A stretch of DNA of 64,000 nt, taken from the NCBI GenBank assembly GCA_012517855.1, contig JAAYUD010000088.1, positions 62,001-126,000 on the forward strand. The letters run 5' to 3'. Below the pieces are notes generated by a model. That model saw only the letters and a list, made by a program, of their open reading frames with translations, was not told the origin of the DNA and searched no databases. A program made the translations under genes and the position numbers. This document shows, piece after piece, positions 1 to 64,000 of the stretch. Each line of letters opens with the position of its first letter. The stretch's first letter is position 1. The DNA comes from Bacteroidales bacterium. Its GTDB lineage: Bacteria > Bacteroidota > Bacteroidia > Bacteroidales > Bacteroidaceae.

Positions 1-2
1 GG

Positions 3-1331
3 CAAGCTTTTTATACTGAACGCCAAAAGGAATATCTTGATATAAAAGATATCTGTAGCACTACTGAAATGTATACGAATTTGCTCGCAATCAATGATAT
101 TTGGAATATTATTTTGTGGCTACGGGTAACTGATCGGTGGGGAGATGTTCCATATAAAGATGCTAATGGCCATTATGCCACTGCGACTGCTTCTCCAATA
201 GCATATAATTCTCAAAAAGATATTTATATTGATATGATGAGTCGTTTGGATAAAGCAGCTTCATCTATAACAACGGCTTCATCTCAATTTGATCTGGGAA
301 CGGAAGATCTAGTTTACGGAGGTAATAGTAATATTGACAAATGGAAAAAATTAGCTTATTCGGTTATGCTTCGTATGGCAATTCGCATTGCGAATGTTGA
401 TCCCGTAGATGCTAAAAATTATGCTGCTAAGGCTGTTTCAGGAGGTGTAATGGCTAGTATTGATGATGATGCAAGAATTAAATGTGATGTGTCTCGCTGG
501 GAAGATTATTACGATCGTTTATCTGGAGATTGGGCTAATACAACTACTGATAAAGAATTTATGGAATTTATGGCTGGAACTAAAACAGGTTATGTAACCA
601 ATGCCGTAGATCCTCGCCGTTCAATGTGGTTCTCTTCTGGCACTAAAGGCTATGTTGGTTTCCCAAATGGTATTACTGCCTCTAGTCCCTCTTATACTGG
701 ATTTTTGTGGTCAGATTATGCTGAAATTAATGAACATAACACAAAAGGGTTCTTCTATTATAATCGCGACGACATCTCTAATAGTCATTTATCATATCCA
801 ATCATGGACTATTCTGAAGTCTGCTTTTTGAAAGCTGAGGCTGCTCTTCGGGGATACATTGGAGGGAATGCCGAAGATTATTACAAAAACGGGATAACTG
901 CTTCTGTAAATAGTGTTGCTAAAGTATCTGGTGTTAGTGATCTGCAGGATGCTGATATAACAAATTATATTAACAGTTTGCCACCTTTCACTGGTAATAA
1001 TGAAGCAAAATTACGTCTTATTTGTATTCAAGAATGGATTGCTCTTTATCCGAATGCACAAGAGGGATGGAGTCTTCTTAGAAGGTCAGGGTATCCTGAA
1101 AACCTTACTTGTCCAACTGCTAGCTCTAGCGCTTTGGTAAATGATGGAAATTGGATACAACGCATTGCTTATCCAAATAACGAATATGAGAATAACAATA
1201 AGAATATACCCTCTAATTTTCAAAGTAGCTCCTCAAACTATGCAAAACGTGAACAATACGGTGTATGGTGGTCGCTCGCAGGTGATGGTAAAACCTATGC
1301 AAAGGGAACAACTCCTGCCAATAACTTCTAG
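3..1331 (+). CDS. SusD/RagB-like nutrient-binding lipoprotein, 5' truncated by the window edge
   Basis: The reading frame is open from base 3, so the gene starts outside the window and only about 442 C-terminal residues are visible. The internal ATG at 69 is not the real start. The alpha-helical stretch with KWKKLAYSVMLRMAIRIA followed by DAKNYAAKAV, and the C-terminal LIYPN/NEYENN-type segment, look like the SusD-like family that pairs with a TonB-dependent SusC porin at the outer membrane and binds glycans or peptides. The signal peptide and lipobox must lie upstream. A strong hairpin terminator follows the stop codon, so this gene ends its operon and is separate from the glucan locus that begins at 2929. 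The substrate cannot be guessed from this fragment. Confidence 0.9.
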   Translation, partial: QAFYTERQKEYLDIKDICSTTEMYTNLLAINDIWNIILWLRVTDRWGDVPYKDANGHYATATASPIAYNSQKDIYIDMMSRLDKAASSITTASSQFDLGTEDLVYGGNSNIDKWKKLAYSVMLRMAIRIANVDPVDAKNYAAKAVSGGVMASIDDDARIKCDVSRWEDYYDRLSGDWANTTTDKEFMEFMAGTKTGYVTNAVDPRRSMWFSSGTKGYVGFPNGITASSPSYTGFLWSDYAEINEHNTKGFFYYNRDDISNSHLSYPIMDYSEVCFLKAEAALRGYIGGNAEDYYKNGITASVNSVAKVSGVSDLQDADITNYINSLPPFTGNNEAKLRLICIQEWIALYPNAQEGWSLLRRSGYPENLTCPTASSSALVNDGNWIQRIAYPNNEYENNNKNIPSNFQSSSSNYAKREQYGVWWSLAGDGKTYAKGTTPANNF

Positions 1332-1362
1332 AAGTTTTAAAATTTAATAGTAAAATTAATTG

Positions 1363-1398
1363 GGAAGCGTATCTTTAACGGATACGCTTCCTTTTTAT
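1363..1398 (+). terminator. Rho-independent terminator of the SusD-like gene
   Basis: GGAAGCGTATC (1363-1373) pairs perfectly with GATACGCTTCC (1381-1391) around a 7-base loop and is followed by TTTTT. It lies 31 bases after the stop codon at 1331. Confidence 0.9.
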
Positions 1399-1410
1399 AT
1401 AATGGTAAAA

Positions 1411-1660
1411 AAACAGACGTATGTCACCGCCGTAACTAACGCATGTTACTGCGGTAACTAACGGAAGTTATCCTGACAACTAACGTTAGTTTCTCCAACA
1501 ACATCCGTTAGTTACCGCTGCGACATACGGTTGATTTTTTGCAAGGCAAGACAAGTCACAGCCGCCGTTGTCGTATGTTAGTTTTTTCGGTGACGTCCTT
1601 ATGTTTTCGGAAAAACTAACATACGACAACATTTTTAGGAGCATATGTCGTTTTGGAAGG
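1411..1660. repeat. Dispersed repeat block A, copy 1 (nested inverted repeats)
   Basis: This non-coding block has two palindromic parts. In 1418-1530, CGTATGTC...GTAACTAACG is mirrored by CGTTAGTTAC...GACATACG, with further GTAACTAACG copies inside. In 1567-1630 a perfect 20-bp inverted repeat (GTTGTCGTATGTTAG... at 1567-1586 against 1611-1630) encloses TCGGTGACGTCCTTATG. A shorter version is at 43836-43990 and an inverted fragment at 29483-29570. I do not recognise a named element family and see no transposase. Confidence 0.8.
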
Positions 1661-1959
1661 ATAAAGACAATACGGATTTATTGAAGTCGCCGGTTGTTAC
1701 TGATACTTAAAGATACCTAGTGTAGATATGTAAAACCTCGTTTTTTCTATTTTAGTTACGAAAACGTTTCTGTCACCGTTACTGGTTGTATATCAGACAC
1801 ATACGTGCATACGACGCAAAAAATGGGACACGAAAAGCATGTCTTCTCAGTGAGAATCAATGCGTTATGATTTCTCTCGAATTCGCCCTGATAATGGGCG
1901 ATACAAGGGGGTGATGAAAGTGGCGTGCGAGAATTCTTTTTCTAGCCTCGTTTTCAGAA

Positions 1960-2290
1960 GTGAATATGGAGAGCAATACTGATACTATTTTAACCATACC
2001 GAAGTGATACTTTTCAATGTGGGGAATTGATGCTGTGTTTCCCAAAAATGATAACGACGAACATAAAAATTCATAAGGACGAAACTAAAAGTTTGTAACT
2101 AGAAACATTTAGTTTCGTCCTTATGAATTTCTCGTTGTCTATCAACAAATTACATCCAATGCGTCTATGTTGTGGCTCTAATTCGAGTTACATTCGAGCG
2201 ATGGAACAATAGCAAAAATAGTGCTCTACAATGGTCTGTGGCTTATGTTATGATAAGAAAGTATCAGAATATCGGAGAATGTTCACTTTG
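1960..2290. repeat. Dispersed repeat blocks B, C and D, copy 1
   Basis: Block B (about 1960-2046, containing ACTGATACTATTTTAACCAT), block C (2047-2155, a long hairpin) and block D (about 2203-2290, containing GATAAGAAAGTATCAGAAT) recur in the same order at 44375-44705. Block C has 23-bp arms at 2067-2089 and 2108-2130 that match perfectly around an 18-base loop. No protein-coding signal is convincing here. Confidence 0.8.
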
Positions 2291-2440
2291 AGATCTGTTA
2301 TGAAAAATGATTGTATTCAAAGCATTTTATCGCTGTATCCTTCTGCTGAAATGAGGTAAATACTTCAATTATTTACATGGAAATAAGACAACATATATGC
2401 GGCTATTCATCGATTCTTTTTTTCTGAAATACAACTCTAT

Positions 2441-2660
2441 TTTTCAACCTTTGTCACTTCAGTATGACACCATTACGCGCTATAATACAGCATGTTAATG
2501 ATGCACCACATACAACGCCAGCGAAAAGAGGTGTCAAAATCAAGCCTGTAACACATTGCAGGAACGTTATTTCCGGTAGGGGTCTATTTAGACTCGGTCT
2601 AAACGCACTCTTACAGATAGCTGATTGCCCGATTTGTGCATAACGAATGTGCAGCATCCG
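2441..2660. repeat. Dispersed repeat block E, copy 1
   Basis: About 215 bases, beginning TTTTCAACCTTTG and containing TATGACACCATTACGCGCTA, are recognisably similar to 44030-44240 (roughly 70% by eye). In copy 1 the block follows block D; in copy 2 it precedes block B. Both copies keep a minus-strand frame whose translations share GASLT.C.IARNGVI, so a decayed short gene or a constrained structure are both possible. Confidence 0.75.
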
Positions 2661-2893
2661 TTTTTTGAGAAGCACTTCATTTATAACAATTATTTTTACA
2701 TCTATCTCCTATATTTTACGGATGGACCTTTCTACTTCAGAAGGTAAGTTCACTATGATTCATCAAAGATTTATCATCGTTTGCGACAGCTTTATCAGAA
2801 CATCCCTATAACACAAGTCATAAGTTGTATTTCTAGAATTCAGTCTACCTTTTCATTTTTTCTTAATTTAGTGCTTTTGTCAGATTTAATTTT

Positions 2894-2901
2894 TATCTTT
2901 G
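2894..2901 (+). promoter_or_regulatory. Bacteroides -7 box for the lipoprotein gene
   Basis: TATCTTTG fits TAnnTTTG and predicts a transcript start near 2908, 21 bases before the ATG at 2929. It rules out an upstream in-frame start at 2899, which would overlap the box. No TTTG lies at the ideal 19-base spacing; the nearest is at 2876-2879. Confidence 0.55.
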
Positions 2902-2928
2902 TCCTTATTGACAAATTATATAGAAAAT

Positions 2929-3354
2929 ATGAAAAAGAATCTTTTATTACTACTATTCCTCTGTTGTTCTGCAATATTTACCTCGTGCGTAAACAATGAC
3001 AATTTTGATGAGACCAAAGCTATAATAGGAAATTGGGAAGGTATAGGAAAGAACACGATGGGATGCGAATTTGTGGAAGACATTAGCTATGGACAAGGAT
3101 ATGTGATGACGAGCAAAGATGGCGGTAATATAGACGATATTATCTTAAATTACTGCAGCAGTACGTGGGAATTTAATGAAGACACACACATCGACTATAT
3201 CGTCAATACACAAAATAGTTCAATAAAATTTTTATTGTATAATGTAGACCCGAAAACAAAGATAACATATAATCAAGACGTCGTCACAGTGAAGTACTAT
3301 TTCGAAGACTATAACCATTTGGTCATCGATGGTGCCGAATTTGAACGACAGTAA
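2929..3354 (+). CDS. Small lipocalin-like lipoprotein
   Basis: The 141-residue product starts MKKNLLLLLFLCCSA and has a lipobox ending FTSC, so it should be exported and lipidated. The mature part (IIGNWEGIG..., STWEF..., later YYFEDYNHLVIDG) has the short beta-strand pattern and the G-x-W start typical of lipocalin-like lipoproteins of Bacteroidales; this is a resemblance, not a firm assignment. It is separated by 12 bases from the sensor-regulator gene at 3367 and is probably co-transcribed with it from the -7 box at 2894. Its role is unknown; a ligand-sensing or surface function next to a glycan sensor is only inference. Confidence 0.8.
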   Translation: MKKNLLLLLFLCCSAIFTSCVNNDNFDETKAIIGNWEGIGKNTMGCEFVEDISYGQGYVMTSKDGGNIDDIILNYCSSTWEFNEDTHIDYIVNTQNSSIKFLLYNVDPKTKITYNQDVVTVKYYFEDYNHLVIDGAEFERQ

Positions 3355-3366
3355 AAACACTAAAAA

Positions 3367-6231
3367 ATGAACCTTAAGTCATATATTCTCGTATTACTAT
3401 TATTCTTTCCGATAGCAGGATTTGCCGGCGATTGGAATGATTATATTATAAATTACAACAAAAGTTTATATGGTAATGGTTCACAAACATGGCAAATAAA
3501 ATCATTCAATAACCGTTGGATGTTTTTTGGTAACCAAAATGGACTCGTCCAATTCAGTGGTTCGTCCTGGGCACTATATCCTTTGCATAATGGCACCTGC
3601 CTACGTTCAATCTGTTTTTCGCAGAATAGGCAACGTATTTATGTTGGAGGCATCAATGAGTTTGGGTATTTTGCCCCCGGCAAAAATGGGAAATTGGTAT
3701 ACACTTGCCTTTCAGATCTGATGCATGGCAAACAGAATTTGATTGGCAACATTTGGAATATCTTCGAAAACGAAAATGAACTTTATGTAGTAGGAGATGG
3801 CCTAATACTGAAATATGTTGCAGGAAAGTTTTCTTACATAAATGCAAAGGCAAAAATAGACTGTTCGGGCATATCAAATGTAGTACTCTATTTAGGCACG
3901 ATACACGGTATCTGCATATTGGCAGGGAATAGTGTACTACCCCTGCAGGGGGCTTCAATCCTGCAAAACAAACGCATCCGAAGCATTCTACCCTATGGCA
4001 ATAAGATTCTCGTCGTAACAGCATTCGATGGTGTATACTGCTACGATGGGCAACGAGTATATCCCTTTATGACCGGCATGGAATCGTTTCTGAAACAAAA
4101 TGAGATTTTCTGTGCTGCAATATCGGGAAAGAATTTTGCAGCGGGAAGTATTCGCAACGGTATCGCGGTTGTGGATTTACAGACACATCAAATAAAATAC
4201 TTCAATGAGATGAGTGGTATGCAAAACAATACCGTATTATCGGCTGCATTTGATACCTCAGGAAATCTGTGGGCAGGGCTCGATAGCGGAGGTTTAGACT
4301 ATATATTGCTTAATTCTCCATTCACAAACCTTTATTCTTATCCCCACTCTTACGGTACAGGATATACAGCTTTGCTCTCGGACGACTTGTTATATTTAGG
4401 GACGAATAGAGGACTCTTTTTCATGCCTTTCAATACAAACATCAACGGAAAGCTACCCGACATGACAGCTATAAAAGGAGCTGGAGGACAAGTTTGGGGA
4501 CTCAACAAAATAGGAAGTGATATATTCTGCAGTCATGACAGAGGATTATATCTATTACGCAAGACATCAATGCAACGCATCGGCTACATTACAGGTGTGT
4601 GGAATTGTCAACAGTCGATAGGCGATCCTAATAAAATATTGGTCGGAGTATACGACGGTATGTTTGTTTTGGAAAGAAAAGGAAGTTCGTGGAATGTATT
4701 AAGTAAGATTTCAGGTATCAATGAAAGCTGTCGATGGTTTGCACAAGAAGACGTGCAAACGGTGTGGGTTTCAAATGGTAGCAAATTATCATGTTACACT
4801 CTGGACAAACAGTTAACGCACGTTATAAAAACCCAGAGCTTGGATTTGCACCACTTTTTACAAGTCAATAAAGGTTCTAAAGTCTTTCGAATAGACGGAC
4901 ATATCGTAGTTACAACTCCCAAGGGAGAATTTTATTACAATAGACGCCATAAACAATTGAGTTATATGGACCTGATTAAAAAGGATAAAAAAGAAAATAT
5001 ATCCGCTACTACTAAATTCAAGAATTCAGTCATCAGTTTATCACCAGATAAAATAAGTATTTACGATACCTCTTTGAAAAAAGAGACAAACTATTTTTTT
5101 GGCACACCTTCTATACAGCTAGTATCGGATGCTGAAACAATAATCCCGGTATCAGAATCTTCGATAATCATTCCAAACGATAATGGATTTGCACTCTTCA
5201 ACTCACCTCAACGGAAAGACATCAGCAACTACAAACAAATACTCCATATTCGAAATGTATATATCACTTATCCTAAAGAAGCATTAATCTATACCGATAA
5301 CTTTTTATCGAAGAAGGATACTCCCAAGATATCTTACAGCCACAATTCTATTCGATTTGAATATGGCATCACATTATTCACAAACATTCAAGGCGTAGTT
5401 TACCAATATCGTTTGAATCAAGAAGACTGGTCTGGTTATACCTATTCCAGAATTAAAGAATACAGCAATCTGCATGAAGGGAAATATACTTTTGAAGTAA
5501 AAGCGACACTGCCAAATGGCGTAATCCTATCATACGACAGCTTTAGTTTTCAAGTACTACCACCATGGTATCGTACAGGCTGGGCCTATTTCATCTACTT
5601 AATATTATTTGCATTGCTACTGCGCTACATTTATTTATGGGATGACACGCGTGTAAAACGCAAGAAGCAACAAGCTATAAAAGAGAAAGATCATCAAATA
5701 AAAACGATGGAGAGAGAGTATGAAGAAGAGAAAGCCCAGAAAGAGCGCCAAATTATTCAGCTCGAGAAGGATAAGCTGGAGTATGAATTAAAACATAAAA
5801 GCCAGGAGATGGCAAATTTAATGATAAACTTTGTCAGAAAAAACGAAATACTCACAGAGATAAGATCCGACCTCTTTAAAGTTTTAGGTGTGCTGAAAGG
5901 CGAAAGTGCAAAAGAATCGAAGCAGATGTTGATACTCGTTCGCAACAAAATCGAATCGAATATTCAAGGTGATGAAGTATTGAAAAAGATAGAAGATCAA
6001 TTTGATGTGGTACATAATAATTTCATGAAAAGATTGCGAGAAACGCATCCGGATCTCTCAAATAATGAACGAATGATGTGCGCCTACTTAAAAATGAATC
6101 TTTCGACCAAAGAAATTGCACCTCTACTTAATATCTCGATACGTGGCGTAGAAACCATACGCTATCGCTTAAGAAAAAAATTTGGATTAGAACGCGAAGA
6201 CAGCTTAACCGAGTATCTAAATAATCTATAA
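3367..6231 (+). CDS. Membrane-bound one-component sensor-regulator (Reg_prop/Y_Y_Y, LuxR-type HTH)
   Basis: The 954-residue protein has a signal-like N-terminus (MNLKSYILVLLLFFPIAGFA), a long repeat-rich periplasmic region of beta-propeller (Reg_prop) type to about residue 640, a Y_Y_Y domain at about 655-725 (VYQYRLNQEDWSGY), one membrane helix at about 738-758, a charged coiled coil at about 765-830 and a C-terminal helix-turn-helix at about 896-954 (LSTKEIAPLLNISIRGVETIRYRLRKKFG). The architecture is that of a hybrid two-component sensor without the kinase and receiver domains, so a glycan signal would pass directly to DNA. It sits directly upstream of the SusC gene, whose promoter region carries repeated CGTATTA motifs, and is most likely the activator of this locus. 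Confidence 0.9.
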   Translation: MNLKSYILVLLLFFPIAGFAGDWNDYIINYNKSLYGNGSQTWQIKSFNNRWMFFGNQNGLVQFSGSSWALYPLHNGTCLRSICFSQNRQRIYVGGINEFGYFAPGKNGKLVYTCLSDLMHGKQNLIGNIWNIFENENELYVVGDGLILKYVAGKFSYINAKAKIDCSGISNVVLYLGTIHGICILAGNSVLPLQGASILQNKRIRSILPYGNKILVVTAFDGVYCYDGQRVYPFMTGMESFLKQNEIFCAAISGKNFAAGSIRNGIAVVDLQTHQIKYFNEMSGMQNNTVLSAAFDTSGNLWAGLDSGGLDYILLNSPFTNLYSYPHSYGTGYTALLSDDLLYLGTNRGLFFMPFNTNINGKLPDMTAIKGAGGQVWGLNKIGSDIFCSHDRGLYLLRKTSMQRIGYITGVWNCQQSIGDPNKILVGVYDGMFVLERKGSSWNVLSKISGINESCRWFAQEDVQTVWVSNGSKLSCYTLDKQLTHVIKTQSLDLHHFLQVNKGSKVFRIDGHIVVTTPKGEFYYNRRHKQLSYMDLIKKDKKENISATTKFKNSVISLSPDKISIYDTSLKKETNYFFGTPSIQLVSDAETIIPVSESSIIIPNDNGFALFNSPQRKDISNYKQILHIRNVYITYPKEALIYTDNFLSKKDTPKISYSHNSIRFEYGITLFTNIQGVVYQYRLNQEDWSGYTYSRIKEYSNLHEGKYTFEVKATLPNGVILSYDSFSFQVLPPWYRTGWAYFIYLILFALLLRYIYLWDDTRVKRKKQQAIKEKDHQIKTMEREYEEEKAQKERQIIQLEKDKLEYELKHKSQEMANLMINFVRKNEILTEIRSDLFKVLGVLKGESAKESKQMLILVRNKIESNIQGDEVLKKIEDQFDVVHNNFMKRLRETHPDLSNNERMMCAYLKMNLSTKEIAPLLNISIRGVETIRYRLRKKFGLEREDSLTEYLNNL

Positions 6232-6284
6232 CACGCATTCTTCGTATTTTAGTAAAATTAATCTTTTCATTTTCTATTGTTGTG

Positions 6285-6368
6285 CGTATTATTATTAGCC
6301 TATAAAACAGCGTATTAATAATTAATGACGTAATATAGACGTATTAAAAAAATGCAATTGACGTATTA
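6285..6368 (+). promoter_or_regulatory. CGTATTA direct repeats upstream of susC, candidate operator
   Basis: CGTATT(A) occurs at 6285, 6311, 6340 and 6362, with a variant CGTAATA at 6329. The last two are in the longer shared context GACGTATTAAAAAA and start exactly 22 bp apart. They end about 40 bp upstream of the -7 box at 6409, where an activator would be expected to bind. The neighbouring LuxR-type regulator is the natural candidate; this is inference. Confidence 0.5.
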
Positions 6369-6386
6369 AAAAAGTCTTAATTATAG

Positions 6387-6416
6387 TTTTATAAAGTTCA
6401 GTAATTAATATGTTTG
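6387..6416 (+). promoter_or_regulatory. Promoter of the susC operon
   Basis: TATGTTTG (6409-6416) fits the -7 consensus TAnnTTTG. The -33 position is weak (TTTT at 6387-6390, 18-base spacing), as expected for an activator-dependent promoter. The predicted start near 6423 gives a leader of about 44 bases before the ATG at 6467. Confidence 0.6.
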
Positions 6417-6466
6417 CATTGTCCAAAGAGGGACAAGAACGTTAATCTTAAAATTTAATAGAACAC

Positions 6467-9400
6467 ATGAAGAAGATTATTTCAATTCTATTTTTGTTAG
6501 GAATGTACTTATCAACATTCGGACAAAATGTACTGATAGAAGGTACAGTAAATGACGGTTCGACTAATGAGCCATTAATCGGCGTAAATGTGGTAGTAAA
6601 AGGGAATGCCAATATTGGCACTGCTACAGATATGAATGGTTCTTTCAAGCTCAAAGCGCCTGCAAAATCCACATTAATTTTCACCTATGTAGGCTACCTT
6701 ACGAAAGAGGTGCAAGCCACCAAAGGTAAAATGAAGATTATGATGACAGAAGATTCAAAATCACTGAACGAAGTTGTCGTAATCGGTTATGGAATTCAGA
6801 AAAAGAGTGTTGTTACGGCTGCTATCAGCAAAGTAACATCAGATGAGTTGAACGCAGCAAAGCCTTCCCGAATTGAGGATGTACTAAAAGGTAAGATTTC
6901 TGGTGTACAAATAACTCAAAGTTCAGGGCAACCGGGTTCAGACTCAAAAGTACGTATCCGTGGTATCGGTACTATTAATAATAGTGAACCTCTCTATGTT
7001 GTCGACGGGATGCCTGTAGATGGGGGAATAAATTATCTAAACCCGAGTGATGTCGCTTCTGTCGAAATTTTAAAAGATGCTGCATCAGCAGCCATTTATG
7101 GTACACGTGGTGCTAACGGCGTTATCCTTGTCACAACCAAATCCGGTTCTAAAGGAAAAGCTACAGTCAGCTACAACGTTTCTTATGGCTGGCAGAATCC
7201 TTGGACTCATAAATCAGTATTAGATGCAAAAGAGTACATGGTAATCATGAACGAAGAAAGTCTCAATGACGGTGGCAGTGCAATCTACAGCAATAAGCAA
7301 ATAGCCGAAGCTGGAAAAGGTACCGATTGGCAAAAAGAGACTTTTTACAAAAATGCTCCCGTACAAGATCATCAATTAAGCATTAACGGAGGTACGGATA
7401 AAATGCAATATTATTTATCGTTCGGCTATTTCAAACAAGATGGTATTGTAGGTGGCAATCACGGTAAATCGAACTATGAACGCTATAGTTTGAGAACCAA
7501 TTCAAATTATACCGTATTTGAAACTAAAGAACGCAACTTCCTTAATAAATTGGATGTAGGTGTTAATGTGGCTTACTCAAGAGTAAATAGCACCGGTGTC
7601 GAAACCAATTCCGAATATGGTTCAGTTTTGGGTAGTGCTTTAGCTTTTTCGCCATTAGTATCCGTTTATGCAAACAAGGCAGATGCAGCAACAATACTAG
7701 CCGCACATCCTTATGCAGTACAAGATTCTCGTGGTGTATTCTCTCTTCCGCCAGATGGCTTTCAAGAGATTGCCAATCCATTAGGCATGCTCAATCAACC
7801 TTCATCCGGGAAAAACAATTCGGATAAATTTGTTGGAACATTTTATGCCAAACTCGATTTACTGCCAGGATTGTCCTTCAAAAGCAGTTATGGATTCGAT
7901 CTAGCTTTCTGGGGATATGACACTTACACCATGCCCTACTATTTGGCATCACAAGGTAAATATCAAGATTATAGCACAGTTCAAAGCGAAATGAATCGTG
8001 GTTATAAGTGGCAAGTTGAAAATGTTTTGACCTACAACAAAAGGTTTTTAGATAAACATAACCTGACAGTTGTATTGGGTCAATCAGCACAAAGATATAC
8101 TTATCGTAACTTAGGTGGTAACGATCGTGATCTATTAGAGACTGATCCGATGAAAGCAAACATCAATTCATGTATTGCAGACGAAAAATTATCAGTTCTT
8201 TGGGGTGGTACAGGAGGTTATAATAATGCCTCTTTAGCTTCATACTTCGGACGAGTTGACTACAACTTCGATGAACGCTACATGGTACAGTTAACAGTAC
8301 GTCGAGATGGTTCTTCTCATTTCGGTCCAAGTCATAAATGGGCTACTTTCCCAGCTGTATCTATCGGTTGGAATGTATTGAATGAACCATATCTGAAAAA
8401 TCATCCTGATTGGTTCAACGCATTAAAAGTGCGGGCAAGCTGGGGTAAGAACGGTAACGAAGCCATCGGAAACTTCACTTATGCCTCATTAATGAGCGGT
8501 GGTCAAAATTACTATTTCGGAGGAGGCTATTCCGTTAATACAGCCGATCCTTCAAAAGTTGGAGAAACGGGAGGTAGTATGCAATATGGATCTTCTCCTG
8601 GAGCTTTGGCCAACAAAGATGTAAAATGGGAGGAATCAGAACAAATAGACTTAGGTTTTGACGCTTCATTCTTCAACAATGCCTTAACATTCAGCACCGA
8701 TTATTACAAGAAAAAGACCAACGGTATGCTGATGACAGTACAAATACCAAGTTATGTAGGACAAAGTGCTCCTACCGGCAATGTAGGCAAGATGCAAAAC
8801 TGGGGCCTTGAATTTGAATTAGGCTGGAAAAGTCATATCAAGGATTTGAACTATAGCATTAAAGGTAACGCATCCTATTTGCACAACAAACTTATTCACC
8901 TAGGTACAGCATCGGGTAGTGCTATTTATGAATCAGCGGGAGCCAGTGGTGTTGGCGATATTGTAAAAGGACAAGATGGTATGGTTTGGCCGTTCTTTTA
9001 TGGCTACAAGACCAATGGAATATTCCAAAACGCCAACGAAGTGTCAAGCTATGTCAATAGCAAAGGAGAGATGCTTCAACCAGAAGCTAAACCGGGCGAT
9101 GTTCGCTTTGTAGATGTAACTAAAGACGGAACAATCGATTCTAACGACCGTGTAAAAATTGGCAAAGGTATGCCCGATTGGACCTATGGTTTTACAATTA
9201 CAGCTGATTGGAAAGGTTTCGACGTAAATTTGCTTTTCCAAGGCACAGTAGGCAACGATATTTTTGACTTTTCACAGCGCGGTGATATTCCACGTATGAA
9301 TCGTCCTACATGGATTCTTGACCGCTGGCATGGCGAAGGAACATCTAATTCAATTCCTCGTATGACATCTGCCAACCCTAATAAGAACTGGCGTTGTTCT

Positions 9401-9658
9401 GACCTATATATAAAGAGCGGCGATTATATGCGTCTTAAAATTGCACAAATCGGTTACACATTACCACAAAGGCTAACAACTAAATTTTCTATTCAGAACC
9501 TACGACTCTATGTCTCGGCCGAAAATCTCTTCACACTAACAGGATATAACGGTTTTGACCCTGAAGTAGCATCAGGTGGTTATACAACAATAGGTATCGA
9601 CCGAGGTGTTTATCCGCAGTCACGTACGATATCTCTTGGAGCTAATATTACTTTCTAA
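6467..9658 (+). CDS. SusC-like TonB-dependent outer-membrane transporter
   Basis: The 1063-residue protein has a signal peptide (MKKIISILFLLGMYLSTFGQ), a carboxypeptidase-regulatory-like domain at about 22-95 (IEGTVNDGSTNEPLIGVNV), the linker LNEVVVIGYG, a TonB plug at about 115-225 (RIEDVLKGKISGVQI, IRGIGTINNSEPLYVVDGMP, DAASAAIYGTRGANGVI) and a C-terminal 22-strand barrel ending in a typical terminal strand (RTISLGANITF). It imports oligosaccharides across the outer membrane using TonB energy, together with the SusD lid encoded 18 bases downstream. The neighbouring GH16 and GH5 genes suggest a beta-glucan substrate. Length and all signature motifs are normal for the family. Confidence 0.97.
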   Translation: MKKIISILFLLGMYLSTFGQNVLIEGTVNDGSTNEPLIGVNVVVKGNANIGTATDMNGSFKLKAPAKSTLIFTYVGYLTKEVQATKGKMKIMMTEDSKSLNEVVVIGYGIQKKSVVTAAISKVTSDELNAAKPSRIEDVLKGKISGVQITQSSGQPGSDSKVRIRGIGTINNSEPLYVVDGMPVDGGINYLNPSDVASVEILKDAASAAIYGTRGANGVILVTTKSGSKGKATVSYNVSYGWQNPWTHKSVLDAKEYMVIMNEESLNDGGSAIYSNKQIAEAGKGTDWQKETFYKNAPVQDHQLSINGGTDKMQYYLSFGYFKQDGIVGGNHGKSNYERYSLRTNSNYTVFETKERNFLNKLDVGVNVAYSRVNSTGVETNSEYGSVLGSALAFSPLVSVYANKADAATILAAHPYAVQDSRGVFSLPPDGFQEIANPLGMLNQPSSGKNNSDKFVGTFYAKLDLLPGLSFKSSYGFDLAFWGYDTYTMPYYLASQGKYQDYSTVQSEMNRGYKWQVENVLTYNKRFLDKHNLTVVLGQSAQRYTYRNLGGNDRDLLETDPMKANINSCIADEKLSVLWGGTGGYNNASLASYFGRVDYNFDERYMVQLTVRRDGSSHFGPSHKWATFPAVSIGWNVLNEPYLKNHPDWFNALKVRASWGKNGNEAIGNFTYASLMSGGQNYYFGGGYSVNTADPSKVGETGGSMQYGSSPGALANKDVKWEESEQIDLGFDASFFNNALTFSTDYYKKKTNGMLMTVQIPSYVGQSAPTGNVGKMQNWGLEFELGWKSHIKDLNYSIKGNASYLHNKLIHLGTASGSAIYESAGASGVGDIVKGQDGMVWPFFYGYKTNGIFQNANEVSSYVNSKGEMLQPEAKPGDVRFVDVTKDGTIDSNDRVKIGKGMPDWTYGFTITADWKGFDVNLLFQGTVGNDIFDFSQRGDIPRMNRPTWILDRWHGEGTSNSIPRMTSANPNKNWRCSDLYIKSGDYMRLKIAQIGYTLPQRLTTKFSIQNLRLYVSAENLFTLTGYNGFDPEVASGGYTTIGIDRGVYPQSRTISLGANITF

Positions 9659-9676
9659 CCACAAAAATTCATAGAA

Positions 9677-11218
9677 ATGAAAACATATAAATTATTAACA
9701 TCAGCCATTTTTCTAGCAGGGGCATTAACAATATCCTCTTGCAGTGATGACTTTCTGACTTCAAAACCAACAGAAAGTCAGCAAGCAGGAGCACCGGCAA
9801 CAGAAAGTGCAATTCTTTCAAACCTCGGTGCAGCCTATCAGATATTACTTTTCGACAGCTATGCCGATAACAACTATAATGCAGTGTTGCTAATGTCGGA
9901 TCTCCGCTCAGATGATATATGGAAAGGTGGAGGTTCTGCCGGAGATCAACAGCAATTATATTCTCTCTCGCAATTCACATCTACTTCAAACGAAACACTC
10001 AATGGATTGTGGAGTATTTATTATTCTGGAATCGCACGTTGCAATAATGTTATTATGGCTTGTGCAAATGCTGTAAATGTGCCAAGCACTAAATTAAAAC
10101 AATATAATGCAGAAGCTCATTTCCTACGAGCATACTATACACATTTGCTCTGGAAGTTTTGGGGAAATATCCCTTATTTCGAAAAACCTCTAGATGCTCC
10201 ATATATGGCTAAACAACTTACAGCCGACGAAGTGTATGCAAAAATTATGGCCGATTTGGATGTTGCCTGTGAAGATGGTGCAATGGCAATGACAACAACA
10301 GGAAATGATCTTGGCCGCGTCAATCGTGCAGCAGCACTCATGTTAAGAGCCAGGGTCGTAATGTATCAAAAAGACACTAGCAAATATCCCCAAATCACTC
10401 AAGATATGGCAGACATTATCAGTAGCAATAACTATTCACTGATGAGCGATTTTGCCGGGATGTGGACAGATGCCGGTGAATTCTGCAAAGAGTCTATTTT
10501 TGAAACAAATCAGATACCAATAGGTAAAACATGGTCAAGCGGCTGGCAAGGTTACGGAACAAACCTTCCTGCATTTATTTCGCCAAACGGTCTTTCTGCA
10601 GGTAATAAGACAGGAGACTTCAAAGGTGGTTGGGGATTTGGTCCCGTTCGCGAATCCACGTACAAAATCTTCGAAGATGGTGATATACGTCGCGATGCCT
10701 CTATCAACCATTTCGAGTCGTCACAGTATACGGCACGTTTTCAAGACACCGGTTATTTTCAAGCTAAATATGCTGCTCGCGTAGGTTACAATCCACAAGG
10801 AGATGTCGATCTTAATTATTGCAACAATCTACGCCTCTTCCGGTACGCAGAAACATTATTGAATTATGTGGAATTAATTAAAATGGATGGTCAGACTGAG
10901 GTAAACAATATCACAGCACAAAGTTGCTTCAACCAAATTAGACAAAGAGCTTTTGGTTCAAAAACCGCTCCTGACGAAGAAATGAATGCAAACAACATCA
11001 AGCTGGAGCGCCGTCGTGAATTTGTTGGAGAAGGAATGCGCTTCTGGGATTTAGTTCGTTGGGGAGATGCTCCTACAGTACTCACAGAAAACATATCAGC
11101 ATTTAACTCTGTCCGTACTTTCTCCGATTGGATGAAATACTTGCCAATCCCGCAATCTGAATTGGACAAGACAAAAGGTACTCAATTCGAGTTGAAACAA
11201 AATGGAAGTTGGAAATAA
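9677..11218 (+). CDS. SusD-like glycan-binding lipoprotein
   Basis: The 513-residue protein starts with a lipoprotein signal (MKTYKLLTSAIFLAGALTISSC; lipidated Cys22) followed by SDDFLTSKPTESQ, the usual SusD N-terminus. The RagB/SusD fold is indicated by NAEAHFLRAYYTHLLWKFWG, by NRAAALMLRARVVMYQ and by the C-terminal ERRREFVGEGMRFWDLVRWG and YLPIPQSELD. It forms the lid over the SusC barrel at the cell surface and captures oligosaccharide. It lies between SusC and a PKD surface lipoprotein in the same operon, so it is probably the second gene of the SusC transcript. Confidence 0.97.
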   Translation: MKTYKLLTSAIFLAGALTISSCSDDFLTSKPTESQQAGAPATESAILSNLGAAYQILLFDSYADNNYNAVLLMSDLRSDDIWKGGGSAGDQQQLYSLSQFTSTSNETLNGLWSIYYSGIARCNNVIMACANAVNVPSTKLKQYNAEAHFLRAYYTHLLWKFWGNIPYFEKPLDAPYMAKQLTADEVYAKIMADLDVACEDGAMAMTTTGNDLGRVNRAAALMLRARVVMYQKDTSKYPQITQDMADIISSNNYSLMSDFAGMWTDAGEFCKESIFETNQIPIGKTWSSGWQGYGTNLPAFISPNGLSAGNKTGDFKGGWGFGPVRESTYKIFEDGDIRRDASINHFESSQYTARFQDTGYFQAKYAARVGYNPQGDVDLNYCNNLRLFRYAETLLNYVELIKMDGQTEVNNITAQSCFNQIRQRAFGSKTAPDEEMNANNIKLERRREFVGEGMRFWDLVRWGDAPTVLTENISAFNSVRTFSDWMKYLPIPQSELDKTKGTQFELKQNGSWK

Positions 11219-11238
11219 ACCATCAAATTGATAATAAC

Positions 11239-12747
11239 ATGAAAAAGTTTATTAATTCTATATTTTGGATGTTGTGCGCTGTCGTAGCACTAACTTCTTG
11301 CAGCGCAGAAGACGGAGATACAGGACACAGTCTCGGCAATATAGCGTCAATTACTGCTGATCAGATAACCTTCAGCCAGACACCATCGTCAACGAGCAAA
11401 AACGTTATTACTTTTGCCAATACGACCAAGATAAATGGTGTTTATTCCGTGAAATGGGACTTAGGTAATGGCACAACAGGAAATACATCAAATCTTACAG
11501 GAAACTACCCTCTTGCCGGTAGTTACAATGTTACTCTCACGATTACGACTGCTGACGGAGCCAGTGCTTCTAAGACAGAAGTTCTCACTTTAGATACCAG
11601 CGACTATACACTAATCAATACCCCTAATTATGTACATCTGACCGGAAGTCAAACCCCAGATAAAAGCAGAACTTGGGTACTAGACCAATACAACAATTAT
11701 GCTGCACGAATAGCCAAAGCTACAGGCTTAGCTATTAATGGCCACGAAGGTTTAGGACCGGAAGGTAGTTATGGACAATCTTGGTGGGCTGCAAAAGCCG
11801 ATGAGAAAAATACATGGACACTCTATGCACACAAATTTACTTTCACTCTTGATGGACTGAAAGTACATATTGCCAATCAAGGCACAGGTTACGGACGAAA
11901 AGCCTGCGCTACAGCAGGAGGATTCACTGTATCTTCAACAAGTGGCGATGATTGCCTTTTCAGTTATTCGGGAGGTGATTATACATTCTCACCGCTTGAC
12001 GAAACCGGTAAATATCCTTCATTCACCCTCTCGAGCAATGGATTCTTAGGATATTATTGTGGGTCACAGAAGTACGAAATACTCTATTTGGACGATGAAT
12101 GTATGGCTCTACGTGTAGATGATACTATTGAAGGGCAAGATTGGGTATTTGTTTTCTGCCGTGACGATCTGAATGTGGCAGCCCCTCCAATAGTCAAAAA
12201 GCCCCAAGCAGTGCCTTTGAGTGAGGACTTCGAGTCTGGAACTCTCACTGTACCTTTTGTCAGTCAAGATATGGGTACTCGTACAGGAATCACTGATAAT
12301 ATTGCTCCTAGTGATAACAACAATACATCATCCAAAGTTTTTCGTTATCAGAAATCGACCTCATTTTATAGTAACATCTATTTTGTAGCCCCAACATATA
12401 AGTTCGATTTATCGAAACAGAATAAAATTACACTAAAAGTATTTATTCCTTCGTTTAATGACTACACTTCCGATTGGGCAGTAGCAGGGGATTGGATTAC
12501 CAACAAAAAGCTACAAAACAAAGTGGCTGTGAAACTACAAAACACGGACGATGGAGACAATGCGTGGCAAACACAAACTGAAATTGACAAAACAGATATA
12601 CCATTTAACACATGGGTAACACTTACTTTCGATTTCAGTAGTGTGTCACAAAACACTAATTACGACAAAATTGTTATTCAATTAGGTGGTGAAGGTCATG
12701 CGGGACAAGGTATATTCTATCTTGACGATTTTTCCTTCTCTGAATAA
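11239..12747 (+). CDS. PKD-domain surface glycan-binding lipoprotein (SGBP-like)
   Basis: I start at the ATG at 11239 because it begins a good lipoprotein signal (MKKFINSIFWMLCAVVALTSC; Cys21); an in-frame ATG at 11209 would overlap the SusD gene. A PKD-like domain covers about 45-125 (YSVKWDLGNGTTGN..., GSYNVTLTITTADG), and the C-terminal about 170 residues (LSEDFESGTLTVPF ... YDKIVIQLGGEG.GIFYLDDFSF) look like a jelly-roll carbohydrate-binding module. The position directly after SusD and before a GH16 enzyme is where such loci encode the second surface glycan-binding protein. A specific ligand cannot be read from the sequence; beta-glucan is inferred from context. Confidence 0.85.
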   Translation: MKKFINSIFWMLCAVVALTSCSAEDGDTGHSLGNIASITADQITFSQTPSSTSKNVITFANTTKINGVYSVKWDLGNGTTGNTSNLTGNYPLAGSYNVTLTITTADGASASKTEVLTLDTSDYTLINTPNYVHLTGSQTPDKSRTWVLDQYNNYAARIAKATGLAINGHEGLGPEGSYGQSWWAAKADEKNTWTLYAHKFTFTLDGLKVHIANQGTGYGRKACATAGGFTVSSTSGDDCLFSYSGGDYTFSPLDETGKYPSFTLSSNGFLGYYCGSQKYEILYLDDECMALRVDDTIEGQDWVFVFCRDDLNVAAPPIVKKPQAVPLSEDFESGTLTVPFVSQDMGTRTGITDNIAPSDNNNTSSKVFRYQKSTSFYSNIYFVAPTYKFDLSKQNKITLKVFIPSFNDYTSDWAVAGDWITNKKLQNKVAVKLQNTDDGDNAWQTQTEIDKTDIPFNTWVTLTFDFSSVSQNTNYDKIVIQLGGEGHAGQGIFYLDDFSFSE

Positions 12748-12758
12748 TCCTATAACTC

Positions 12759-13895
12759 ATGAATAAGTACCAAATGATAAATACTTGGCTACTGTCTCTG
12801 GTTCTCTTTACCGGATGCGGGAGTTCCAATTCGGACAACGGAGGGGGGACGCCCCCCTCCCCTTCCGATGCGGGAAATATAACACTATCCCAATCATCAT
12901 TATCGCTAACGGCCGATGCTACCGATAATTCTACAATAATAGTGACGTCAGATAACGATTGGAATGTTACATCGGACCAAACATGGTGTATTCCCTCTCC
13001 TACAAACGGACATAATGGGCAAACCTCTTTGAAAATAGCTACACTATCCAATAAAACAGGTAGTGAGCGTAATGCGACCCTTTCCTTTTACATTAAAGAG
13101 ACAAAAAAGGCTACACTTACAATCAAACAAGCGACGCTCCCTATCGAAAATTATGTGCCAAGTGGATATAATCTAGTATGGTCTGACGAATTTAATGCGG
13201 CGAGACAGAGTGATGGGAAACCTAGTTTGCCCAACTCAACAGACTGGAGCTACGAAACCGGCAATGGAGGTTGGGGAAACCATGAGCTAGAAAATTATAT
13301 CGCCGGATTCTCAAGCAAAGACACTTGTGCAGTAATTTCTGACGGGACACTTAAAATAATTGCTAAAAAGGTTGGAACGCAAGTACTCTCCATTCGTATG
13401 AACACACAAAAAAGCTGGACTTATGGATACTTTGAAGCACGTCTAAAATTACCTACAGGAAAAGGTACGTGGCCTGCTTTCTGGATGATGCCCAAAAACT
13501 TCACCGCCTGGCCGGACGATGGAGAAGTAGACATTATGGAAGAAGTAGGATACCATCCCAACTATGTATCATCAAGCATTCATTGTGCTGCATACAACCA
13601 TACATTAGGGACACAAAAGACAGCAGAGAACTATTGTGCTACGGCGCAGTCGGATTTCCATATCTATGGATGCTTGTGGACAACAGATTATATAAAGTTC
13701 TATGTTGACGGTGTAAATACACTTACATTTCCAAACGATAACACGGGCAACAAAAGCACTTGGCCTTTCAATGCTCCTTTCTACTTAAAGCTAAATTTAG
13801 CATGGGGTGGAGATTGGGGCGGTGCCCAAGGAGTAGACGAATCGATATTACCCGCTACTTACGAGATTGATTATGTGAGAGTTTATCAAAAATAA
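12759..13895 (+). CDS. BACON-GH16 endo-beta-glucanase lipoprotein (laminarinase/lichenase type)
   Basis: The 378-residue product has a lipoprotein signal (MNKYQMINTWLLSLVLFTGC; Cys20), a Gly/Pro/Ser linker, a BACON domain at about 40-130 (ITLSQSSLSLTADAT, SDNDWNVTSD, ATLSFYIKE, ATLTIKQ) and a GH16 domain from about 138 to the end (YNLVWSDEFN, ENYIAGFSS, YGYFEARLKLPTGKGTWPAFWMM, YYVRVYQK-like C-terminus). The catalytic EVDIMEE signature gives nucleophile Glu256, Asp258 and acid/base Glu261. The form with the extra Met in the motif is that of laminarinases and lichenases. It should hydrolyse beta-1,3 or mixed-linkage beta-glucan at the cell surface, supplying SusC/SusD. Exact linkage preference is not readable. 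Confidence 0.92.
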   Translation: MNKYQMINTWLLSLVLFTGCGSSNSDNGGGTPPSPSDAGNITLSQSSLSLTADATDNSTIIVTSDNDWNVTSDQTWCIPSPTNGHNGQTSLKIATLSNKTGSERNATLSFYIKETKKATLTIKQATLPIENYVPSGYNLVWSDEFNAARQSDGKPSLPNSTDWSYETGNGGWGNHELENYIAGFSSKDTCAVISDGTLKIIAKKVGTQVLSIRMNTQKSWTYGYFEARLKLPTGKGTWPAFWMMPKNFTAWPDDGEVDIMEEVGYHPNYVSSSIHCAAYNHTLGTQKTAENYCATAQSDFHIYGCLWTTDYIKFYVDGVNTLTFPNDNTGNKSTWPFNAPFYLKLNLAWGGDWGGAQGVDESILPATYEIDYVRVYQK

Positions 13896-13911
13896 CAGGC
13901 TTCAATAGGTA

Positions 13912-13971
13912 AGAAGGTGCATCAAAGGTTTCATAACTCTATAATGATTTATATGATGCACCTTCTTTTTT
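13912..13971 (+). terminator. Stem-loop between the GH16 and GH5 genes
   Basis: AGAAGGTGCATCA (13912-13924) pairs with TGATGCACCTTCT (13954-13966), followed by a T-run. The 29-base loop is large for a terminator. It may reduce read-through into the GH5 gene or protect the 3' end of the SusC-GH16 message. Confidence 0.65.
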
Positions 13972-14002
13972 AAAACATCAATTTACAATCAGAATTTGTA
14001 AT

Positions 14003-15244
14003 ATGAAAAAAATATATATTATATTTCTCATCCTTATCATCCCGTTAGGTATTAACGCTCAAAAGGTTTTGAACAAGCCTTATTCCAAGAGTGAATTCAT
14101 ATATATCAAAGGTCCAAACCTTTTTTCTCCAAATGGTAAGAAATTCTTCATTATGGGAACCAACCTTGGTAATTGGCTAAATCCCGAAGGCTATATGTTT
14201 AAATTTACCAAAACCAACTCTGCTCATTTCATCAATGAAATGTTTTGCCAAATGGTCGGGCCTGATTTCATAGCACAATTCTGGAAATCTTTCAAAGATA
14301 ACTATATTACGCGAGAAGATATTCGATTCATCAAAAGTACAGGTGCCAATACGATCCGATTGCCTTTTCATTATAAACTTTTTACCGACCAAGATTATAT
14401 GGGGCTGACATCTCAGCAAGACGGGTTTGCGAGAATAGACAAATTGGTAGGTTGGTGCAAAGAGTTTGGTCTACATCTTATATTGGATATGCACGATGCT
14501 CCCGGAGGACAAACAGGAGATAATATTGATGACAGTTACGGCTACCCTTGGTTGTTTGAAAGCGTCCAAAGCCAACAACTTCTTTGTAATATATGGCAAC
14601 GAATTGCTAGACATTATAAAAACGAACCGACAATCTTAGGCTATGAATTGCTCAATGAACCGATACCTCATTATCTAACAAATAAAGAGACATTAAATGC
14701 AAAGCTGGAATCCATTTACAAGATGGCAACTGCAGCCATACGCAAAGAGGATAAAAATCATATTATCCTAATTGGTGGAGCACAATGGAATAGTAATTTT
14801 AAGCCATTTAGAGATTCAAAGTTTGACAGCAAACTCATATATACCTGCCATCGCTATGGCGGCGACCCGACAAAAGCAGCCATTCAAGAATTTATAAATT
14901 TCAGAGACAGCGTTAATCTTCCTATGTACATGGGAGAAATCGGACACAACACAGATGCATGGATGTCAGCATTTTGTAAAGTAATGAAGGAGAATAACAT
15001 AGGATATACCTTCTGGCCCTACAAACTAATGGGAGAACAATGTTTTGTAGGAATCAAAGAACCAACAGATTGGAACATGGTAACTACTTTTTCCGAATCA
15101 CAACGCGATACTTACGAAAACATCCGCAATAATCGCCCTCAACAAGCTGTAGTTCGAAAAGCGATGAAAGATTTCATAGAAGCGTGCAAATTCAAAAACT
15201 GTAATATACAGAACGAATATATCAATGCATTACAAATGAAATAG
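14003..15244 (+). CDS. Secreted GH5 beta-glucanase (exo-1,3-glucanase-like)
   Basis: The 413-residue protein has a type I signal peptide (MKKIYIIFLILIIPLGINAQ) and a single GH5 (beta/alpha)8 domain. Signature segments are GTNLGNWLNPEGY, GANTIRLPFHY, LILDMHDAPGGQ, the acid/base motif ELLNEP (Glu219) and the nucleophile motif YMGEIGH (Glu312). NLGNWL and DMHDAPG are also seen in exo-1,3-beta-glucanase-like GH5 enzymes. No lipobox is visible, so it is probably periplasmic and trims oligosaccharides imported by SusC/SusD. It is the last gene of the locus and ends before a strong bidirectional terminator. The GH5 subfamily is not assigned. Confidence 0.88.
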   Translation: MKKIYIIFLILIIPLGINAQKVLNKPYSKSEFIYIKGPNLFSPNGKKFFIMGTNLGNWLNPEGYMFKFTKTNSAHFINEMFCQMVGPDFIAQFWKSFKDNYITREDIRFIKSTGANTIRLPFHYKLFTDQDYMGLTSQQDGFARIDKLVGWCKEFGLHLILDMHDAPGGQTGDNIDDSYGYPWLFESVQSQQLLCNIWQRIARHYKNEPTILGYELLNEPIPHYLTNKETLNAKLESIYKMATAAIRKEDKNHIILIGGAQWNSNFKPFRDSKFDSKLIYTCHRYGGDPTKAAIQEFINFRDSVNLPMYMGEIGHNTDAWMSAFCKVMKENNIGYTFWPYKLMGEQCFVGIKEPTDWNMVTTFSESQRDTYENIRNNRPQQAVVRKAMKDFIEACKFKNCNIQNEYINALQMK

Positions 15245-15267
15245 ATTAGCTTTTTGTCAAAATAAAG

Positions 15268-15303
15268 ACGCCCGATTAGGTTAACTAAATCGGGCGTTAT
15301 TTA
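15268..15303. terminator. Bidirectional terminator between the GH5 gene and recQ
   Basis: ACGCCCGATT (15268-15277) pairs with AATCGGGCGT (15288-15297) with T-rich sequence on both sides. It lies between convergent genes. Confidence 0.85.
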
Positions 15304-15336
15304 TCAACACATTAATGTGTCTTCATCCAAAAGTTA

Positions 15337-17517
15337 CTAATTAGCCATTTCCGAAATAAATTTAATACGTACCAAGCGAATTTCCTCTTCAGTGAAATCA
15401 CTACCCAATTCATCCATAGCATCGCTTATTTTATCCGTCGTAGATTCTTTAAAATAGTCGTAAATATCAAGCATGTGGTCTTCATCCATTATCTCGTTCA
15501 AGAAATAATCAATATTTAGTTTAGTGCCCGAATAGACAATAGCTTCTATTTCCTCCAGCAACTCATCAAACTCAATACCTTTAGAAAGAGCTATATCGTC
15601 AAGTGCAACTTTACGGTCGATAGCTTGTATGATAGAAACCTTCAGCTTTGATTTATTAGCAACAGTACGTACACGTAAATCTTCGGGACGTTCTATTTCA
15701 TTCTCTTCACAATGTTTTTTAATGAGTTCACAAAATTCAGTTCCATATCTCTTAGCCTTTCCCTGTCCTACTCCCGGAATATTTTGCAATTCCTCCAATG
15801 TAATAGGATATATAGTAGCCATTGATTCTAGAGAAGGATCTTGAAAGATAACATAAGGAGGAACACCAAGATGTTTTGACATTTTCTTACGAAGATCTTT
15901 CAGCATCGAGTAAAGTGCAGGGTCAACAGCACAGCTACCACCTCCACGAGCCGGAGCCTCTTCTTCTGTTTCTTCAAAATCATTATCTTTCGTTATCTTA
16001 AACGAAATAGGCTTTTGCAAAAACTTCCTACCCTTATTCGTCACTTTCAGTATACCGTAGTTTTCGACTTCTTTACTAAGGTATCCGGCTATAAGAGCTT
16101 GATGAATGACAGCATTCCATGTTTTGTCCTCTTCGCCCATGCCAGAGCCGAAACATTCCAAGTCTTCATGCAAATGAGCTGTCACTTCGGAAGTTTCACG
16201 ACCCTGAAGAATATCAATCACATAGTCGGCTTTAAAGTTCTCTTTCAAAGCAATAATAGCTTCAATAACAGTACAAAGCATTTCTTGCGCTTCAACCTGC
16301 TTCTTTGGATTCAAACAATTATCACAATTGCCACAATTTTCCTCATTATATTCTTCGCCAAAATAATGGAGCAGTGTCTTGCGGCGACAGACAGACGACT
16401 CTGCATAATTGGCAGTTTCAAGCAACAACTGCTTACCTATTTCCTGTTCAGAGACAGACTTGCCCTGCATAAATTTTTCCAATTTCTGAATATCTTTATT
16501 CGAATAAAACGTTATACACTGACCCTCACCACCATCGCGCCCTGCACGACCGGTCTCCTGATAATACCCTTCCAAACTTTTTGGAATATCATAGTGTATA
16601 ACAAAACGCACATCCGGTTTATCAATACCCATGCCGAAAGCAATAGTAGCAACGATGACATTGATTTTTTCCATCAAAAAATCATCTTGGGTTTTACTTC
16701 GACTGGCACCATCCATACCAGCATGATAAGCCTGCGCACTGATTCCATTCGCACGAAGAATAGCAGCAAGTTCTTCAACCTTTTTACGACTCAGGCAATA
16801 GATAATACCAGATTTATCGGAATTATTCCGAATAAACTTTATGATATCTTTATCTACATTGATTGTTTTGGGACGAACTTCATAATACAAATTAGGCCTA
16901 TTAAACGAAGATTTGAAAACTATTGCATCGCTCATTCCTAAATTTTTTTGAATGTCATGCTGCACTTTAGGCGTAGCTGTCGCAGTCAAAGCAATAACCG
17001 GAGCTTTACCTATTTCATTTATTATCGGACGTATCCGACGATATTCCGGACGGAAATCATGTCCCCATTCGGAAATACAATGTGCCTCGTCAACAGCATA
17101 AAACGAAATCTTTACCGTTTTAAGAAATTCTACATATTCGTCTTTTGTCAAAGACTCAGGAGCCACATATAGTAGTTTTGTCTTTCCGGTACGAATATCT
17201 TCTTTTACCTGCTCAATAGCACTTTTATTAAGTGATGAATTGATAAAATGAGCGATACCATCTTCTTCACTGAAATTGCGCATGGCATCGACCTGATTCT
17301 TCATCAATGCTATAAGCGGAGAGATTACAATCGCTGTACCTTCCATCAACAAGGACGGTAATTGATAACACAACGACTTACCCCCTCCTGTAGGCATCAG
17401 CACAAACGTATCGTTTCCTTCCAATAAGTTTTCAATAATGGCCTCTTGATTACCTTTAAATTTATCAAATCCAAAATTTTTCTTTAATTGTTCTAACAGT
17501 TGATTTTTCTCTGTCAT
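15337..17517 (-). CDS. recQ: ATP-dependent DNA helicase RecQ
   Basis: The 726-residue protein carries helicase motif I (LMPTGGGKSLCYQLP), the DEAH box (VDEAHCISEWGHDFRPEYRR), motif VI (YYQETGRAGRDG), the RecQ zinc-binding cysteines (CRRKTLLHYFGEE....CGNCDNC), an RQC winged helix and an HRDC domain at about 540-605 (YSMLKDLRKKMSKHLGVPPYVIF ... IPGVGQGKAKRYG). An extra C-terminal helix-turn-helix-like region makes it longer than E. coli RecQ (about 610 residues), as is usual for Bacteroidetes. It unwinds DNA in 3'-5' direction for recombination and fork repair. It has its own upstream -7 box and shares the terminator at 15268 with the GH5 gene. Confidence 0.96.
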   Translation of the reverse strand: MTEKNQLLEQLKKNFGFDKFKGNQEAIIENLLEGNDTFVLMPTGGGKSLCYQLPSLLMEGTAIVISPLIALMKNQVDAMRNFSEEDGIAHFINSSLNKSAIEQVKEDIRTGKTKLLYVAPESLTKDEYVEFLKTVKISFYAVDEAHCISEWGHDFRPEYRRIRPIINEIGKAPVIALTATATPKVQHDIQKNLGMSDAIVFKSSFNRPNLYYEVRPKTINVDKDIIKFIRNNSDKSGIIYCLSRKKVEELAAILRANGISAQAYHAGMDGASRSKTQDDFLMEKINVIVATIAFGMGIDKPDVRFVIHYDIPKSLEGYYQETGRAGRDGGEGQCITFYSNKDIQKLEKFMQGKSVSEQEIGKQLLLETANYAESSVCRRKTLLHYFGEEYNEENCGNCDNCLNPKKQVEAQEMLCTVIEAIIALKENFKADYVIDILQGRETSEVTAHLHEDLECFGSGMGEEDKTWNAVIHQALIAGYLSKEVENYGILKVTNKGRKFLQKPISFKITKDNDFEETEEEAPARGGGSCAVDPALYSMLKDLRKKMSKHLGVPPYVIFQDPSLESMATIYPITLEELQNIPGVGQGKAKRYGTEFCELIKKHCEENEIERPEDLRVRTVANKSKLKVSIIQAIDRKVALDDIALSKGIEFDELLEEIEAIVYSGTKLNIDYFLNEIMDEDHMLDIYDYFKESTTDKISDAMDELGSDFTEEEIRLVRIKFISEMAN

Positions 17518-17575
17518 ATTCTAATAACTTCTTTTACCCAATTCAAAATTTAAAGTCGATATATACTATTAGAAA

Positions 17576-17606
17576 CAAAGTTATAAACAACTTTGAATAT
17601 AGCAAG
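17576..17606 (-). promoter_or_regulatory. Promoter of recQ
   Basis: On the minus strand the -7 box TAACTTTG is at 17583-17576 and a near -33 box (CTTG) at 17606-17603, spaced 19 bases. The predicted start is about 50 bases before the recQ ATG. Confidence 0.55.
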
Positions 17607-17630
17607 CAATTTTTAGAGAAATATTTTATA

Positions 17631-17659
17631 AAAAAAGAAGAGCTCTTTTGAGTTCTTCC
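17631..17659 (-). terminator. Terminator downstream of clpX
   Basis: On the minus strand GAAGAACTC pairs with GAGCTCTTC (one mismatch) around a 4-base loop and is followed by TTTTTT. It lies 10 bases after the clpX stop codon. Confidence 0.7.
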
Positions 17660-17669
17660 TTTTTCTATT

Positions 17670-18917
17670 CTATTCTGACAATTGTAAATGCCTTAAGTTG
17701 GCTTTCCCCAACTGTTTACAAGCATATTCAATAGTTACGTTATATGTTTTCTTTTTTTGTGAAGGAATTTCAAACATTACATCCATCATAATTGTTTCTA
17801 CAATAGAACGCAATCCGCGGGCCCCTAATTTATACTCTATAGCTTTATCAACAATAAATTCATAGACATCATCAGCAAAAATTAATTTCACTCCGTCCAT
17901 TTCAAAAAGCTTGATATACTGCTTGATAATAGAATTTTTCGGTTCCGTTAAAATACTACGCAATGCATTCCTATCCAACGGATTGAGATAGGTAAGTACC
18001 GGCAGACGACCAATAATTTCAGGAATAAGTCCGAACGACTTCAAATCTTGCGGTGCAATGTATTGCATCAAATTGTCCTTATCTATCATCATCGCTTTGC
18101 GGTCAGCGTTATAGCCTACCACATGCGTATTAAGACGTTGCGCAATCTTCCTTTCGATACCGTCGAAAGCCCCACCGCAAATAAAGAGTATGTTTTTGGT
18201 ATTCACTGGAATCATTTTCTGATCAGGGTGTTTACGCCCTCCCTGTGGCGGAACCAGTACGACCGATCCTTCAAGCAATTTGAGCAGTCCCTGCTGAACT
18301 CCCTCACCACTGACGTCCCGAGTAATAGAAGGATTGTCGCCTTTCCGAGCTATTTTATCTATTTCGTCAATGAAAACAATACCTCGTTCGGCTTCGGGGA
18401 CATTATAATCTGCAACCTGAAGTAGGCGGGTCAGAATACTTTCAATATCTTCACCCACATAACCGGCCTCGGTTAACACCGTAGCATCGACAATAGTAAA
18501 TGGCACATGGAGCATCTTGGCAATAGTTCGAGCAAGTAATGTCTTACCCGTACCGGTGCTGCCTACCATAATAATATTAGATTTCTCGATCTCAACCTCA
18601 TCAGCGTCATTGCTTTGCAACAACCGTTTATAATGATTATACACCGATACAGACAAATACCTCTTGGCATCCTCTTGCCCAATAACATACTGATCTAGAA
18701 AAGTTTTTATATCTTTCGGTTTGGGCAGCGTTTTCAAATCCAATGTAGTAACATCAGCAGACGTTTTATTTTTGAATCCTAACGCTTCTTGCGTTATTTC
18801 ATAAGCCTGTTGGGCACAATCCTCACAAATGAAGCCGTTGAGTCCACTAATCATAAACCCTACTTCATCTTCAGTGCGGCCGCAAAAGCTACATCTATTT
18901 TTTTGTTTCCCCGCCAT
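17670..18917 (-). CDS. clpX: ATP-dependent Clp protease ATP-binding subunit ClpX
   Basis: The 415-residue protein has the N-terminal zinc-binding domain ([11 protein letters not shown]...FICEDC), the AAA+ Walker A motif GSTGTGKT, Walker B with FIDEIDKIA, the pore-loop segment after GYVGEDIES and the C-terminal small domain ([13 protein letters not shown]). It unfolds tagged substrates and feeds them to ClpP. The gene begins 2 bases after the clpP stop codon and is the last gene of the tig-clpP-clpX cluster before a terminator. Length and motifs are normal. Confidence 0.98.
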
Positions 18918-18919
18918 CG

Positions 18920-19582
18920 TTATTTTTTTACCAGCACTTCATCAATCATTCCATAGTCCTTCGCCTCTTGAGCCGTCATCCAATAATCACGATCTGAATC
19001 AGCCCATACTTTTTCAAAATCGGTATGAGAATGAGTAGCGATAATAGTATAAAGTTCTTTTTTCGTTTTCTGAATCTCACGAGCCGTAATTTCTATGTCC
19101 GAAGCCTGCCCTTGCACGCCCCCCATCGGTTGATGAATCATAACACGCGAATGAGGTAGAGCAGAACGTTTCTTCTCTGCACCTGCCACAAGCAGCACAG
19201 CAGCCATCGACGCAGCCATACCCGTACAAATAGTAGCCACATCGCTCGAAATAAATTGCATCGTGTCGTAAATGCCAAGTCCTGCATAGACCGAACCACC
19301 AGGCGAATTTATATAAATAGAAATATCTTTACCTTGATCAACAGAATCCAGATAAAGTAACTGAGCCTGCAATGTATTGGCTGTATAATCATCAATCTGA
19401 GTACCCAAGAAGATGATGCGATCCATCATTAGTCGCGAGAATACGTCGAGCTGCGTTACATTGAGCTGACGTTCCTCCAAAATATAAGGATTCAAATAAC
19501 CGTTTTGTGCCTTGACAACATCATCAAGCACCATGCTGTTCATCCCTAAATGCTTAGTTGCATATTTTCTAAAATCATCCAT
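18920..19582 (-). CDS. clpP: ATP-dependent Clp protease proteolytic subunit ClpP
   Basis: The 220-residue serine protease shows the ClpP signatures SPGGSVYAGLGIYDTM, TGMAASMAAVLL with nucleophile Ser125, SRVMIHQPMGG with His150, and DRDYWMTAQEAKDYGMID with Asp199 as third catalytic residue. It forms the tetradecameric chamber that degrades proteins delivered by ClpX. It lies between tig and clpX; a hairpin with a T-run sits just upstream, between tig and clpP, and could set the ratio of chaperone to protease. Confidence 0.98.
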   Translation of the reverse strand: MDDFRKYATKHLGMNSMVLDDVVKAQNGYLNPYILEERQLNVTQLDVFSRLMMDRIIFLGTQIDDYTANTLQAQLLYLDSVDQGKDISIYINSPGGSVYAGLGIYDTMQFISSDVATICTGMAASMAAVLLVAGAEKKRSALPHSRVMIHQPMGGVQGQASDIEITAREIQKTKKELYTIIATHSHTDFEKVWADSDRDYWMTAQEAKDYGMIDEVLVKK

Positions 19583-19604
19583 TTTGTTAATCCTTTCTTT
19601 TTAA

Positions 19605-19650
19605 CAAAAAAGGCATAAGTACGTCATTGATAGACTCCGCACTTATACCT
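19605..19650 (-). terminator. Hairpin with T-run between tig and clpP
   Basis: On the minus strand GGTATAAGT pairs with ACTTATGCC (one G-T pair) around a 20-base loop and is followed by TTTTTTGTT. It sits inside the tig-clpP-clpX cluster, so it is either partial or separates the two units. Confidence 0.65.
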
Positions 19651-19673
19651 TATTATAACTATTTATCGGAGTA

Positions 19674-21032
19674 TTACTTCTCTAACATTTTTTTAAATTC
19701 TTCGTCCGAAACAGTCTTATTGTTCAGTGTAAGTTGCTCTTTGAAGATAGCCATCAATTTATCTTCTACTACACGATCTACCATCTCGTTCACGGTTTCT
19801 TTCTTCGACATCATTTGTTGAATATAGTTCTTCAAAAGATCCTCAGGCACATTGGGCATACCATATTGAGCAAACTGAGCACGTGCTGTATTTTCGCACA
19901 TCTTAGTAATGTCGTCGTTTTCTACCTTAATTTTATTGGCATCTACCAATTGTTCCTTTATAAGTTGCCACTGCAAAGCCTTGATACTGTTGTCATAATT
20001 CTCGTCAACGAATTTCTCGTCCTTATCCTTATTATTCAAGAGCATAATCTTCTTCAACAGTTTGTCAGGATATTCAAGCTTGCCCAGTTTCTTTTCAAAC
20101 ATCGCTTTTACATCAAGCAATAGTTTATAGTCACTATTTGGAATCAATTGGGCAGCAATATCTTCTTTTACTTTTGCACGAAATTCTTCTTCGCTCTTTA
20201 CAACATCCTTGCCATAAACAGAGTCAAACAACTTTTGATCTATTTCTCCCGGCACGAAACGAGTAATTTCCTTTATGCCGTAAGAGAAATCCGATTTCAT
20301 ATCAGCAATTTCTTCCTTTTTCTTTTTCAAGAGAGAAGCGATTTCAACCTCATTGTTGTCATAAGCCTTTCTCGGATTGAAATTTACTTTAGCACCTACT
20401 TTAACGCCTTCAAAAAGTTTTTTATCGTCATCGCTGTGCATGTATTCGGGCATCATCACAGCATCTTCTACAACAATACCGTCCTCTTTAACCGCACCAT
20501 TTTCATCCAATTCGACAAGAAGTCCCTTCAACATATCTTTTCCTTCGAAAACCTCAACCTGCTTGTGTTCTCCTAGGCGGTTACGATACATTCCTATCTG
20601 ATCATCAACCATTTTATCGCCCACCTCAATTGTATAGTAGTCTACTTTATCTTTCTTAGAAATTTCTGCTTTAAAATCGGGAGCAAGAGCAACATCGAAT
20701 ACAAATTCGAAGTCATCCATCGTATCGAAATCTATCGGTTGTTGTTTTTCTTCATCCGACAGAGGCTCTCCCAAAGTTTTCAGGTTGTTTTCTTTGATAT
20801 AATCGTAAATTTTCTGACTGAGAATTTTGTTGATTTCTTCCGACTTAACGGCTGCTCCATACATCTTAGTCACCAATCCCAGTGGAACCATTCCTTTGCG
20901 GAATCCGTTCATTTGCACTTTCTGACGGTAGTTTTTCAACGATTTATCAACTTCATTCTGATAATCGGCTTTCTCAAGCTTTATTGTAAGCAGTCCGCTT
21001 ACGGCATCAATGTTTTGAAATGTAATGTCCAT
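19674..21032 (-). CDS. tig: Trigger factor, ribosome-associated chaperone and prolyl isomerase
   Basis: I place the start at 21032 (MDITFQNIDAVSG); a longer frame reaches 21041 but adds only three residues. The 452-residue protein has the trigger-factor N-domain with the ribosome-docking region (NGFRKGMVPLGLVTKMYG, normally GFRxGKxP), a divergent central FKBP-like segment (about 150-235) and an alpha-helical C-terminal chaperone domain. It binds nascent chains at the ribosome exit. The promoter upstream is an almost ideal Bacteroides promoter. Gene order tig-clpP-clpX is conserved in many bacteria. Confidence 0.95.
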   Translation of the reverse strand: MDITFQNIDAVSGLLTIKLEKADYQNEVDKSLKNYRQKVQMNGFRKGMVPLGLVTKMYGAAVKSEEINKILSQKIYDYIKENNLKTLGEPLSDEEKQQPIDFDTMDDFEFVFDVALAPDFKAEISKKDKVDYYTIEVGDKMVDDQIGMYRNRLGEHKQVEVFEGKDMLKGLLVELDENGAVKEDGIVVEDAVMMPEYMHSDDDKKLFEGVKVGAKVNFNPRKAYDNNEVEIASLLKKKKEEIADMKSDFSYGIKEITRFVPGEIDQKLFDSVYGKDVVKSEEEFRAKVKEDIAAQLIPNSDYKLLLDVKAMFEKKLGKLEYPDKLLKKIMLLNNKDKDEKFVDENYDNSIKALQWQLIKEQLVDANKIKVENDDITKMCENTARAQFAQYGMPNVPEDLLKNYIQQMMSKKETVNEMVDRVVEDKLMAIFKEQLTLNNKTVSDEEFKKMLEK

Positions 21033-21086
21033 TCTTGACAACTATTTATTTGATTTATAAATCTAACCAATTGCATTTTAAGCGGA

Positions 21087-21117
21087 CAAAATTAGTGCTA
21101 ATCTTTCAAATAACAAA
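21087..21117 (-). promoter_or_regulatory. Promoter of tig
   Basis: On the minus strand TTTG (21117-21114), 19 bases and TAATTTTG (21094-21087) match the Bacteroides consensus exactly. The predicted start near 21080 gives a leader of about 48 bases. Confidence 0.75.
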
Positions 21118-21489
21118 GGAATTTAATGAATTATGACTTATATAAATGATTTTATCATCCGCTATACGACATTTACAAACCACAAATCTTCACTCTTGCC
21201 TTTCAGCACCTATCCGCATTTATATTAGCTTATTGCAAAAAGTATGCCAAGATGAGTACATCGTGTAACACAAAAAGCGTACAGAGCAGCAAATGAATGG
21301 TACGAGATTTTAAGTAGATATTCCGATTACCCAACTTTATCCTTTTGCACAAAATACGAAATCATAAGATTATGCCCCCTTTTTCTTACAAATTCGCAAG
21401 AAACGAGACGCCCTTCAAATAGTCTGAAAGCAGCCACACCTTTGCCGAAAACTTCTGTATGATTCTATAAAAACAAAAGAAAGAAATCG
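21118..21489. other. Intergenic stretch with no recognised feature
   Basis: These roughly 370 bases between the divergent tig and HU-like genes are AT-rich. I see no convincing open frame, long hairpin or repeat. Confidence 0.5.
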
Positions 21490-21497
21490 TATTTTTG
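21490..21497 (+). promoter_or_regulatory. -7 box upstream of the iteron array
   Basis: TATTTTTG fits TAnnTTTG. It predicts a start near 21504, placing the four 22-bp repeats inside a leader of about 130 bases. No good -33 box is visible. Confidence 0.5.
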
Positions 21498-21524
21498 TCC
21501 TGATCCAATTATGGTCTCACCATG

Positions 21525-21598
21525 GTGGGACGCACGTTTCAGCCCAGTGGGACACACATGCCACCCATATAGGACGCACGTCCCACTAAGGTGGGACG
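21525..21598 (+). repeat. Four 22-bp iterons (GTGGGACGCACG-type) upstream of the HU-like gene
   Basis: GTGGGACGCACG at 21525, GTGGGACACACA at 21547, ATAGGACGCACG at 21569 and GTGGGACG at 21591 begin exactly 22 bases apart. CGTCCCAC (21579-21586) and GTGGGACG (21591-21598) also form a perfect 8-bp hairpin with a 4-base loop. Even spacing of two helical turns suggests protein binding on one DNA face; a structured leader RNA is an alternative. Confidence 0.8.
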
Positions 21599-21634
21599 AT
21601 AACAACAACTTAACCTTTTAAAAATTACTACCTT

Positions 21635-22261
21635 ATGAGCAGAAAGAAAGTATACTATGACATTTACGAAAGTCCTCAATCAGAACATTCTAGACCCAGT
21701 TATCACGTACGGGTAGCCAAATCAGATTTAATTGATTTTCAAAGAATAAAAAGGAATATAGCAAGCCAGTGTACTGCAAGCGAGGGCGACATTTCTCTAT
21801 CCGTAGACCAACTTTCGTGCAACATGGCCAATGAAGTAGGTAGCGGCAACCGCTTTCATATAGAAGGCATCGGGTATTTCTACCTTATCATAGAGGCCGA
21901 ACCGGCAAGCAGCGCCAAGTCTATCAACAACCATCAGATACGAGTACGGACAGTGGGTTTTACCCCAGACAAAATTTTGATGTCGCGACTGGCGGGTATC
22001 GATTTCTACCGCTCACCAATCAAGCGCCATTCGGCCAGCACCACTTACGCCGAGAAGCAACTAATTTTGAAAGATTTCTTTAAACACCACGGCAGCATTA
22101 CCCGTGCAGAGTTTCAGACACTGCTCGGGCTGACAAGAACAACAGCCATACGCCAACTGAACGAGTTGTGCAAAGGGCCTAGTGCTATATTTAATAAAGA
22201 AGGAGCTCGAAATTCGCCGGTCTACATACCCCTAACGACTTCCTCTTTCTGGAAAGACTAA
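21635..22261 (+). CDS. HU-like (HU-HIG) DNA-binding protein with C-terminal winged helix
   Basis: The 208-residue protein has an N-terminal IHF/HU-like domain of the Bacteroidetes HU-HIG type at about 1-120 (KVYYDIYESPQ, YHVRVAKSD, NRFHIEGIGYFYLIIEAEP, IRVRTVGFTPDK) and a C-terminal segment at about 138-205 that looks like a winged helix (AEKQLILKDFFKHHGSITRAEFQTLLGL.RTTAIRQLNELC). The combination suggests a sequence-specific nucleoid or regulatory protein rather than a bulk HU. It stands alone between the tig and lptB units. Its leader contains four 22-bp repeats, so autoregulation is a reasonable inference. No specific function is known to me. Confidence 0.8.
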   Translation: MSRKKVYYDIYESPQSEHSRPSYHVRVAKSDLIDFQRIKRNIASQCTASEGDISLSVDQLSCNMANEVGSGNRFHIEGIGYFYLIIEAEPASSAKSINNHQIRVRTVGFTPDKILMSRLAGIDFYRSPIKRHSASTTYAEKQLILKDFFKHHGSITRAEFQTLLGLTRTTAIRQLNELCKGPSAIFNKEGARNSPVYIPLTTSSFWKD

Positions 22262-22338
22262 GCCATATAAAAATTACCCGATCATTTCAAATGATGATCT
22301 ATCAAATAGCGAACTCAATTCATGAGTGAAAGTATACC

Positions 22339-23298
22339 TTACTTTTCTATGTTTTGAGAGGTTGTTTCGTCTTCTTTCTTAATCTGCGATTGGCCCTTTT
22401 TGCTTTTCAACAAATCAGGGATAGAAAACAAATGTATTTTTCTCTTCGAATGATGCTCGGCTTCGGCCAGCTCTTTTGCTTCTACAGCCTCTTCAACAGC
22501 TTCTTCCTGACGATGGTTGAACTCTTTCTGACGACGATCCTCCTCGGCTTGAAAATCTTTGCGACGCAACACAAAACTATTACTAAGGTATTTCTCACGA
22601 ACAATCTTATTGGCTGCAAGTTCTTCGGGAGTACCTTGAAAAAGGATTTTACCTTCGAAAAGTAAATAAGCCCGATCGGTAATGCTCAATGTCTCCTGAA
22701 CGTTATGGTCTGTAATGAGAATCCCTATATTCTTATACTTGAGCCGATAGACTATCTGTTGAATATCCTCAACAGCAATAGGGTCGACACCGGCAAAAGG
22801 TTCGTCGAGCATAATAAACTTAGGATCTATAGCCAAACAACGAGCAATCTCGGTACGGCGACGCTCACCTCCAGAAAGTTGATTACCTTTGTTCTTGCGT
22901 ACCTTCTGCAGGCGAAATTCGGATATAAGGCTTTCAAGTTTCTCCTTACGGTACTCACGGGGTTTATCTGTCATTTCGAGTACAGAAATAATATTGTCTT
23001 CTACACTCATTTGACGAAATACAGAGGCTTCTTGAGGCAGATACCCGATACCAGCCTTGGCTCGTTTGTGTACAGGAAATTTGGTAATATCCAAATTGTC
23101 TAGAAAAATGCGTCCTTCATTACCTGTTATCAGCCCCACTGTCATATAGAAAGAAGTAGTTTTGCCAGCACCATTAGGCCCTAGCAATCCAACAATTTCT
23201 CCTTGCTCTACATTTATCGACACATGACTGACAACGGTACGCTTTCCATATCGTTTCACCAGATTCTCAGTGCGAAGAACCATTTTTCTATCTTCCAT
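22339..23298 (-). CDS. lptB: LPS export ABC transporter ATPase LptB, with a long charged C-terminal tail
   Basis: I place the start at 23298 ([20 protein letters not shown]); the upstream open frame runs into the divergent mlaE gene. The 319-residue protein has Walker [10 protein letters not shown], the LptB-type Q-loop region ([15 protein letters not shown]), signature [16 protein letters not shown] and Walker [14 protein letters not shown]. LptB powers lipopolysaccharide extraction from the inner membrane with LptF/LptG. The ABC core ends near residue 240, as in E. coli (241 residues); the remaining about 75 residues are rich in Glu, Lys and Gln ([23 protein letters not shown]...) and are not part of the standard fold. 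A -7 box lies at 23324-23317 on the minus strand. Confidence 0.93.
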
Positions 23299-23316
23299 AA
23301 CCAAAGTATTTTGCAG

Positions 23317-23353
23317 CAAATGTAGCAAAAATCTATCTAAAAGCGTAACTTTG
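23317..23353. promoter_or_regulatory. Divergent -7 boxes for lptB and mlaE
   Basis: TACATTTG on the minus strand (23324-23317) faces lptB, and TAACTTTG on the plus strand (23346-23353) faces mlaE. Neither has a TTTG at 19-base spacing. Confidence 0.45.
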
Positions 23354-23374
23354 TAGCTGCAAATATTACAACTT

Positions 23375-24124
23375 ATGTTTTTACTAAATGGATTAAGAAC
23401 TTTCGGAGAATATCTCATCTTGATGAAACGGGTATTCGGGCGCCCAGACCGAATGCGGATGTCCCTCAAAAGATATGCCAACGAAATAGCGGAATTAGGT
23501 ATCAGTTCTATTGGCATAGTGCTGCTTATTTCGCTATTTATCGGTGCAGTCATTACTGTTCAAATCAAGCTGAATATTTCTAATCCGCTGCTTCCACGCT
23601 GGACAGTAGGCTACGTGACCCGTGAAATCATGTTATTGGAATTTTCCTCCTCCATCATGTGTCTGATATTGGCGGGTAAGGTAGGTTCGAATATCGCCTC
23701 TGAACTTGGCACTATGCGGGTGACCCAACAAATAGATGCGCTTGAAATTATGGGAATTAATTCGGCAAACTTCCTAATATTACCCAAAATTGCAGCAATG
23801 GTAACCATCATTCCCATATTAGTCACTTTCAGCATATTTGCCGGAATCATCGGAGCTTATTGTTCTTGTTGGTTTCTGCACATCATGACGGCTATTGACT
23901 TGGAATATGGCTTGCAATATGAATTTGCAGAATGGTATGTATGGTCCAGCTTTATCAAATCACTTTTCTTTGCTTTTATTATAGCTAGCGTGTCGGCATA
24001 CTATGGTTACACGGTAAAAGGAGGATCTATTGATGTAGGAAAAGCATCGACTGACTCGGTAGTATCGAGCAGTGTATTAATTCTTTTTTCGGATTTAGTG
24101 CTTACTCAATTATTAATGGGATGA
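23375..24124 (+). CDS. mlaE: MlaE-type phospholipid ABC transporter permease
   Basis: The 249-residue integral membrane protein has about five hydrophobic segments and the MlaE/YrbE signature ([64 protein letters not shown]). It forms the inner-membrane part of the transporter that maintains outer-membrane lipid asymmetry, with the ATPase encoded next. The stop codon overlaps the ATG of mlaF by 4 bases (ATGA), which indicates translational coupling. The substrate-binding MlaD gene is not in this window. Confidence 0.94.
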
Positions 24125-24885
24125 TAGAAATTAAACATTTACATAAGATTTTTGACGATAAAGCAGTGTTGAGCGATATCAATACAACATTTGAAAGCGG
24201 CAAGACCAACTTGATTATCGGACAAAGCGGTTCGGGGAAAACCGTACTGATGAAATGCATTGTAGGATTACTTACCCCCGAAAAAGGAGAAGTGCTATAC
24301 GACAATCGTAATCTGCTTGACATGAATAAGCATCAAATAAAAGATCTGCGGCGCGAAATTGGCATGATATTCCAAAGTTCAGCACTATTCGACTCCCTTG
24401 ATGTATTGCAAAACGTAATGCTTCCGCTCAACATGTTCAGTAGCAAAACCTATATAGAACGCGAAAAACGAGCAAAATTTTGCCTTAACAGAGTGAAATT
24501 GAGTGAGGCGAAAGATAAGTTCCCCGGTGAGATAAGTGGTGGAATGCAGAAGCGAGTAGCCATTGCAAGAGCGATAGCTTTGAATCCGAAATATTTATTT
24601 TGCGACGAACCGAACTCCGGTCTTGATCCAAAGACCTCTTTAGTGATTGATGAACTAATACATGGTATCACAGAAGAATATAACACGACGACCATTATCA
24701 ATACTCACGATATGAATTCGGTAATAGATATAGGAGACAGCATTATATTTATCTGTAAATCACACATTGAATGGTCGGGCAATAAAGACGAGGTCCTTCA
24801 CTCAAAGAATAAAGAATTGAACAATTTTATATTCTCATCGGATATACTGAGGAAGGTAAAAGACTTGGAATTTAATAAAGAATAG
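24121..24885 (+). CDS. mlaF: MlaF-type phospholipid ABC transporter ATPase
   Basis: The 254-residue ATPase has Walker A IGQSGSGKTVLMK, Q-loop IGMIFQSSALFDSL, signature ISGGMQKRVAIARAIA and Walker B YLFCDEPNSGLDP. The FQSSALFDSL and PNSGLDP forms are typical of the MlaF family. It overlaps mlaE by 4 bases and ends before a bidirectional terminator shared with der. It powers lipid transport through the MlaE permease. Confidence 0.95.
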   Translation: MIEIKHLHKIFDDKAVLSDINTTFESGKTNLIIGQSGSGKTVLMKCIVGLLTPEKGEVLYDNRNLLDMNKHQIKDLRREIGMIFQSSALFDSLDVLQNVMLPLNMFSSKTYIEREKRAKFCLNRVKLSEAKDKFPGEISGGMQKRVAIARAIALNPKYLFCDEPNSGLDPKTSLVIDELIHGITEEYNTTTIINTHDMNSVIDIGDSIIFICKSHIEWSGNKDEVLHSKNKELNNFIFSSDILRKVKDLEFNKE

Positions 24886-24939
24886 CCCTCCTAATATAAA
24901 GGGGAAAAGACAAATAGCAACGATATATTGGTAACTAAA

Positions 24940-24988
24940 ATACCCGACAAAACGTACAAACTAAATACGTATTTGTCGGGTATCTTTT
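24940..24988. terminator. Terminator between mlaF and der
   Basis: ATACCCGACAAA (24940-24951) pairs with the complementary run at 24972-24983, extended by an inner ACGTA/TACGT pairing, and is followed by CTTTTTATTTTT. It lies between convergent genes. Confidence 0.85.
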
Positions 24989-26301
24989 TATTTTTGCCGA
25001 ATGAATACATTAATAGGTGTTCCTGTGAATTGCCACTTCTCTCGAATTTTATTTTCCAAAAAGCGCTTATACGGTTCTTTGACATATTGCGGCAAATTGG
25101 CAAAAAACACGAAAGATGGAATACGAGTATTGGGCAACTGCGTAACATATTTTATCTTGATATATTTCCCCTTGATTGATGGTGGTGGATATGCTTCGAT
25201 TTCGCCTAACATTGCTTCATTAAGTTTAGCTGTAGGAACTTTACGAACACGATCTTGATAAACAGTAATTGCCGTATCAATAACCTTGAATATACGTTGT
25301 TTCGTTTTAGCAGAGACAAAAAGAATCGGGAAATCGGTAAATGGAGCAAAACGTTGACGAATAGTGTCTTCGAAAAATTTCATTGACTTGGTGTCTTTAT
25401 TCTCCACCAAATCCCATTTATTAACAGCTACCACAAGCCCTTTTTGATTGCGCTGTATCAGCGAAAAGATATTCAAATCTTGGCCTTCAATGCCTCGGGT
25501 CGCATCAACCATCAAGACACAGACATCTGCATTCTCAATGGCACGAATAGAACGAATGACAGAATAGTACTCCATATCTTCATTGACCCTATTTTTCTTT
25601 CGAATACCTGCAGTATCAACCAAATAAAAATCAAAACCAAACTTATCGTAACGAGTATAGATAGAATCGCGAGTTGTGCCGGCAATTTCGGTAACGATAT
25701 TGCGATCTACGCCAATGAAAGCATTGACAATGGAAGATTTCCCAGCATTAGGACGACCGACAACAGCAAAACGGGGAACATCTTCTTCGAGTTCCTCTTC
25801 TACTTTTTTCTCAAACTTTCCGACAACCATATCGAGCAAATCACCCGTACCGCTCCCAGTCATAGCCGAAACACAAAAAGGATCGCCCAAGCCTAATTTA
25901 TAAAATTCGGCAGCGTCGTATTGCAGGATATTTGTATCAACCTTATTGGCAACGACGATAATAGGTTTTTTGACACGCCGTAGTACCGATGCCACCATCA
26001 TATCCAAATCAGTCATTCCGTTTTCAACATCAACGACAAACAAGATTTCATCGGCCTCGTCAACAGCGATCATTACCTGCTTACGAATTTCTTCTTCGAA
26101 AACATCGTCCGAATTGACTACCCAGCCACCGGTATCGATGAGTGAAAAAGTATTGCCCTGCCATTCACACTTGGCATACTGTCTGTCACGGGTTGTGCCG
26201 GCTTCATCATTGACAATAGCACGGCGGCTTTCTGTCAATCGGTTGAACAATGTCGATTTACCCACATTGGGGCGTCCTACGATTGCGACTAAATTTCCCA
26301 T
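24988..26301 (-). CDS. der: Ribosome biogenesis GTPase Der (EngA)
   Basis: The 437-residue protein has the two tandem GTPase domains that define Der: [14 protein letters not shown] with DTGGW and NKVD in the first, and [14 protein letters not shown] with DTAGIRKK and NKWDLVE in the second, followed by the KH-like C-terminal domain ([17 protein letters not shown]). It acts in 50S ribosome subunit assembly. It lies 65 bases downstream of era, on the same strand, and the two are probably co-transcribed. Confidence 0.97.
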
Positions 26302-26366
26302 TTTTTTCTTCCCTTACTTAATATTATGTTCACATACATGGCCTAAGGCCAAAGCTAACGCAAGAT

Positions 26367-27254
26367 CTATTTATCAACCTGCTCATATCCGAAATTACGC
26401 AATTCTTTATCAGAATTACGCCAATTTTTATCGACTTTGACAAAAGTTTCAAGGAAGATAGATTTCCCAAAAAACTTCTCCAAATCACGACGAGCTTCCG
26501 AACCGACTTTTCGCAAAGTAAGCCCCTGCTTGCCTATAATAATTCCCTTTTGAGAATCGCGCTCCACATATATTGTAGCATGAATCACTATTCGTTTTTT
26601 ATCTTCATCAAACGAATCAACTACAACTTCAACCGAATACGGTATTTCTTTATCATAATACAACAAGATTTTCTCGCGAATAATCTCCGTTACAAAAAAA
26701 CGTGCAGGCTTGTCAGTGAGTTGGTCTTTATCAAAATAAGGAGGCGAATCGGGCAATAGAGCCTGAATCCGTTTCATTACATAATCGACATTAAATTTTG
26801 CCAACGCTGAGATAGGGATAATTTCTGCTTTAGGGATCAATGCTTGTAAAACCTCTACCCTATCGGTAAGATCTTCCTGGTTGCTCAGATCTATTTTATT
26901 AATAAGTAGTAAAACCGGAACTTCAATTTTATTGACTTTTGCAACAAACTCTCCATTTTTGTCTATCTGTTCTACCATATCAGTGACATACAACAAGACA
27001 TCAGCATCTATAAGTGCCGACTCCGAAAAGTTAAGCATTGATTCTTGCAACTTATAATTCGGTTTCAGCACACCTGGAGTATCGGAAAAGACTATTTGAA
27101 CATCGTCCGTATTGAATATTCCCATAATACGGTGCCGAGTGGTCTGTGCCTTGAATGTAGCGATCGACACTTTTTCGCCCACCAGCACATTCATAAGGGT
27201 AGACTTACCCACGTTTGGATTACCAACAATATTAACAAAACCCGCTTTATGCAT
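26367..27254 (-). CDS. era: GTPase Era
   Basis: I start at the ATG at 27254 (MHKAGFVNIVG); the frame reaches a TTG two codons earlier. The 295-residue protein has G1 GNPNVGKST, the Era switch region FKAQTTRHRIMGI, G3 DTPG, G4 NKID and a C-terminal KH domain (KGIIIGKQGLTLRKVGSEARRDLEKFFGKSIFLE). Era binds the 3' end of 16S rRNA and checks 30S assembly. It lies between fabH, which has its own terminator, and der. Confidence 0.97.
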   Translation of the reverse strand: MHKAGFVNIVGNPNVGKSTLMNVLVGEKVSIATFKAQTTRHRIMGIFNTDDVQIVFSDTPGVLKPNYKLQESMLNFSESALIDADVLLYVTDMVEQIDKNGEFVAKVNKIEVPVLLLINKIDLSNQEDLTDRVEVLQALIPKAEIIPISALAKFNVDYVMKRIQALLPDSPPYFDKDQLTDKPARFFVTEIIREKILLYYDKEIPYSVEVVVDSFDEDKKRIVIHATIYVERDSQKGIIIGKQGLTLRKVGSEARRDLEKFFGKSIFLETFVKVDKNWRNSDKELRNFGYEQVDK

Positions 27255-27271
27255 ATACAATTTTTATTGGA

Positions 27272-27307
27272 CAAAAAAACGCATCGAATATTTAATAGGA
27301 TGCGTTT
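27272..27307 (-). terminator. Terminator downstream of fabH
   Basis: On the minus strand AAACGCATC (27307-27299) pairs with GATGCGTTT (27285-27277) around a 13-base loop and is followed by a T-run. Confidence 0.85.
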
Positions 27308-27340
27308 CTTCAAAACTATTATTATTATTTCAAATAATTT

Positions 27341-28372
27341 CTAATCTTCTTCGGCGTCTTCCTCTTCTTTACGCTTCTTGCCGTCATATCCCCATTTCAC
27401 GTAAACAGCTCCCCACACAAAACCGGCTCCAAAAGCAGTGAACAATATATTGTCACCCTTCTTTAGACGATCTTCAAAATCCCATACACACAATGGAAGT
27501 GTAGCAGCGCTGGTATTACCATATTTTTCAATATTAATGAGGACTTTCTCGATAGGAACTTCCATCCGATGAGCCACCGCATCAATGATACGAAGATTGG
27601 CTTGATGAGGGATAATCCATTGGATATTATCCTTATTCAATCCATCTTTTTCAGCCAAAGCTGCTGTTACATCCGACATATTCTTGACTGCATACTTGAA
27701 GACCGTGCGCCCATCTTGGTAGATGTAGTGCATTTTGTTTTCAATCGTAAAATACGAAGGAGTACAAACCGAACCTCCTGCTTTCATATGAAGGAAAGGC
27801 AAGCCTTTTCCATCGGTACGCAACAGACTGTCCAAAATACCGAATTCTTCAGTTGTAGGTTCCAACAAGAAAGCAGCTGCTCCATCACCAAATATCGGGC
27901 AAGTAGAGCGATCGGTATAGTCGACCATTGACGACATTTTATCGCCACCAACGATAATCACTTTCTTATATCTTCCAGAACGGATAAAATTAGCTCCTAC
28001 TTCCATCAAATAGAGAAAACCACAACAAGCTGCTCCAAGATCAAATGCAAAAGCATTCTTAAGTCCCAGCTTATCGCACAAGATAGAAGCCGTTGAAGGA
28101 AAATGGTAATCGGCTGTAGAAGTCGAAACAATTATTAAATCAATATCATCGGGATTGGTATGAGTGCGGCGAATTAGCTGTTTACAAGCCTTACGACACA
28201 TATACGATGTACCTAATCCTTCTTCGTTTAATATTCTACGTTCTTTGACGCCAATACGTGTCATAATCCACTCATCGTTGGTATCGACCATTTTAGACAA
28301 CTCATCGTTAGTCAAAACATAATCGGGAACATATCCACCAACTCCGGTGATTACTGCATTTATCTTCTCCAT
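27341..28372 (-). CDS. fabH: 3-oxoacyl-[ACP] synthase III (KASIII)
   Basis: I start at 28372 ([29 protein letters not shown]); an upstream in-frame extension adds 16 unlikely residues. The 343-residue enzyme has the FabH catalytic triad: Cys in [15 protein letters not shown], His in [13 protein letters not shown] and Asn in [14 protein letters not shown]. It starts fatty-acid synthesis by condensing acetyl-CoA or branched acyl-CoA with malonyl-ACP. The C-terminus has an unusual acidic tail ([12 protein letters not shown]). It follows rpmF and the DUF177 gene, a common arrangement, and ends at its own terminator. Confidence 0.95.
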
Positions 28373-28406
28373 TAAATAAGTCTTAAGTTTGCAATATTTA
28401 CTGTAG

Positions 28407-28442
28407 CGGATGACAAACAAAAGAAAATTGATTTGTCATCCG
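28407..28442 (-). other. Stem-loop between rpmF and fabH
   Basis: CGGATGACAAA (28407-28417) and TTTGTCATCCG (28432-28442) form a perfect 11-bp stem with a 14-base loop. No T-run follows on the minus strand, so it is more likely an RNA processing or stability element than a terminator. Confidence 0.6.
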
Positions 28443-28472
28443 ATAATACGTTTTCATAAAAGGAGAAACCGA

Positions 28473-28658
28473 TTAAACAGCTGCTTCTTTTTCTATTGCA
28501 ACTTTACCTCTGTAATAACCACAAGAATCACATACAGTATGATATACATGCCATGCACCGCAATTAGGGCAGAGAGCCAATGTAGGAGCTACTGCATTAT
28601 CATGAGTTCTTCTTTTTGCTGTTCTTGTTTTAGATTGTCTTCTTTTAGGATGTGCCAT
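28473..28658 (-). CDS. rpmF: 50S ribosomal protein L32
   Basis: The 61-residue basic protein starts MAHPKRRQSKTRTAKRRTHD and has the L32 zinc-ribbon pattern CPNCGAWHVYHTVCDSCGYY. The cysteine-containing (zinc-binding) form is present. It is 12 bases downstream of the DUF177 gene and is the usual partner of that gene. Confidence 0.98.
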   Translation of the reverse strand: MAHPKRRQSKTRTAKRRTHDNAVAPTLALCPNCGAWHVYHTVCDSCGYYRGKVAIEKEAAV

Positions 28659-28670
28659 TTTTCTATATTT

Positions 28671-29252
28671 TTAATTATTATCTATTATTTCTTTCAAGCC
28701 TTCCCAACGTGGATCAATAGGTTGTTGTCCATTGCTTTCTTCTTCCACACTGCCGTCTTCTACAGCACTGGTTTCTTCATCCGACATCTCTTCATCCGAC
28801 GTTACAAGATGCTTTCTAAGCTGCCCCGTCATCGACTTGTTACACTTTCCTACAGGATGCACATGTTTCATCGGAACAGCCAAAACAATAAACTCATATA
28901 AAAACCACGCTACGTTGATAGCTCCTTCCGACTCGGGTATAATAACTATATCATCACCCTCATCAGCATATTTATCACCGAACTTCACTTTCAACTTGTC
29001 GTGTGCAGTAATGGATTGTTCCATTTCATCCAAACACCTATCGCATTGGACAATGACATAACCCTCACAATGGAAAGTCAATTCAAATGCCTGAGATTGA
29101 CGGACGACTTTCAGTTTTGCCTGTATATTCCCCTTCTGAATCTCAGGAGCATCAATATGAGTAAAAAAGAGACTGTCTAGCTGAAACTCAAATTCGGAAG
29201 TATCAGTCTGTAACCCCTTCAAATCGATATTATACTCATCAAACTTTCCCAT
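28671..29252 (-). CDS. DUF177/YceD-family protein, probable 23S rRNA accumulation factor
   Basis: The 193-residue protein has the DUF177 core with the paired-cysteine motif CDRCLDEMEQSI at about 75-86, followed by the second half ending in an acidic region (VTSDEEMSDEETSAVEDGSVEEE) and WEGLKEI. YceD-family genes sit upstream of rpmF in most bacteria and are linked to 23S rRNA accumulation. The order DUF177-rpmF-fabH fits. A -7 box (TAACTTTG, minus strand 29313-29306) lies about 55 bases upstream of the ATG. Confidence 0.9.
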   Translation of the reverse strand: MGKFDEYNIDLKGLQTDTSEFEFQLDSLFFTHIDAPEIQKGNIQAKLKVVRQSQAFELTFHCEGYVIVQCDRCLDEMEQSITAHDKLKVKFGDKYADEGDDIVIIPESEGAINVAWFLYEFIVLAVPMKHVHPVGKCNKSMTGQLRKHLVTSDEEMSDEETSAVEDGSVEEESNGQQPIDPRWEGLKEIIDNN

Positions 29253-29305
29253 TTTCTTTTATTTTCTAACACACAACGAAGTATTTCATTATGAATATCG
29301 GGCTA

Positions 29306-29313
29306 CAAAGTTA
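29306..29313 (-). promoter_or_regulatory. -7 box of the DUF177-rpmF-fabH operon
   Basis: TAACTTTG on the minus strand fits TAnnTTTG. No clear -33 box is seen at 19 bases. Confidence 0.5.
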
Positions 29314-29482
29314 CAAATAAAATTATTATTGCCTACTATATTTCATTAAAAATCTTCGTCTTGAATGTTTTTATATGCCGTTATATCGCCACTTTGAGTA
29401 GCAGTTTTATGTTTTCTTAATATATAAAAATTCGCACTGCTTGCCCCCCCACATTCCCACATTATGTACTTTAGCGTCAAAA

Positions 29483-29570
29483 GCGACGTATGCTCCTAAA
29501 AAATTTCAGGTCCATACGTTTTCAGAAAAACTTAAGGACGTCACAAAAGAAACTAACATACGACAATTTC
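29483..29570. repeat. Dispersed repeat block A fragment, copy 3, inverted
   Basis: The reverse complement of this stretch matches the second half of block A at about 1570-1660 and 43907-43985: CGTATGTTAG..., then TGACGTCCTTA..., then TTTTAGG..CATACGT. Here the element is truncated and in opposite orientation, between the DUF177 gene and the M1 peptidase gene. Confidence 0.75.
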
Positions 29571-29796
29571 GACTGACAAAACTCTGTTGAAAATGTCTGT
29601 ATATTATCATCATAGCAAACGACAGGAGCCACCTTCTATTGATTTATATTGCATCGGACATAGCACGAAACATCATTGACTATCAGATATTTGAATTCGA
29701 AGATGCTTACCAAAACGTATTAATGAATTCTTATGGCAAATTTGCTTACAAAATTCAAGTAAAGGAAAAACGACACAAATTAATCATAAAAAAATA

Positions 29797-29804
29797 CTAT
29801 TTTT
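29797..29804 (+). promoter_or_regulatory. -7 box of the M1 peptidase gene
   Basis: TATTTTTG fits TAnnTTTG. It predicts a start near 29811 and supports the ATG at 29833 over the in-frame TTG at 29803. Confidence 0.55.
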
Positions 29805-29832
29805 GTCCCTGCAACTAATCAATCAAAATGCC

Positions 29833-32352
29833 ATGATATCTTTAAAAAAAATCTTTTTAATAACAGTCGCACTATACTTTCCTTTTTGTGCTTCAGCCGA
29901 TCGATATTCTACTAAAATTTATACGTCCGGCGTATCGCTTGAGTTAGCTCAAAAAAGAAAAGCAGAAATTAAGAACGTACATTATCGATTATTGTTTCAA
30001 ATCCCCGAGACAAAAGAGACTCCGATTAAAGGAGAAGAAAGTATCTCCTTCACATACAATAAAGACATTTCTGATATAATACTAGATTTCAAAGCAGAAA
30101 GTACACAACTGAAAAAAGTGGAAGTAAACGGGCGCCAAGCAGCTTTCACATTCAAAAATGAACATATCATTTTAGACTCCACGCTATTCGAGCATGGATA
30201 CAATAACATCAGCATCTTATTCGTTGCAGGCGACAAACCCCTAAACCGCAATATTGATTATCTCTACACCTTGTTTGTACCTGATCATGCCCGACAAGCA
30301 TTTCCATGTTTCGACCAACCCGATATAAAAGCGCGTTTCAGCCTAACGCTCGAAGTACCAAAAGGCTGGAAAACAATAGCAGGTGGTAAGCAAATAAAAG
30401 AGACTGATTATGAAAATAGAAAAACTGTATCGTTCAAAGAAACAGAACCCATATCGACCTATCTTTTCTCATTTGTTACAGGCAAATTTGAGACAAAGAG
30501 TTGTCTCCGAGGCGGCCGACAAGTGAATGCCTATTATCGAGAAACAGATTCTAAAAAAACAGCACAACTGCCTATCATCTTCGACCAAGTGTTTTCATCC
30601 ATAAAATGGATGGAAAACTACACAAAAATACCATATCCTTTTTCAAAATATGATTTAATTATTCTGCCGGGATTTCAATTTGGAGGCATGGAACACGTAG
30701 GAGCCATTCTTTACAACGATAAGCGAATGTTCATAAGTGAGCGCCCCACCCCAGACGAAGAATTGAACAGAGTAGAACTTATTGCACACGAAACAGCTCA
30801 CAGTTGGTTTGGCGACATGGTAACCATGAAATGGTTCAATGACGTATGGACTAAAGAAGTATTTGCCAACTATATGGCATCAAAAATCTCGACACAGCAA
30901 TTTCCGAACTTCAACCATCAGCTCAATTTCTTAAAAGCATATCAAATCAATGCCCTTGAAGAAGACCGAACAGCAGGCACCCACCCCATCCAGCAACAGC
31001 TGGACAACCTGCAAAACGCGGGACTGCTATACGGTAATATTATATATCAAAAAGCCCCTGTGATGATGCGGAATTTAGAACTCCAAATGGGAAGCGAAGC
31101 TTTTCGTAGAGGGCTTCAGAAGTATCTGCGTCAATACGCTTTTTCCAATGCCGATTGGGACAACTTAATTGATATATTGAGTAAAGAAGCACCGCATGCC
31201 AAATTGAAAGAATTCAGCGAAGTATGGGTGAAACAAAAAGGCATGCCCGACATCACAGCAAAACTATCAAACGGTAAAATGATTGTCACGCAGAACGACC
31301 CTTTTAATAGAGGATGCCTGTGGAAACAACAGTTCAAAATGGCCATTTTAGCAAATGGCAATGTCACACAAATAGTAGACATTGACATGAAAGGCAGAAC
31401 AGCTACAGCCAAAGTAAAAAACGCTCGCAGCGAAAACATTATCCCAAACTATGATGGAATAGGCTATGGGAGATTTATAATAGACAACAATAACACACAA
31501 CGTTTACTTAGCGAATGGGATAAAGAAAAAGAGATTAACCGAGAAGCAATCTTAATGACCATCTACGAGAACTTTCTGATGCACAAATTACAAGCAGATG
31601 ATTGTGCGACATCATTATTAGAAGGACTGAGAAAAGAAAAGAATGCCCTAATCGCATCCACCTGCTGTAACTATCTTTCAACGATTGTATTCCAGCAAAA
31701 AGGGCAATCAAGACTCACCTCCGAACGCCAGATGTGGGAAATGAGCAATAACCACACCATCCCTTCTTGCAGACAGAAACTAAAAAGAGCCCTATTTACT
31801 CTCGCCACTGATCCTACAGTTATTGCCAATTTGTACAAACTCTGGAAAGAACAAAAAGATGAATCACTCAATGAAGACGATTACATATCACTTTCGTACC
31901 AACTAGCTTTACGCAAACAGACCGAATGGGAATCGATCATCAACGAAGAACGTGGGCGAATAAGCAATATCGACAGGCGCCGAGAATTCGACTATATAAG
32001 TCGTGGATGCACGCCGAATGAAGCAGAACAAAATAAATTATTCAACTCGCTTCTTCAACAAGAAAATAGAACGGTGGAGCCATGGGCAGAACGATTACTG
32101 ACATTGCTCAATAGCCCTTTACGCGAACAGTTCGCTAATAGATACATCACCCCAGGACTTAACGCATTGCAGGACATACAACGCACAGGTGATATATTCT
32201 TTCCGAAAGGTTGGGTCACAGCACTTTTGTCAGGGCACCAAAGCAAAGAAGCCAAAGGACTTGTCAAAACGTTCCTCATGTCTCACCCTGATTATCCCTC
32301 TGCACTAAAGAACAAACTACTACAAGCAGCCTATTATTTACTCAACGAATAA
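29833..32352 (+). CDS. Secreted M1-family metallo-aminopeptidase
   Basis: The start at 29833 gives MISLKKIFLITVALYFPFCASA, a signal peptide, and follows a -7 box at 29797. The 839-residue protein has an N-terminal beta-sandwich domain, then the M1 catalytic domain with the exopeptidase motif region GGMEHVGAILYND (usually GAMEN) and the zinc site HETAH-x18-E (AHETAHSWFGDM ... TKEVFANYM, usually NEGFA). All zinc ligands are present. It probably removes N-terminal residues from peptides in the periplasm. The C-terminal about 350 residues are helical, as in other M1 enzymes. It is a single-gene unit ending at a bidirectional terminator. Confidence 0.93.
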   Translation: MISLKKIFLITVALYFPFCASADRYSTKIYTSGVSLELAQKRKAEIKNVHYRLLFQIPETKETPIKGEESISFTYNKDISDIILDFKAESTQLKKVEVNGRQAAFTFKNEHIILDSTLFEHGYNNISILFVAGDKPLNRNIDYLYTLFVPDHARQAFPCFDQPDIKARFSLTLEVPKGWKTIAGGKQIKETDYENRKTVSFKETEPISTYLFSFVTGKFETKSCLRGGRQVNAYYRETDSKKTAQLPIIFDQVFSSIKWMENYTKIPYPFSKYDLIILPGFQFGGMEHVGAILYNDKRMFISERPTPDEELNRVELIAHETAHSWFGDMVTMKWFNDVWTKEVFANYMASKISTQQFPNFNHQLNFLKAYQINALEEDRTAGTHPIQQQLDNLQNAGLLYGNIIYQKAPVMMRNLELQMGSEAFRRGLQKYLRQYAFSNADWDNLIDILSKEAPHAKLKEFSEVWVKQKGMPDITAKLSNGKMIVTQNDPFNRGCLWKQQFKMAILANGNVTQIVDIDMKGRTATAKVKNARSENIIPNYDGIGYGRFIIDNNNTQRLLSEWDKEKEINREAILMTIYENFLMHKLQADDCATSLLEGLRKEKNALIASTCCNYLSTIVFQQKGQSRLTSERQMWEMSNNHTIPSCRQKLKRALFTLATDPTVIANLYKLWKEQKDESLNEDDYISLSYQLALRKQTEWESIINEERGRISNIDRRREFDYISRGCTPNEAEQNKLFNSLLQQENRTVEPWAERLLTLLNSPLREQFANRYITPGLNALQDIQRTGDIFFPKGWVTALLSGHQSKEAKGLVKTFLMSHPDYPSALKNKLLQAAYYLLNE

Positions 32353-32389
32353 AATTATCTATTATTAAATACATACTTCATTCTGCCAC

Positions 32390-32435
32390 AAAAGAAAACT
32401 GCCGTGAAAAGATCTTTCCACGGCAGTTTCTCTAT
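32390..32435. terminator. Bidirectional terminator between the M1 peptidase and acyl-CoA dehydrogenase genes
   Basis: AAACTGCCGTG (32396-32406) pairs perfectly with CACGGCAGTTT (32419-32429) between convergent genes. Confidence 0.85.
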
Positions 32436-32472
32436 TAAATAGTAACAGACTAAAATTGTCTGCATGATTACC

Positions 32473-34179
32473 TTAATGGCGATAAAGTTCTACATCTTCC
32501 AAACTCAAGTTCAATACAAAACGACTGTTTTTCTGAACTTCAGCTTCGGCATAACGTACATATACATTCACTGTTTTGCCAAATAGATCTGCGTCAGACG
32601 TAGCCGATTGCAAAAGCAAATGGCTCATAATAATATGTCCGGCCATTTCAACCAAATGACGAGCACAGAAATCCAAATAGCACTGATTTTTCACCTCTTC
32701 TACCTTAGCAACACTCTCGGCATATTTTTCAGTCATCGCAGCGACACGTTGTTTCAATGTTTCAAATTCAGGAGCTACAGTAGCAGCCTCGAAAGTCTTA
32801 ATCTGATTAAGATAAGAGCCATTCGTCACATAGCGGATAGCCGCAACAACTTGTAATTGGGTTGTCCCTTCATAAATAGAAGTAATACGTGCATCCCGAT
32901 ACAGACGTTCACAAGTATAGTCTCTCATAAATCCCGAACCGCCATGAATCTGAATACAGTCGTATGCATTCTGATTAGCATATTCACTTCCCATTCCCTT
33001 TGCCAACGGAGTAAGACTATCAGCAAGTTTGGAGTAGGTCTTTTGTTCCTGACGTTCTTCAGGTGTAAGCTTGCGTTCTTTCGATATATCATCAAGAGTC
33101 TTATACACATCAACCATACGAGCTGTCTCATAAAGCAAACAGCGCGAAGCTTCGAGTTTGGCTTTCATCAATGACAACATTTCGTCAACAGCAAGAAAAC
33201 TAATAATTTCCCTACCAAATTGTTTGCGATCTTTAGCATAAGCTAAAGCTTCGTTATAAGCAGCTTGTGAAATTCCCACACTCTGAGCAGCAATACCTAG
33301 ACGAGCACCATTCATCAGAGCCATCACATATTTGATGAGCCCCAATTTACGTTCTCCACAAAGTTCGCATTTTGCGTTTTTATACACCAACTCACAAGTA
33401 GGAGAACCATGAATACCCATTTTATCTTCAATACGGCGGACAGTAACACCACCATCGCGCTTGTCATAAATAAACATTGAAAGACCGCGACCATCAGTTG
33501 TTCCCTCTTCCGAGCGTGCCAAGACCAAATGAATATCAGAATCACCATTGGTAATGAAACGTTTCACTCCATTCAATCGCCAGCAATTATTAGCCTCATC
33601 GAAAGAAGCTTTCAACATTACGGCCTGAAGATCTGAACCTGCATCAGGTTCGGTAAGATCCATTGACATAGTCTCACCTTCACAAATTCTGGGAATATAG
33701 CGTTGTTTTTGCTCTTCATTGGCAAATTCGTAAATTGTCTCAGCACAGTCTTGCAATCCCCATAAATTTTCGAAAGCAGCATCAGCACGACTTACAATAT
33801 CGGCTGCAATGATATAAGGAGTAACGGGGAAATTCAATCCACCCAATCGGCGAGGCATATCAATACCCATCAATCCGGCTTTACGGCAAGCATCAATATT
33901 GGCCTTCGTACCAGAAGCATATTCTACTCGACCATTAGCACAATGAGGTCCTTCATCATCTATATCTTTTGCATTCTGCGAAATAACATTTTCACAAAGA
34001 TCGCCGATAATGGTCAGCACTTTATCATAGCTGTCCATAGCATCGTCGAAGTCTACAGGAGCAAAGTCGAAGTTATCTTTGTCTGCGAAATTACGCTCTT
34101 TCAGTTCGACAATTCTCTTCATGAGCGGATGGTTCAAGTGGTGCTTGAGTTCCGGAGTATCTGTATAAAAATTGCTCAT
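32473..34179 (-). CDS. Acyl-CoA dehydrogenase family flavoprotein
   Basis: The 568-residue protein has the acyl-CoA dehydrogenase signatures: an N-terminal helical domain, DLTEPDAGSDLQA and WRLNGVKRFITNGD in the middle beta domain, then ARLGIAAQSVGISQAAYNEALAYAKDRKQFG, QIHGGSGFMRDYTCERLYRDARITSIYEGTTQLQ and a C-terminal extension of about 100 residues as in the longer members. The catalytic glutamate region is YEGTTQ. It should oxidise acyl-CoA with FAD and pass electrons to the electron-transfer flavoprotein encoded upstream (etfB-etfA), 27 bases away on the same strand. The substrate chain length is not readable. Confidence 0.93.
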   Translation of the reverse strand: MSNFYTDTPELKHHLNHPLMKRIVELKERNFADKDNFDFAPVDFDDAMDSYDKVLTIIGDLCENVISQNAKDIDDEGPHCANGRVEYASGTKANIDACRKAGLMGIDMPRRLGGLNFPVTPYIIAADIVSRADAAFENLWGLQDCAETIYEFANEEQKQRYIPRICEGETMSMDLTEPDAGSDLQAVMLKASFDEANNCWRLNGVKRFITNGDSDIHLVLARSEEGTTDGRGLSMFIYDKRDGGVTVRRIEDKMGIHGSPTCELVYKNAKCELCGERKLGLIKYVMALMNGARLGIAAQSVGISQAAYNEALAYAKDRKQFGREIISFLAVDEMLSLMKAKLEASRCLLYETARMVDVYKTLDDISKERKLTPEERQEQKTYSKLADSLTPLAKGMGSEYANQNAYDCIQIHGGSGFMRDYTCERLYRDARITSIYEGTTQLQVVAAIRYVTNGSYLNQIKTFEAATVAPEFETLKQRVAAMTEKYAESVAKVEEVKNQCYLDFCARHLVEMAGHIIMSHLLLQSATSDADLFGKTVNVYVRYAEAEVQKNSRFVLNLSLEDVELYRH

Positions 34180-34206
34180 ATTATTTTTCTGTTATTAAAA
34201 TCGTTT

Positions 34207-35226
34207 TTATTTGCTGTGCTGTTTGTAATACTTGATCATCTTAGGAACAACCTCTTCGATAGAACCTGTAATCACATAATCAGCTATTTTATTAATAGGA
34301 GCATCGGGATCTGTATTCACAGAAATAATAATGCTACTATCTTGCATACCGGCAATATGTTGAATCTGTCCGCTAATACCGAAAGCGATATAAAGTTTAG
34401 GACGAACAGTAAGACCTGTCTGGCCTATCTGACGGTCGTGTTCAATAAAACCAGCATCAACAGCAGCACGGCTAGCACCTACTTCGGCGTGAAGCACATC
34501 GGCAAGCTTATAGATCAAAGCAAAGTTCTCTTTTGAACCGACACCGTAACCACCCGCTACAACAATAGGCGAACCCTTCAAGTTATTTTTAGACTTTTCT
34601 ACATGACGTTCAATAACTTTTACTAAATAGTCCAAAGAATCAGTATAAGCTTTCGGATCGTGATTGATCACCTCACCCTTATAATTAAGATCAAGAATCT
34701 CTTTCTTCATGACTCCTTCACGAACAGTAGCCATCTGAGGACGATGTTCTGGATTAACAATCGTGGCTACAATATTTCCTCCAAAAGCAGGACGTATCTG
34801 AAGCAACAGATTATCGTATGTCTTACCTAATTTTTTATCTTCATGGCTGCCGATCTCCAGTTCTGTACAATCGGCCGTCAAACCACTTGTAAGTGCCGAT
34901 GAGACACGAGGGCCAAGATCACGACCAATAACAGTAGCACCCATCAGAGCTATTTGTGGTTTTTCTTCTTTGAATAGATTTATCAGAATAGCCGAATGAG
35001 GAGCAGAAGTATAAGGATATAAATTCTCTCCATCGAAGATATGCACTCTATCAACACCATAAGGCAATACTTGCTTCTCTACATCTTTAAGATTGGTTCC
35101 AATAACCACAGCCTCGAGTTGACAACCCAATTGGTTGGCTAACGAACGGCCCTTGGTAAGAAGTTCCAGACTAACGTCTGCAACGATACCATCTTCTATC
35201 TCACAATATACAAATAAGTTGTTCAT
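34207..35226 (-). CDS. etfA: Electron transfer flavoprotein alpha subunit
   Basis: The 339-residue protein has the EtfA N-terminal domain and the C-terminal FAD-binding domain (PIVVAGGYGVGSKENFALIYKLADVLHAEVGASRAAVDAG, QIGQTGLTVRPKLYIAFGISGQIQHIAGM, INTDPDAPI-type NTDPDAPINKIADYVI). It forms a heterodimer with the EtfB product, and its gene follows etfB by one base. It accepts electrons from the co-encoded acyl-CoA dehydrogenase, or delivers electrons to it. Confidence 0.97.
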   Translation of the reverse strand: MNNLFVYCEIEDGIVADVSLELLTKGRSLANQLGCQLEAVVIGTNLKDVEKQVLPYGVDRVHIFDGENLYPYTSAPHSAILINLFKEEKPQIALMGATVIGRDLGPRVSSALTSGLTADCTELEIGSHEDKKLGKTYDNLLLQIRPAFGGNIVATIVNPEHRPQMATVREGVMKKEILDLNYKGEVINHDPKAYTDSLDYLVKVIERHVEKSKNNLKGSPIVVAGGYGVGSKENFALIYKLADVLHAEVGASRAAVDAGFIEHDRQIGQTGLTVRPKLYIAFGISGQIQHIAGMQDSSIIISVNTDPDAPINKIADYVITGSIEEVVPKMIKYYKQHSK

Positions 35227-35227
35227 A

Positions 35228-36106
35228 TTACCCTATTATCTTGTTATCTAACAGTTCAACAATAAGACTTTCTACATCACTTTCGCTACCATTGAGCGTT
35301 TTACTCTCCTTCGCCTGAAACACGATATTGCGTACCGCCTTCACTTTGGTAGGCGATCCATTAAGACCGCATTGTTGCAAATCTCCATCGACATCTGCCA
35401 CACTCCACTCAGCAAGATTAAGATAAGGACGTTGATCATAAAGTTCAGCATAAGGGAGTTGATCACCAAGAGCACTTTTCTCTTGTACGCCAAGAGCACG
35501 CTTGTATTTCATCACCAGGCGTGCATTACGAGGACGACAAGGAGCTGCCGAACTATTAATAGTAATAAGGATAGGAAGGGGGGCAACCACCGTCTCTACA
35601 CCTCCATCAATATGACGTTTGATAGTAATGTTTTTATTTTCTACTTTAAGAATTTCTTCAGCATAAGTAACCTGTGAAAGTCCCAATTTCTGAGCAACCT
35701 GCGGACCTACTTGAGCAGTATCACCATCAATAGCCTGACGGCCACCAATAATAATATCATAATCACCTATTTTGCGAATAGCTGTAGCCAGAGCATAAGA
35801 AGTAGCTAAAGTATCGGCACCGGCAAAAGCCCTATCGGTAAGCAGATAACCATTATCTGCACCTCTATAAAGTCCCTCACGGATAACATCTGCCGCACGC
35901 CCTGGGCCCATCGTAAGAATAGTAACGGTTGAACCGGGGAAAGCATCTTTAAGTCTGAGAGCCTGCTCAAGAGCATTCAAATCTTCAGGATTAAAGATTG
36001 CAGGTAGAGCCGAACGATTGATTGTTCCTTCGGCTGTCATGGCATCTTTCCCTACGTTGTGTGTGTCGGGAACTTGTTTTGCCAATACAACAATTTTTAA
36101 ACTCAT
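35228..36106 (-). CDS. etfB: Electron transfer flavoprotein beta subunit
   Basis: The 292-residue protein shows the EtfB signature (VLAKQVPDTHNVG, NPEDLNALEQALRLKD, YDIIIGGRQAIDGDTAQVGPQVAQKLG). It is the first gene of the etfB-etfA-acyl-CoA dehydrogenase operon, behind a promoter that matches the Bacteroides consensus exactly. In the heterodimer it binds AMP or the second flavin, depending on the Etf class; which class this is cannot be settled by eye. Confidence 0.97.
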   Translation of the reverse strand: MSLKIVVLAKQVPDTHNVGKDAMTAEGTINRSALPAIFNPEDLNALEQALRLKDAFPGSTVTILTMGPGRAADVIREGLYRGADNGYLLTDRAFAGADTLATSYALATAIRKIGDYDIIIGGRQAIDGDTAQVGPQVAQKLGLSQVTYAEEILKVENKNITIKRHIDGGVETVVAPLPILITINSSAAPCRPRNARLVMKYKRALGVQEKSALGDQLPYAELYDQRPYLNLAEWSVADVDGDLQQCGLNGSPTKVKAVRNIVFQAKESKTLNGSESDVESLIVELLDNKIIG

Positions 36107-36148
36107 ACTATAAATCTTATTTTATTAAAAATCGATATTTTTGAGGTG

Positions 36149-36179
36149 CAAAGTTACTCATTTGCTTCATACTGACAAA
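36149..36179 (-). promoter_or_regulatory. Promoter of the etfB-etfA-acyl-CoA dehydrogenase operon
   Basis: On the minus strand TTTG (36179-36176), 19 bases and TAACTTTG (36156-36149) match the Bacteroides consensus exactly. The predicted start near 36142 gives a leader of about 36 bases. Confidence 0.75.
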
Positions 36180-36244
36180 CTAACTTTGTGAAAAATGCAC
36201 AAATTACATCATTTTGAGCAAGAATAAAACAGATTATTGCATAA

Positions 36245-36290
36245 AATAAAAAATAAGGTGCAACATTTTCAAATGCTACACCTTATTGAT
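36245..36290 (-). terminator. Terminator downstream of rprY
   Basis: On the minus strand AATAAGGTG..GCATTT pairs with AAATG..GCACCTTATT and is followed by a T-rich run. Confidence 0.85.
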
Positions 36291-36319
36291 TATAATAAAA
36301 CCTATTCGGTCATTTCCTT

Positions 36320-37021
36320 TTAGATGGTAGGTTCGGGAGTAATCAATTTATACCCCTTGCCGTGAATGTTGATAATTTCTATAGAATCATCATCTTTCAA
36401 GTGTTTGCGCAACTTTGTGATGTAAACATCCATGCTGCGAGCATTGAAATAATTGTCATCTATCCAAATAGTCTTCAGAGCGAAATCGCGTTGAAGTATC
36501 TCATTGGCGTGAGCACAAAGCAAACTTAAAAGTTCAGATTCCTTTGTAGTAAGCTTCGTCTGCTTTTCTCCACAAGCTAAGATTTGCTTCTGAGTGTCAA
36601 AAGTAAATTTACCGATTTTGTAGATATTGCTTTCTCTGCTCTTTTTACCACGAACCCGACGAAGTATCGCTTCAATACGGAAAGTAAGCTCTTCCATACT
36701 GAATGGTTTGGTAATATAGTCATCAGCACCAATCTTAAAGCCAGCCAAGATATCATCTTTCAATGTTTTTGCCGTCAAAAAGATAATAGGTACATCAGCA
36801 TTAATAGCACGAATATCTTGAGCTAATGTAAATCCATCCTTTTTCGGCATCATCACATCAAAAACGCAAATATCAAATTTGCTTTTCAAGAAAGCTTTGT
36901 AGCCTGCTTCACCGTCGGGATACAATTCAGCAGTATAACCTTTTGCCTGCAGATACTCTCTCAGGAGCATGCCAAGATTTTCATCATCTTCGCACATCAA
37001 AATACGTAGTTTCTCGTCCAT
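36320..37021 (-). CDS. rprY: Response regulator RprY (OmpR family)
   Basis: The 233-residue protein has a receiver domain with the acidic pair EDD, phospho-acceptor Asp in CVFDVMMPKKDG, Thr in FLTAKT and Lys in DYITKPFS, then an OmpR-type winged helix (KLTTKESELLSLLCAHANEILQRD...ARSMDVYITKLRKHLKDD...NIHGKGYKLI). It closely resembles RprY, the regulator first described in B. fragilis. It is translated 4 bases after rprX and ends at a terminator. Confidence 0.95.
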   Translation of the reverse strand: MDEKLRILMCEDDENLGMLLREYLQAKGYTAELYPDGEAGYKAFLKSKFDICVFDVMMPKKDGFTLAQDIRAINADVPIIFLTAKTLKDDILAGFKIGADDYITKPFSMEELTFRIEAILRRVRGKKSRESNIYKIGKFTFDTQKQILACGEKQTKLTTKESELLSLLCAHANEILQRDFALKTIWIDDNYFNARSMDVYITKLRKHLKDDDSIEIINIHGKGYKLITPEPTI

Positions 37022-37025
37022 ATTG

Positions 37026-38564
37026 CTAATTATTTAAAGGTAATGTAATAACAAATTTTGTTCCTTGTCCAAGTTCACTTTCAACTCGGATAGTCCCCTT
37101 GTGGGCTAAAATAATCTTCTTCACATAAGCCAACCCCAGTCCAAATCCTTTGACGTCATGAATATTACCGGTATGTACTCGATAAAATTTATCGAATATT
37201 TTTTTCACATCATCTTTCTTAATACCTATACCATTGTCTTCTATTGATATCATAAAATTATTCGATTCATTCCATGTTTTGACGTTAAGCAACAAATTGA
37301 CATCCGGATTCTTATATTTCACAGCATTGTCCATCAAGTTGAATATTACATTCGTCAAATGCATTTCGTCTGCAAAGATTTCTGAATTCTGAGCTTCAAG
37401 ACTTGACGTAATTTTTCCTTCATAGCGTTCCACTTTCAATGCGAAAGTATTAGTTACGCCTTCTATCAGTTCATTCCCGTCAAGTGTCTTTTTCTTAAGC
37501 ATCGTCTGTTGACGATCGAACATAGACATCTGCAACACCTTTTCTACCTGAAAACGAAGCCGTTTTGTTTCATCATTGATCACCGTAGAGATATGCTGAA
37601 ACATTGCAGGCGACTTCCCTACAGCCGGATCTTTCAACATCTGCGCCGCCAATGAAATAGTCGAGATCGGCGTTTTAAACTCATGAGTCATATTGTTCAC
37701 AAAGTCATTCTTCATCTCAGTAAGTTTCTTTTGACGGAAGACTATAAACAATGTATATATAAAGGTAATAAGCAACACAATAGTAAATATCAACGAAGGA
37801 ACCATAAAGTTGATCGAACTATAGATATAATCTTTACGTGCCGGAAAATGCACTTTCAATATATTCATTTTCGACGGAGGGTCATTTTGAAAAAGAGGTT
37901 GGGTATAAGAGATATCACTGCCTTTATCCTCATAGTCAGAACAACGATACACTTCTCGCCCGTTTTTATCGATTATCGAAAAATGATACGGAAGTTCAAT
38001 TCCTTCATTAAGCAAATCAAGTTTCAGATAATTATCAATATCCTTATAACGGATACGCTCACCTATTGCTTGATCGGCAGAATGATAAATCATTTGCCAA
38101 GCCACTTCATCAAGTAAATAACGCTGATACCTGTAACGATTACGAATAGCCTCTATCAAACTTTGCGACGTTTGTGGTATTGTATTTAGCCCATGACGCC
38201 GAGAGATCATTGCCTGAGGCAACGTAGTCGAATTAGCCGGTATTGTTTTATATTCTATAGCACCTCTCGAGCTGCCAGGAGACTTAAGCATATAGTCTTG
38301 TGTTTTTTGAACAAAGTCCGAACCCGGCTGAGAAGACTGTAACGTTTTGCGTTCCGCACCAGAAGTATCTTCGATGAGCCAGCGTTGAGTTTCGTTATAT
38401 TCCACATCTTTCGATACCTGAAACAAACTACGTTTCACAGCTGCATCAAACTGCTGATTGCGCATTTTAACCATCTCCTCGATATAGCTGACCTGCAAAT
38501 AGAGCAGACCCAGAAAAGATAGCCCCATAATGATACCTAATATCCAAATAGTGGTCTTCTTCAT
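37026..38564 (-). CDS. rprX: Sensor histidine kinase RprX
   Basis: The 512-residue kinase has an N-terminal membrane helix (TTIWILGIIMGLSFLGLLYLQ), a periplasmic sensor region, a second membrane helix at about 250-272, and the catalytic core: H-box FVNNMTHEFKTPISTISLAAQ, N-box IFNLMDNAVKY, then DNGIGIKKDD and GFGLGLAYVKKI. It should phosphorylate RprY, encoded 4 bases downstream. The signal is unknown. Identity as RprX rests on the pairing and overall similarity to the Bacteroides system. Confidence 0.93.
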   Translation of the reverse strand: MKKTTIWILGIIMGLSFLGLLYLQVSYIEEMVKMRNQQFDAAVKRSLFQVSKDVEYNETQRWLIEDTSGAERKTLQSSQPGSDFVQKTQDYMLKSPGSSRGAIEYKTIPANSTTLPQAMISRRHGLNTIPQTSQSLIEAIRNRYRYQRYLLDEVAWQMIYHSADQAIGERIRYKDIDNYLKLDLLNEGIELPYHFSIIDKNGREVYRCSDYEDKGSDISYTQPLFQNDPPSKMNILKVHFPARKDYIYSSINFMVPSLIFTIVLLITFIYTLFIVFRQKKLTEMKNDFVNNMTHEFKTPISTISLAAQMLKDPAVGKSPAMFQHISTVINDETKRLRFQVEKVLQMSMFDRQQTMLKKKTLDGNELIEGVTNTFALKVERYEGKITSSLEAQNSEIFADEMHLTNVIFNLMDNAVKYKNPDVNLLLNVKTWNESNNFMISIEDNGIGIKKDDVKKIFDKFYRVHTGNIHDVKGFGLGLAYVKKIILAHKGTIRVESELGQGTKFVITLPLNN

Positions 38565-38708
38565 GACAACAAAATTAATATATTACTTTTAACAATCCTA
38601 ATTAGTTAAACTGATTTAACCATAAAATCATCAAAATTAACTAAAAACAAGGCATAATTAGCGAAAATATGCTCAATATAGAAAATACAAGACCTTATTA
38701 TAAAGAAA

Positions 38709-38736
38709 AACCGTATCCTTTTTAAGAGAATACGGT
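38709..38736 (-). terminator. Terminator downstream of the EF-G2 gene
   Basis: On the minus strand AACCGTATTCTC pairs with the AGGATACGGTT run (one mismatch) and is followed by TTTCTTT. Confidence 0.8.
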
Positions 38737-38761
38737 TAAAATATTAAAGAACAATTAATCT

Positions 38762-40918
38762 TTATTCTTCTGTTTGCTTCGCTTCAAAATCTTTGATCAA
38801 TTGAGCCTGTACATCACTCGGCACAAGCTCATAATTGGAGAACTTCATAGAAAAAGAAGCTCTACCACCCGTAAGCGAGCTCAAAGCCGTAGAATATGAA
38901 GACATCTCTTTGAGAGGAACTTTAGCACTCAGTTTTTCATAACCTTTTTCACTATTCATTCCCATAATAACGGCACGACGTCCCTGCAAATCACTCATCA
39001 CATCACCCATTCTATCGGATGGGACATAAACCTCCACATCGTATATCGGCTCCAGTATCTTAGGGCCAGCATTCTTGAATGCTTCACTGAAAGCATTACG
39101 TCCGGCAAGCATAAAAGACACCTCATTAGAATCTACCGGATGCATCTTTCCATCGTAAACAATCACTCTGACATCGCGAGCATAAGAACCTGTCAAAGGG
39201 CCTTGTTCCATACGAGCCATGATGCCTTTCAATATAGCCGGCATGAAACGAGCATCGATAGCGCCACCCACGACGCTGTTAATAAACACCAACTTGCCGC
39301 CCCATTCCAAAGGAATTTCTTCGGTTCCTCTTAAGGTAATCTTGTACTCTTGTCCATTAAACTTATATATTGTCGGAACAGGTACACCTTCCTTGTATGG
39401 TTCTACTATAAGATGAACTTCACCAAACTGTCCGGCACCTCCCGATTGTTTCTTATGACGATAGTCAGCACGAGCTGCCTTCGTAATAGTCTCGCGATAG
39501 GGAATGCGAGGTTCTTCGAACTTAACAGGTATATGTTCGTTATTCTCGAGACGCCATTTCAACGTCCGAAGATGGAATTCTCCCTGCCCGTGGACTAACG
39601 TTTGACGCAATTCTTTAGACTGCTCAACAACCCATGTAGGATCTTCTTCGCGCATCCGATTGACCAGAGCCATCATCTTCTCCATATCACCGGCATTGAC
39701 CGGAAGAATAGCACGAGTATACTTAGAGTTGGGATATTTAATAAAATTAAATTTATAGTCAGAATCTTTACCATTCAGAGTATTGCCTGTCTTCACATCT
39801 TTGAGCTTCACCATAGCACCAATATCCCCCGCTTGAAGTTCTTCAATCTTAATACGATTGGCACCTGCCACTACATACATTTGCGCAACACGTTCTTTTG
39901 AACCACGATCGGCATTAAGCAAATCATCTCCTTCATGCACTTTACCACTCATTACTTTAAAATAAGAGACTTCACCGATATGAGGTTCCATGCTGGTCTT
40001 GAAGAAATAAAGCGATTCAGGTCCGTTTACATCAGGAGCAACTTCTTTATCATCAGTATTTTTTATTTTTGACATTTCGGTCACAAAAGGAACTACATTT
40101 CCCAAAAATTCCATCAGCCGACGAACACCCATATCACGACCTGCACAAACACAGAAGACAGGAAAGATTCCCCGAACAGCCAATCCTTTGCGAATACCTT
40201 CACGCATTTCATCTTCAGTCAATGTCTCTTGAGAGAAAAATTTATCCATCAGTGCTTCATCATTTTCAGCCGCAGCCTCAACCAATGCTTTATGCATTTC
40301 CATTGCCTTATCCATTTGGTCAGCTGGAATATCTTCTATATCAGGAGTGCCCCCCTCGGCTTTCCACGAATATTTTTTCATCAGCAAGACATCGATTACA
40401 GCATTAAAGTTGGGTCCCGTCGCTACAGGATACTGAACAGGAATAACCTTGGAACCATAAACATCTTTCAGTTGTGCCATGATACTATCATAGTCACACT
40501 TATCATTATCAAGCTGATTTACTACGAAAATAACAGGTTTATTATATTTTTCGGTATAGCGAAAATGATTCTGAGTACCTACTTCTACACCATATTGACC
40601 ATTCAACAATAAAATTGCCGTATCAGTAACATTCAAGGCAGTCACTACCCCGCCAACAAAGTCATCCGAACCCGGACAATCAATAAAGTTCAACTTCTTA
40701 TTATTCCACTCCACATGATAAATAGTAGAGAACACCGAGTAACCGTATTCCTGCTCTACAGGGAAATAATCACTCACAGTGTTCTTTGCATCAATTGTAC
40801 CACGACGTTTTATAATACCACCCTCGTAAAGCATAGCTTCAGCGAGGGTGGTTTTCCCAGCGCCCATATTTCCTAGCAGGGCAATGTTTTTAATTTCACT
40901 TGTTTGATATACTTTCAT
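38762..40918 (-). CDS. fusA2: EF-G2, elongation factor G paralog with a defective GTPase site
   Basis: The 718-residue protein has the full EF-G domain order (G domain about 1-270, domain II, III, IV with RADYRHKKQSGGAGQFGEV and V). The GTPase motifs are altered: the P-loop is GNMGAGKTT rather than AHIDAGKTT, switch I has QEYGYSVFS where RGITI is normal, and switch II is DCPGSDDF (residues 80-87) with Ser84 where the catalytic His of DTPGHVDF belongs. This matches the Bacteroides EF-G2 group, reported to support translation without GTP hydrolysis and to matter for gut colonisation. It is a single gene with its own terminator. Confidence 0.9.
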   Translation of the reverse strand: MKVYQTSEIKNIALLGNMGAGKTTLAEAMLYEGGIIKRRGTIDAKNTVSDYFPVEQEYGYSVFSTIYHVEWNNKKLNFIDCPGSDDFVGGVVTALNVTDTAILLLNGQYGVEVGTQNHFRYTEKYNKPVIFVVNQLDNDKCDYDSIMAQLKDVYGSKVIPVQYPVATGPNFNAVIDVLLMKKYSWKAEGGTPDIEDIPADQMDKAMEMHKALVEAAAENDEALMDKFFSQETLTEDEMREGIRKGLAVRGIFPVFCVCAGRDMGVRRLMEFLGNVVPFVTEMSKIKNTDDKEVAPDVNGPESLYFFKTSMEPHIGEVSYFKVMSGKVHEGDDLLNADRGSKERVAQMYVVAGANRIKIEELQAGDIGAMVKLKDVKTGNTLNGKDSDYKFNFIKYPNSKYTRAILPVNAGDMEKMMALVNRMREEDPTWVVEQSKELRQTLVHGQGEFHLRTLKWRLENNEHIPVKFEEPRIPYRETITKAARADYRHKKQSGGAGQFGEVHLIVEPYKEGVPVPTIYKFNGQEYKITLRGTEEIPLEWGGKLVFINSVVGGAIDARFMPAILKGIMARMEQGPLTGSYARDVRVIVYDGKMHPVDSNEVSFMLAGRNAFSEAFKNAGPKILEPIYDVEVYVPSDRMGDVMSDLQGRRAVIMGMNSEKGYEKLSAKVPLKEMSSYSTALSSLTGGRASFSMKFSNYELVPSDVQAQLIKDFEAKQTEE

Positions 40919-41091
40919 GATATAAAAATTTAATGTGAATTATCAAATAACATGCTGTTTCTCTTAATGAGTCCGCAAAATAGAAATTTATATCTTTAAA
41001 AACAATTAAAAGCCAGTGTTACTAAACAATGTTATATAACACTATTCACTCTTATTTAATAAAATAATCATTTTATATCGTACTAAAATTG

Positions 41092-41099
41092 TAATTTTG
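41092..41099 (+). promoter_or_regulatory. -7 box of hemW
   Basis: TAATTTTG fits TAnnTTTG; the predicted start near 41106 leaves a leader of about 16 bases. Confidence 0.5.
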
Positions 41100-41121
41100 C
41101 CGTATCAAAAAATATCTAGAC

Positions 41122-42258
41122 ATGGCAGGCATTTATCTTCACATACCTTTCTGCGAATCACGGTGCATCTATTGCAATTTCTATTCAACAACTCGATTTG
41201 ACGTTTGGAAAGATAGATACGTAGCAGCCCTGTGCCAAGAAATTCGCGAACGAAAAGACTATCTCAAAGGAGAACTGATACATACAATATATTTAGGCGG
41301 TGGAACTCCCTCCCAACTAAGTATTGCACAGTTAAAAACCATCTTTGAGTGTATTGAAGAAAACTACGACCTCAAGCAATGCGAGGAAACAACGTTCGAA
41401 GCCAACCCAGACGATCTCACTTTAGAATATCTGTCGGAATTAAAACGCTTACCGATCAACCGTATCAGCATGGGAGTACAAACATTTGATAACCGAATGC
41501 TAAGATTCCTGCGCCGCCGGCACGATGCCGAAGAAGCCATCCATGCTATTGAATGCTGCCGAAAAGTAGGATTCGACAACTTCAGTATCGACCTGATATA
41601 TGGCCTACCAGAAGAGACACCCGAGCGCTGGAAAAGTGACATTGCACAAACCTTAGCATTAAGACCGCCACACATCAGCGCTTATTGTTTGAGCTACGAG
41701 TCGGGGACTCCACTAGATAAGATGTTGAAAAAGCATCAAATAAAAGAAGTAGATGAACAAAACAGCTTGTCATATTACAATCTTTTGATGAAAGAATTAA
41801 AACAAGCTGGATACGAGCACTACGAAATATCCAATTTTTGTTTACCCGGTAAATATTCCCGACACAACAGTTCCTATTGGAGAGGTATCCGTTATCTAGG
41901 ATGTGGAGCTTCTGCCCATTCTTATAATGGCAATGAGCGGGACTGGAATACGGCAGATTTAAAACAATATATCACAGGCATCGAAAATAGAAACAGAATA
42001 TTCGAATCGGAAATTCTCAACGGTACAACAAAATACAACGAATTAATAATGACTGCTCTACGCACGTCCATAGGCATAAATATGAATAAATTGGAAGAGA
42101 CGTCAGGCAAAAAAGCCCACGATTATTGTCTCAAGATGGCAACTCCTCATCTGAAAACGCATAAACTGGAATATACAAACGGATATTTGCGACTCACGCC
42201 AGACGGAATCTTTGTTTCTGATGATATTATAAGTGATTTGTTTATTGTTTCTCTTTAG
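41122..42258 (+). CDS. hemW: HemW, radical-SAM heme chaperone
   Basis: The 378-residue protein starts MAGIYLHIPFCESRCIYCNFYS, giving the HemW-type cluster motif Cx3Cx2C followed by x-F. Other family segments are IYLGGGTPSQL, RISMGVQTF, FSIDLIYGLPEET and a C-terminal HemW domain. HemN, the true coproporphyrinogen oxidase, carries a different motif, so I call this HemW, a heme-binding chaperone. Its 3' end overlaps the convergent Fur-family gene by 17 bases. Confidence 0.92.
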   Translation: MAGIYLHIPFCESRCIYCNFYSTTRFDVWKDRYVAALCQEIRERKDYLKGELIHTIYLGGGTPSQLSIAQLKTIFECIEENYDLKQCEETTFEANPDDLTLEYLSELKRLPINRISMGVQTFDNRMLRFLRRRHDAEEAIHAIECCRKVGFDNFSIDLIYGLPEETPERWKSDIAQTLALRPPHISAYCLSYESGTPLDKMLKKHQIKEVDEQNSLSYYNLLMKELKQAGYEHYEISNFCLPGKYSRHNSSYWRGIRYLGCGASAHSYNGNERDWNTADLKQYITGIENRNRIFESEILNGTTKYNELIMTALRTSIGINMNKLEETSGKKAHDYCLKMATPHLKTHKLEYTNGYLRLTPDGIFVSDDIISDLFIVSL

Positions 42259-42679
42259 CGGCACACTCCGCACAAAGTCCTTTCATTACATAATTGATAC
42301 TGTCAAGCGTAAAGCCTTTGGGTATTTTTACCACAGGAACAGGTTCATTTTGAATACAAAAAGTGCGATGGCACCGCTCGCAATAGAAATGGGTATGTTG
42401 ATCGGCCACCGAACAAGTGCAATGATCATCGCATACACCGTATTTCAGCGATCCGCTTCCATCATCAACACTGTGTATCAACCGATGGAGTAAAAACAAA
42501 TTGATGGCACGAGAAATTGAAGACTTATCGACCGTATTATCCAACAGATTCTCCAAATCGAAAAGTGAAACAGTGCGCTTTGCCTCCAGCATCGCACGAA
42601 GCACCAAAAGCCTGATAGCGGTAGGTTTGATATGCCGCAAAGACAATTTCTCTAAACATTCATTATTAACATCTTCCAT
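42242..42679 (-). CDS. Fur-family metal-dependent regulator
   Basis: I start at 42679 (MEDVNNECLEKLSLRHIKPTAIRLLVLRAML); the upstream frame has no plausible start. The 145-residue protein has the Fur winged helix (VDKSSISRAINLFLLHRLIHSV) and a metal-binding dimerisation domain (DDHCTCSVADQHTHFYCERCHRTFC ... GLCAEC) with two CxxC pairs. Whether it senses iron, zinc or peroxide is not decided by the sequence; the extra Cys-rich loop fits a Zur or PerR member as well as Fur. A -7 box lies at 42787-42780 on the minus strand. Confidence 0.88.
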   Translation of the reverse strand: MEDVNNECLEKLSLRHIKPTAIRLLVLRAMLEAKRTVSLFDLENLLDNTVDKSSISRAINLFLLHRLIHSVDDGSGSLKYGVCDDHCTCSVADQHTHFYCERCHRTFCIQNEPVPVVKIPKGFTLDSINYVMKGLCAECAAKEKQ

Positions 42680-42779
42680 TTTTATATCAGTTGTATGTTT
42701 GCATCGAAAAGGGCACATTAGGCATATATAAGCACCACTTAGTATCAATGCAAAAGCATTATAACATATATATTATCTA

Positions 42780-42787
42780 CAAAGATA
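42780..42787 (-). promoter_or_regulatory. -7 box of the Fur-family gene
   Basis: TATCTTTG on the minus strand fits TAnnTTTG; the predicted start is near 42773. Otherwise 42788-43077 is AT-rich and I see nothing further in it. Confidence 0.5.
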
Positions 42788-43077
42788 AGTTGATTATCGC
42801 TAATCTGTTGTGGTTTCGTAATATTTTTGGCATTACAGTCAGAGAATAAGTAAGAATAGAACATGCCTTAATCCATAGAACAGAAAAATTAGACAAGAAT
42901 TCAGATACAGCTTCTTTCCAAAAAAGTTTCCCCCTTTTTTGTAATATCAAATCATTTCATTAATTTTGAAAATTGTTGACGAATCTACTTTTATTCTGCA
43001 CGAGCAAAATATTCTTATGAGATTTCAGAACTCTTGATTAAAATTTTATTATTGAACTACACTTAAATATTATTGCC

Positions 43078-43785
43078 ATGAAACATTTATTATTACTTAT
43101 CCCTTTAATCACAGCATCAGTATTTGTAGTCAACACAGGTGCATCAAAATGCACTAAAGCTAGAAGTTCAACAACGAACATCGCCCCAAAGGCTCTTGAT
43201 ATGCCCACAGCAAGAGTAAAAACGAACGACAACAACCAATTCGTTTACCCTCTTACGGCGAACGAAGCAAATCACAACGGAGATGGTAGCTATGCGGATG
43301 CATCTATTATAGAACATCTAAAGGTCTTTTTATCCATAAAAGAGAATACGGATTCGGTACAACGGCTTATAGACACACATCGCTTAACTAGAAAAGAGAA
43401 GATTGCAGTTCGCAATAAAATAAAGGCTATCAAAATATCAAACGATATTAGATCTCGTTTTAATTCTTTATTTTCCAGTTGGGAACATTTCATCAATACA
43501 GACTCTAGAATAATTTACAGCAGTAACTTGGGAGATAGAAAACAGTCTGAATATTATACACAACTACTGCAAATGGGAAAAGATATATTACCCTTGGTTG
43601 TTGAAAAAATGCTCAATGAAAAGTATTTCTATGCCATCATATTGTATGATGATTTGCAAAACAACGATCCTCGGCTATGTTACAAAGCTGGAGATAAAAC
43701 AACTGTTGGAGTCATAGTCGGTGAGCAAACTCGAGCAGCAATGACTGTATTAAAATGGTATCGCAATGCATCTGAATCTAAATAA
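43078..43785 (+). CDS. Secreted protein of unknown function
   Basis: The 235-residue product starts with a signal-like hydrophobic N-terminus (MKHLLLLIPLITASVFVVNTGA). The rest is hydrophilic, with a helical middle (RLTRKEKIAVRNKIKAIK) and a conserved-looking C-terminal half (SWEHFINTDSRIIYSSN, YTQLLQMGKDILPLVVEKM, FYAIILYDDLQNNDPRL, AAMTVLKWYRNA). I do not recognise a family. It stands alone, just upstream of the second copy of the dispersed repeats, and only a weak hairpin (CTCG/CGAG) follows the stop codon. Confidence 0.7.
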   Translation: MKHLLLLIPLITASVFVVNTGASKCTKARSSTTNIAPKALDMPTARVKTNDNNQFVYPLTANEANHNGDGSYADASIIEHLKVFLSIKENTDSVQRLIDTHRLTRKEKIAVRNKIKAIKISNDIRSRFNSLFSSWEHFINTDSRIIYSSNLGDRKQSEYYTQLLQMGKDILPLVVEKMLNEKYFYAIILYDDLQNNDPRLCYKAGDKTTVGVIVGEQTRAAMTVLKWYRNASESK

Positions 43786-43835
43786 AAGCAAAAGCCCTCG
43801 ATAAACGAGAGTCCCTTTAAATCATAAAAGCTCAA

Positions 43836-43990
43836 CCGTATGTCGCCACCGTAACTTTTGTTAGTTACAGCAACAACATACGGTTGATTTTCTGCAATAT
43901 TATCGTATGTTAGTTTTTTCGGTGACATACTTAAGTTTTTCCGAAAACGTATGGACGTCAACAATTTTAGGTCCATACGTGGTTTTGAGT
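43836..43990. repeat. Dispersed repeat block A, copy 2 (shortened)
   Basis: CGTATGTCGCCACCGTAAC (from 43837) is mirrored by GTTAGTTACAGCAACAACATACGG with only TTTT between, a contracted form of the 1418-1530 palindrome. It is followed by the same TCGTATGTTAGTTTTTTCGG segment found at about 1571. No gene overlaps it. Confidence 0.8.
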
Positions 43991-44029
43991 GGTAAGAACT
44001 CACCGGTAAAACCATGAAAAGACATCTGC

Positions 44030-44240
44030 ATTTCAACCTTTACCACCTCCGTATGACACCATTACGCGCTATCCCACAGTAGGTTAACGATGCACCATAT
44101 ACAACGCCAGCGGAAAAAGGTCCGAAAATCGACCCTAGAGCATACTGTAGAGTCCTTGTTTTCAGCGGACCTCTGCTTAGAATAAGTCTAAACGATAGCC
44201 TACAGGTAGCTGAGTGGCCGTTTGTGTATATACGAGTGTG
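44030..44240. repeat. Dispersed repeat block E, copy 2
   Basis: This matches 2441-2660, with TATGACACCATTACGCGCTA identical in both. Here the block lies between A and B, unlike copy 1 where it follows D. Confidence 0.75.
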
Positions 44241-44374
44241 TCTCATTTATTTAGTTCTTCATGTCCCTTATTCTTCTCATTTTTACTGATGAACTCGAGA
44301 CGTACATTTTTATTAATACCAGATTTGTGAATCTAAAGTAGTGATGTTGATGCTGCTTTTCTGAACATTTTGGG

Positions 44375-44705
44375 AGGTGAATATTGAAGACGATACTGAT
44401 ACTATTTTAACCATACGGAAGTGGTACTTATTGGCTTACTCAATCGACCCTGCGTCCTCAAAAAATGATAAGGACGAACATAAAAATTCATAAGGACGAA
44501 ACTAAAAGTTTATACTTACAAACATTTATTTTCGTCCTTATGAATTTCTCGCTGTATATCAACACATTGCGCAGCTTATCTTTATTTATTGTATTAATCT
44601 GATTTACACTTGAGCAGTAAACATATAACAAGAATAGTGCTCTACAAGGGTTTGTTGCACCTCTTCGGATAAGAAAGTATCAGAATGGCTAAGGATATTC
44701 ACTTC
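44375..44705. repeat. Dispersed repeat blocks B, C and D, copy 2
   Basis: ACTGATACTATTTTAACCAT (block B), the long hairpin of block C (23-bp arms at 44484-44506 and 44525-44547 with one mismatch) and GATAAGAAAGTATCAGAAT (block D) recur in the same order as at 1960-2290. The stretch from 44706 to the terminator at 44855 shows nothing else. Confidence 0.8.
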
Positions 44706-44854
44706 CTGAAACAGACAAAATGGCTAATTAACAACAACGCGATGTATAATAGATAGCTCCTGTGTTAATAGATGCATGCATAATGATACTTTAAAAGTTC
44801 AATGATGCTTAAAAAATAGGGCATAAATAGTTTTCAACAACCAATTATTACCAT

Positions 44855-44900
44855 AAAAGACAGGAATAGGAAGAAAATATTGATTCTCTTCCTATTCCTA
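44855..44900 (-). terminator. Terminator of the methylmalonyl-CoA decarboxylase operon
   Basis: On the minus strand GGAATAGGAAGA pairs perfectly with TCTTCCTATTCC and is followed by a T-rich tract, 23 bases after the mmdB stop codon. Confidence 0.85.
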
Positions 44901-44922
44901 TCTAATTGAATATGTTAGCTTT

Positions 44923-46089
44923 CTAGCCCAAGAAACCGAGCAACACACCTGCTGCAACAGCAGATCCGATAACACCGGCCACATTAGGCCCCATAGCATG
45001 CATCAGAAGATAGTTTGTCGGGTCATACTCAAGCCCCAAATTCTGAGATATTCGTGCCGACATAGGTACGGCTGAGACACCAGCGTTTCCAATAAGTGGA
45101 TTCATCTTGTTGCCCGTTTTAAGGAACAAGTTGAAGAACTTAACAAAGAGCACACCCGATGCTGTTGCAATGATAAAGGCGCAAAATCCCAAGAAGAAGA
45201 CACCCAACGTACTGGCTGTCAGAAATTCAGAAGCTTGCGTCGATGCACCTACCGTCATACCCAAAAGGATTGTAATTACATCGGTCATAGGGCCGGCAGC
45301 TGTATCTGCCAAGCGGCGAGTACAACCACTCTCCTTCAGCAAATTGCCAAAAAAGAGCATACCAAGCAACGGTAATCCGGATGGGACAACAAAACACGTG
45401 AGCAAAAGCCCGATAATCGGAAACAATATTTTTTCGGTGTGCGACACTTGTCGAGCAGGCCTCATTCGTATGAGACGTTCTTTCTTAGTAGTGAAAAGGC
45501 GCATAATAGGCGGCTGAATAAGCGGAACACACGCCATATACGAATAAGCCGAAACGGCAATAGCTCCTAACAAATTTGGCGACAGCTTTGAAGAGAGAAA
45601 TATAGCGGTGGGGCCGTCAGCGCCACCGATGATGGCAATACCCGCAGCTTGATTGGGTTCAAAACCTATTAACAGAGCAATAATATATGCTCCGAATATT
45701 CCAAACTGCGCAGCAGCTCCGACCAAAATTAACTTGGGATTTGATATCAGTGCCGAAAAGTCGGTCATGGCACCGATTCCCAAAAAGATAAGCGGAGGAT
45801 ACCACCCTTCTCTCACACCTTGATATAAGATGTTCAACACCGATCCTTGTTCATAAATACCAATTTCGAGCCCTGCATCTGCCTTAAAAGGAATATTACC
45901 GATAAGAATACCAAACCCTATTGGTATTAACAATAACGGCTCAAAATCTTTTTTAATGGCAAGATACAAAAAGATCAAACCCACAGCAATCATTATAAAA
46001 TGCTCATAAGTAGCATTTGCAAAGCCTGTGAATAGCCAAAAATCTTTTAGGTTATCGGCAATAAATGAAAAGAAACCACTGTCGCTCAT
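44923..46089 (-). CDS. mmdB: Sodium-pumping methylmalonyl-CoA decarboxylase, beta subunit
   Basis: The 388-residue integral membrane protein has about ten hydrophobic segments and the conserved carboxyltransferase-linked sodium-pump motifs (FLGIGAMTDFSALISNPK, GGADGPTAIFLSSKLSP, GNAGVSAVPMSARISQNLG, NYLLMHAMGPNVAGVIGSAVAAG). It removes CO2 from carboxybiotin and exports sodium ions. It is the last gene of the operon, 5 bases after the biotin carrier gene. Oxaloacetate decarboxylase beta is the close alternative; the adjacent epimerase and carboxyltransferase favour methylmalonyl-CoA. Confidence 0.93.
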   Translation of the reverse strand: MSDSGFFSFIADNLKDFWLFTGFANATYEHFIMIAVGLIFLYLAIKKDFEPLLLIPIGFGILIGNIPFKADAGLEIGIYEQGSVLNILYQGVREGWYPPLIFLGIGAMTDFSALISNPKLILVGAAAQFGIFGAYIIALLIGFEPNQAAGIAIIGGADGPTAIFLSSKLSPNLLGAIAVSAYSYMACVPLIQPPIMRLFTTKKERLIRMRPARQVSHTEKILFPIIGLLLTCFVVPSGLPLLGMLFFGNLLKESGCTRRLADTAAGPMTDVITILLGMTVGASTQASEFLTASTLGVFFLGFCAFIIATASGVLFVKFFNLFLKTGNKMNPLIGNAGVSAVPMSARISQNLGLEYDPTNYLLMHAMGPNVAGVIGSAVAAGVLLGFLG

Positions 46090-46094
46090 ATTAT

Positions 46095-46535
46095 TTACCC
46101 GATTAAAATAAGATCAGTACCTTCAAGAACAGAATCACCCTTGTTGACCTTAATAGCGGTTACGGTGCCTTCTTTGTCTGCATTGATATTGTTTTCCATC
46201 TTCATAGCTTCGAGTATAACGACTGTCTGCCCAACTTTCACAACATCACCAACAGCAACTTTAACATCTTTGATAACTCCAGGCAACGGAGACTTAACGC
46301 CTTTTCCTTTTGCCGAAGCAGCGGGAGCGGCCTCTTGTTTAACCGGAGTTACGGGAACTGCAGGAGTCTCTACAGGAGCTGCAGACATTTTGGGCATAGC
46401 AGGAGCAACGACATTGTTGTCTAGTTCTACTTCATACGGTGTACCATTAACCTCTACATGAGCGATTTTATCTTCTACATCTTTGATGGTTACATTATAG
46501 AGGTTACCATTAATTTTATATTTATACTGTTTCAT
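46095..46535 (-). CDS. mmdC: Biotin carboxyl carrier subunit of the decarboxylase
   Basis: The 146-residue protein has an N-terminal small domain (MKQYKYKINGNLYNVTIKD), an Ala/Pro linker at about 50-75, and a C-terminal biotinyl domain with the biotinylation site EAMKMENN. The lysine of AMKM carries biotin and shuttles CO2 from the carboxyltransferase (mmdA) to the membrane subunit (mmdB). It lies between the small epsilon-like gene and mmdB. Confidence 0.95.
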   Translation of the reverse strand: MKQYKYKINGNLYNVTIKDVEDKIAHVEVNGTPYEVELDNNVVAPAMPKMSAAPVETPAVPVTPVKQEAAPAASAKGKGVKSPLPGVIKDVKVAVGDVVKVGQTVVILEAMKMENNINADKEGTVTAIKVNKGDSVLEGTDLILIG

Positions 46536-46559
46536 CTTTTTTGTTTTGTTAATTGAATA

Positions 46560-46766
46560 TTACCGTTTAGGAGTATGACGGAGAGTAAGTACTTTAGATC
46601 CCCAAGGCTGGCTATGCTGTTTGGATGTATCCATCGTCAACATGCAAGTCTCACCGTCGTGAATATTGCTCTCATCATATTCGTAAAGAGCCATACTGAT
46701 TGCAGCATAAACACTGTCGAGAGCAGTAAACCTCTTCTCGTCCGAATTTAAATGATTCTTTTCCAT
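46560..46766 (-). CDS. Small epsilon-like subunit of the decarboxylase, paralog of the OadG-fusion tail
   Basis: The 68-residue protein aligns along residues 16-68 with the last 51 residues of the OadG fusion encoded just upstream: VYAAISMALYEYDESNIHD against YYAAIAMALHEYQNNIHD, and PWGSKVLTLRHTPKR against PWSSKIYTLRHVPKR. This recalls the Veillonella enzyme, in which the small epsilon chain (MmdE) is similar to the C-terminus of the delta chain. I therefore infer an epsilon-like role in complex assembly or stability. The gene lies 27 bases downstream of the fusion gene. Confidence 0.75.
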   Translation of the reverse strand: MEKNHLNSDEKRFTALDSVYAAISMALYEYDESNIHDGETCMLTMDTSKQHSQPWGSKVLTLRHTPKR

Positions 46767-46793
46767 TATTTGTTTATTCTTTGTTTATACGAA

Positions 46794-47741
46794 TTACCGT
46801 TTAGGAACATGCCTTAAAGTATAAATTTTGGAACTCCACGGAGAATAATTACGTTTGGTACGTTGTATCGTCAGTAAAGTCTCTTCAACATCATGAATAT
46901 TATTTTGATATTCGTGGAGCGCCATTGCAATAGCTGCGTAATATTCACCGGATTCATGGCCTACAAGCTTTTCTTTGGCCATTTCTTTGTCAGTAATGCC
47001 ACGAGCTTTCATAGCATTCTTCCGTAAAACATTCTCACCAATCTTGCCGGTAACCTTAAATGCAGAATATAAAAGTATCAAAGCAAAGAACACAACCGAC
47101 ATAGCAGTAATAGCCATACTGATACCAATAGGATCTTTTTCTTTAAACTTCGTTATTTTCACATTTGAATCAAGTGTTACATTATTAGTATTAGGAGTAA
47201 CATAAGTACCGGTTTTGAGTCCCTTTATTTCCCACCCTTGAGACTTAATGCCATCTTTACGCAGAGCGAAAGAACAGTCAGCTTTTAGAGGAGGGACCGT
47301 GACGGAATCGATAAGAGTAACTCCATTGGCATCATACAATGCTATCCAATTGGAGTGATTGGAATCCAGCGAAAAATCAAGATGATTATTACCTCGCTTT
47401 GGCATAGCATCCGCCCAAAAAAGGGTGAATTGACGTGGCGGTATATTAGAGTACACATCACCTTTAGGTATCATATACATCATTGCCATTCGTTGCGTAG
47501 CCGCCAAATGAGGATTCAGCACAGCTTTATTATTAGTGAGGAAACAACTTTTTATATCAATATTTGAAAAAGAAGTATTGAATATTTCTATCCACGGTTG
47601 ATGCAATCCATAGTCGTCTATCACATTTGAAGCATTTTTAGTCATCACTTCATTTATGCACAAACCCTTAGTCTGACAGTAAGAGAAATCCCCAACAATC
47701 AATACCAAGAGAACAAATAATCCAAAACTTCTTTTTCTCAT
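46794..47741 (-). CDS. Lamin-tail/OadG fusion, delta-like subunit of the decarboxylase
   Basis: I start at 47741 (MRKRSFGLFVLLVLIVGDFSYC), a good signal peptide; the longer frame overlaps mmdA. The 315-residue protein has a lamin-tail-like extracytoplasmic domain at about 27-165 (GLCINEVMTKNASN, HQPWIEIFNTSFSNIDIKSCFLTN), one membrane helix at about 204-230 (IGISMAITAMSVVFFALILLY), an OadG-type segment and a C-terminal tail (265-315) shared with the 68-residue neighbour. In related pumps OadG or the delta chain anchors the complex. The lamin-tail domain is an unusual addition that would face the periplasm. Confidence 0.8.
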   Translation of the reverse strand: MRKRSFGLFVLLVLIVGDFSYCQTKGLCINEVMTKNASNVIDDYGLHQPWIEIFNTSFSNIDIKSCFLTNNKAVLNPHLAATQRMAMMYMIPKGDVYSNIPPRQFTLFWADAMPKRGNNHLDFSLDSNHSNWIALYDANGVTLIDSVTVPPLKADCSFALRKDGIKSQGWEIKGLKTGTYVTPNTNNVTLDSNVKITKFKEKDPIGISMAITAMSVVFFALILLYSAFKVTGKIGENVLRKNAMKARGITDKEMAKEKLVGHESGEYYAAIAMALHEYQNNIHDVEETLLTIQRTKRNYSPWSSKIYTLRHVPKR

Positions 47742-47763
47742 AATACTTACACAATTATCTAAT

Positions 47764-49317
47764 TTATAAAGGTATGTTACCATGCTTTTTATCAGGCACA
47801 GTTTCTTTCTTTGTCGCTAATTGCTGCAAAGCACGAATGACGCGGAAACGAGTATTACGGGGTTCAATAACGTCATCGATATATCCAAGTTGTGCAGCCT
47901 GATAAGGATTGGCAAATAAATCGGTATATTCTTTTTCTTTCTCTGCCAAGAATGCTTTTGGATCTTCTTGCTCTTTCGCCTCTCTTGCATAAAGAACCTC
48001 AGCAGCACCCTCTGCACCCATTACAGCAATCTGAGCCGAAGGCCAAGCATAGTTCATATCCCCTCTAAGTTGTTTACAACTCATTACGATATGAGAACCA
48101 CCATAGCTCTTACGCAAAGTAACTGTAACTTTAGGTACGGTAGCCTCACCATAAGCATAAAGCAACTTAGCACCGTGAAGAATAACACCATTGTACTCCT
48201 GACCTGTACCAGGTAAGAATCCGGGAACATCAACAAGCGTAACCAAAGGTATATTGAATGCATCGCAGAAACGAACAAAACGAGCAGCCTTACGAGAAGA
48301 GTTACTATCGAGCACACCAGCCATCCAATTAGGTTGATTGGCTACAACGCCGACACTCTGTCCGTTCATGTGAGCAAAACCTATAATGATGTTCTTTGCA
48401 TAATCCTTCTGAACTTCGAAGAATTCACCATTATCGACAATTGCTCCAATAACACTGTACATATCATATCCTTTATTCGGATCATCGGGAATAATATCAT
48501 TAAGAGTATCTTCAAGACGATCAATAGGATCATTACAAGGAACCATTGGAGGCTCTTCCAAATTATTCTGAGGAATGAAGCTAAGCAACTTGCGAATTAA
48601 AGCAATACCGTCTTTTCCGGTAGGAGCTGTAAAATGAGTAACTCCCGACTTGCTGGCATGAACACGTGCGCCACCCAAATCTTCAGAAGAGACGTCTTCA
48701 CCGGTAACGGTCTTTACTACTTTAGGACCTGTAAGGAACATATAAGACATCCCTTCGACCATCAATGTAAAGTCTGTCAAAGCTGGTGAATAAACGGCAC
48801 CACCGGCACATGGACCAAAAATACCGGAAATCTGAGGTATAACGCCAGAAGCCAGGATATTGCGTTCAAAGATTTCACCATATCCTGCCAACGCAGCAAT
48901 ACCTTCTTGAATACGAGCTCCACCCGAATCATTGAGACCGATAACCGGAGCACCCACTTTCATGGCCATATCCATTACTTTGCAGATCTTCTTTGACATC
49001 ATTTCACTGAGCGAACCACCGAATACGGTAAAGTCTTGTGCAAAGACATATACCAAACGGCCGTCAATTGTACCGTAACCTGTTACGACACCATCACCTA
49101 AGAAATGTTTCTTATCTTGCCCGAAGTTGGTACATCTATGTTTTACAAACATATCCATTTCTTCGAAGCTCCCTTCGTCGAGTAGCATGGCGATACGTTC
49201 GCGAGCAGTAGCCTTACCTTTGGCATGCTGTTTGTCGATAGCCTTTTGGCCACCACCCAAACGAGCTTGGGTACGTAATTCTACAAGCTCTTTGATTTTC
49301 TCTAACTGATTACTCAT
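47764..49317 (-). CDS. mmdA: Methylmalonyl-CoA decarboxylase, carboxyltransferase (alpha) subunit
   Basis: The 517-residue protein has the two crotonase-like halves of biotin-dependent carboxyltransferases: [73 protein letters not shown] in the first and [44 protein letters not shown] in the second. It transfers the carboxyl group from methylmalonyl-CoA to biotin. It follows mce by 29 bases. The C-terminal half of propionyl-CoA carboxylase beta is very similar, so the assignment uses the neighbouring pump subunits. Confidence 0.95.
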
Positions 49318-49346
49318 GAATTCTGATTTTATATAAAATAATTAAA

Positions 49347-49751
49347 TTAATGTTCACATAATTCGGTTAAAATACCGATAGTCGATTTCGGATGCAAAAA
49401 ACCGATATGGAGAGACTCTGCTCCCAAACGAGGTTCTTTGTCAATAAGCCGAATGCCCTTCTCTTCAACTTCTTTTAATGCTTCGGCAACACCGTCTTCT
49501 ACACAAAAAGCTACATGATGAACCCCCTCGCCTCTTTTTTCCAAATATTTAGCGATTGTGCTTTCGGGACATGTAGGCTCGAGAAGTTCTAACTTAGTTT
49601 CGCCACATTTCAAGAAAGCGGTTTTTACTTTTTGATCTTCTACCGTCTCAATATTATAGCATTTCAACCCTAATACATTTTCGAAGTAGGGCAACGCTTC
49701 TTCAATACTGTTCACAGCAATTCCTAAATGTTCAATATGAGAAATTTTCAT
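49347..49751 (-). CDS. mce: Methylmalonyl-CoA epimerase
   Basis: The 134-residue glyoxalase-fold protein shows the epimerase pattern MKISHIEHLGIAVNSIEEALPYFENVLGLKCYNIETV, with metal-ligand histidine HLGIAV, LELLEPTCPESTIAKYLEKRGEGVHHVAFCVED and GIRLIDKEPRLGAES. It interconverts (R)- and (S)-methylmalonyl-CoA between methylmalonyl-CoA mutase and the decarboxylase. It is the first gene of the operon. Confidence 0.96.
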   Translation of the reverse strand: MKISHIEHLGIAVNSIEEALPYFENVLGLKCYNIETVEDQKVKTAFLKCGETKLELLEPTCPESTIAKYLEKRGEGVHHVAFCVEDGVAEALKEVEEKGIRLIDKEPRLGAESLHIGFLHPKSTIGILTELCEH

Positions 49752-49885
49752 AATTGTATTGTATTTAAGTTCCTATATAATATTAATTATTGCTATTTTA
49801 AATGGTTACAAAGTAAACAAATTAAAGTCTAATAATGAAATTTTTCCGCAATAAATTTAGTTTTGATTATTACATTTATTACTCT

Positions 49886-50875
49886 TTATGAGTACAACAG
49901 ATCAAGAAATCTATTAAGCCATTTCCACCTAAAGCGAAACCAACGGCGGGTACTACTTTGCTTTCCGCCGAAGCGAAGAACAAAGTCGCGAAAGCCATGT
50001 CGCCTAAACGGGAGTCCCACATCCATAAATTCAAAATGCTGATATCCATTTTCTTGAGCATCTTCCAAAGCCTTCCATATAGAAAGTACACCGGGATATT
50101 GCGAAGGATAAGTTTTGCGCATTCCACCCGAAAACCACAAGTAAGCGTTCTCTCCCGAATACAAGCAGACTGCTCCACCAATAATTTTTTGTTTATAACG
50201 TACAATAATGATCTTAGTCTTACCGTCATTATGCCACACATCAAACAGATGATGAAAAAAATCTTTGTCAGGGAAATACTTCCTTATGTGCGACGAATAC
50301 ACTCTCTTAAGCATTTGTGCAAAAGCTTTGACATCGTCAGTTTTATGAGCAATCTCAACAACCGCTCCATTCTTTATTCCTTTTCTTATTTGCCTCAATC
50401 GAGATGTACTGAAACGTTGATCTACATTTTTATTTCCATGCAACGAATTGCGTACTCGAAGCCAATTAATCGGTATAAAATGATTATCATGGAAAGCCTT
50501 GTATCCAAAGAGCGCATTATCTAGATTCCGAAACTCCATCACAAAAGCTTTCTTCATCATCTGTTGAGTGAACTCATTTAGCAAAAACTCAAAAGCCTTA
50601 TCCTTTTCTTCTGGCAATAAGTCTGGGGTAAAATCACCGCAACCATAAACGACGCAACGTTTGACAAATGAATGAGAGAACACGCTCCTATCGCGCTGAA
50701 CATACGTCAAAAGACGTACCAAACAACGTTCTCCATCATAAACAGCAAACATAAAAGGTTTAAAGCCCGATGTTTTCTCGAATATCAGAAACAACTCCTT
50801 CGAATGGAATATGTTTCTTTCGACAACGTCAGGTATTTCTTCACCTTTATTATATATATCAATTCGTAATGACAT
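49886..50875 (-). CDS. FemAB/GNAT-like acyltransferase of unknown substrate
   Basis: The 329-residue protein has two GNAT-like halves, with the second (IIIVRYKQKIIGGAVCLYSGENAYLWFSGGMRKTYPSQYPGVLSIWKALEDAQENGYQHFEFMDVG) resembling the FemAB or CelD group of acyltransferases. These join amino acids or acyl groups to cell-wall or surface polymers. The C-terminus is basic (RRWFRFRWKW). It starts 3 bases after the fimbrillin-like gene and is probably co-transcribed with it. The substrate is unknown. Confidence 0.75.
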   Translation of the reverse strand: MSLRIDIYNKGEEIPDVVERNIFHSKELFLIFEKTSGFKPFMFAVYDGERCLVRLLTYVQRDRSVFSHSFVKRCVVYGCGDFTPDLLPEEKDKAFEFLLNEFTQQMMKKAFVMEFRNLDNALFGYKAFHDNHFIPINWLRVRNSLHGNKNVDQRFSTSRLRQIRKGIKNGAVVEIAHKTDDVKAFAQMLKRVYSSHIRKYFPDKDFFHHLFDVWHNDGKTKIIIVRYKQKIIGGAVCLYSGENAYLWFSGGMRKTYPSQYPGVLSIWKALEDAQENGYQHFEFMDVGLPFRRHGFRDFVLRFGGKQSSTRRWFRFRWKWLNRFLDLLYS

Positions 50876-50878
50876 CTA

Positions 50879-52780
50879 TTAATCTCGAATAAGACGAAGA
50901 GAAGATCCCTTCATGTTATTCTCCGCTTCAGATTTCCCTGTTGAGAATTCCTTCTTTTGAAGTTCTGTACTCACTTTCAATACTCGGTACCGACCTGCAA
51001 CCTTACGATTTGAATCCGTATACCAATAGGTAATTCCTGATCTGCCACTCATAAATCGCCCTTCCATATCATCTTTGGTCACATTGGCAATACATCCCTT
51101 TCCCGAGGCATGAAAGCCAGTAATATCATTTGAAAGTATACCTTTATATACCCAATCCGAAGCTCCTAGCTTACTCGTATCATCTTTTATATATGATTGA
51201 AGCATTCCCCACTCTCCTTCGTTTGGAACCTTCCATCCTCTAGGTACTAATTTTCCAGTATTGAGTGCGACAAAGTTATAAAATATTGAGCCGTTATTAG
51301 ATAAAAAGCAGGCTGTTTTTTCAGTTATGTTGAGTACATCTCTTTTTTCTATCTTTGTCCCATCCACATATAACGTCGTCTCAACATCTTCTGCAGTCCA
51401 ATATTGAGTACCAATTTTCACGATAGGATACGACCGTATTTCACTTCCCCGCCTATCGACCATCATCTCAGGCAGGACTTCTACCGTTTGCATATCTTCG
51501 GGTTTGGCCAGTACCAATTTATTTTTAGTATTCACATAAAATCGATTTGTTGCATTGATCTTACCTGGAGTATATTTCAACGTATTATCTGTTTTGCTCC
51601 ACTCCACTGTTCCACCAACAGTAGCATCGGGGCGTCCTATTATTTTTAAAACAACCCCCTTTTCATTATCAACTTTACCATCCAATGCCTGATATCCAAC
51701 GATAGCCTGTGAATCGATATCAGTTCCAGAAAGATACTCCTTACAAACTTGAGCGATTAATTTGCCGCCTTTGTCAAAGACATTGCAGACTTTTGATTGA
51801 TCGAAAGGAAGCGAAGCAAAAGAAACCCCACCATTCAAATCAATCATCTGCATATTCTCATCAAGACCTTTACTCCAATCAGAAATAGAAATAGTCATTT
51901 CACCTATGGCTGTGTTCGAACAAGGTATTGTGAGAACACTACGTTTAGTCGGTTCGAAAGTAAAATCGGCAGCTAATTCATACACTAAGTCTCGACCACC
52001 GATATTGAGCTTAACAAATGAAGTATTGGCTAATATCTTTTGTGGAATAACAATAACAGACTGTCCCACAAGGCATCCATCTTTTTCGACCCATGTACCA
52101 TGGGGAGTCATGTTTCTAGTGATATCCAAATGCCCCAAACTACCTGATTCCAAATCATAATTTCCACGAGTAAACATATCCAATAAAGCTATTTTTGGAT
52201 CTGCACTGAGCAAACTTTGGGCTGTAGAACCAGCAGTGGGCTGGAGGACAAAATCGACCAACGAGAACTTATGAGTATGATGAAGAGTTACCGAATTCTT
52301 GCTAGGGACAATATCTTTCGATACAGCCAACATAAAATCCGAATAGGTATAATCAGTATCCTCTTTTTGATTATCACAGACAGATACAGACATCATGCTG
52401 CTACCTACTTGAATAGCATACGGTCTAAAAGGATAATAGCTCAGAAACGAACATTTTTCGGCATCGTATGGATAGTATAACTGCTCCTTAGATACAGGTT
52501 TTGAATCGGCAAAATAAAAAGGCTCGTTGTCCAAATATCTGTTCGTTGATAATGTTTCATCTCCAGAAAGTAAATAAACGCCAATGGTATCTTGCACTTC
52601 AAACGTATTATTTGCTACTCGACTTTGAATAGGAGCGGAAAGCACAATAGGTATAGTACCGGACTTCGACTCATCATCTGCAATAGAATTTACGCATGAG
52701 GACAGGAATGGCATAGAGCTGATAGCTGCTATGGATACAATAGGATAAAATAGTTTTGTAGAAAGAGACGTTTTTTCCAT
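50879..52780 (-). CDS. Fimbrillin-like (Mfa2-type) lipoprotein with a FISUMP C-terminal domain
   Basis: The 633-residue protein has a lipoprotein signal ending FLSSC (Cys29 region of MEKTSLSTKLFYPIVSIAAISSMPFLSSC). The N-terminal about 300 residues look like the fimbrillin family (IPIVLSAPIQSRVANNTFEVQDTIGVYLL..., KFSLVDFVLQPTAG). The C-terminal part has the features of the Fibrobacter succinogenes major paralogous domain (VKIGTQYWTAEDVETT, PRGWKVPNEGEWGMLQSYI, GITYWYTDSN, SSLRLIRD). Such proteins are surface or fimbria-associated. A -7 box sits at 52813-52806 on the minus strand, so it has its own promoter. Confidence 0.8.
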   Translation of the reverse strand: MEKTSLSTKLFYPIVSIAAISSMPFLSSCVNSIADDESKSGTIPIVLSAPIQSRVANNTFEVQDTIGVYLLSGDETLSTNRYLDNEPFYFADSKPVSKEQLYYPYDAEKCSFLSYYPFRPYAIQVGSSMMSVSVCDNQKEDTDYTYSDFMLAVSKDIVPSKNSVTLHHTHKFSLVDFVLQPTAGSTAQSLLSADPKIALLDMFTRGNYDLESGSLGHLDITRNMTPHGTWVEKDGCLVGQSVIVIPQKILANTSFVKLNIGGRDLVYELAADFTFEPTKRSVLTIPCSNTAIGEMTISISDWSKGLDENMQMIDLNGGVSFASLPFDQSKVCNVFDKGGKLIAQVCKEYLSGTDIDSQAIVGYQALDGKVDNEKGVVLKIIGRPDATVGGTVEWSKTDNTLKYTPGKINATNRFYVNTKNKLVLAKPEDMQTVEVLPEMMVDRRGSEIRSYPIVKIGTQYWTAEDVETTLYVDGTKIEKRDVLNITEKTACFLSNNGSIFYNFVALNTGKLVPRGWKVPNEGEWGMLQSYIKDDTSKLGASDWVYKGILSNDITGFHASGKGCIANVTKDDMEGRFMSGRSGITYWYTDSNRKVAGRYRVLKVSTELQKKEFSTGKSEAENNMKGSSLRLIRD

Positions 52781-52805
52781 AGTAAATATTTGTTGGTTAT
52801 CCCAA

Positions 52806-52813
52806 CAAAGATA
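52806..52813 (-). promoter_or_regulatory. -7 box of the fimbrillin-like gene
   Basis: TATCTTTG on the minus strand fits TAnnTTTG, about 26 bases before the ATG at 52780. Confidence 0.55.
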
Positions 52814-52879
52814 AGAACCGAATACATATTTTAAAAATATCAGGTACTAATGATTGTTAAACATACCAGAAACGCAAAG

Positions 52880-53542
52880 TTAGAGATACCTCTGAACAAC
52901 AGCTATCAAGATCAATATAGAAAAAATAGAGATTTCTACATACCAAATGGCATTGATATGCCTAAATGTATCTTTTGTCTTGAAATGAAAGAAATGATTA
53001 AACCCAGAATAAATAGCAATGGCTCCCAATGTTCCTATTATTGCTCCAACTAATATATCGCCAGGATAATGAACTCCAAGATAGATGCGACTATACGAGT
53101 GAATAAAAGCCCATAAATATATAAAGAGAGTCAATTTCCGATTTCGAAAAAACAGAAAAACCATTGTAGCAAGTGCAAAAGAATTGGATGCATGACATGA
53201 AGGGAAGCCGTAATGACCTCCTCTATAGTTATTCACTATATGAACTAAATTACAAATTGGACTATCGGCATTGGAGGGACGAGGACGATGAATAAAGGAA
53301 CGAATGATAGAACCACAAGTATAATCGGAAAATGCGAAATTGACTAGAAACAACGAAACAGCAAAAAGTAACGTGATTTTAAAACCATACTTTACAAACA
53401 ACACATATAAAATGGCAGCATACATAGGTACCCATGCCCATTTGTTTGTAATAAGGCTCATCAGAATATCCCCAAAAGAATTGTGAAAGCTATTGAGCCA
53501 TAGCATCAACGAAGCATCTGCGTTTTGTAATATATCAATCAT
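52880..53542 (-). CDS. PAP2-family membrane phosphatase, candidate lipid A phosphatase
   Basis: The 220-residue protein has about five or six membrane helices and the PAP2 motifs FIHRPRPSNADSP, YGFPSCHASNSFALA (usually PSGH) and SRIYLGVHYPGD. Bacteroides LpxF-type lipid A 4'-phosphatases are PAP2 enzymes of this size, but other PAP2 lipid phosphatases look the same at this level, so the substrate is not assigned. It follows the LTA-synthase-like gene by 5 bases and is surely translated from the same message. Confidence 0.85.
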   Translation of the reverse strand: MIDILQNADASLMLWLNSFHNSFGDILMSLITNKWAWVPMYAAILYVLFVKYGFKITLLFAVSLFLVNFAFSDYTCGSIIRSFIHRPRPSNADSPICNLVHIVNNYRGGHYGFPSCHASNSFALATMVFLFFRNRKLTLFIYLWAFIHSYSRIYLGVHYPGDILVGAIIGTLGAIAIYSGFNHFFHFKTKDTFRHINAIWYVEISIFSILILIAVVQRYL

Positions 53543-53547
53543 TGTAA

Positions 53548-55389
53548 TTATCTTCTAGAGAGATCATCATATAATTTCTGCAAGAAAGCTTTTCCATAAG
53601 GTAAATTTTTACCCTTAAGCCGCCCCTTATCAGTCAGCACTTTGTTCGTTTCGCAATTAAAGAATACTGAATCATCGGAACTAACCATAGAAAATGCATT
53701 TGGAATTGTAGAAAATCCAAAATGAGGTACATGAGGATTCATTATATCCTTACTAAATTGAAACATCTTATATGATAATCCCAATTGAGAAAGTAACGTT
53801 GCAGCAATATCTATCTGAGAACCGTAAGTCGCTATTTTGGCAGGAAACTTAACTGCACCACCAACAAAAATGAGAGGAATATGATAACGATCGAAAGCAT
53901 AGTTATCAATACCTTCGGGATAAACGCCCAAATGATCAGGGACTAAAACAATAAGTGTATTCTTCCAATATGGAGTCGCTCTCAACTTATTGACAAACTC
54001 CCCAAGACAATGATCGGCATATGCAAAAGCGTTGAGTCGCTCATTACGTAACCTATGATAAGGCACATCATAAGGTTCATGGCTACTACTGGTTTGAATT
54101 ACTTTCAAAAAGGGAGTACGTGCTGCAGATTGATGCAAATCATCCAAGACCTTTTGGAAAACATATTCGTCGGGGGCCCCCCATTTACTCAACCTCAATT
54201 TTGCAGAAAAATCCTTATCGCAAACAATTTTCTCGAAACCTGCCGTAACAAGGAAAGAGCGCATGTCTGTAAAGTCGGCATCCCCACCATAATAATATTT
54301 CAAATCATAGCCGACTTTCAGCAGTTCTTTAGGGAACATTGGCAAAGTACTAGTCTTACTCGGATATTTCATAATACTTGTAGTAGGCTGCGCCGGATAT
54401 GCCGCAAGGATAGAAGCCAGTCCCCTATCAGTACGAAAGCTATTGGCATAAAAATTAGTAAACAAAACCCCTTCTTGACCAAGACGGTCCATATTGACAG
54501 CAACCCCGGGAGTCCCACCCATCGTTGCCATAATCTTAGCAGAAAAACTTTCCAGCACAACGACAATGATATTAGGGCGACGAGTATTAAGCAACTGAGG
54601 TATCTTAGTATTACCGGTCACAGTCGTCGTATCACGAAGCTGGGCGAACAATTTGTTTGCTTCCTCCGGTTTCATGAAACGATACATATCGTCAGTCTTC
54701 ATATTTCCAATAGCAGAACTTAGCAAACTAAAACAAGGATTGATAGCAGCATGATTGAGTCGCTGATTCTGACTGAAATAAGCTCGCCCCAAATTCATTG
54801 TTGAAGTAGTAAGACTCCCTCTTATAGGCAAAAACAACAAAGCAGTACATAAAAACATCACCGCGGTAGTTTTGTATTTGCTTTTAGAGTTAATTACAGG
54901 GCTACAATCAGCTACAAAAAATTTATTAAAACATAAATAAAAAATAAAGGCTAGCAGAATATAAATCACAACTCCAAATATAACAAACCAGAGACTAACA
55001 CTAGCTATCGCATCTTTTGGCGATGTAAAAAAATAGAATAGAGGCGTTGTATCAAGGCGAAATCCCCAATAGCTATACAACACCATATCAACCAAATAGA
55101 TAAGAGGAAGTAATATCGATATAAAAATGAAATAGATTCTTTGCAACAAACGAATAATATCCGATCTGAGCCAAACTGAAACAACAATCAACAAAGCCGG
55201 AACAATGGTAAGATATCCGGCAACAGACATATCCATAGAGAGCCCGTGATAAATAACCTTGAAATAATCAACAAAAGAAACTGATTTATAAAGAGAGTAG
55301 TTATAAATCATAAACATCGGCTTGAATAATATCGACAATAGGATAAATCCCAAGAATGTTTTAAGTAATAAATAGAATCTTTGCTTCAT
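53548..55389 (-). CDS. LTA-synthase-like membrane sulfatase (phosphoglycerol/phosphoethanolamine transferase type)
   Basis: The 613-residue protein has about five N-terminal membrane helices (up to about residue 165) and an extracytoplasmic alkaline-phosphatase/sulfatase domain. Recognisable parts are RPNIIVVVLESFSAKI, a metal-site region, FYANSFRTDRGLASILAAYP where the Thr is the expected nucleophile, YYYGGDADFTDM, and VPDHLGVYP with YHIPLIFVGG. This is the architecture of LtaS-type transferases. Bacteroides makes no teichoic acid, so a phosphoglycerol or phosphoethanolamine transfer to another envelope glycan or lipid is more likely. It is the first gene of a two-gene unit with the PAP2 phosphatase. 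Confidence 0.85.
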   Translation of the reverse strand: MKQRFYLLLKTFLGFILLSILFKPMFMIYNYSLYKSVSFVDYFKVIYHGLSMDMSVAGYLTIVPALLIVVSVWLRSDIIRLLQRIYFIFISILLPLIYLVDMVLYSYWGFRLDTTPLFYFFTSPKDAIASVSLWFVIFGVVIYILLAFIFYLCFNKFFVADCSPVINSKSKYKTTAVMFLCTALLFLPIRGSLTTSTMNLGRAYFSQNQRLNHAAINPCFSLLSSAIGNMKTDDMYRFMKPEEANKLFAQLRDTTTVTGNTKIPQLLNTRRPNIIVVVLESFSAKIMATMGGTPGVAVNMDRLGQEGVLFTNFYANSFRTDRGLASILAAYPAQPTTSIMKYPSKTSTLPMFPKELLKVGYDLKYYYGGDADFTDMRSFLVTAGFEKIVCDKDFSAKLRLSKWGAPDEYVFQKVLDDLHQSAARTPFLKVIQTSSSHEPYDVPYHRLRNERLNAFAYADHCLGEFVNKLRATPYWKNTLIVLVPDHLGVYPEGIDNYAFDRYHIPLIFVGGAVKFPAKIATYGSQIDIAATLLSQLGLSYKMFQFSKDIMNPHVPHFGFSTIPNAFSMVSSDDSVFFNCETNKVLTDKGRLKGKNLPYGKAFLQKLYDDLSRR

Positions 55390-55409
55390 ACTTTCGTTAT
55401 ATAATACAG

Positions 55410-55417
55410 CAAAAGTA
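55410..55417 (-). promoter_or_regulatory. -7 box of the LTA-synthase-like gene
   Basis: TACTTTTG on the minus strand fits TAnnTTTG; the predicted start near 55403 leaves a leader of about 14 bases. Confidence 0.5.
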
Positions 55418-55693
55418 ATACATCAAATCGAGATAGACGATTTTATTAATTAATTTTATATGATTCTTGATACCCACAGGATCTTTGCACAAAAGCCCTA
55501 GTAAAACAACGATTGTAAACACTTGATTGTAATATCATTGTTGCCATTTTGTAATATCGAATAACGATCTTTGCAATGTTGAACAAGAAAAATTGTTCTT
55601 ATTGAAGGACTATCTATCGTCAATGTGTAGAAACTATCGCCTTATCAATGGTGAATAGTTTCATTAATTCCGTTTCAGTAATATATTGACTGT

Positions 55694-55731
55694 GTGCATT
55701 CGAAGTGAATTCGAGTGCACATTTTGTTTTT
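55694..55731 (+). terminator. Orphan Rho-independent terminator in a divergent intergenic region
   Basis: GTGCATTCGAA (55694-55704) pairs with TTCGAGTGCAC (55710-55720), with one G-T pair and a 5-base loop, and is followed by ATTTTGTTTTT on the plus strand. The upstream gene runs in the opposite direction, so a short plus-strand transcript ending here is implied. No open frame of note precedes it. Confidence 0.6.
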
Positions 55732-55984
55732 CACCTTAGAAAAAGAGAATATTGAAGTATATCCTATTTTAATCTATAAATTACCCGGTTTCATTTAATT
55801 TATTGTTTAGGATAAAACAGATTTACTATTTTTATAACAAAATGACAATATAAGATGATGTCACATAAAAAGGATTAGTTTATTTATATTGATATTAATA
55901 CTCGTCCCAACGGCAGCATTAGTTCAATTTGATGGAAAGTCCGAAAACTGCAAATAAAGACGTCTACAATAAAAATAAGAACCT

Positions 55985-56039
55985 AAGTAATTACTTCTCT
56001 CTTTTATCTTTGATTTCTTAAACAAAGTAATTACTTTTG
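55985..56039 (+). promoter_or_regulatory. Promoter with twin palindromic operators upstream of the LytS-like kinase
   Basis: AAGTAATTACTT, a perfect 12-bp palindrome, occurs at 55985-55996 and again at 56025-56036, exactly 40 bp apart. The second copy overlaps the -7 box TACTTTTG (56032-56039), which has a TTTG -33 box at 56009-56012 with exactly 19-base spacing. The predicted transcription start is at about 56046, next to the ATG at 56047, so the mRNA may be leaderless. A second TATCTTTG (56005-56012) overlaps the -33 box. Confidence 0.7.
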
Positions 56040-56046
56040 TAACACT

Positions 56047-57381
56047 ATGGATATGAAACAAATCCGCAAACAAAATATATTGGAGCAGTCCATCTATTGG
56101 ACACTTTGGTTGATTGTGTTTTTAACTCCAATGCTCGGAAATTTTTTGGCTGAGAAAAATTCTACTAATCACTTACTAAGCTGGGACATGATAGGCAAGG
56201 GGTGGTTGAGAATTTTGCCTTTTTTCGTGCTATTTTTAGCCAACAACTATATTCTACTTCCTCACCTATTCATGCAAAAGAAGTACTTGCACTATATTTT
56301 TCTCGTGCTCATATTAATTGGTGGACTCGACACCTATAACCGACATAGCCGACACGAGAACCATTTTTATGAAAATCGATTGAAAGAAAAGATAGAGATG
56401 CAAAATGCTTCTTCCAATTCAAACCCTCTTTTTAACACATCTGCCTGCCCGGCACAAACACTTAATCAAAATAACGGCTCCCGACAACCTGATTTTCCTG
56501 TCGACCGCAATGATCATGCAGCAGATAATATGGACGCCAACAGAATGTGGGCTAATAGGCCACAGCCGGAAGACAAAGATATGCCTAAAGACGAAAAAGA
56601 GGAAATTGACCATACTCTTTCCCCCAGAATGAGGCAAGATTTCAAGATGAAAAACCCACCCAACTTTCCAAGGATACTTTTCACCTTGATATATTCACTC
56701 ATTGCGATATTAATGGTAGGATTCAATATTGCCATAAGGTTAATATTCCAATCGTTTCGCGACGAAGAACGGATGAAAGAATTGGAAAGAGAAAAATTAA
56801 GGACTGAATTACAGTATCTAAAGTATCAAATGAATCCTCATTTTTTCATGAATACGCTAAATAATATCCACGCATTGGTCGATATTGATACAGAAAAAGC
56901 CAGATCAAGTATTATCGAACTCTCAAAGTTAATGCGATATGTGCTCTATGAAGCTAACAACACCATGATTTCATTGGCTAAAGAATTGCAATTTCAAGAC
57001 AATTACGTAACTTTGATGAAGTTGCGTTTCATTAATAAAGTACACATCGAAATAGATGTCCCAGAAAGTATCCCGGATGTTCAAGTGCCGCCTTTGCTAT
57101 TTATAACTTTTATAGAAAACGCCTTTAAACATGGCATAAGCTATCAAAAAGATTCATTTATCAAATTAAAGTTACAAATAGACGAGACAAATAATAAAAT
57201 CATCTATTATAGTTCAAACTCCAATTGGAAAAAAGTGGAAGATAAACACCACGGTATTGGACTCGACAATGTAAAAAAACGGCTAAATCTTATTTATGGC
57301 AGTGACTTTACATTAAGCATTAACAATGACAAAGAAAAAAACACTTTTGACGTTTTACTTATAATCCCATTAAGACGATGA
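56047..57381 (+). CDS. LytS/YehU-type sensor histidine kinase
   Basis: The 444-residue protein has about three membrane helices in the first 110 residues, a hydrophilic low-complexity region at about 115-205 (ASSNSNPLFN..., DKDMPKDEKEEIDHT), one more membrane helix at about 212-236, and a His_kinase domain with the phospho-acceptor segment LKYQMNPHFFMNTLNNIHAL and the ATP site (LLFITFIENAFKHGI, HHGIGLDNVKKRL). Such kinases pair with LytTR regulators; the partner begins 4 bases before this gene's stop codon. The sensed signal is unknown. Confidence 0.92.
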   Translation: MDMKQIRKQNILEQSIYWTLWLIVFLTPMLGNFLAEKNSTNHLLSWDMIGKGWLRILPFFVLFLANNYILLPHLFMQKKYLHYIFLVLILIGGLDTYNRHSRHENHFYENRLKEKIEMQNASSNSNPLFNTSACPAQTLNQNNGSRQPDFPVDRNDHAADNMDANRMWANRPQPEDKDMPKDEKEEIDHTLSPRMRQDFKMKNPPNFPRILFTLIYSLIAILMVGFNIAIRLIFQSFRDEERMKELEREKLRTELQYLKYQMNPHFFMNTLNNIHALVDIDTEKARSSIIELSKLMRYVLYEANNTMISLAKELQFQDNYVTLMKLRFINKVHIEIDVPESIPDVQVPPLLFITFIENAFKHGISYQKDSFIKLKLQIDETNNKIIYYSSNSNWKKVEDKHHGIGLDNVKKRLNLIYGSDFTLSINNDKEKNTFDVLLIIPLRR

Positions 57382-58136
57382 TAAAATGTATAGCAGTAGA
57401 CGACGAACCATTGGCATTAACTCAAGTTTCGTCTTATATTTCTCGAGTACCCTTTTTAGAATTGATAAAATCTTGTTCTGATGCATTCGAGGCGATGCAG
57501 CTTTTGTCAGAACAGAAAATAGATTTAATGTTCATAGATATCAACATGCCCGATTTGAACGGCCTCGACTTTGTACGTTCGCTACCAGAAAGCCCATTGA
57601 TCGTTTTCACTACCGCATATTCTGAGTATGCGATAGACGGCTACAAAGTAGACGCAGTAGACTATCTGTTAAAGCCCTTCTCTTTTCAAGATTTATTCAG
57701 AGCTGCCGAAAAAGCACGTCACCGATACGAATATTTAAAACAGGCGCAAACGCCCACTCTTACAGACAATATAGAGATAAACACCCCACAAATTGAAACA
57801 GATGGTTCGCTCTTCGTTAAAAGCGATTATCGCATTGTTCGTATCACCATCAATGATATAAAATATATCGAAGGGATGAGTGAATATGTGCGCATATTTC
57901 TTGCAAATGAGACGAAACCTATCATTTCGCTGCTCAGCATGAAAAAGCTCGAAGAGATGCTACCTGCATCACATTTTCTAAGAGTACACCGATCATATAT
58001 TGTCAATATGCAAAAAATTGTAGAAGTTTCACGGCTCCGTATTATTTTTGACAAAAACACATATATACCTATTGGAGACAACTACAAAGACAAATTTAAT
58101 GAATATATTAACGGCAGGAGCATAACCCCAAAATAG
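57378..58136 (+). CDS. LytTR-family response regulator
   Basis: The 252-residue protein has a receiver domain (CIAVDDEPLAL, phospho-acceptor Asp in LMFIDINMPDLNG, Thr in FTTAYSEYA, Lys in DYLLKPFSF) and a C-terminal LytTR DNA-binding domain (SDYRIVRITINDIKYIEGMSEYVRIF, LPASHFLRVHRSYIVNMQKI, YIPIGDNYKDKF). It overlaps the kinase gene by 4 bases and is followed by a very strong bidirectional terminator. It may bind its own promoter, but LytTR sites are normally direct repeats, not palindromes. Confidence 0.95.
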   Translation: MIKCIAVDDEPLALTQVSSYISRVPFLELIKSCSDAFEAMQLLSEQKIDLMFIDINMPDLNGLDFVRSLPESPLIVFTTAYSEYAIDGYKVDAVDYLLKPFSFQDLFRAAEKARHRYEYLKQAQTPTLTDNIEINTPQIETDGSLFVKSDYRIVRITINDIKYIEGMSEYVRIFLANETKPIISLLSMKKLEEMLPASHFLRVHRSYIVNMQKIVEVSRLRIIFDKNTYIPIGDNYKDKFNEYINGRSITPK

Positions 58137-58146
58137 ATCTACAATT

Positions 58147-58191
58147 AAACAAATAGGGTCGATAGTGTTATGCTATCGACCCTATTTGTTT
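58147..58191. terminator. Bidirectional terminator between the LytTR and C1 peptidase genes
   Basis: A perfect 19-bp stem (58147-58165 against 58173-58191) with a 7-base loop lies between convergent genes, with A/T-rich flanks on both sides. Confidence 0.9.
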
Positions 58192-58207
58192 AAATAAGAA
58201 AGGGCTT

Positions 58208-59392
58208 TTATTTAATTCCCAACTTTTTAGCAATATCTTTTGGAATAGCATCTTTGTGAACTAGAATATTAATTGTTTTATAAGAAACAAATGCTTTCGA
58301 TGCATACCATGTTCCGTGGTATTTACCACTGTCACCCCATGAATTCTTTACCATATAATATTCTTTACCATCTTGATCTTTAGCAATACCATAAATCAGC
58401 ATACCATGATCATCTGTCGTTTCCCAATCGTCAAAACCTTCCTGACGTTTTTCTTGTGTGATTGTCTCTTCAGGATAAGGTTTATCAGTCATAGCTCTGC
58501 GTTTGTCTGCAGTTTTCATCCCCGTCCAGCGAGCCATGTCAGTGCCATCAATATTTTTCGAATTAACATCAGGAACAACAGCAATACCGTCACGAGTAAA
58601 TCCAGGTTCGCTTACATCACTTCCCCATGCTACACAATAACCTTTTCCCACAGCATTATCGATAACTTTCATAAACTCATCAAGCGGCAAGTTATACGAT
58701 TGTCCATTGCGCCAATTGTCTTCTATTTCAAGAGCAAATTTGGAATAAAAGGGATGATGAGTGAAAGAAGTCAAAGAAATATAATCATCCAAGTTTAATC
58801 CTAAAGATTCCTCAAAAGTCTTGGGAGTATAAGTTTTTCCATTATAGGTAAAAGTTGTCGGACATTTACCCAAATAGTTATCATAGATCTGTGACAAGCC
58901 ATTGAGCCATACAGGAGACAATTTAGTTTGCTTACCTTTTGCAATTGCATCAACATAGGCTCCCGCTACTGCATCCAACTCGCTGTGATTGTGCAAAGAA
59001 TCGCCATACATAATACCAGGCATTACCGTTTGTGGTACTATACCGTAATTTTTAAGACAATAAACGACATCATAAAAACTTCCACCAGGTGCAAAAGAAC
59101 TGCTACCATGTAAACGGACATAATTAATTGCCCTATCTTCCATTGTTTTATGCACAACATACATTTCAGATAAATCATAAGTTCCTTTATTCAGGCGGAG
59201 CAACTCGCTTTCGAAAAAGCCAAGACTCGAAAACGCCCAACAAGTGCTAGAATGACTTTGATTTTTGATAGATGTAATCGGATTAGCCTTAACCGTCGTA
59301 AAGACAAAGCCTTCATTTTTAGTTGCCTCTTTTTGAGCAAAGATACTCAAAGACAACATCAAAACAGCTGATAAAACAAAACCTTTTTTCAT
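58208..59392 (-). CDS. Secreted C1-family cysteine peptidase (bleomycin hydrolase/PepC type)
   Basis: The 394-residue protein has a signal peptide (MKKGFVLSAVLMLSLSIFAQ) and the C1B signatures: the active cysteine in KNQSHSSTCWAFSSLGFFESELLR, the catalytic His region DDHGMLIYGIAKD and Asn in MVKNSWGDSGKY. PepC-type enzymes are normally cytoplasmic aminopeptidases; the signal peptide places this one in the periplasm or outside, as is common in Bacteroidales. It is a single gene bounded by a terminator. Confidence 0.92.
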   Translation of the reverse strand: MKKGFVLSAVLMLSLSIFAQKEATKNEGFVFTTVKANPITSIKNQSHSSTCWAFSSLGFFESELLRLNKGTYDLSEMYVVHKTMEDRAINYVRLHGSSSFAPGGSFYDVVYCLKNYGIVPQTVMPGIMYGDSLHNHSELDAVAGAYVDAIAKGKQTKLSPVWLNGLSQIYDNYLGKCPTTFTYNGKTYTPKTFEESLGLNLDDYISLTSFTHHPFYSKFALEIEDNWRNGQSYNLPLDEFMKVIDNAVGKGYCVAWGSDVSEPGFTRDGIAVVPDVNSKNIDGTDMARWTGMKTADKRRAMTDKPYPEETITQEKRQEGFDDWETTDDHGMLIYGIAKDQDGKEYYMVKNSWGDSGKYHGTWYASKAFVSYKTINILVHKDAIPKDIAKKLGIK

Positions 59393-59450
59393 AGCTTTAA
59401 ATTAATGATAAAAAGTGATTGAACATATTGTTAATTACAAAATTATTCGA

Positions 59451-60656
59451 TTACTGGATCTTACTATGCCATACACGTTCGTTGAACGAAACATTAAGGA
59501 AGAAAGACAGCGCACGGTCTTTTTGCATATTCTTAGCACTATTGAACTGGTCATTGTATTTCACTCCAAAAGAAACAGTGTTGCCTCCTTTAAACATAAA
59601 GTTCAGACCGGTACTCACATAATAATTTTCTGCTTTCTTACCACTGATCACAACATAAGAATTGTTTATCCCCGCTCCTAATAGTAATTTTACAGGATAC
59701 CTATAAAGATTGCCAAAAGCACGTTGGGCACCGAACATTAAATAATGCTGATTCTTATATTGAATGTATGATTCATTCGTTTCTGTTTTGCTCCAATCAT
59801 AAAAACGATAATCGGCAGTAAGCAACCAACGGGCTGTCATATACGAAACACCGACACCATAATATCCGGGCAAGTAACGCTTACCATGAGCGGGATTAGT
59901 CGTAACAGCCGTTCCACCAGAACCACTAACAGCCGTCAATGTATTGGACTGATGCAATGGTTGCGTCAAACCATATACAAGACCGATCAACATCGAACGT
60001 TTCTTATCGATATTCATTTGATACTGCGCACCTAAATCCAAGTAGAAAGACTGCTTCTTCGAAACAAGTTCGGCAGTTGCCGTGCTCTGTATTTCATCTT
60101 GCGTTATCGTTCCTGCCACATAGGACGCACTAGCGCCAACAGAAAAGTTTTTAAAGAGTAAAGCGGCTCCTGTAAGTCCCATTTTCGACAATCCCCCCGA
60201 TCCTTCGAAGAGTGAAGCCACTTTGGAACCATTAGTACTGCCAACAACATCTTGATCAATAGTAGCGGCATATCCGCAGCTGGTTACCGGATTAAGGAAA
60301 ACTCCAACATAAAATTTTGGATTCAAGCGAAACCCGATACTCATATTGTTCAAATTACCAACAACTGAATTACTATTAGAACCTGTCTGACGATAGATAC
60401 GATAAGCACCTTTTACACCCATATCGAAAATAAAGCGTGCACTGTCAAGAGCTGTAATAGCCGAAGGATTGGCATAATTAATAAAAGTACCGCCTCTTAA
60501 GGCTATACCTGCTCCTCCAAATCCCGCATATTGCCCGCCTTCCCCATAAGCTATTTCACCAATACCGAACATTGAAGTCGGCGAATTTGTCGTATTTTGG
60601 GAAGAGAGTGAACAATACGGCAATATAATAAGGATTAAGATCAGGAATTTTCTCAT
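59451..60656 (-). CDS. Putative outer-membrane beta-barrel protein
   Basis: The 401-residue protein has a signal peptide (MRKFLILILIILPYCSLSSQ), an N-terminal Gly-rich segment (MFGIGEIAYGEGGQYAGFGGAGIALRGGTFINYANPSAI) as in FadL/OmpP1-like proteins, and repeated amphipathic strands through the rest with a C-terminal aromatic strand (ALSFFLNVSFNERVW). This fits a beta barrel of about 14 or more strands, but no ligand can be assigned. Its start codon overlaps the DUF4270 gene stop by 4 bases, so the two are co-translated. Confidence 0.75.
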   Translation of the reverse strand: MRKFLILILIILPYCSLSSQNTTNSPTSMFGIGEIAYGEGGQYAGFGGAGIALRGGTFINYANPSAITALDSARFIFDMGVKGAYRIYRQTGSNSNSVVGNLNNMSIGFRLNPKFYVGVFLNPVTSCGYAATIDQDVVGSTNGSKVASLFEGSGGLSKMGLTGAALLFKNFSVGASASYVAGTITQDEIQSTATAELVSKKQSFYLDLGAQYQMNIDKKRSMLIGLVYGLTQPLHQSNTLTAVSGSGGTAVTTNPAHGKRYLPGYYGVGVSYMTARWLLTADYRFYDWSKTETNESYIQYKNQHYLMFGAQRAFGNLYRYPVKLLLGAGINNSYVVISGKKAENYYVSTGLNFMFKGGNTVSFGVKYNDQFNSAKNMQKDRALSFFLNVSFNERVWHSKIQ

Positions 60657-61993
60657 TGCTTATCGTTATATGTTTTATAAAGAATAGTCAATTTGACTTT
60701 ATTGTTTTCATTCGCAAAATTTCTATCACCAAAGAGAGCTCCTTGGCAGGTCGAAAAGAATTGTGCAGTCGGAAGCATCAATTTCAATTTCTTTTTGTTG
60801 GTACCTATTTTACCGAAGATTCCTTGTAAGAAGGACGTTATATCAAACGTATAATAAGTATTAAGATATGTATTGTAATCAGTCACCAAACTACCGGTCT
60901 GAACTGATGTTCCGGCAGCATTGTACACGACATCTTCGGTAGAGCCATTACTATCAGCAGTATACAACTGCAACTTGGAAGGTAGCGGTTGCGAATCACC
61001 ATAACTAGATTTTACCGGATACAACTGCAAAGCAGCACTTTCAATACTCACCATCTGCCCGCTAGCCATCAAATCATTTAAATATGGGAAGTCAATCATA
61101 ATATATAGTCCGGTAAGACCTTGCAAATGAGCTATATTACCCGTTAAAGAAGTCGAAATAGCATTATTGATTCCCGGTTTCATCGTAGCCAAAGGAGTAC
61201 CGGTACGATCAAAATTGACTTTATTGAACGACTGTGTTTTATTGGGAGTGAAGACCATCTTCTTCGCAATAGGCTGATTGGTTATATCATGATAATACAT
61301 GGCGACAACAAAACTAGAGTCATTTACCTGAAAGCCATTCAACATGCCACTTGATGTCGGCAAGAAAGCAAATCCCTTGAAGTAATCACGAAAATAAGTT
61401 TGCTGCCTAAAGTGAAGTTCATCATTCCGCATCATATCGAACCATTCTTGGCCAAGGGCATCGGGCAATCTTACTTCTATATCCTTTTTACGCTGTCCCG
61501 GATGTGGAGTAAAGTTGATAGTTGTAATTGGAGTCGGCTGATAATTCACAGATGATTTATTATACAAATATCCTTTATCGTCCATCTCTACATTTTGTGT
61601 CAACTTATGAACTGCTATTTGTTGAGGACCAGCCAATGTATCACCCACATAATCACCCGAGGCCCAAAGCCGAACCGTTATAGAGTCAAATCGATATCGG
61701 TTATCGTTATTAACTGCATTCGACGCCAGATTATACTCGGTATAAAATGAAGTAGTTATATCACCTCTCGTAGCATCCTTATAATGTCCTATTTGACACA
61801 CCGTATCGGACGAAGTCGCTAAAGAATCACTCAAGGCCGTCGAAAGCAATACAGTACAGGTGTCTGTCTGGATGTTATTAAATTTGCTATCGAACCATTT
61901 TTTACCTACCGTACTATCTTCATCTCGGCACGAAGAAAATAACACACTACTTGCGGCTAATACAAAAGCAAATATATAAATTAGTTTTCTCAT
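60653..61993 (-). CDS. DUF4270-family lipoprotein
   Basis: The 446-residue protein has a lipoprotein signal (MRKLIYIFAFVLAASSVLFSSC) followed by RDEDSTVGKKWFDSKFNNIQTDTCTVLLSTALSDSLATSS, the usual start of DUF4270 proteins, and a long beta-rich body with NQPIAKKMVFTPNKT and YTFDITSFLQGIFG. The function of the family is not known to me. It is the first gene of the two-gene unit with the outer-membrane protein and is divergent from the kelch lipoprotein. Confidence 0.8.
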   Translation of the reverse strand: MRKLIYIFAFVLAASSVLFSSCRDEDSTVGKKWFDSKFNNIQTDTCTVLLSTALSDSLATSSDTVCQIGHYKDATRGDITTSFYTEYNLASNAVNNDNRYRFDSITVRLWASGDYVGDTLAGPQQIAVHKLTQNVEMDDKGYLYNKSSVNYQPTPITTINFTPHPGQRKKDIEVRLPDALGQEWFDMMRNDELHFRQQTYFRDYFKGFAFLPTSSGMLNGFQVNDSSFVVAMYYHDITNQPIAKKMVFTPNKTQSFNKVNFDRTGTPLATMKPGINNAISTSLTGNIAHLQGLTGLYIMIDFPYLNDLMASGQMVSIESAALQLYPVKSSYGDSQPLPSKLQLYTADSNGSTEDVVYNAAGTSVQTGSLVTDYNTYLNTYYTFDITSFLQGIFGKIGTNKKKLKLMLPTAQFFSTCQGALFGDRNFANENNKVKLTILYKTYNDKQ

Positions 61994-62142
61994 TCTTTAA
62001 TTATTAAAATTGAGTCGCACTAAAAAGATTTGCAAAGAAACAAATTTTATTCGTCTTTCTCAAAAAACTATAGACAAATTAGCTAATTTTATAGTCTTCA
62101 TTTTTTTTAGTCGATCTATTTAGCTTTTTTGTCGTTTGTTTT

Positions 62143-62173
62143 TTTGTTTGCATTACCTAATTATCTATATTTG
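62143..62173 (+). promoter_or_regulatory. Promoter of the kelch lipoprotein gene
   Basis: TTTG (62143-62146), 19 bases and TATATTTG (62166-62173) match the Bacteroides consensus exactly. The predicted start near 62180 gives a leader of about 36 bases. Confidence 0.75.
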
Positions 62174-62215
62174 TGGCTCAATTATAAAAAGATATTAACG
62201 ATAAAAGAATAAAAA

Positions 62216-63292
62216 ATGAAAGTAATGAATCTCCGAAAGAGCACAAACTACATGCTGCTCTCGTTATTAGTGCTGTTGTCAACGGCTTGCACAAGTAGTA
62301 CTGAATACACATTGGGCTATTGGCATCAGCGCTCCGATTTCGATGGCAAATCCCGTGCCGGCGCAGCGTTCTTCACCATTGAAGATATGGGATATATTTT
62401 CGGCGGTGGTAACGGCAAGAACCAACGTTTCAAGAGCATGTACAGTTACGATATAAATAAAGACTTCTTCACGGAACTCTTCAGCGAGACCTCTACAGCC
62501 ACTATGCCAAGTCCTCGCGAACTTGCTACAGGATTTGCCGTTGGCGGTAAAGGATACATTACTTGTGGTTACGACGGTGTCAACCCCCTTAATGATACAT
62601 GGGAATATACTCCGTCTTCCAATTCTTGGAGAAGAGTAGATGATTTCCCCGGAGATATCCGTTACGGTGCATTATCATTCACAATCGATAATTATGCTTA
62701 TGTAGGTTGTGGTTACAACGACGACGGTAGCTTGAAAGATTTCTATAGATACGATCCTAATCAAGCAGACGGTAGTCATTGGACCAAAATAGAAGGCTAC
62801 GGAGGTTCGAAACGTGCTATGGGTATGGCTTTTGTTATCAACAAAGTAGCCTATATCGTAGGAGGAAAAAATAACAACAGCGATTGCAAAGACATGTGGA
62901 AGTTCGATGGAACAACTTGGACACGTCTTCGTTACATTACCAATGATGACGACTTGGTAGAAGGTACAGACAAGAGCTTCAACGACGATTATACAAGCAT
63001 TGTACGATACGGCGGTATAGCATTCGCATTAAATGGTAAAGGTTATATCGGTCTAGGTGCAGCAGCATCGGGCAGTTATCGTAGTAACTATTGGATTTAT
63101 GATCCTACTACAGACTTATGGAGCAACAACGACGGTGATGTAACCGACTTCGCCGGTTCTACCCGTATCAATTCCGTATACTTCACCAATAAAGCAGGAA
63201 ATCTTGGATTTGTAACAACAGGAGGTAGCGGTTCATCAAGTTTCTTCGATGACACTTATCAATTCTCACCTGACGAATACAAAGAAAAATAA
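62216..63292 (+). CDS. Kelch-repeat lipoprotein
   Basis: The 358-residue protein has a lipoprotein signal (MKVMNLRKSTNYMLLSLLVLLSTAC; Cys25) and about five kelch-type blades with the Gly-Gly/aromatic pattern (GRAGAAFFTIEDMGYIFGGGNG, ATGFAVGGKGYITCGYDG, ALSFTIDNYAYVGCGYND, GMAFVINKVAYIVGGKNN, GIAFALNGKGYIGLGAA). It is probably a surface beta-propeller that binds a protein or glycan. It is divergent from the DUF4270 gene and ends at a strong terminator. Confidence 0.88.
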   Translation: MKVMNLRKSTNYMLLSLLVLLSTACTSSTEYTLGYWHQRSDFDGKSRAGAAFFTIEDMGYIFGGGNGKNQRFKSMYSYDINKDFFTELFSETSTATMPSPRELATGFAVGGKGYITCGYDGVNPLNDTWEYTPSSNSWRRVDDFPGDIRYGALSFTIDNYAYVGCGYNDDGSLKDFYRYDPNQADGSHWTKIEGYGGSKRAMGMAFVINKVAYIVGGKNNNSDCKDMWKFDGTTWTRLRYITNDDDLVEGTDKSFNDDYTSIVRYGGIAFALNGKGYIGLGAAASGSYRSNYWIYDPTTDLWSNNDGDVTDFAGSTRINSVYFTNKAGNLGFVTTGGSGSSSFFDDTYQFSPDEYKEK

Positions 63293-63309
63293 TCTGAATT
63301 TTATTATAT

Positions 63310-63348
63310 AAAAAAGAGGCGGATAAAAGATTTTATCCGCCTCTTTTT
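63310..63348. terminator. Bidirectional terminator between the kelch and TlpA genes
   Basis: An 18-bp stem (63311-63328 against 63331-63348; core GAGGCGGATAAAA/TTTTATCCGCCTC) lies between convergent genes. Confidence 0.85.
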
Positions 63349-63386
63349 TATATCTACTTCTATACCTTATTATATATAGAAAAAAA

Positions 63387-63920
63387 CTATTTGATTATTT
63401 CTTCTAGTTTTTCAACCAACCGTGCAGAATTTACTGTTGCAAAAACAACCTTTCCCTTACGATCTAAAAGGTACATGCTCGGTATCCACTTGATATGATA
63501 CGCTGCCGATATGGATGTTTCCTTCCATTTCTTTAATTCGCTGACTTGTGGATACTCAATGCCATATTTATTGATAGCATTTCCCCAAGCTGTTTTATCA
63601 GTATCAAAAGAGATTCCGATAAAAGCTACACCTTTATCTTTATATTGATTGTAGGCTTTGACCATATTGGGGGCATCTGCTCTACAATCGGGACACCAAG
63701 AAGCCCAAAAGTCCAATACAACATATTTACCTTTATAAGATTTCAGATTTACAACTTTCTCTTTAGAAGTTTTCAACACAAAGTTTGGAGCTACGGTTCC
63801 CACTTTCAATAGATCTGCCGTATATTGACTTTCGTCATTCGCTTCCTGCCCCATTGCCGATAAGCAAAAAAGAGACAACACTATAGGCATCGCAGCCTTA
63901 AACAGGAAATTCATTTTCAT
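63387..63920 (-). CDS. TlpA/ResA-type exported thioredoxin-like protein
   Basis: I start at 63920 (MKMNFLFKAAMPIVLSLFCLSAMG), which gives a signal peptide; the open frame extends to the window edge with no better start. The 177-residue protein has the thioredoxin fold with the redox motif WASWCPDCRADAP (CPDC) and the cis-Pro segment KWIPSMYLLDRKGKVV. TlpA-like proteins of Bacteroidetes reduce or maturate exported proteins. It is alone here, after a strong terminator. Confidence 0.9.
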   Translation of the reverse strand: MKMNFLFKAAMPIVLSLFCLSAMGQEANDESQYTADLLKVGTVAPNFVLKTSKEKVVNLKSYKGKYVVLDFWASWCPDCRADAPNMVKAYNQYKDKGVAFIGISFDTDKTAWGNAINKYGIEYPQVSELKKWKETSISAAYHIKWIPSMYLLDRKGKVVFATVNSARLVEKLEEIIK

Positions 63921-64000
63921 ATGCAAAATAATTAATTGGTTGATACGCTTCAAAATTAAGATATTATCCGCAAAACGCCAACAATATAAAAGCAAATCAG

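Follow-up and report, generated by a model that had tools for sequence, protein, structure and literature searches.

The locus considered here raises the question of what, if anything, reads a short row of 22-bp repeats standing in front of a gene for an HU-like protein. The window, that is, the whole 64,000-nucleotide stretch of Bacteroidales DNA that was analysed, had been described in a sequence-only reading as carrying four exact iteron copies in this leader. That reading proposed that the protein encoded immediately downstream, or another DNA-binding protein, could bind them and modulate transcription, with an RNA-based switch as the alternative. Re-reading the window sequence bore out the 22-bp period with copies starting at 21525, 21547, 21569 and 21591, the perfect 8-bp hairpin CGTCCCAC/GTGGGACG at 21579-21586/21591-21598, the -7 box TATTTTTG at 21490-21497 on the forward strand and the ATG at 21635. 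The word "exact" did not survive, as the four 12-mers differ (GTGGGACGCACG, GTGGGACACACA, ATAGGACGCACG and GTGGGACGATAA). The element is a palindromic array of 94 bp at 21509-21602, to which no strand is assigned. It consists of TTATG, four 18-bp dyads (21514-21531, 21536-21553, 21558-21575 and 21580-21597) joined by the 4-bp linkers GCAC, ACAC and GCAC in this order, and GATAA. The dyad is of the GTCCCAC-NNNN-GTGGGAC type, and with one dyad and one linker per unit the period is exactly 22 bp. The palindromic pairs in successive units number 8/9, 4/9, 3/9 and 7/9; the outer two units are good and the middle two are worn.

We assessed whether such a worn array is a real element. It is absent from the Tandem Repeats Finder listing of the window (score 40), and sequence-blind scanning did not pick it out (best score 16 at a threshold of 19). 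Matches to GTGGGACG with at most one mismatch occur in the window at chance level (17 vs 16.7). Over 94 bp the array forms 29 of 47 pairs, and the maxima of 20 simulated windows were 24-28; at least 29 pairs are reached at 8 positions of the real window, with a maximum of 35. The sense-strand fold of the leader gives z = -4.6, a value expected of any inverted repeat. A DNA search of 101 genomes revealed a second copy in the window's own genome (74% identity, E = 2.4e-9) and, besides it, two partial matches, both in a single genome from a different family of the order. We accept the array as a real element because of this second same-genome copy and the wider family of arrays described below.

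The -7 box lies 24 bp before the first array unit. It is of the TAnnTTTG type, which we take to be the Bacteroidales-type promoter motif. The array would then sit at the start of the transcript. The distance from the array to the ATG is 37 bp. Further upstream, a sequence block at 21450-21479 on the forward strand resembles, by alignment, a block upstream of two other same-genome copies (C101 and C70). The gene (21635-22261, forward strand) encodes a protein of 208 aa with an HU domain at residues 6-126 and a C-terminal part. The earlier label "HU-like" proved apt: the protein matches PF18291 with 84.7 bits at a cut-off of 26.2, which places it in the HU-HIG family of the HU/IHF superfamily. 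In its C-terminal part there are sub-cut-off matches to SelB-wing_3 (148-173) and HTH_11 (143-179). Sub-cut-off helix-turn-helix matches were found in the window protein and in two other proteins (L004 and L176), and none was clear in four further ones (L003, L006, L112 and L226). The five long HU-HIG proteins scanned carry approximately 70-80 residues more than the five short ones, which stop near the HU domain. Judging by this length and the weak matches, the C-terminal part of the window protein may be a winged helix. An AlphaFold2 model built from two sequences was of poor quality (pLDDT 42.8), and a search by sequence for relatives of solved structure returned IHF-beta alone (E = 0.37). 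The closest relatives outside the own genome share 29-30% identity and were found in 2 of 60 other genomes. In the 14 genomes examined there are 3-21 PF18291 matches per genome, some of which are plain HU or broken frames. In the open-access literature, we found no paper on HU-HIG proteins, their binding targets or their arrays.

Is an array in front of such a gene a rule or an accident? Irrespective of sequence, we scanned the 300 bp upstream of HU-HIG genes for sets of three 18-bp palindromes that follow one another at a constant period, with a threshold of 19 of 27 pairs. The HU-HIG profile was made from 35 long proteins, the strand was taken from Pfam matches, and proteins of at least 185 aa were counted as long. 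The first ATG served as the gene start, so some starts are possibly wrong. Control genes came from the same and other loci, leaving out 14 genes that share an HU-HIG upstream region and 6 that overlap an HU-HIG gene. At 22 bp, the long HU-HIG genes have an upstream array in 25 of 47 cases, against 4 of 41 for the short ones and 2 of 48 for the control genes, and shuffled upstreams yield 0.2. On the downstream side, the counts are 4 of 48 for the long genes and 7 of 43 for the short ones. Of the spacings of 18-33 bp at the long genes, 22 bp (25 genes) and 33 bp (19 genes) stand out, the latter being 1.5 periods of 22 bp, and the others give 0-3. The window array, which scores 16 and is too worn, is not among the 25, and nearly half of the long genes have no detected upstream array. 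As a second control, we examined 464 kb from the own genome, made up of the window and of stretches totalling 400 kb, and found an upstream array at 5 of 298 non-HU genes. Arrays at 22 bp number 16 in this sample, and every other spacing of 18-29 bp gives 0-5; 2 of the 16 are at HU-HIG genes and 2 look like AT-rich chance.

The half-site sequences vary widely between the leader arrays of HU-HIG genes. The GTGGGACG array is not a universal HU-HIG leader: in the own genome the window's locus is the one among 15 HU-HIG loci to have it, and the others differ. An HU-HIG gene of the own genome (L012, G000:C76) has a leader array 24 bp after a -7 box, and an insertion seems to have interrupted its frame midway. 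That roughly half of the long genes have an array, in many instances preceded by a -7 box, fits the idea of binding and self-modulation by the downstream protein. With its 22-bp-phased dyads lying behind a -7 box and before a long HU-HIG gene, the window array is a candidate operator that an HU-HIG protein would read.

The earlier reading had proposed checking whether the motif always accompanies HU-HIG genes, and taken literally this fails, because only 5 of 74 arrays have an HU-HIG gene start 38-84 bp away (Pfam-confirmed, the array being upstream each time). The set of 74 includes a lone 18-bp match in a long frame (L071:7206), probably a chance one. A sixth adjacent array, in G263, was recognized by coordinates. 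By our own estimate, with HU-HIG genes making up about 0.5% of genes, chance would give approximately 0.4-0.6 adjacent arrays. Thus, the link to HU-HIG genes holds as a rule for the long genes and their 22-bp arrays, and does not hold copy by copy, as the relatives of the window array are mostly dispersed between genes.

We followed these dispersed relatives in the window's own genome (G000), in the MAG CASEAJ (G448, uncultured Porphyromonadaceae SI.B1.metabat-bins.113), in Bacteroidia INTA.CYC.015 (G449) and in Candidatus Azobacteroides MI.4_1 (G450). Allowing one mismatch at most, we found the end motif GYCCCACNNNNGTGGGACGATAA in 2 of the 393 genomes searched in the order, and the reversed control gave 0. 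In a genome collection from which the own genome is possibly absent, its exact form is present in three named MAGs, on 41 stretches altogether. The viral contigs gave no exact match. With at most two mismatches, there are 78 matches at 55 places (own count) in CASEAJ, 21 in G449, 12 in G450 and 4 in the own genome, and the controls gave 0. The pattern GTGGGACGN{0,14}GTCCCAC, an overly strict form of the motif, has 0 matches in the own genome. According to a simple frame finder applied to 53 rows, 37 copies lie outside any frame of at least 80 aa, and the frames overlapped by the other 16, mostly of 84-197 aa, are probably spurious. The neighbours of the dispersed copies are mixed. An array specific to the window gene alone is ruled out by these copies. 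Arrays contain 1-7 units, mostly 3-4. The window array and 30 further copies, chosen for having four units and with the near-duplicate L073 left out, align without gaps over 94 columns. A covariance model built from these 31 copies, the window's included, found matches in at least 12 of 393 genomes, with ten candidates scored per genome; the newly matched copies mostly keep the 94-bp plan with altered sequence.

Several features of the surroundings were noticed on the way. In CASEAJ there are mosaic elements (L049, L060, L071, L075 and similar ones) in which a single CTTTTCAC...GTGAAAAG unit comes after the GTCCCAC units. This single unit is similar to those in the leader of the CASEAJ HU-HIG gene L112 (TTTTCACATAGGTGAAAA). 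Next to arrays near contig ends (L056, L058, L059, L063 and L079) stands a repeat end TGTCATTTAACGAATAAGGTTGACTTAAAA that may belong to an insertion sequence. In the loci L026, L028, L030 and L032-L038 (G090/G450), a promoter-like block TTGACTTCC...TATCTTTATAT lies approximately 150 bp upstream of most dispersed copies, and 22-bp units like ACATTATGCTTTCATTTGTACG lie downstream of most of them. Within the window, 1985-2140 and 44400-44550 form a dispersed repeat pair of 22-bp-phased AAAATTCATAAGGACGAAACTA units with an inverted copy, which is MITE-like.

Dispersal of this kind may be the work of purely selfish DNA. In that case, MITE-like elements inserting between genes would carry the arrays as their minisatellite cores, some would have landed or been kept before HU-HIG genes, and no protein would read them. 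The mixed neighbours of the dispersed copies favour this explanation, and BrickBuilt, a MITE of Porphyromonas gingivalis, is a published precedent (PMC4596501). Signs of mobility are also present. Within 600 bp, 12 of 32 CASEAJ rows have at least one IS5-like end (CGTGAGTTCGGGATAAA-like) and 2 of 32 have both; the probe was loose (at most four mismatches) and also matched an unrelated block in the G450 loci, which weakens the argument. Where present, the ends mostly lie approximately 70 bp from the array on one side and 227 bp on the other. They resemble the ends of MITE239 and ISPg3 (IS5 family) as printed in PMC4596501. Of the two elements with both ends, as read by eye, L068 has a perfect duplication of 9 bp at its flanks and L076 has none. 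At the window copy we found neither CGTGAGTTCGGGATAAA-like ends nor a target duplication. In part, then, the spread of arrays is visible: in CASEAJ some of them ride in MITE-like elements with IS5-like ends. What selfish spread leaves unexplained is the bias to the upstream side of long HU-HIG genes (25/47 vs 4/48 downstream) by arrays of mostly different sequences, the strict 22-bp phase, and the -7 box that precedes leader arrays and seldom dispersed ones. We therefore consider purely selfish DNA unlikely, although it keeps some weight.

If the HU-HIG proteins read the arrays, leaders and dispersed copies of one genome may be expected to resemble each other. Four dispersed families of the own genome match HU-HIG leaders of the same genome: the GTCTCACAGCTGTGAGAC family matches the leaders of the C17 and C66 genes, the GTTTGGTCGTGACCATAC family that of the C55 gene, the GAATCACATATGTG-type family that of the C76 gene, and the GTCCCAC family that of the window gene. 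Searched with at most three mismatches through the whole own genome, the pattern of the C55 leader recovered the leader itself together with arrays on C27, C32 and C66 (reversed control 0); the C66 array was already known from the 464-kb scan. The window also contains a second array, unrelated to the GTCCCAC type, at 1415-1620 (copy at 1432), composed of 22-bp-phased palindromes GTAACTAACGGAAGTTAC / GTAACTAACGCATGTTAC... and standing after a SusD-like gene (named from its sequence). The GTAACTAACGGAAGTTAC family has four copies in the 464 kb of the own genome, one in the window and three in the 400 kb. No HU-HIG leader partner of this family was found in the own genome, where one HU-HIG gene stands at the very beginning of its contig and has no upstream sequence.

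We quantified this likeness with 31 leaders from ten genomes. Arrays of fewer than three units were left out, and the C76 leader was added by hand. In eight genomes, 48 of 60 dispersed arrays were most similar to a leader array of the same genome, with 9.5 expected, the effective number behind this count being smaller because copies within one genome are related. By genome, the counts were 12/15 in G000, 6/10 in G450, 23/26 in G448, 2/2 in G263, 1/2 in G164, 0/1 in G012, 2/2 in G031 and 2/2 in G346. Most genomes with leader arrays thus also have dispersed ones whose half-sites are similar. Twelve arrays of G449, G002, G004, G032 and G247 were left out, as these genomes have no leader in the set; counted as misses, they give 48/72. 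G449 has dispersed arrays, yet none of its three HU-HIG matches is a gene with an array. Counted by eye as sequence families, approximately 10 of 15 match a same-genome leader. The likeness of arrays within a genome is not proof of cognate binding. We also compared protein identity with array similarity for 30 genes (leader threshold 18, with the window and L114 arrays added by hand). The two are correlated, with a Mantel rho of 0.25 (P = 0.002), 0.27 for the HU part and 0.16 for the C-terminal part.

These data bear on another possibility, namely that a different regulator or nucleoid protein reads the arrays and HU-HIG genes are merely frequent targets of it. Most arrays do lie away from HU-HIG genes, as such a factor would allow. 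A single factor would give one site, and within a genome the half-sites mostly vary from the leader of one HU-HIG paralogue to that of another. Together with array similarity tracking protein similarity, this counts against one other factor, and we regard such a reader as very unlikely.

It remained to compare duplex DNA with RNA as the form in which the array would act. A TAnnTTTG box lies at -45 to -8 of 12 of 30 leader arrays, the window's included; random windows gave a mean of 2.6 and a maximum of 8 in 1000 draws. Arrays that follow such a box at this distance of 8-45 bp would open the transcript. Beside dispersed arrays, the box was found in 0/15, 0/26 and 0/10 cases in three genomes (0/51) and in 3/5 in a fourth. 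An RNA leader, in which the transcribed array acts through several hairpins in series or a single long one (an attenuator, an RNA switch or a protein-binding RNA), would agree with the many leader arrays transcribed from their first bases and with the fold of the window leader. It would also agree with the pairing of the whole element, which covaries above shuffles (164 vs 96 cells, 0/500), although lineage-specific palindromic tetramers confound this value. The remaining evidence points the other way, and the RNA-based switch of the earlier reading is disfavoured. On the sense strand, G.T mismatches are not in excess of A.C (71 vs 80, P = 0.52), which suggests that what matters is the DNA duplex and not an RNA stem. 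The local stems covary below shuffles: two-sided unit changes number 12 vs 16.9 in shuffles, and 14 unit changes are compensated vs 128 uncompensated. Individual units therefore keep their dyad symmetry loosely, a point that also counts against the operator reading given below. Most dispersed copies lack the promoter. At gathering score, Rfam gave no match over the array in the window at 21000-22400 and none over an array in 15 loci with copies, where microRNA-hairpin families appeared sub-threshold. Overall, an RNA leader seems quite improbable. The sole Rfam match above the gathering score in the 15 loci, the sRNA FopS (L086:22-88), lies approximately 200 bp from one array. FopS-family matches (E <= 0.01) number 5-9 in each of G000, G448, G449 and G450, most of them above the gathering score, and with one near an array we consider FopS as an array partner a coincidence.

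With moderate confidence, we therefore favour a reading in which the window array would act as leader operator for a long HU-HIG gene and at the same time belong to a dispersed family. The HU-HIG protein, with its HU body and probable winged helix, would bind its own array on duplex DNA as side-by-side dimers. Once bound, it would throttle its own transcription at the transcript start. The same protein may also occupy the dispersed arrays, and each paralogue would in this way address its own set of chromosomal sites. A broader proposal is more tentative and, in our estimation, rather doubtful. Bacteroidales might run parallel DNA-address systems, in which each long HU-HIG paralogue reads its own array family, with one promoter array for feedback and several to dozens of dispersed ones, protein and arrays co-evolving to separate specificities. 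The dispersed sites might then bridge or fold the chromosome or keep mobile repeats in check. If each long HU-HIG protein does read its own array, the arrays would reveal its targets from sequence alone, and its function would be directly testable. The arrays would also form a natural set of DNA addresses whose evolution goes along with that of the proteins reading them, and one class of intergenic repeats that lacks annotation would be explained.

Among known systems, BrickBuilt is close in form. It consists of 23-nt direct repeats in up to 22.8 copies, and one of its copies adjoins a PF00216 DNA-binding gene (PMC4596501). Like the arrays described here, it occurs in Bacteroidales and is intergenic and dispersed, with tandem units of 22-23 bp and predicted long stems (PMC4596501). 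Its direct repeats are of other sequence, whereas the arrays here are 22-bp dyads, which by eye are unlike the 23-nt unit AGAYCATARTATCCTCTCRTRTG. IS5-type ends are a feature of BrickBuilt, and among the arrays only some CASEAJ relatives have them; the excerpted text of PMC4596501 describes no pairing of BrickBuilt with HU-HIG genes, in contrast to the pairing found here. The REP-RAYT systems, and the CGTC-tagged REPs, are also comparable. The RAYT is a Y1 transposase whose gene is flanked by the same repeats (PMC3733652). Both systems have dispersed extragenic palindromes, with repeats beside the cognate gene in the case of RAYTs. The partner is a Y1 transposase there (PMC3733652), whereas the proposed partner of the arrays is an HU-HIG protein. 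RAYT (PF01797) has 0 matches in G000 and G449, 1 in G448 and 3 in G450, and a RAYT as the array partner is ruled out by its absence from the window's genome. By eye, there is no unpaired GTAG/CGTC tag at the array end, CGTC falling inside the paired arms. Our literature search found no description of phased operator arrays specific to single HU-HIG paralogues. In autoregulatory operators and iterons, the protein that reads the phased repeats comes from the neighbouring gene. The arrays share with these systems the phased repeats next to the gene of the proposed reader. Unlike them, the arrays occur with several paralogues per genome, each leader having a different array, and with look-alikes dispersed over the chromosome.
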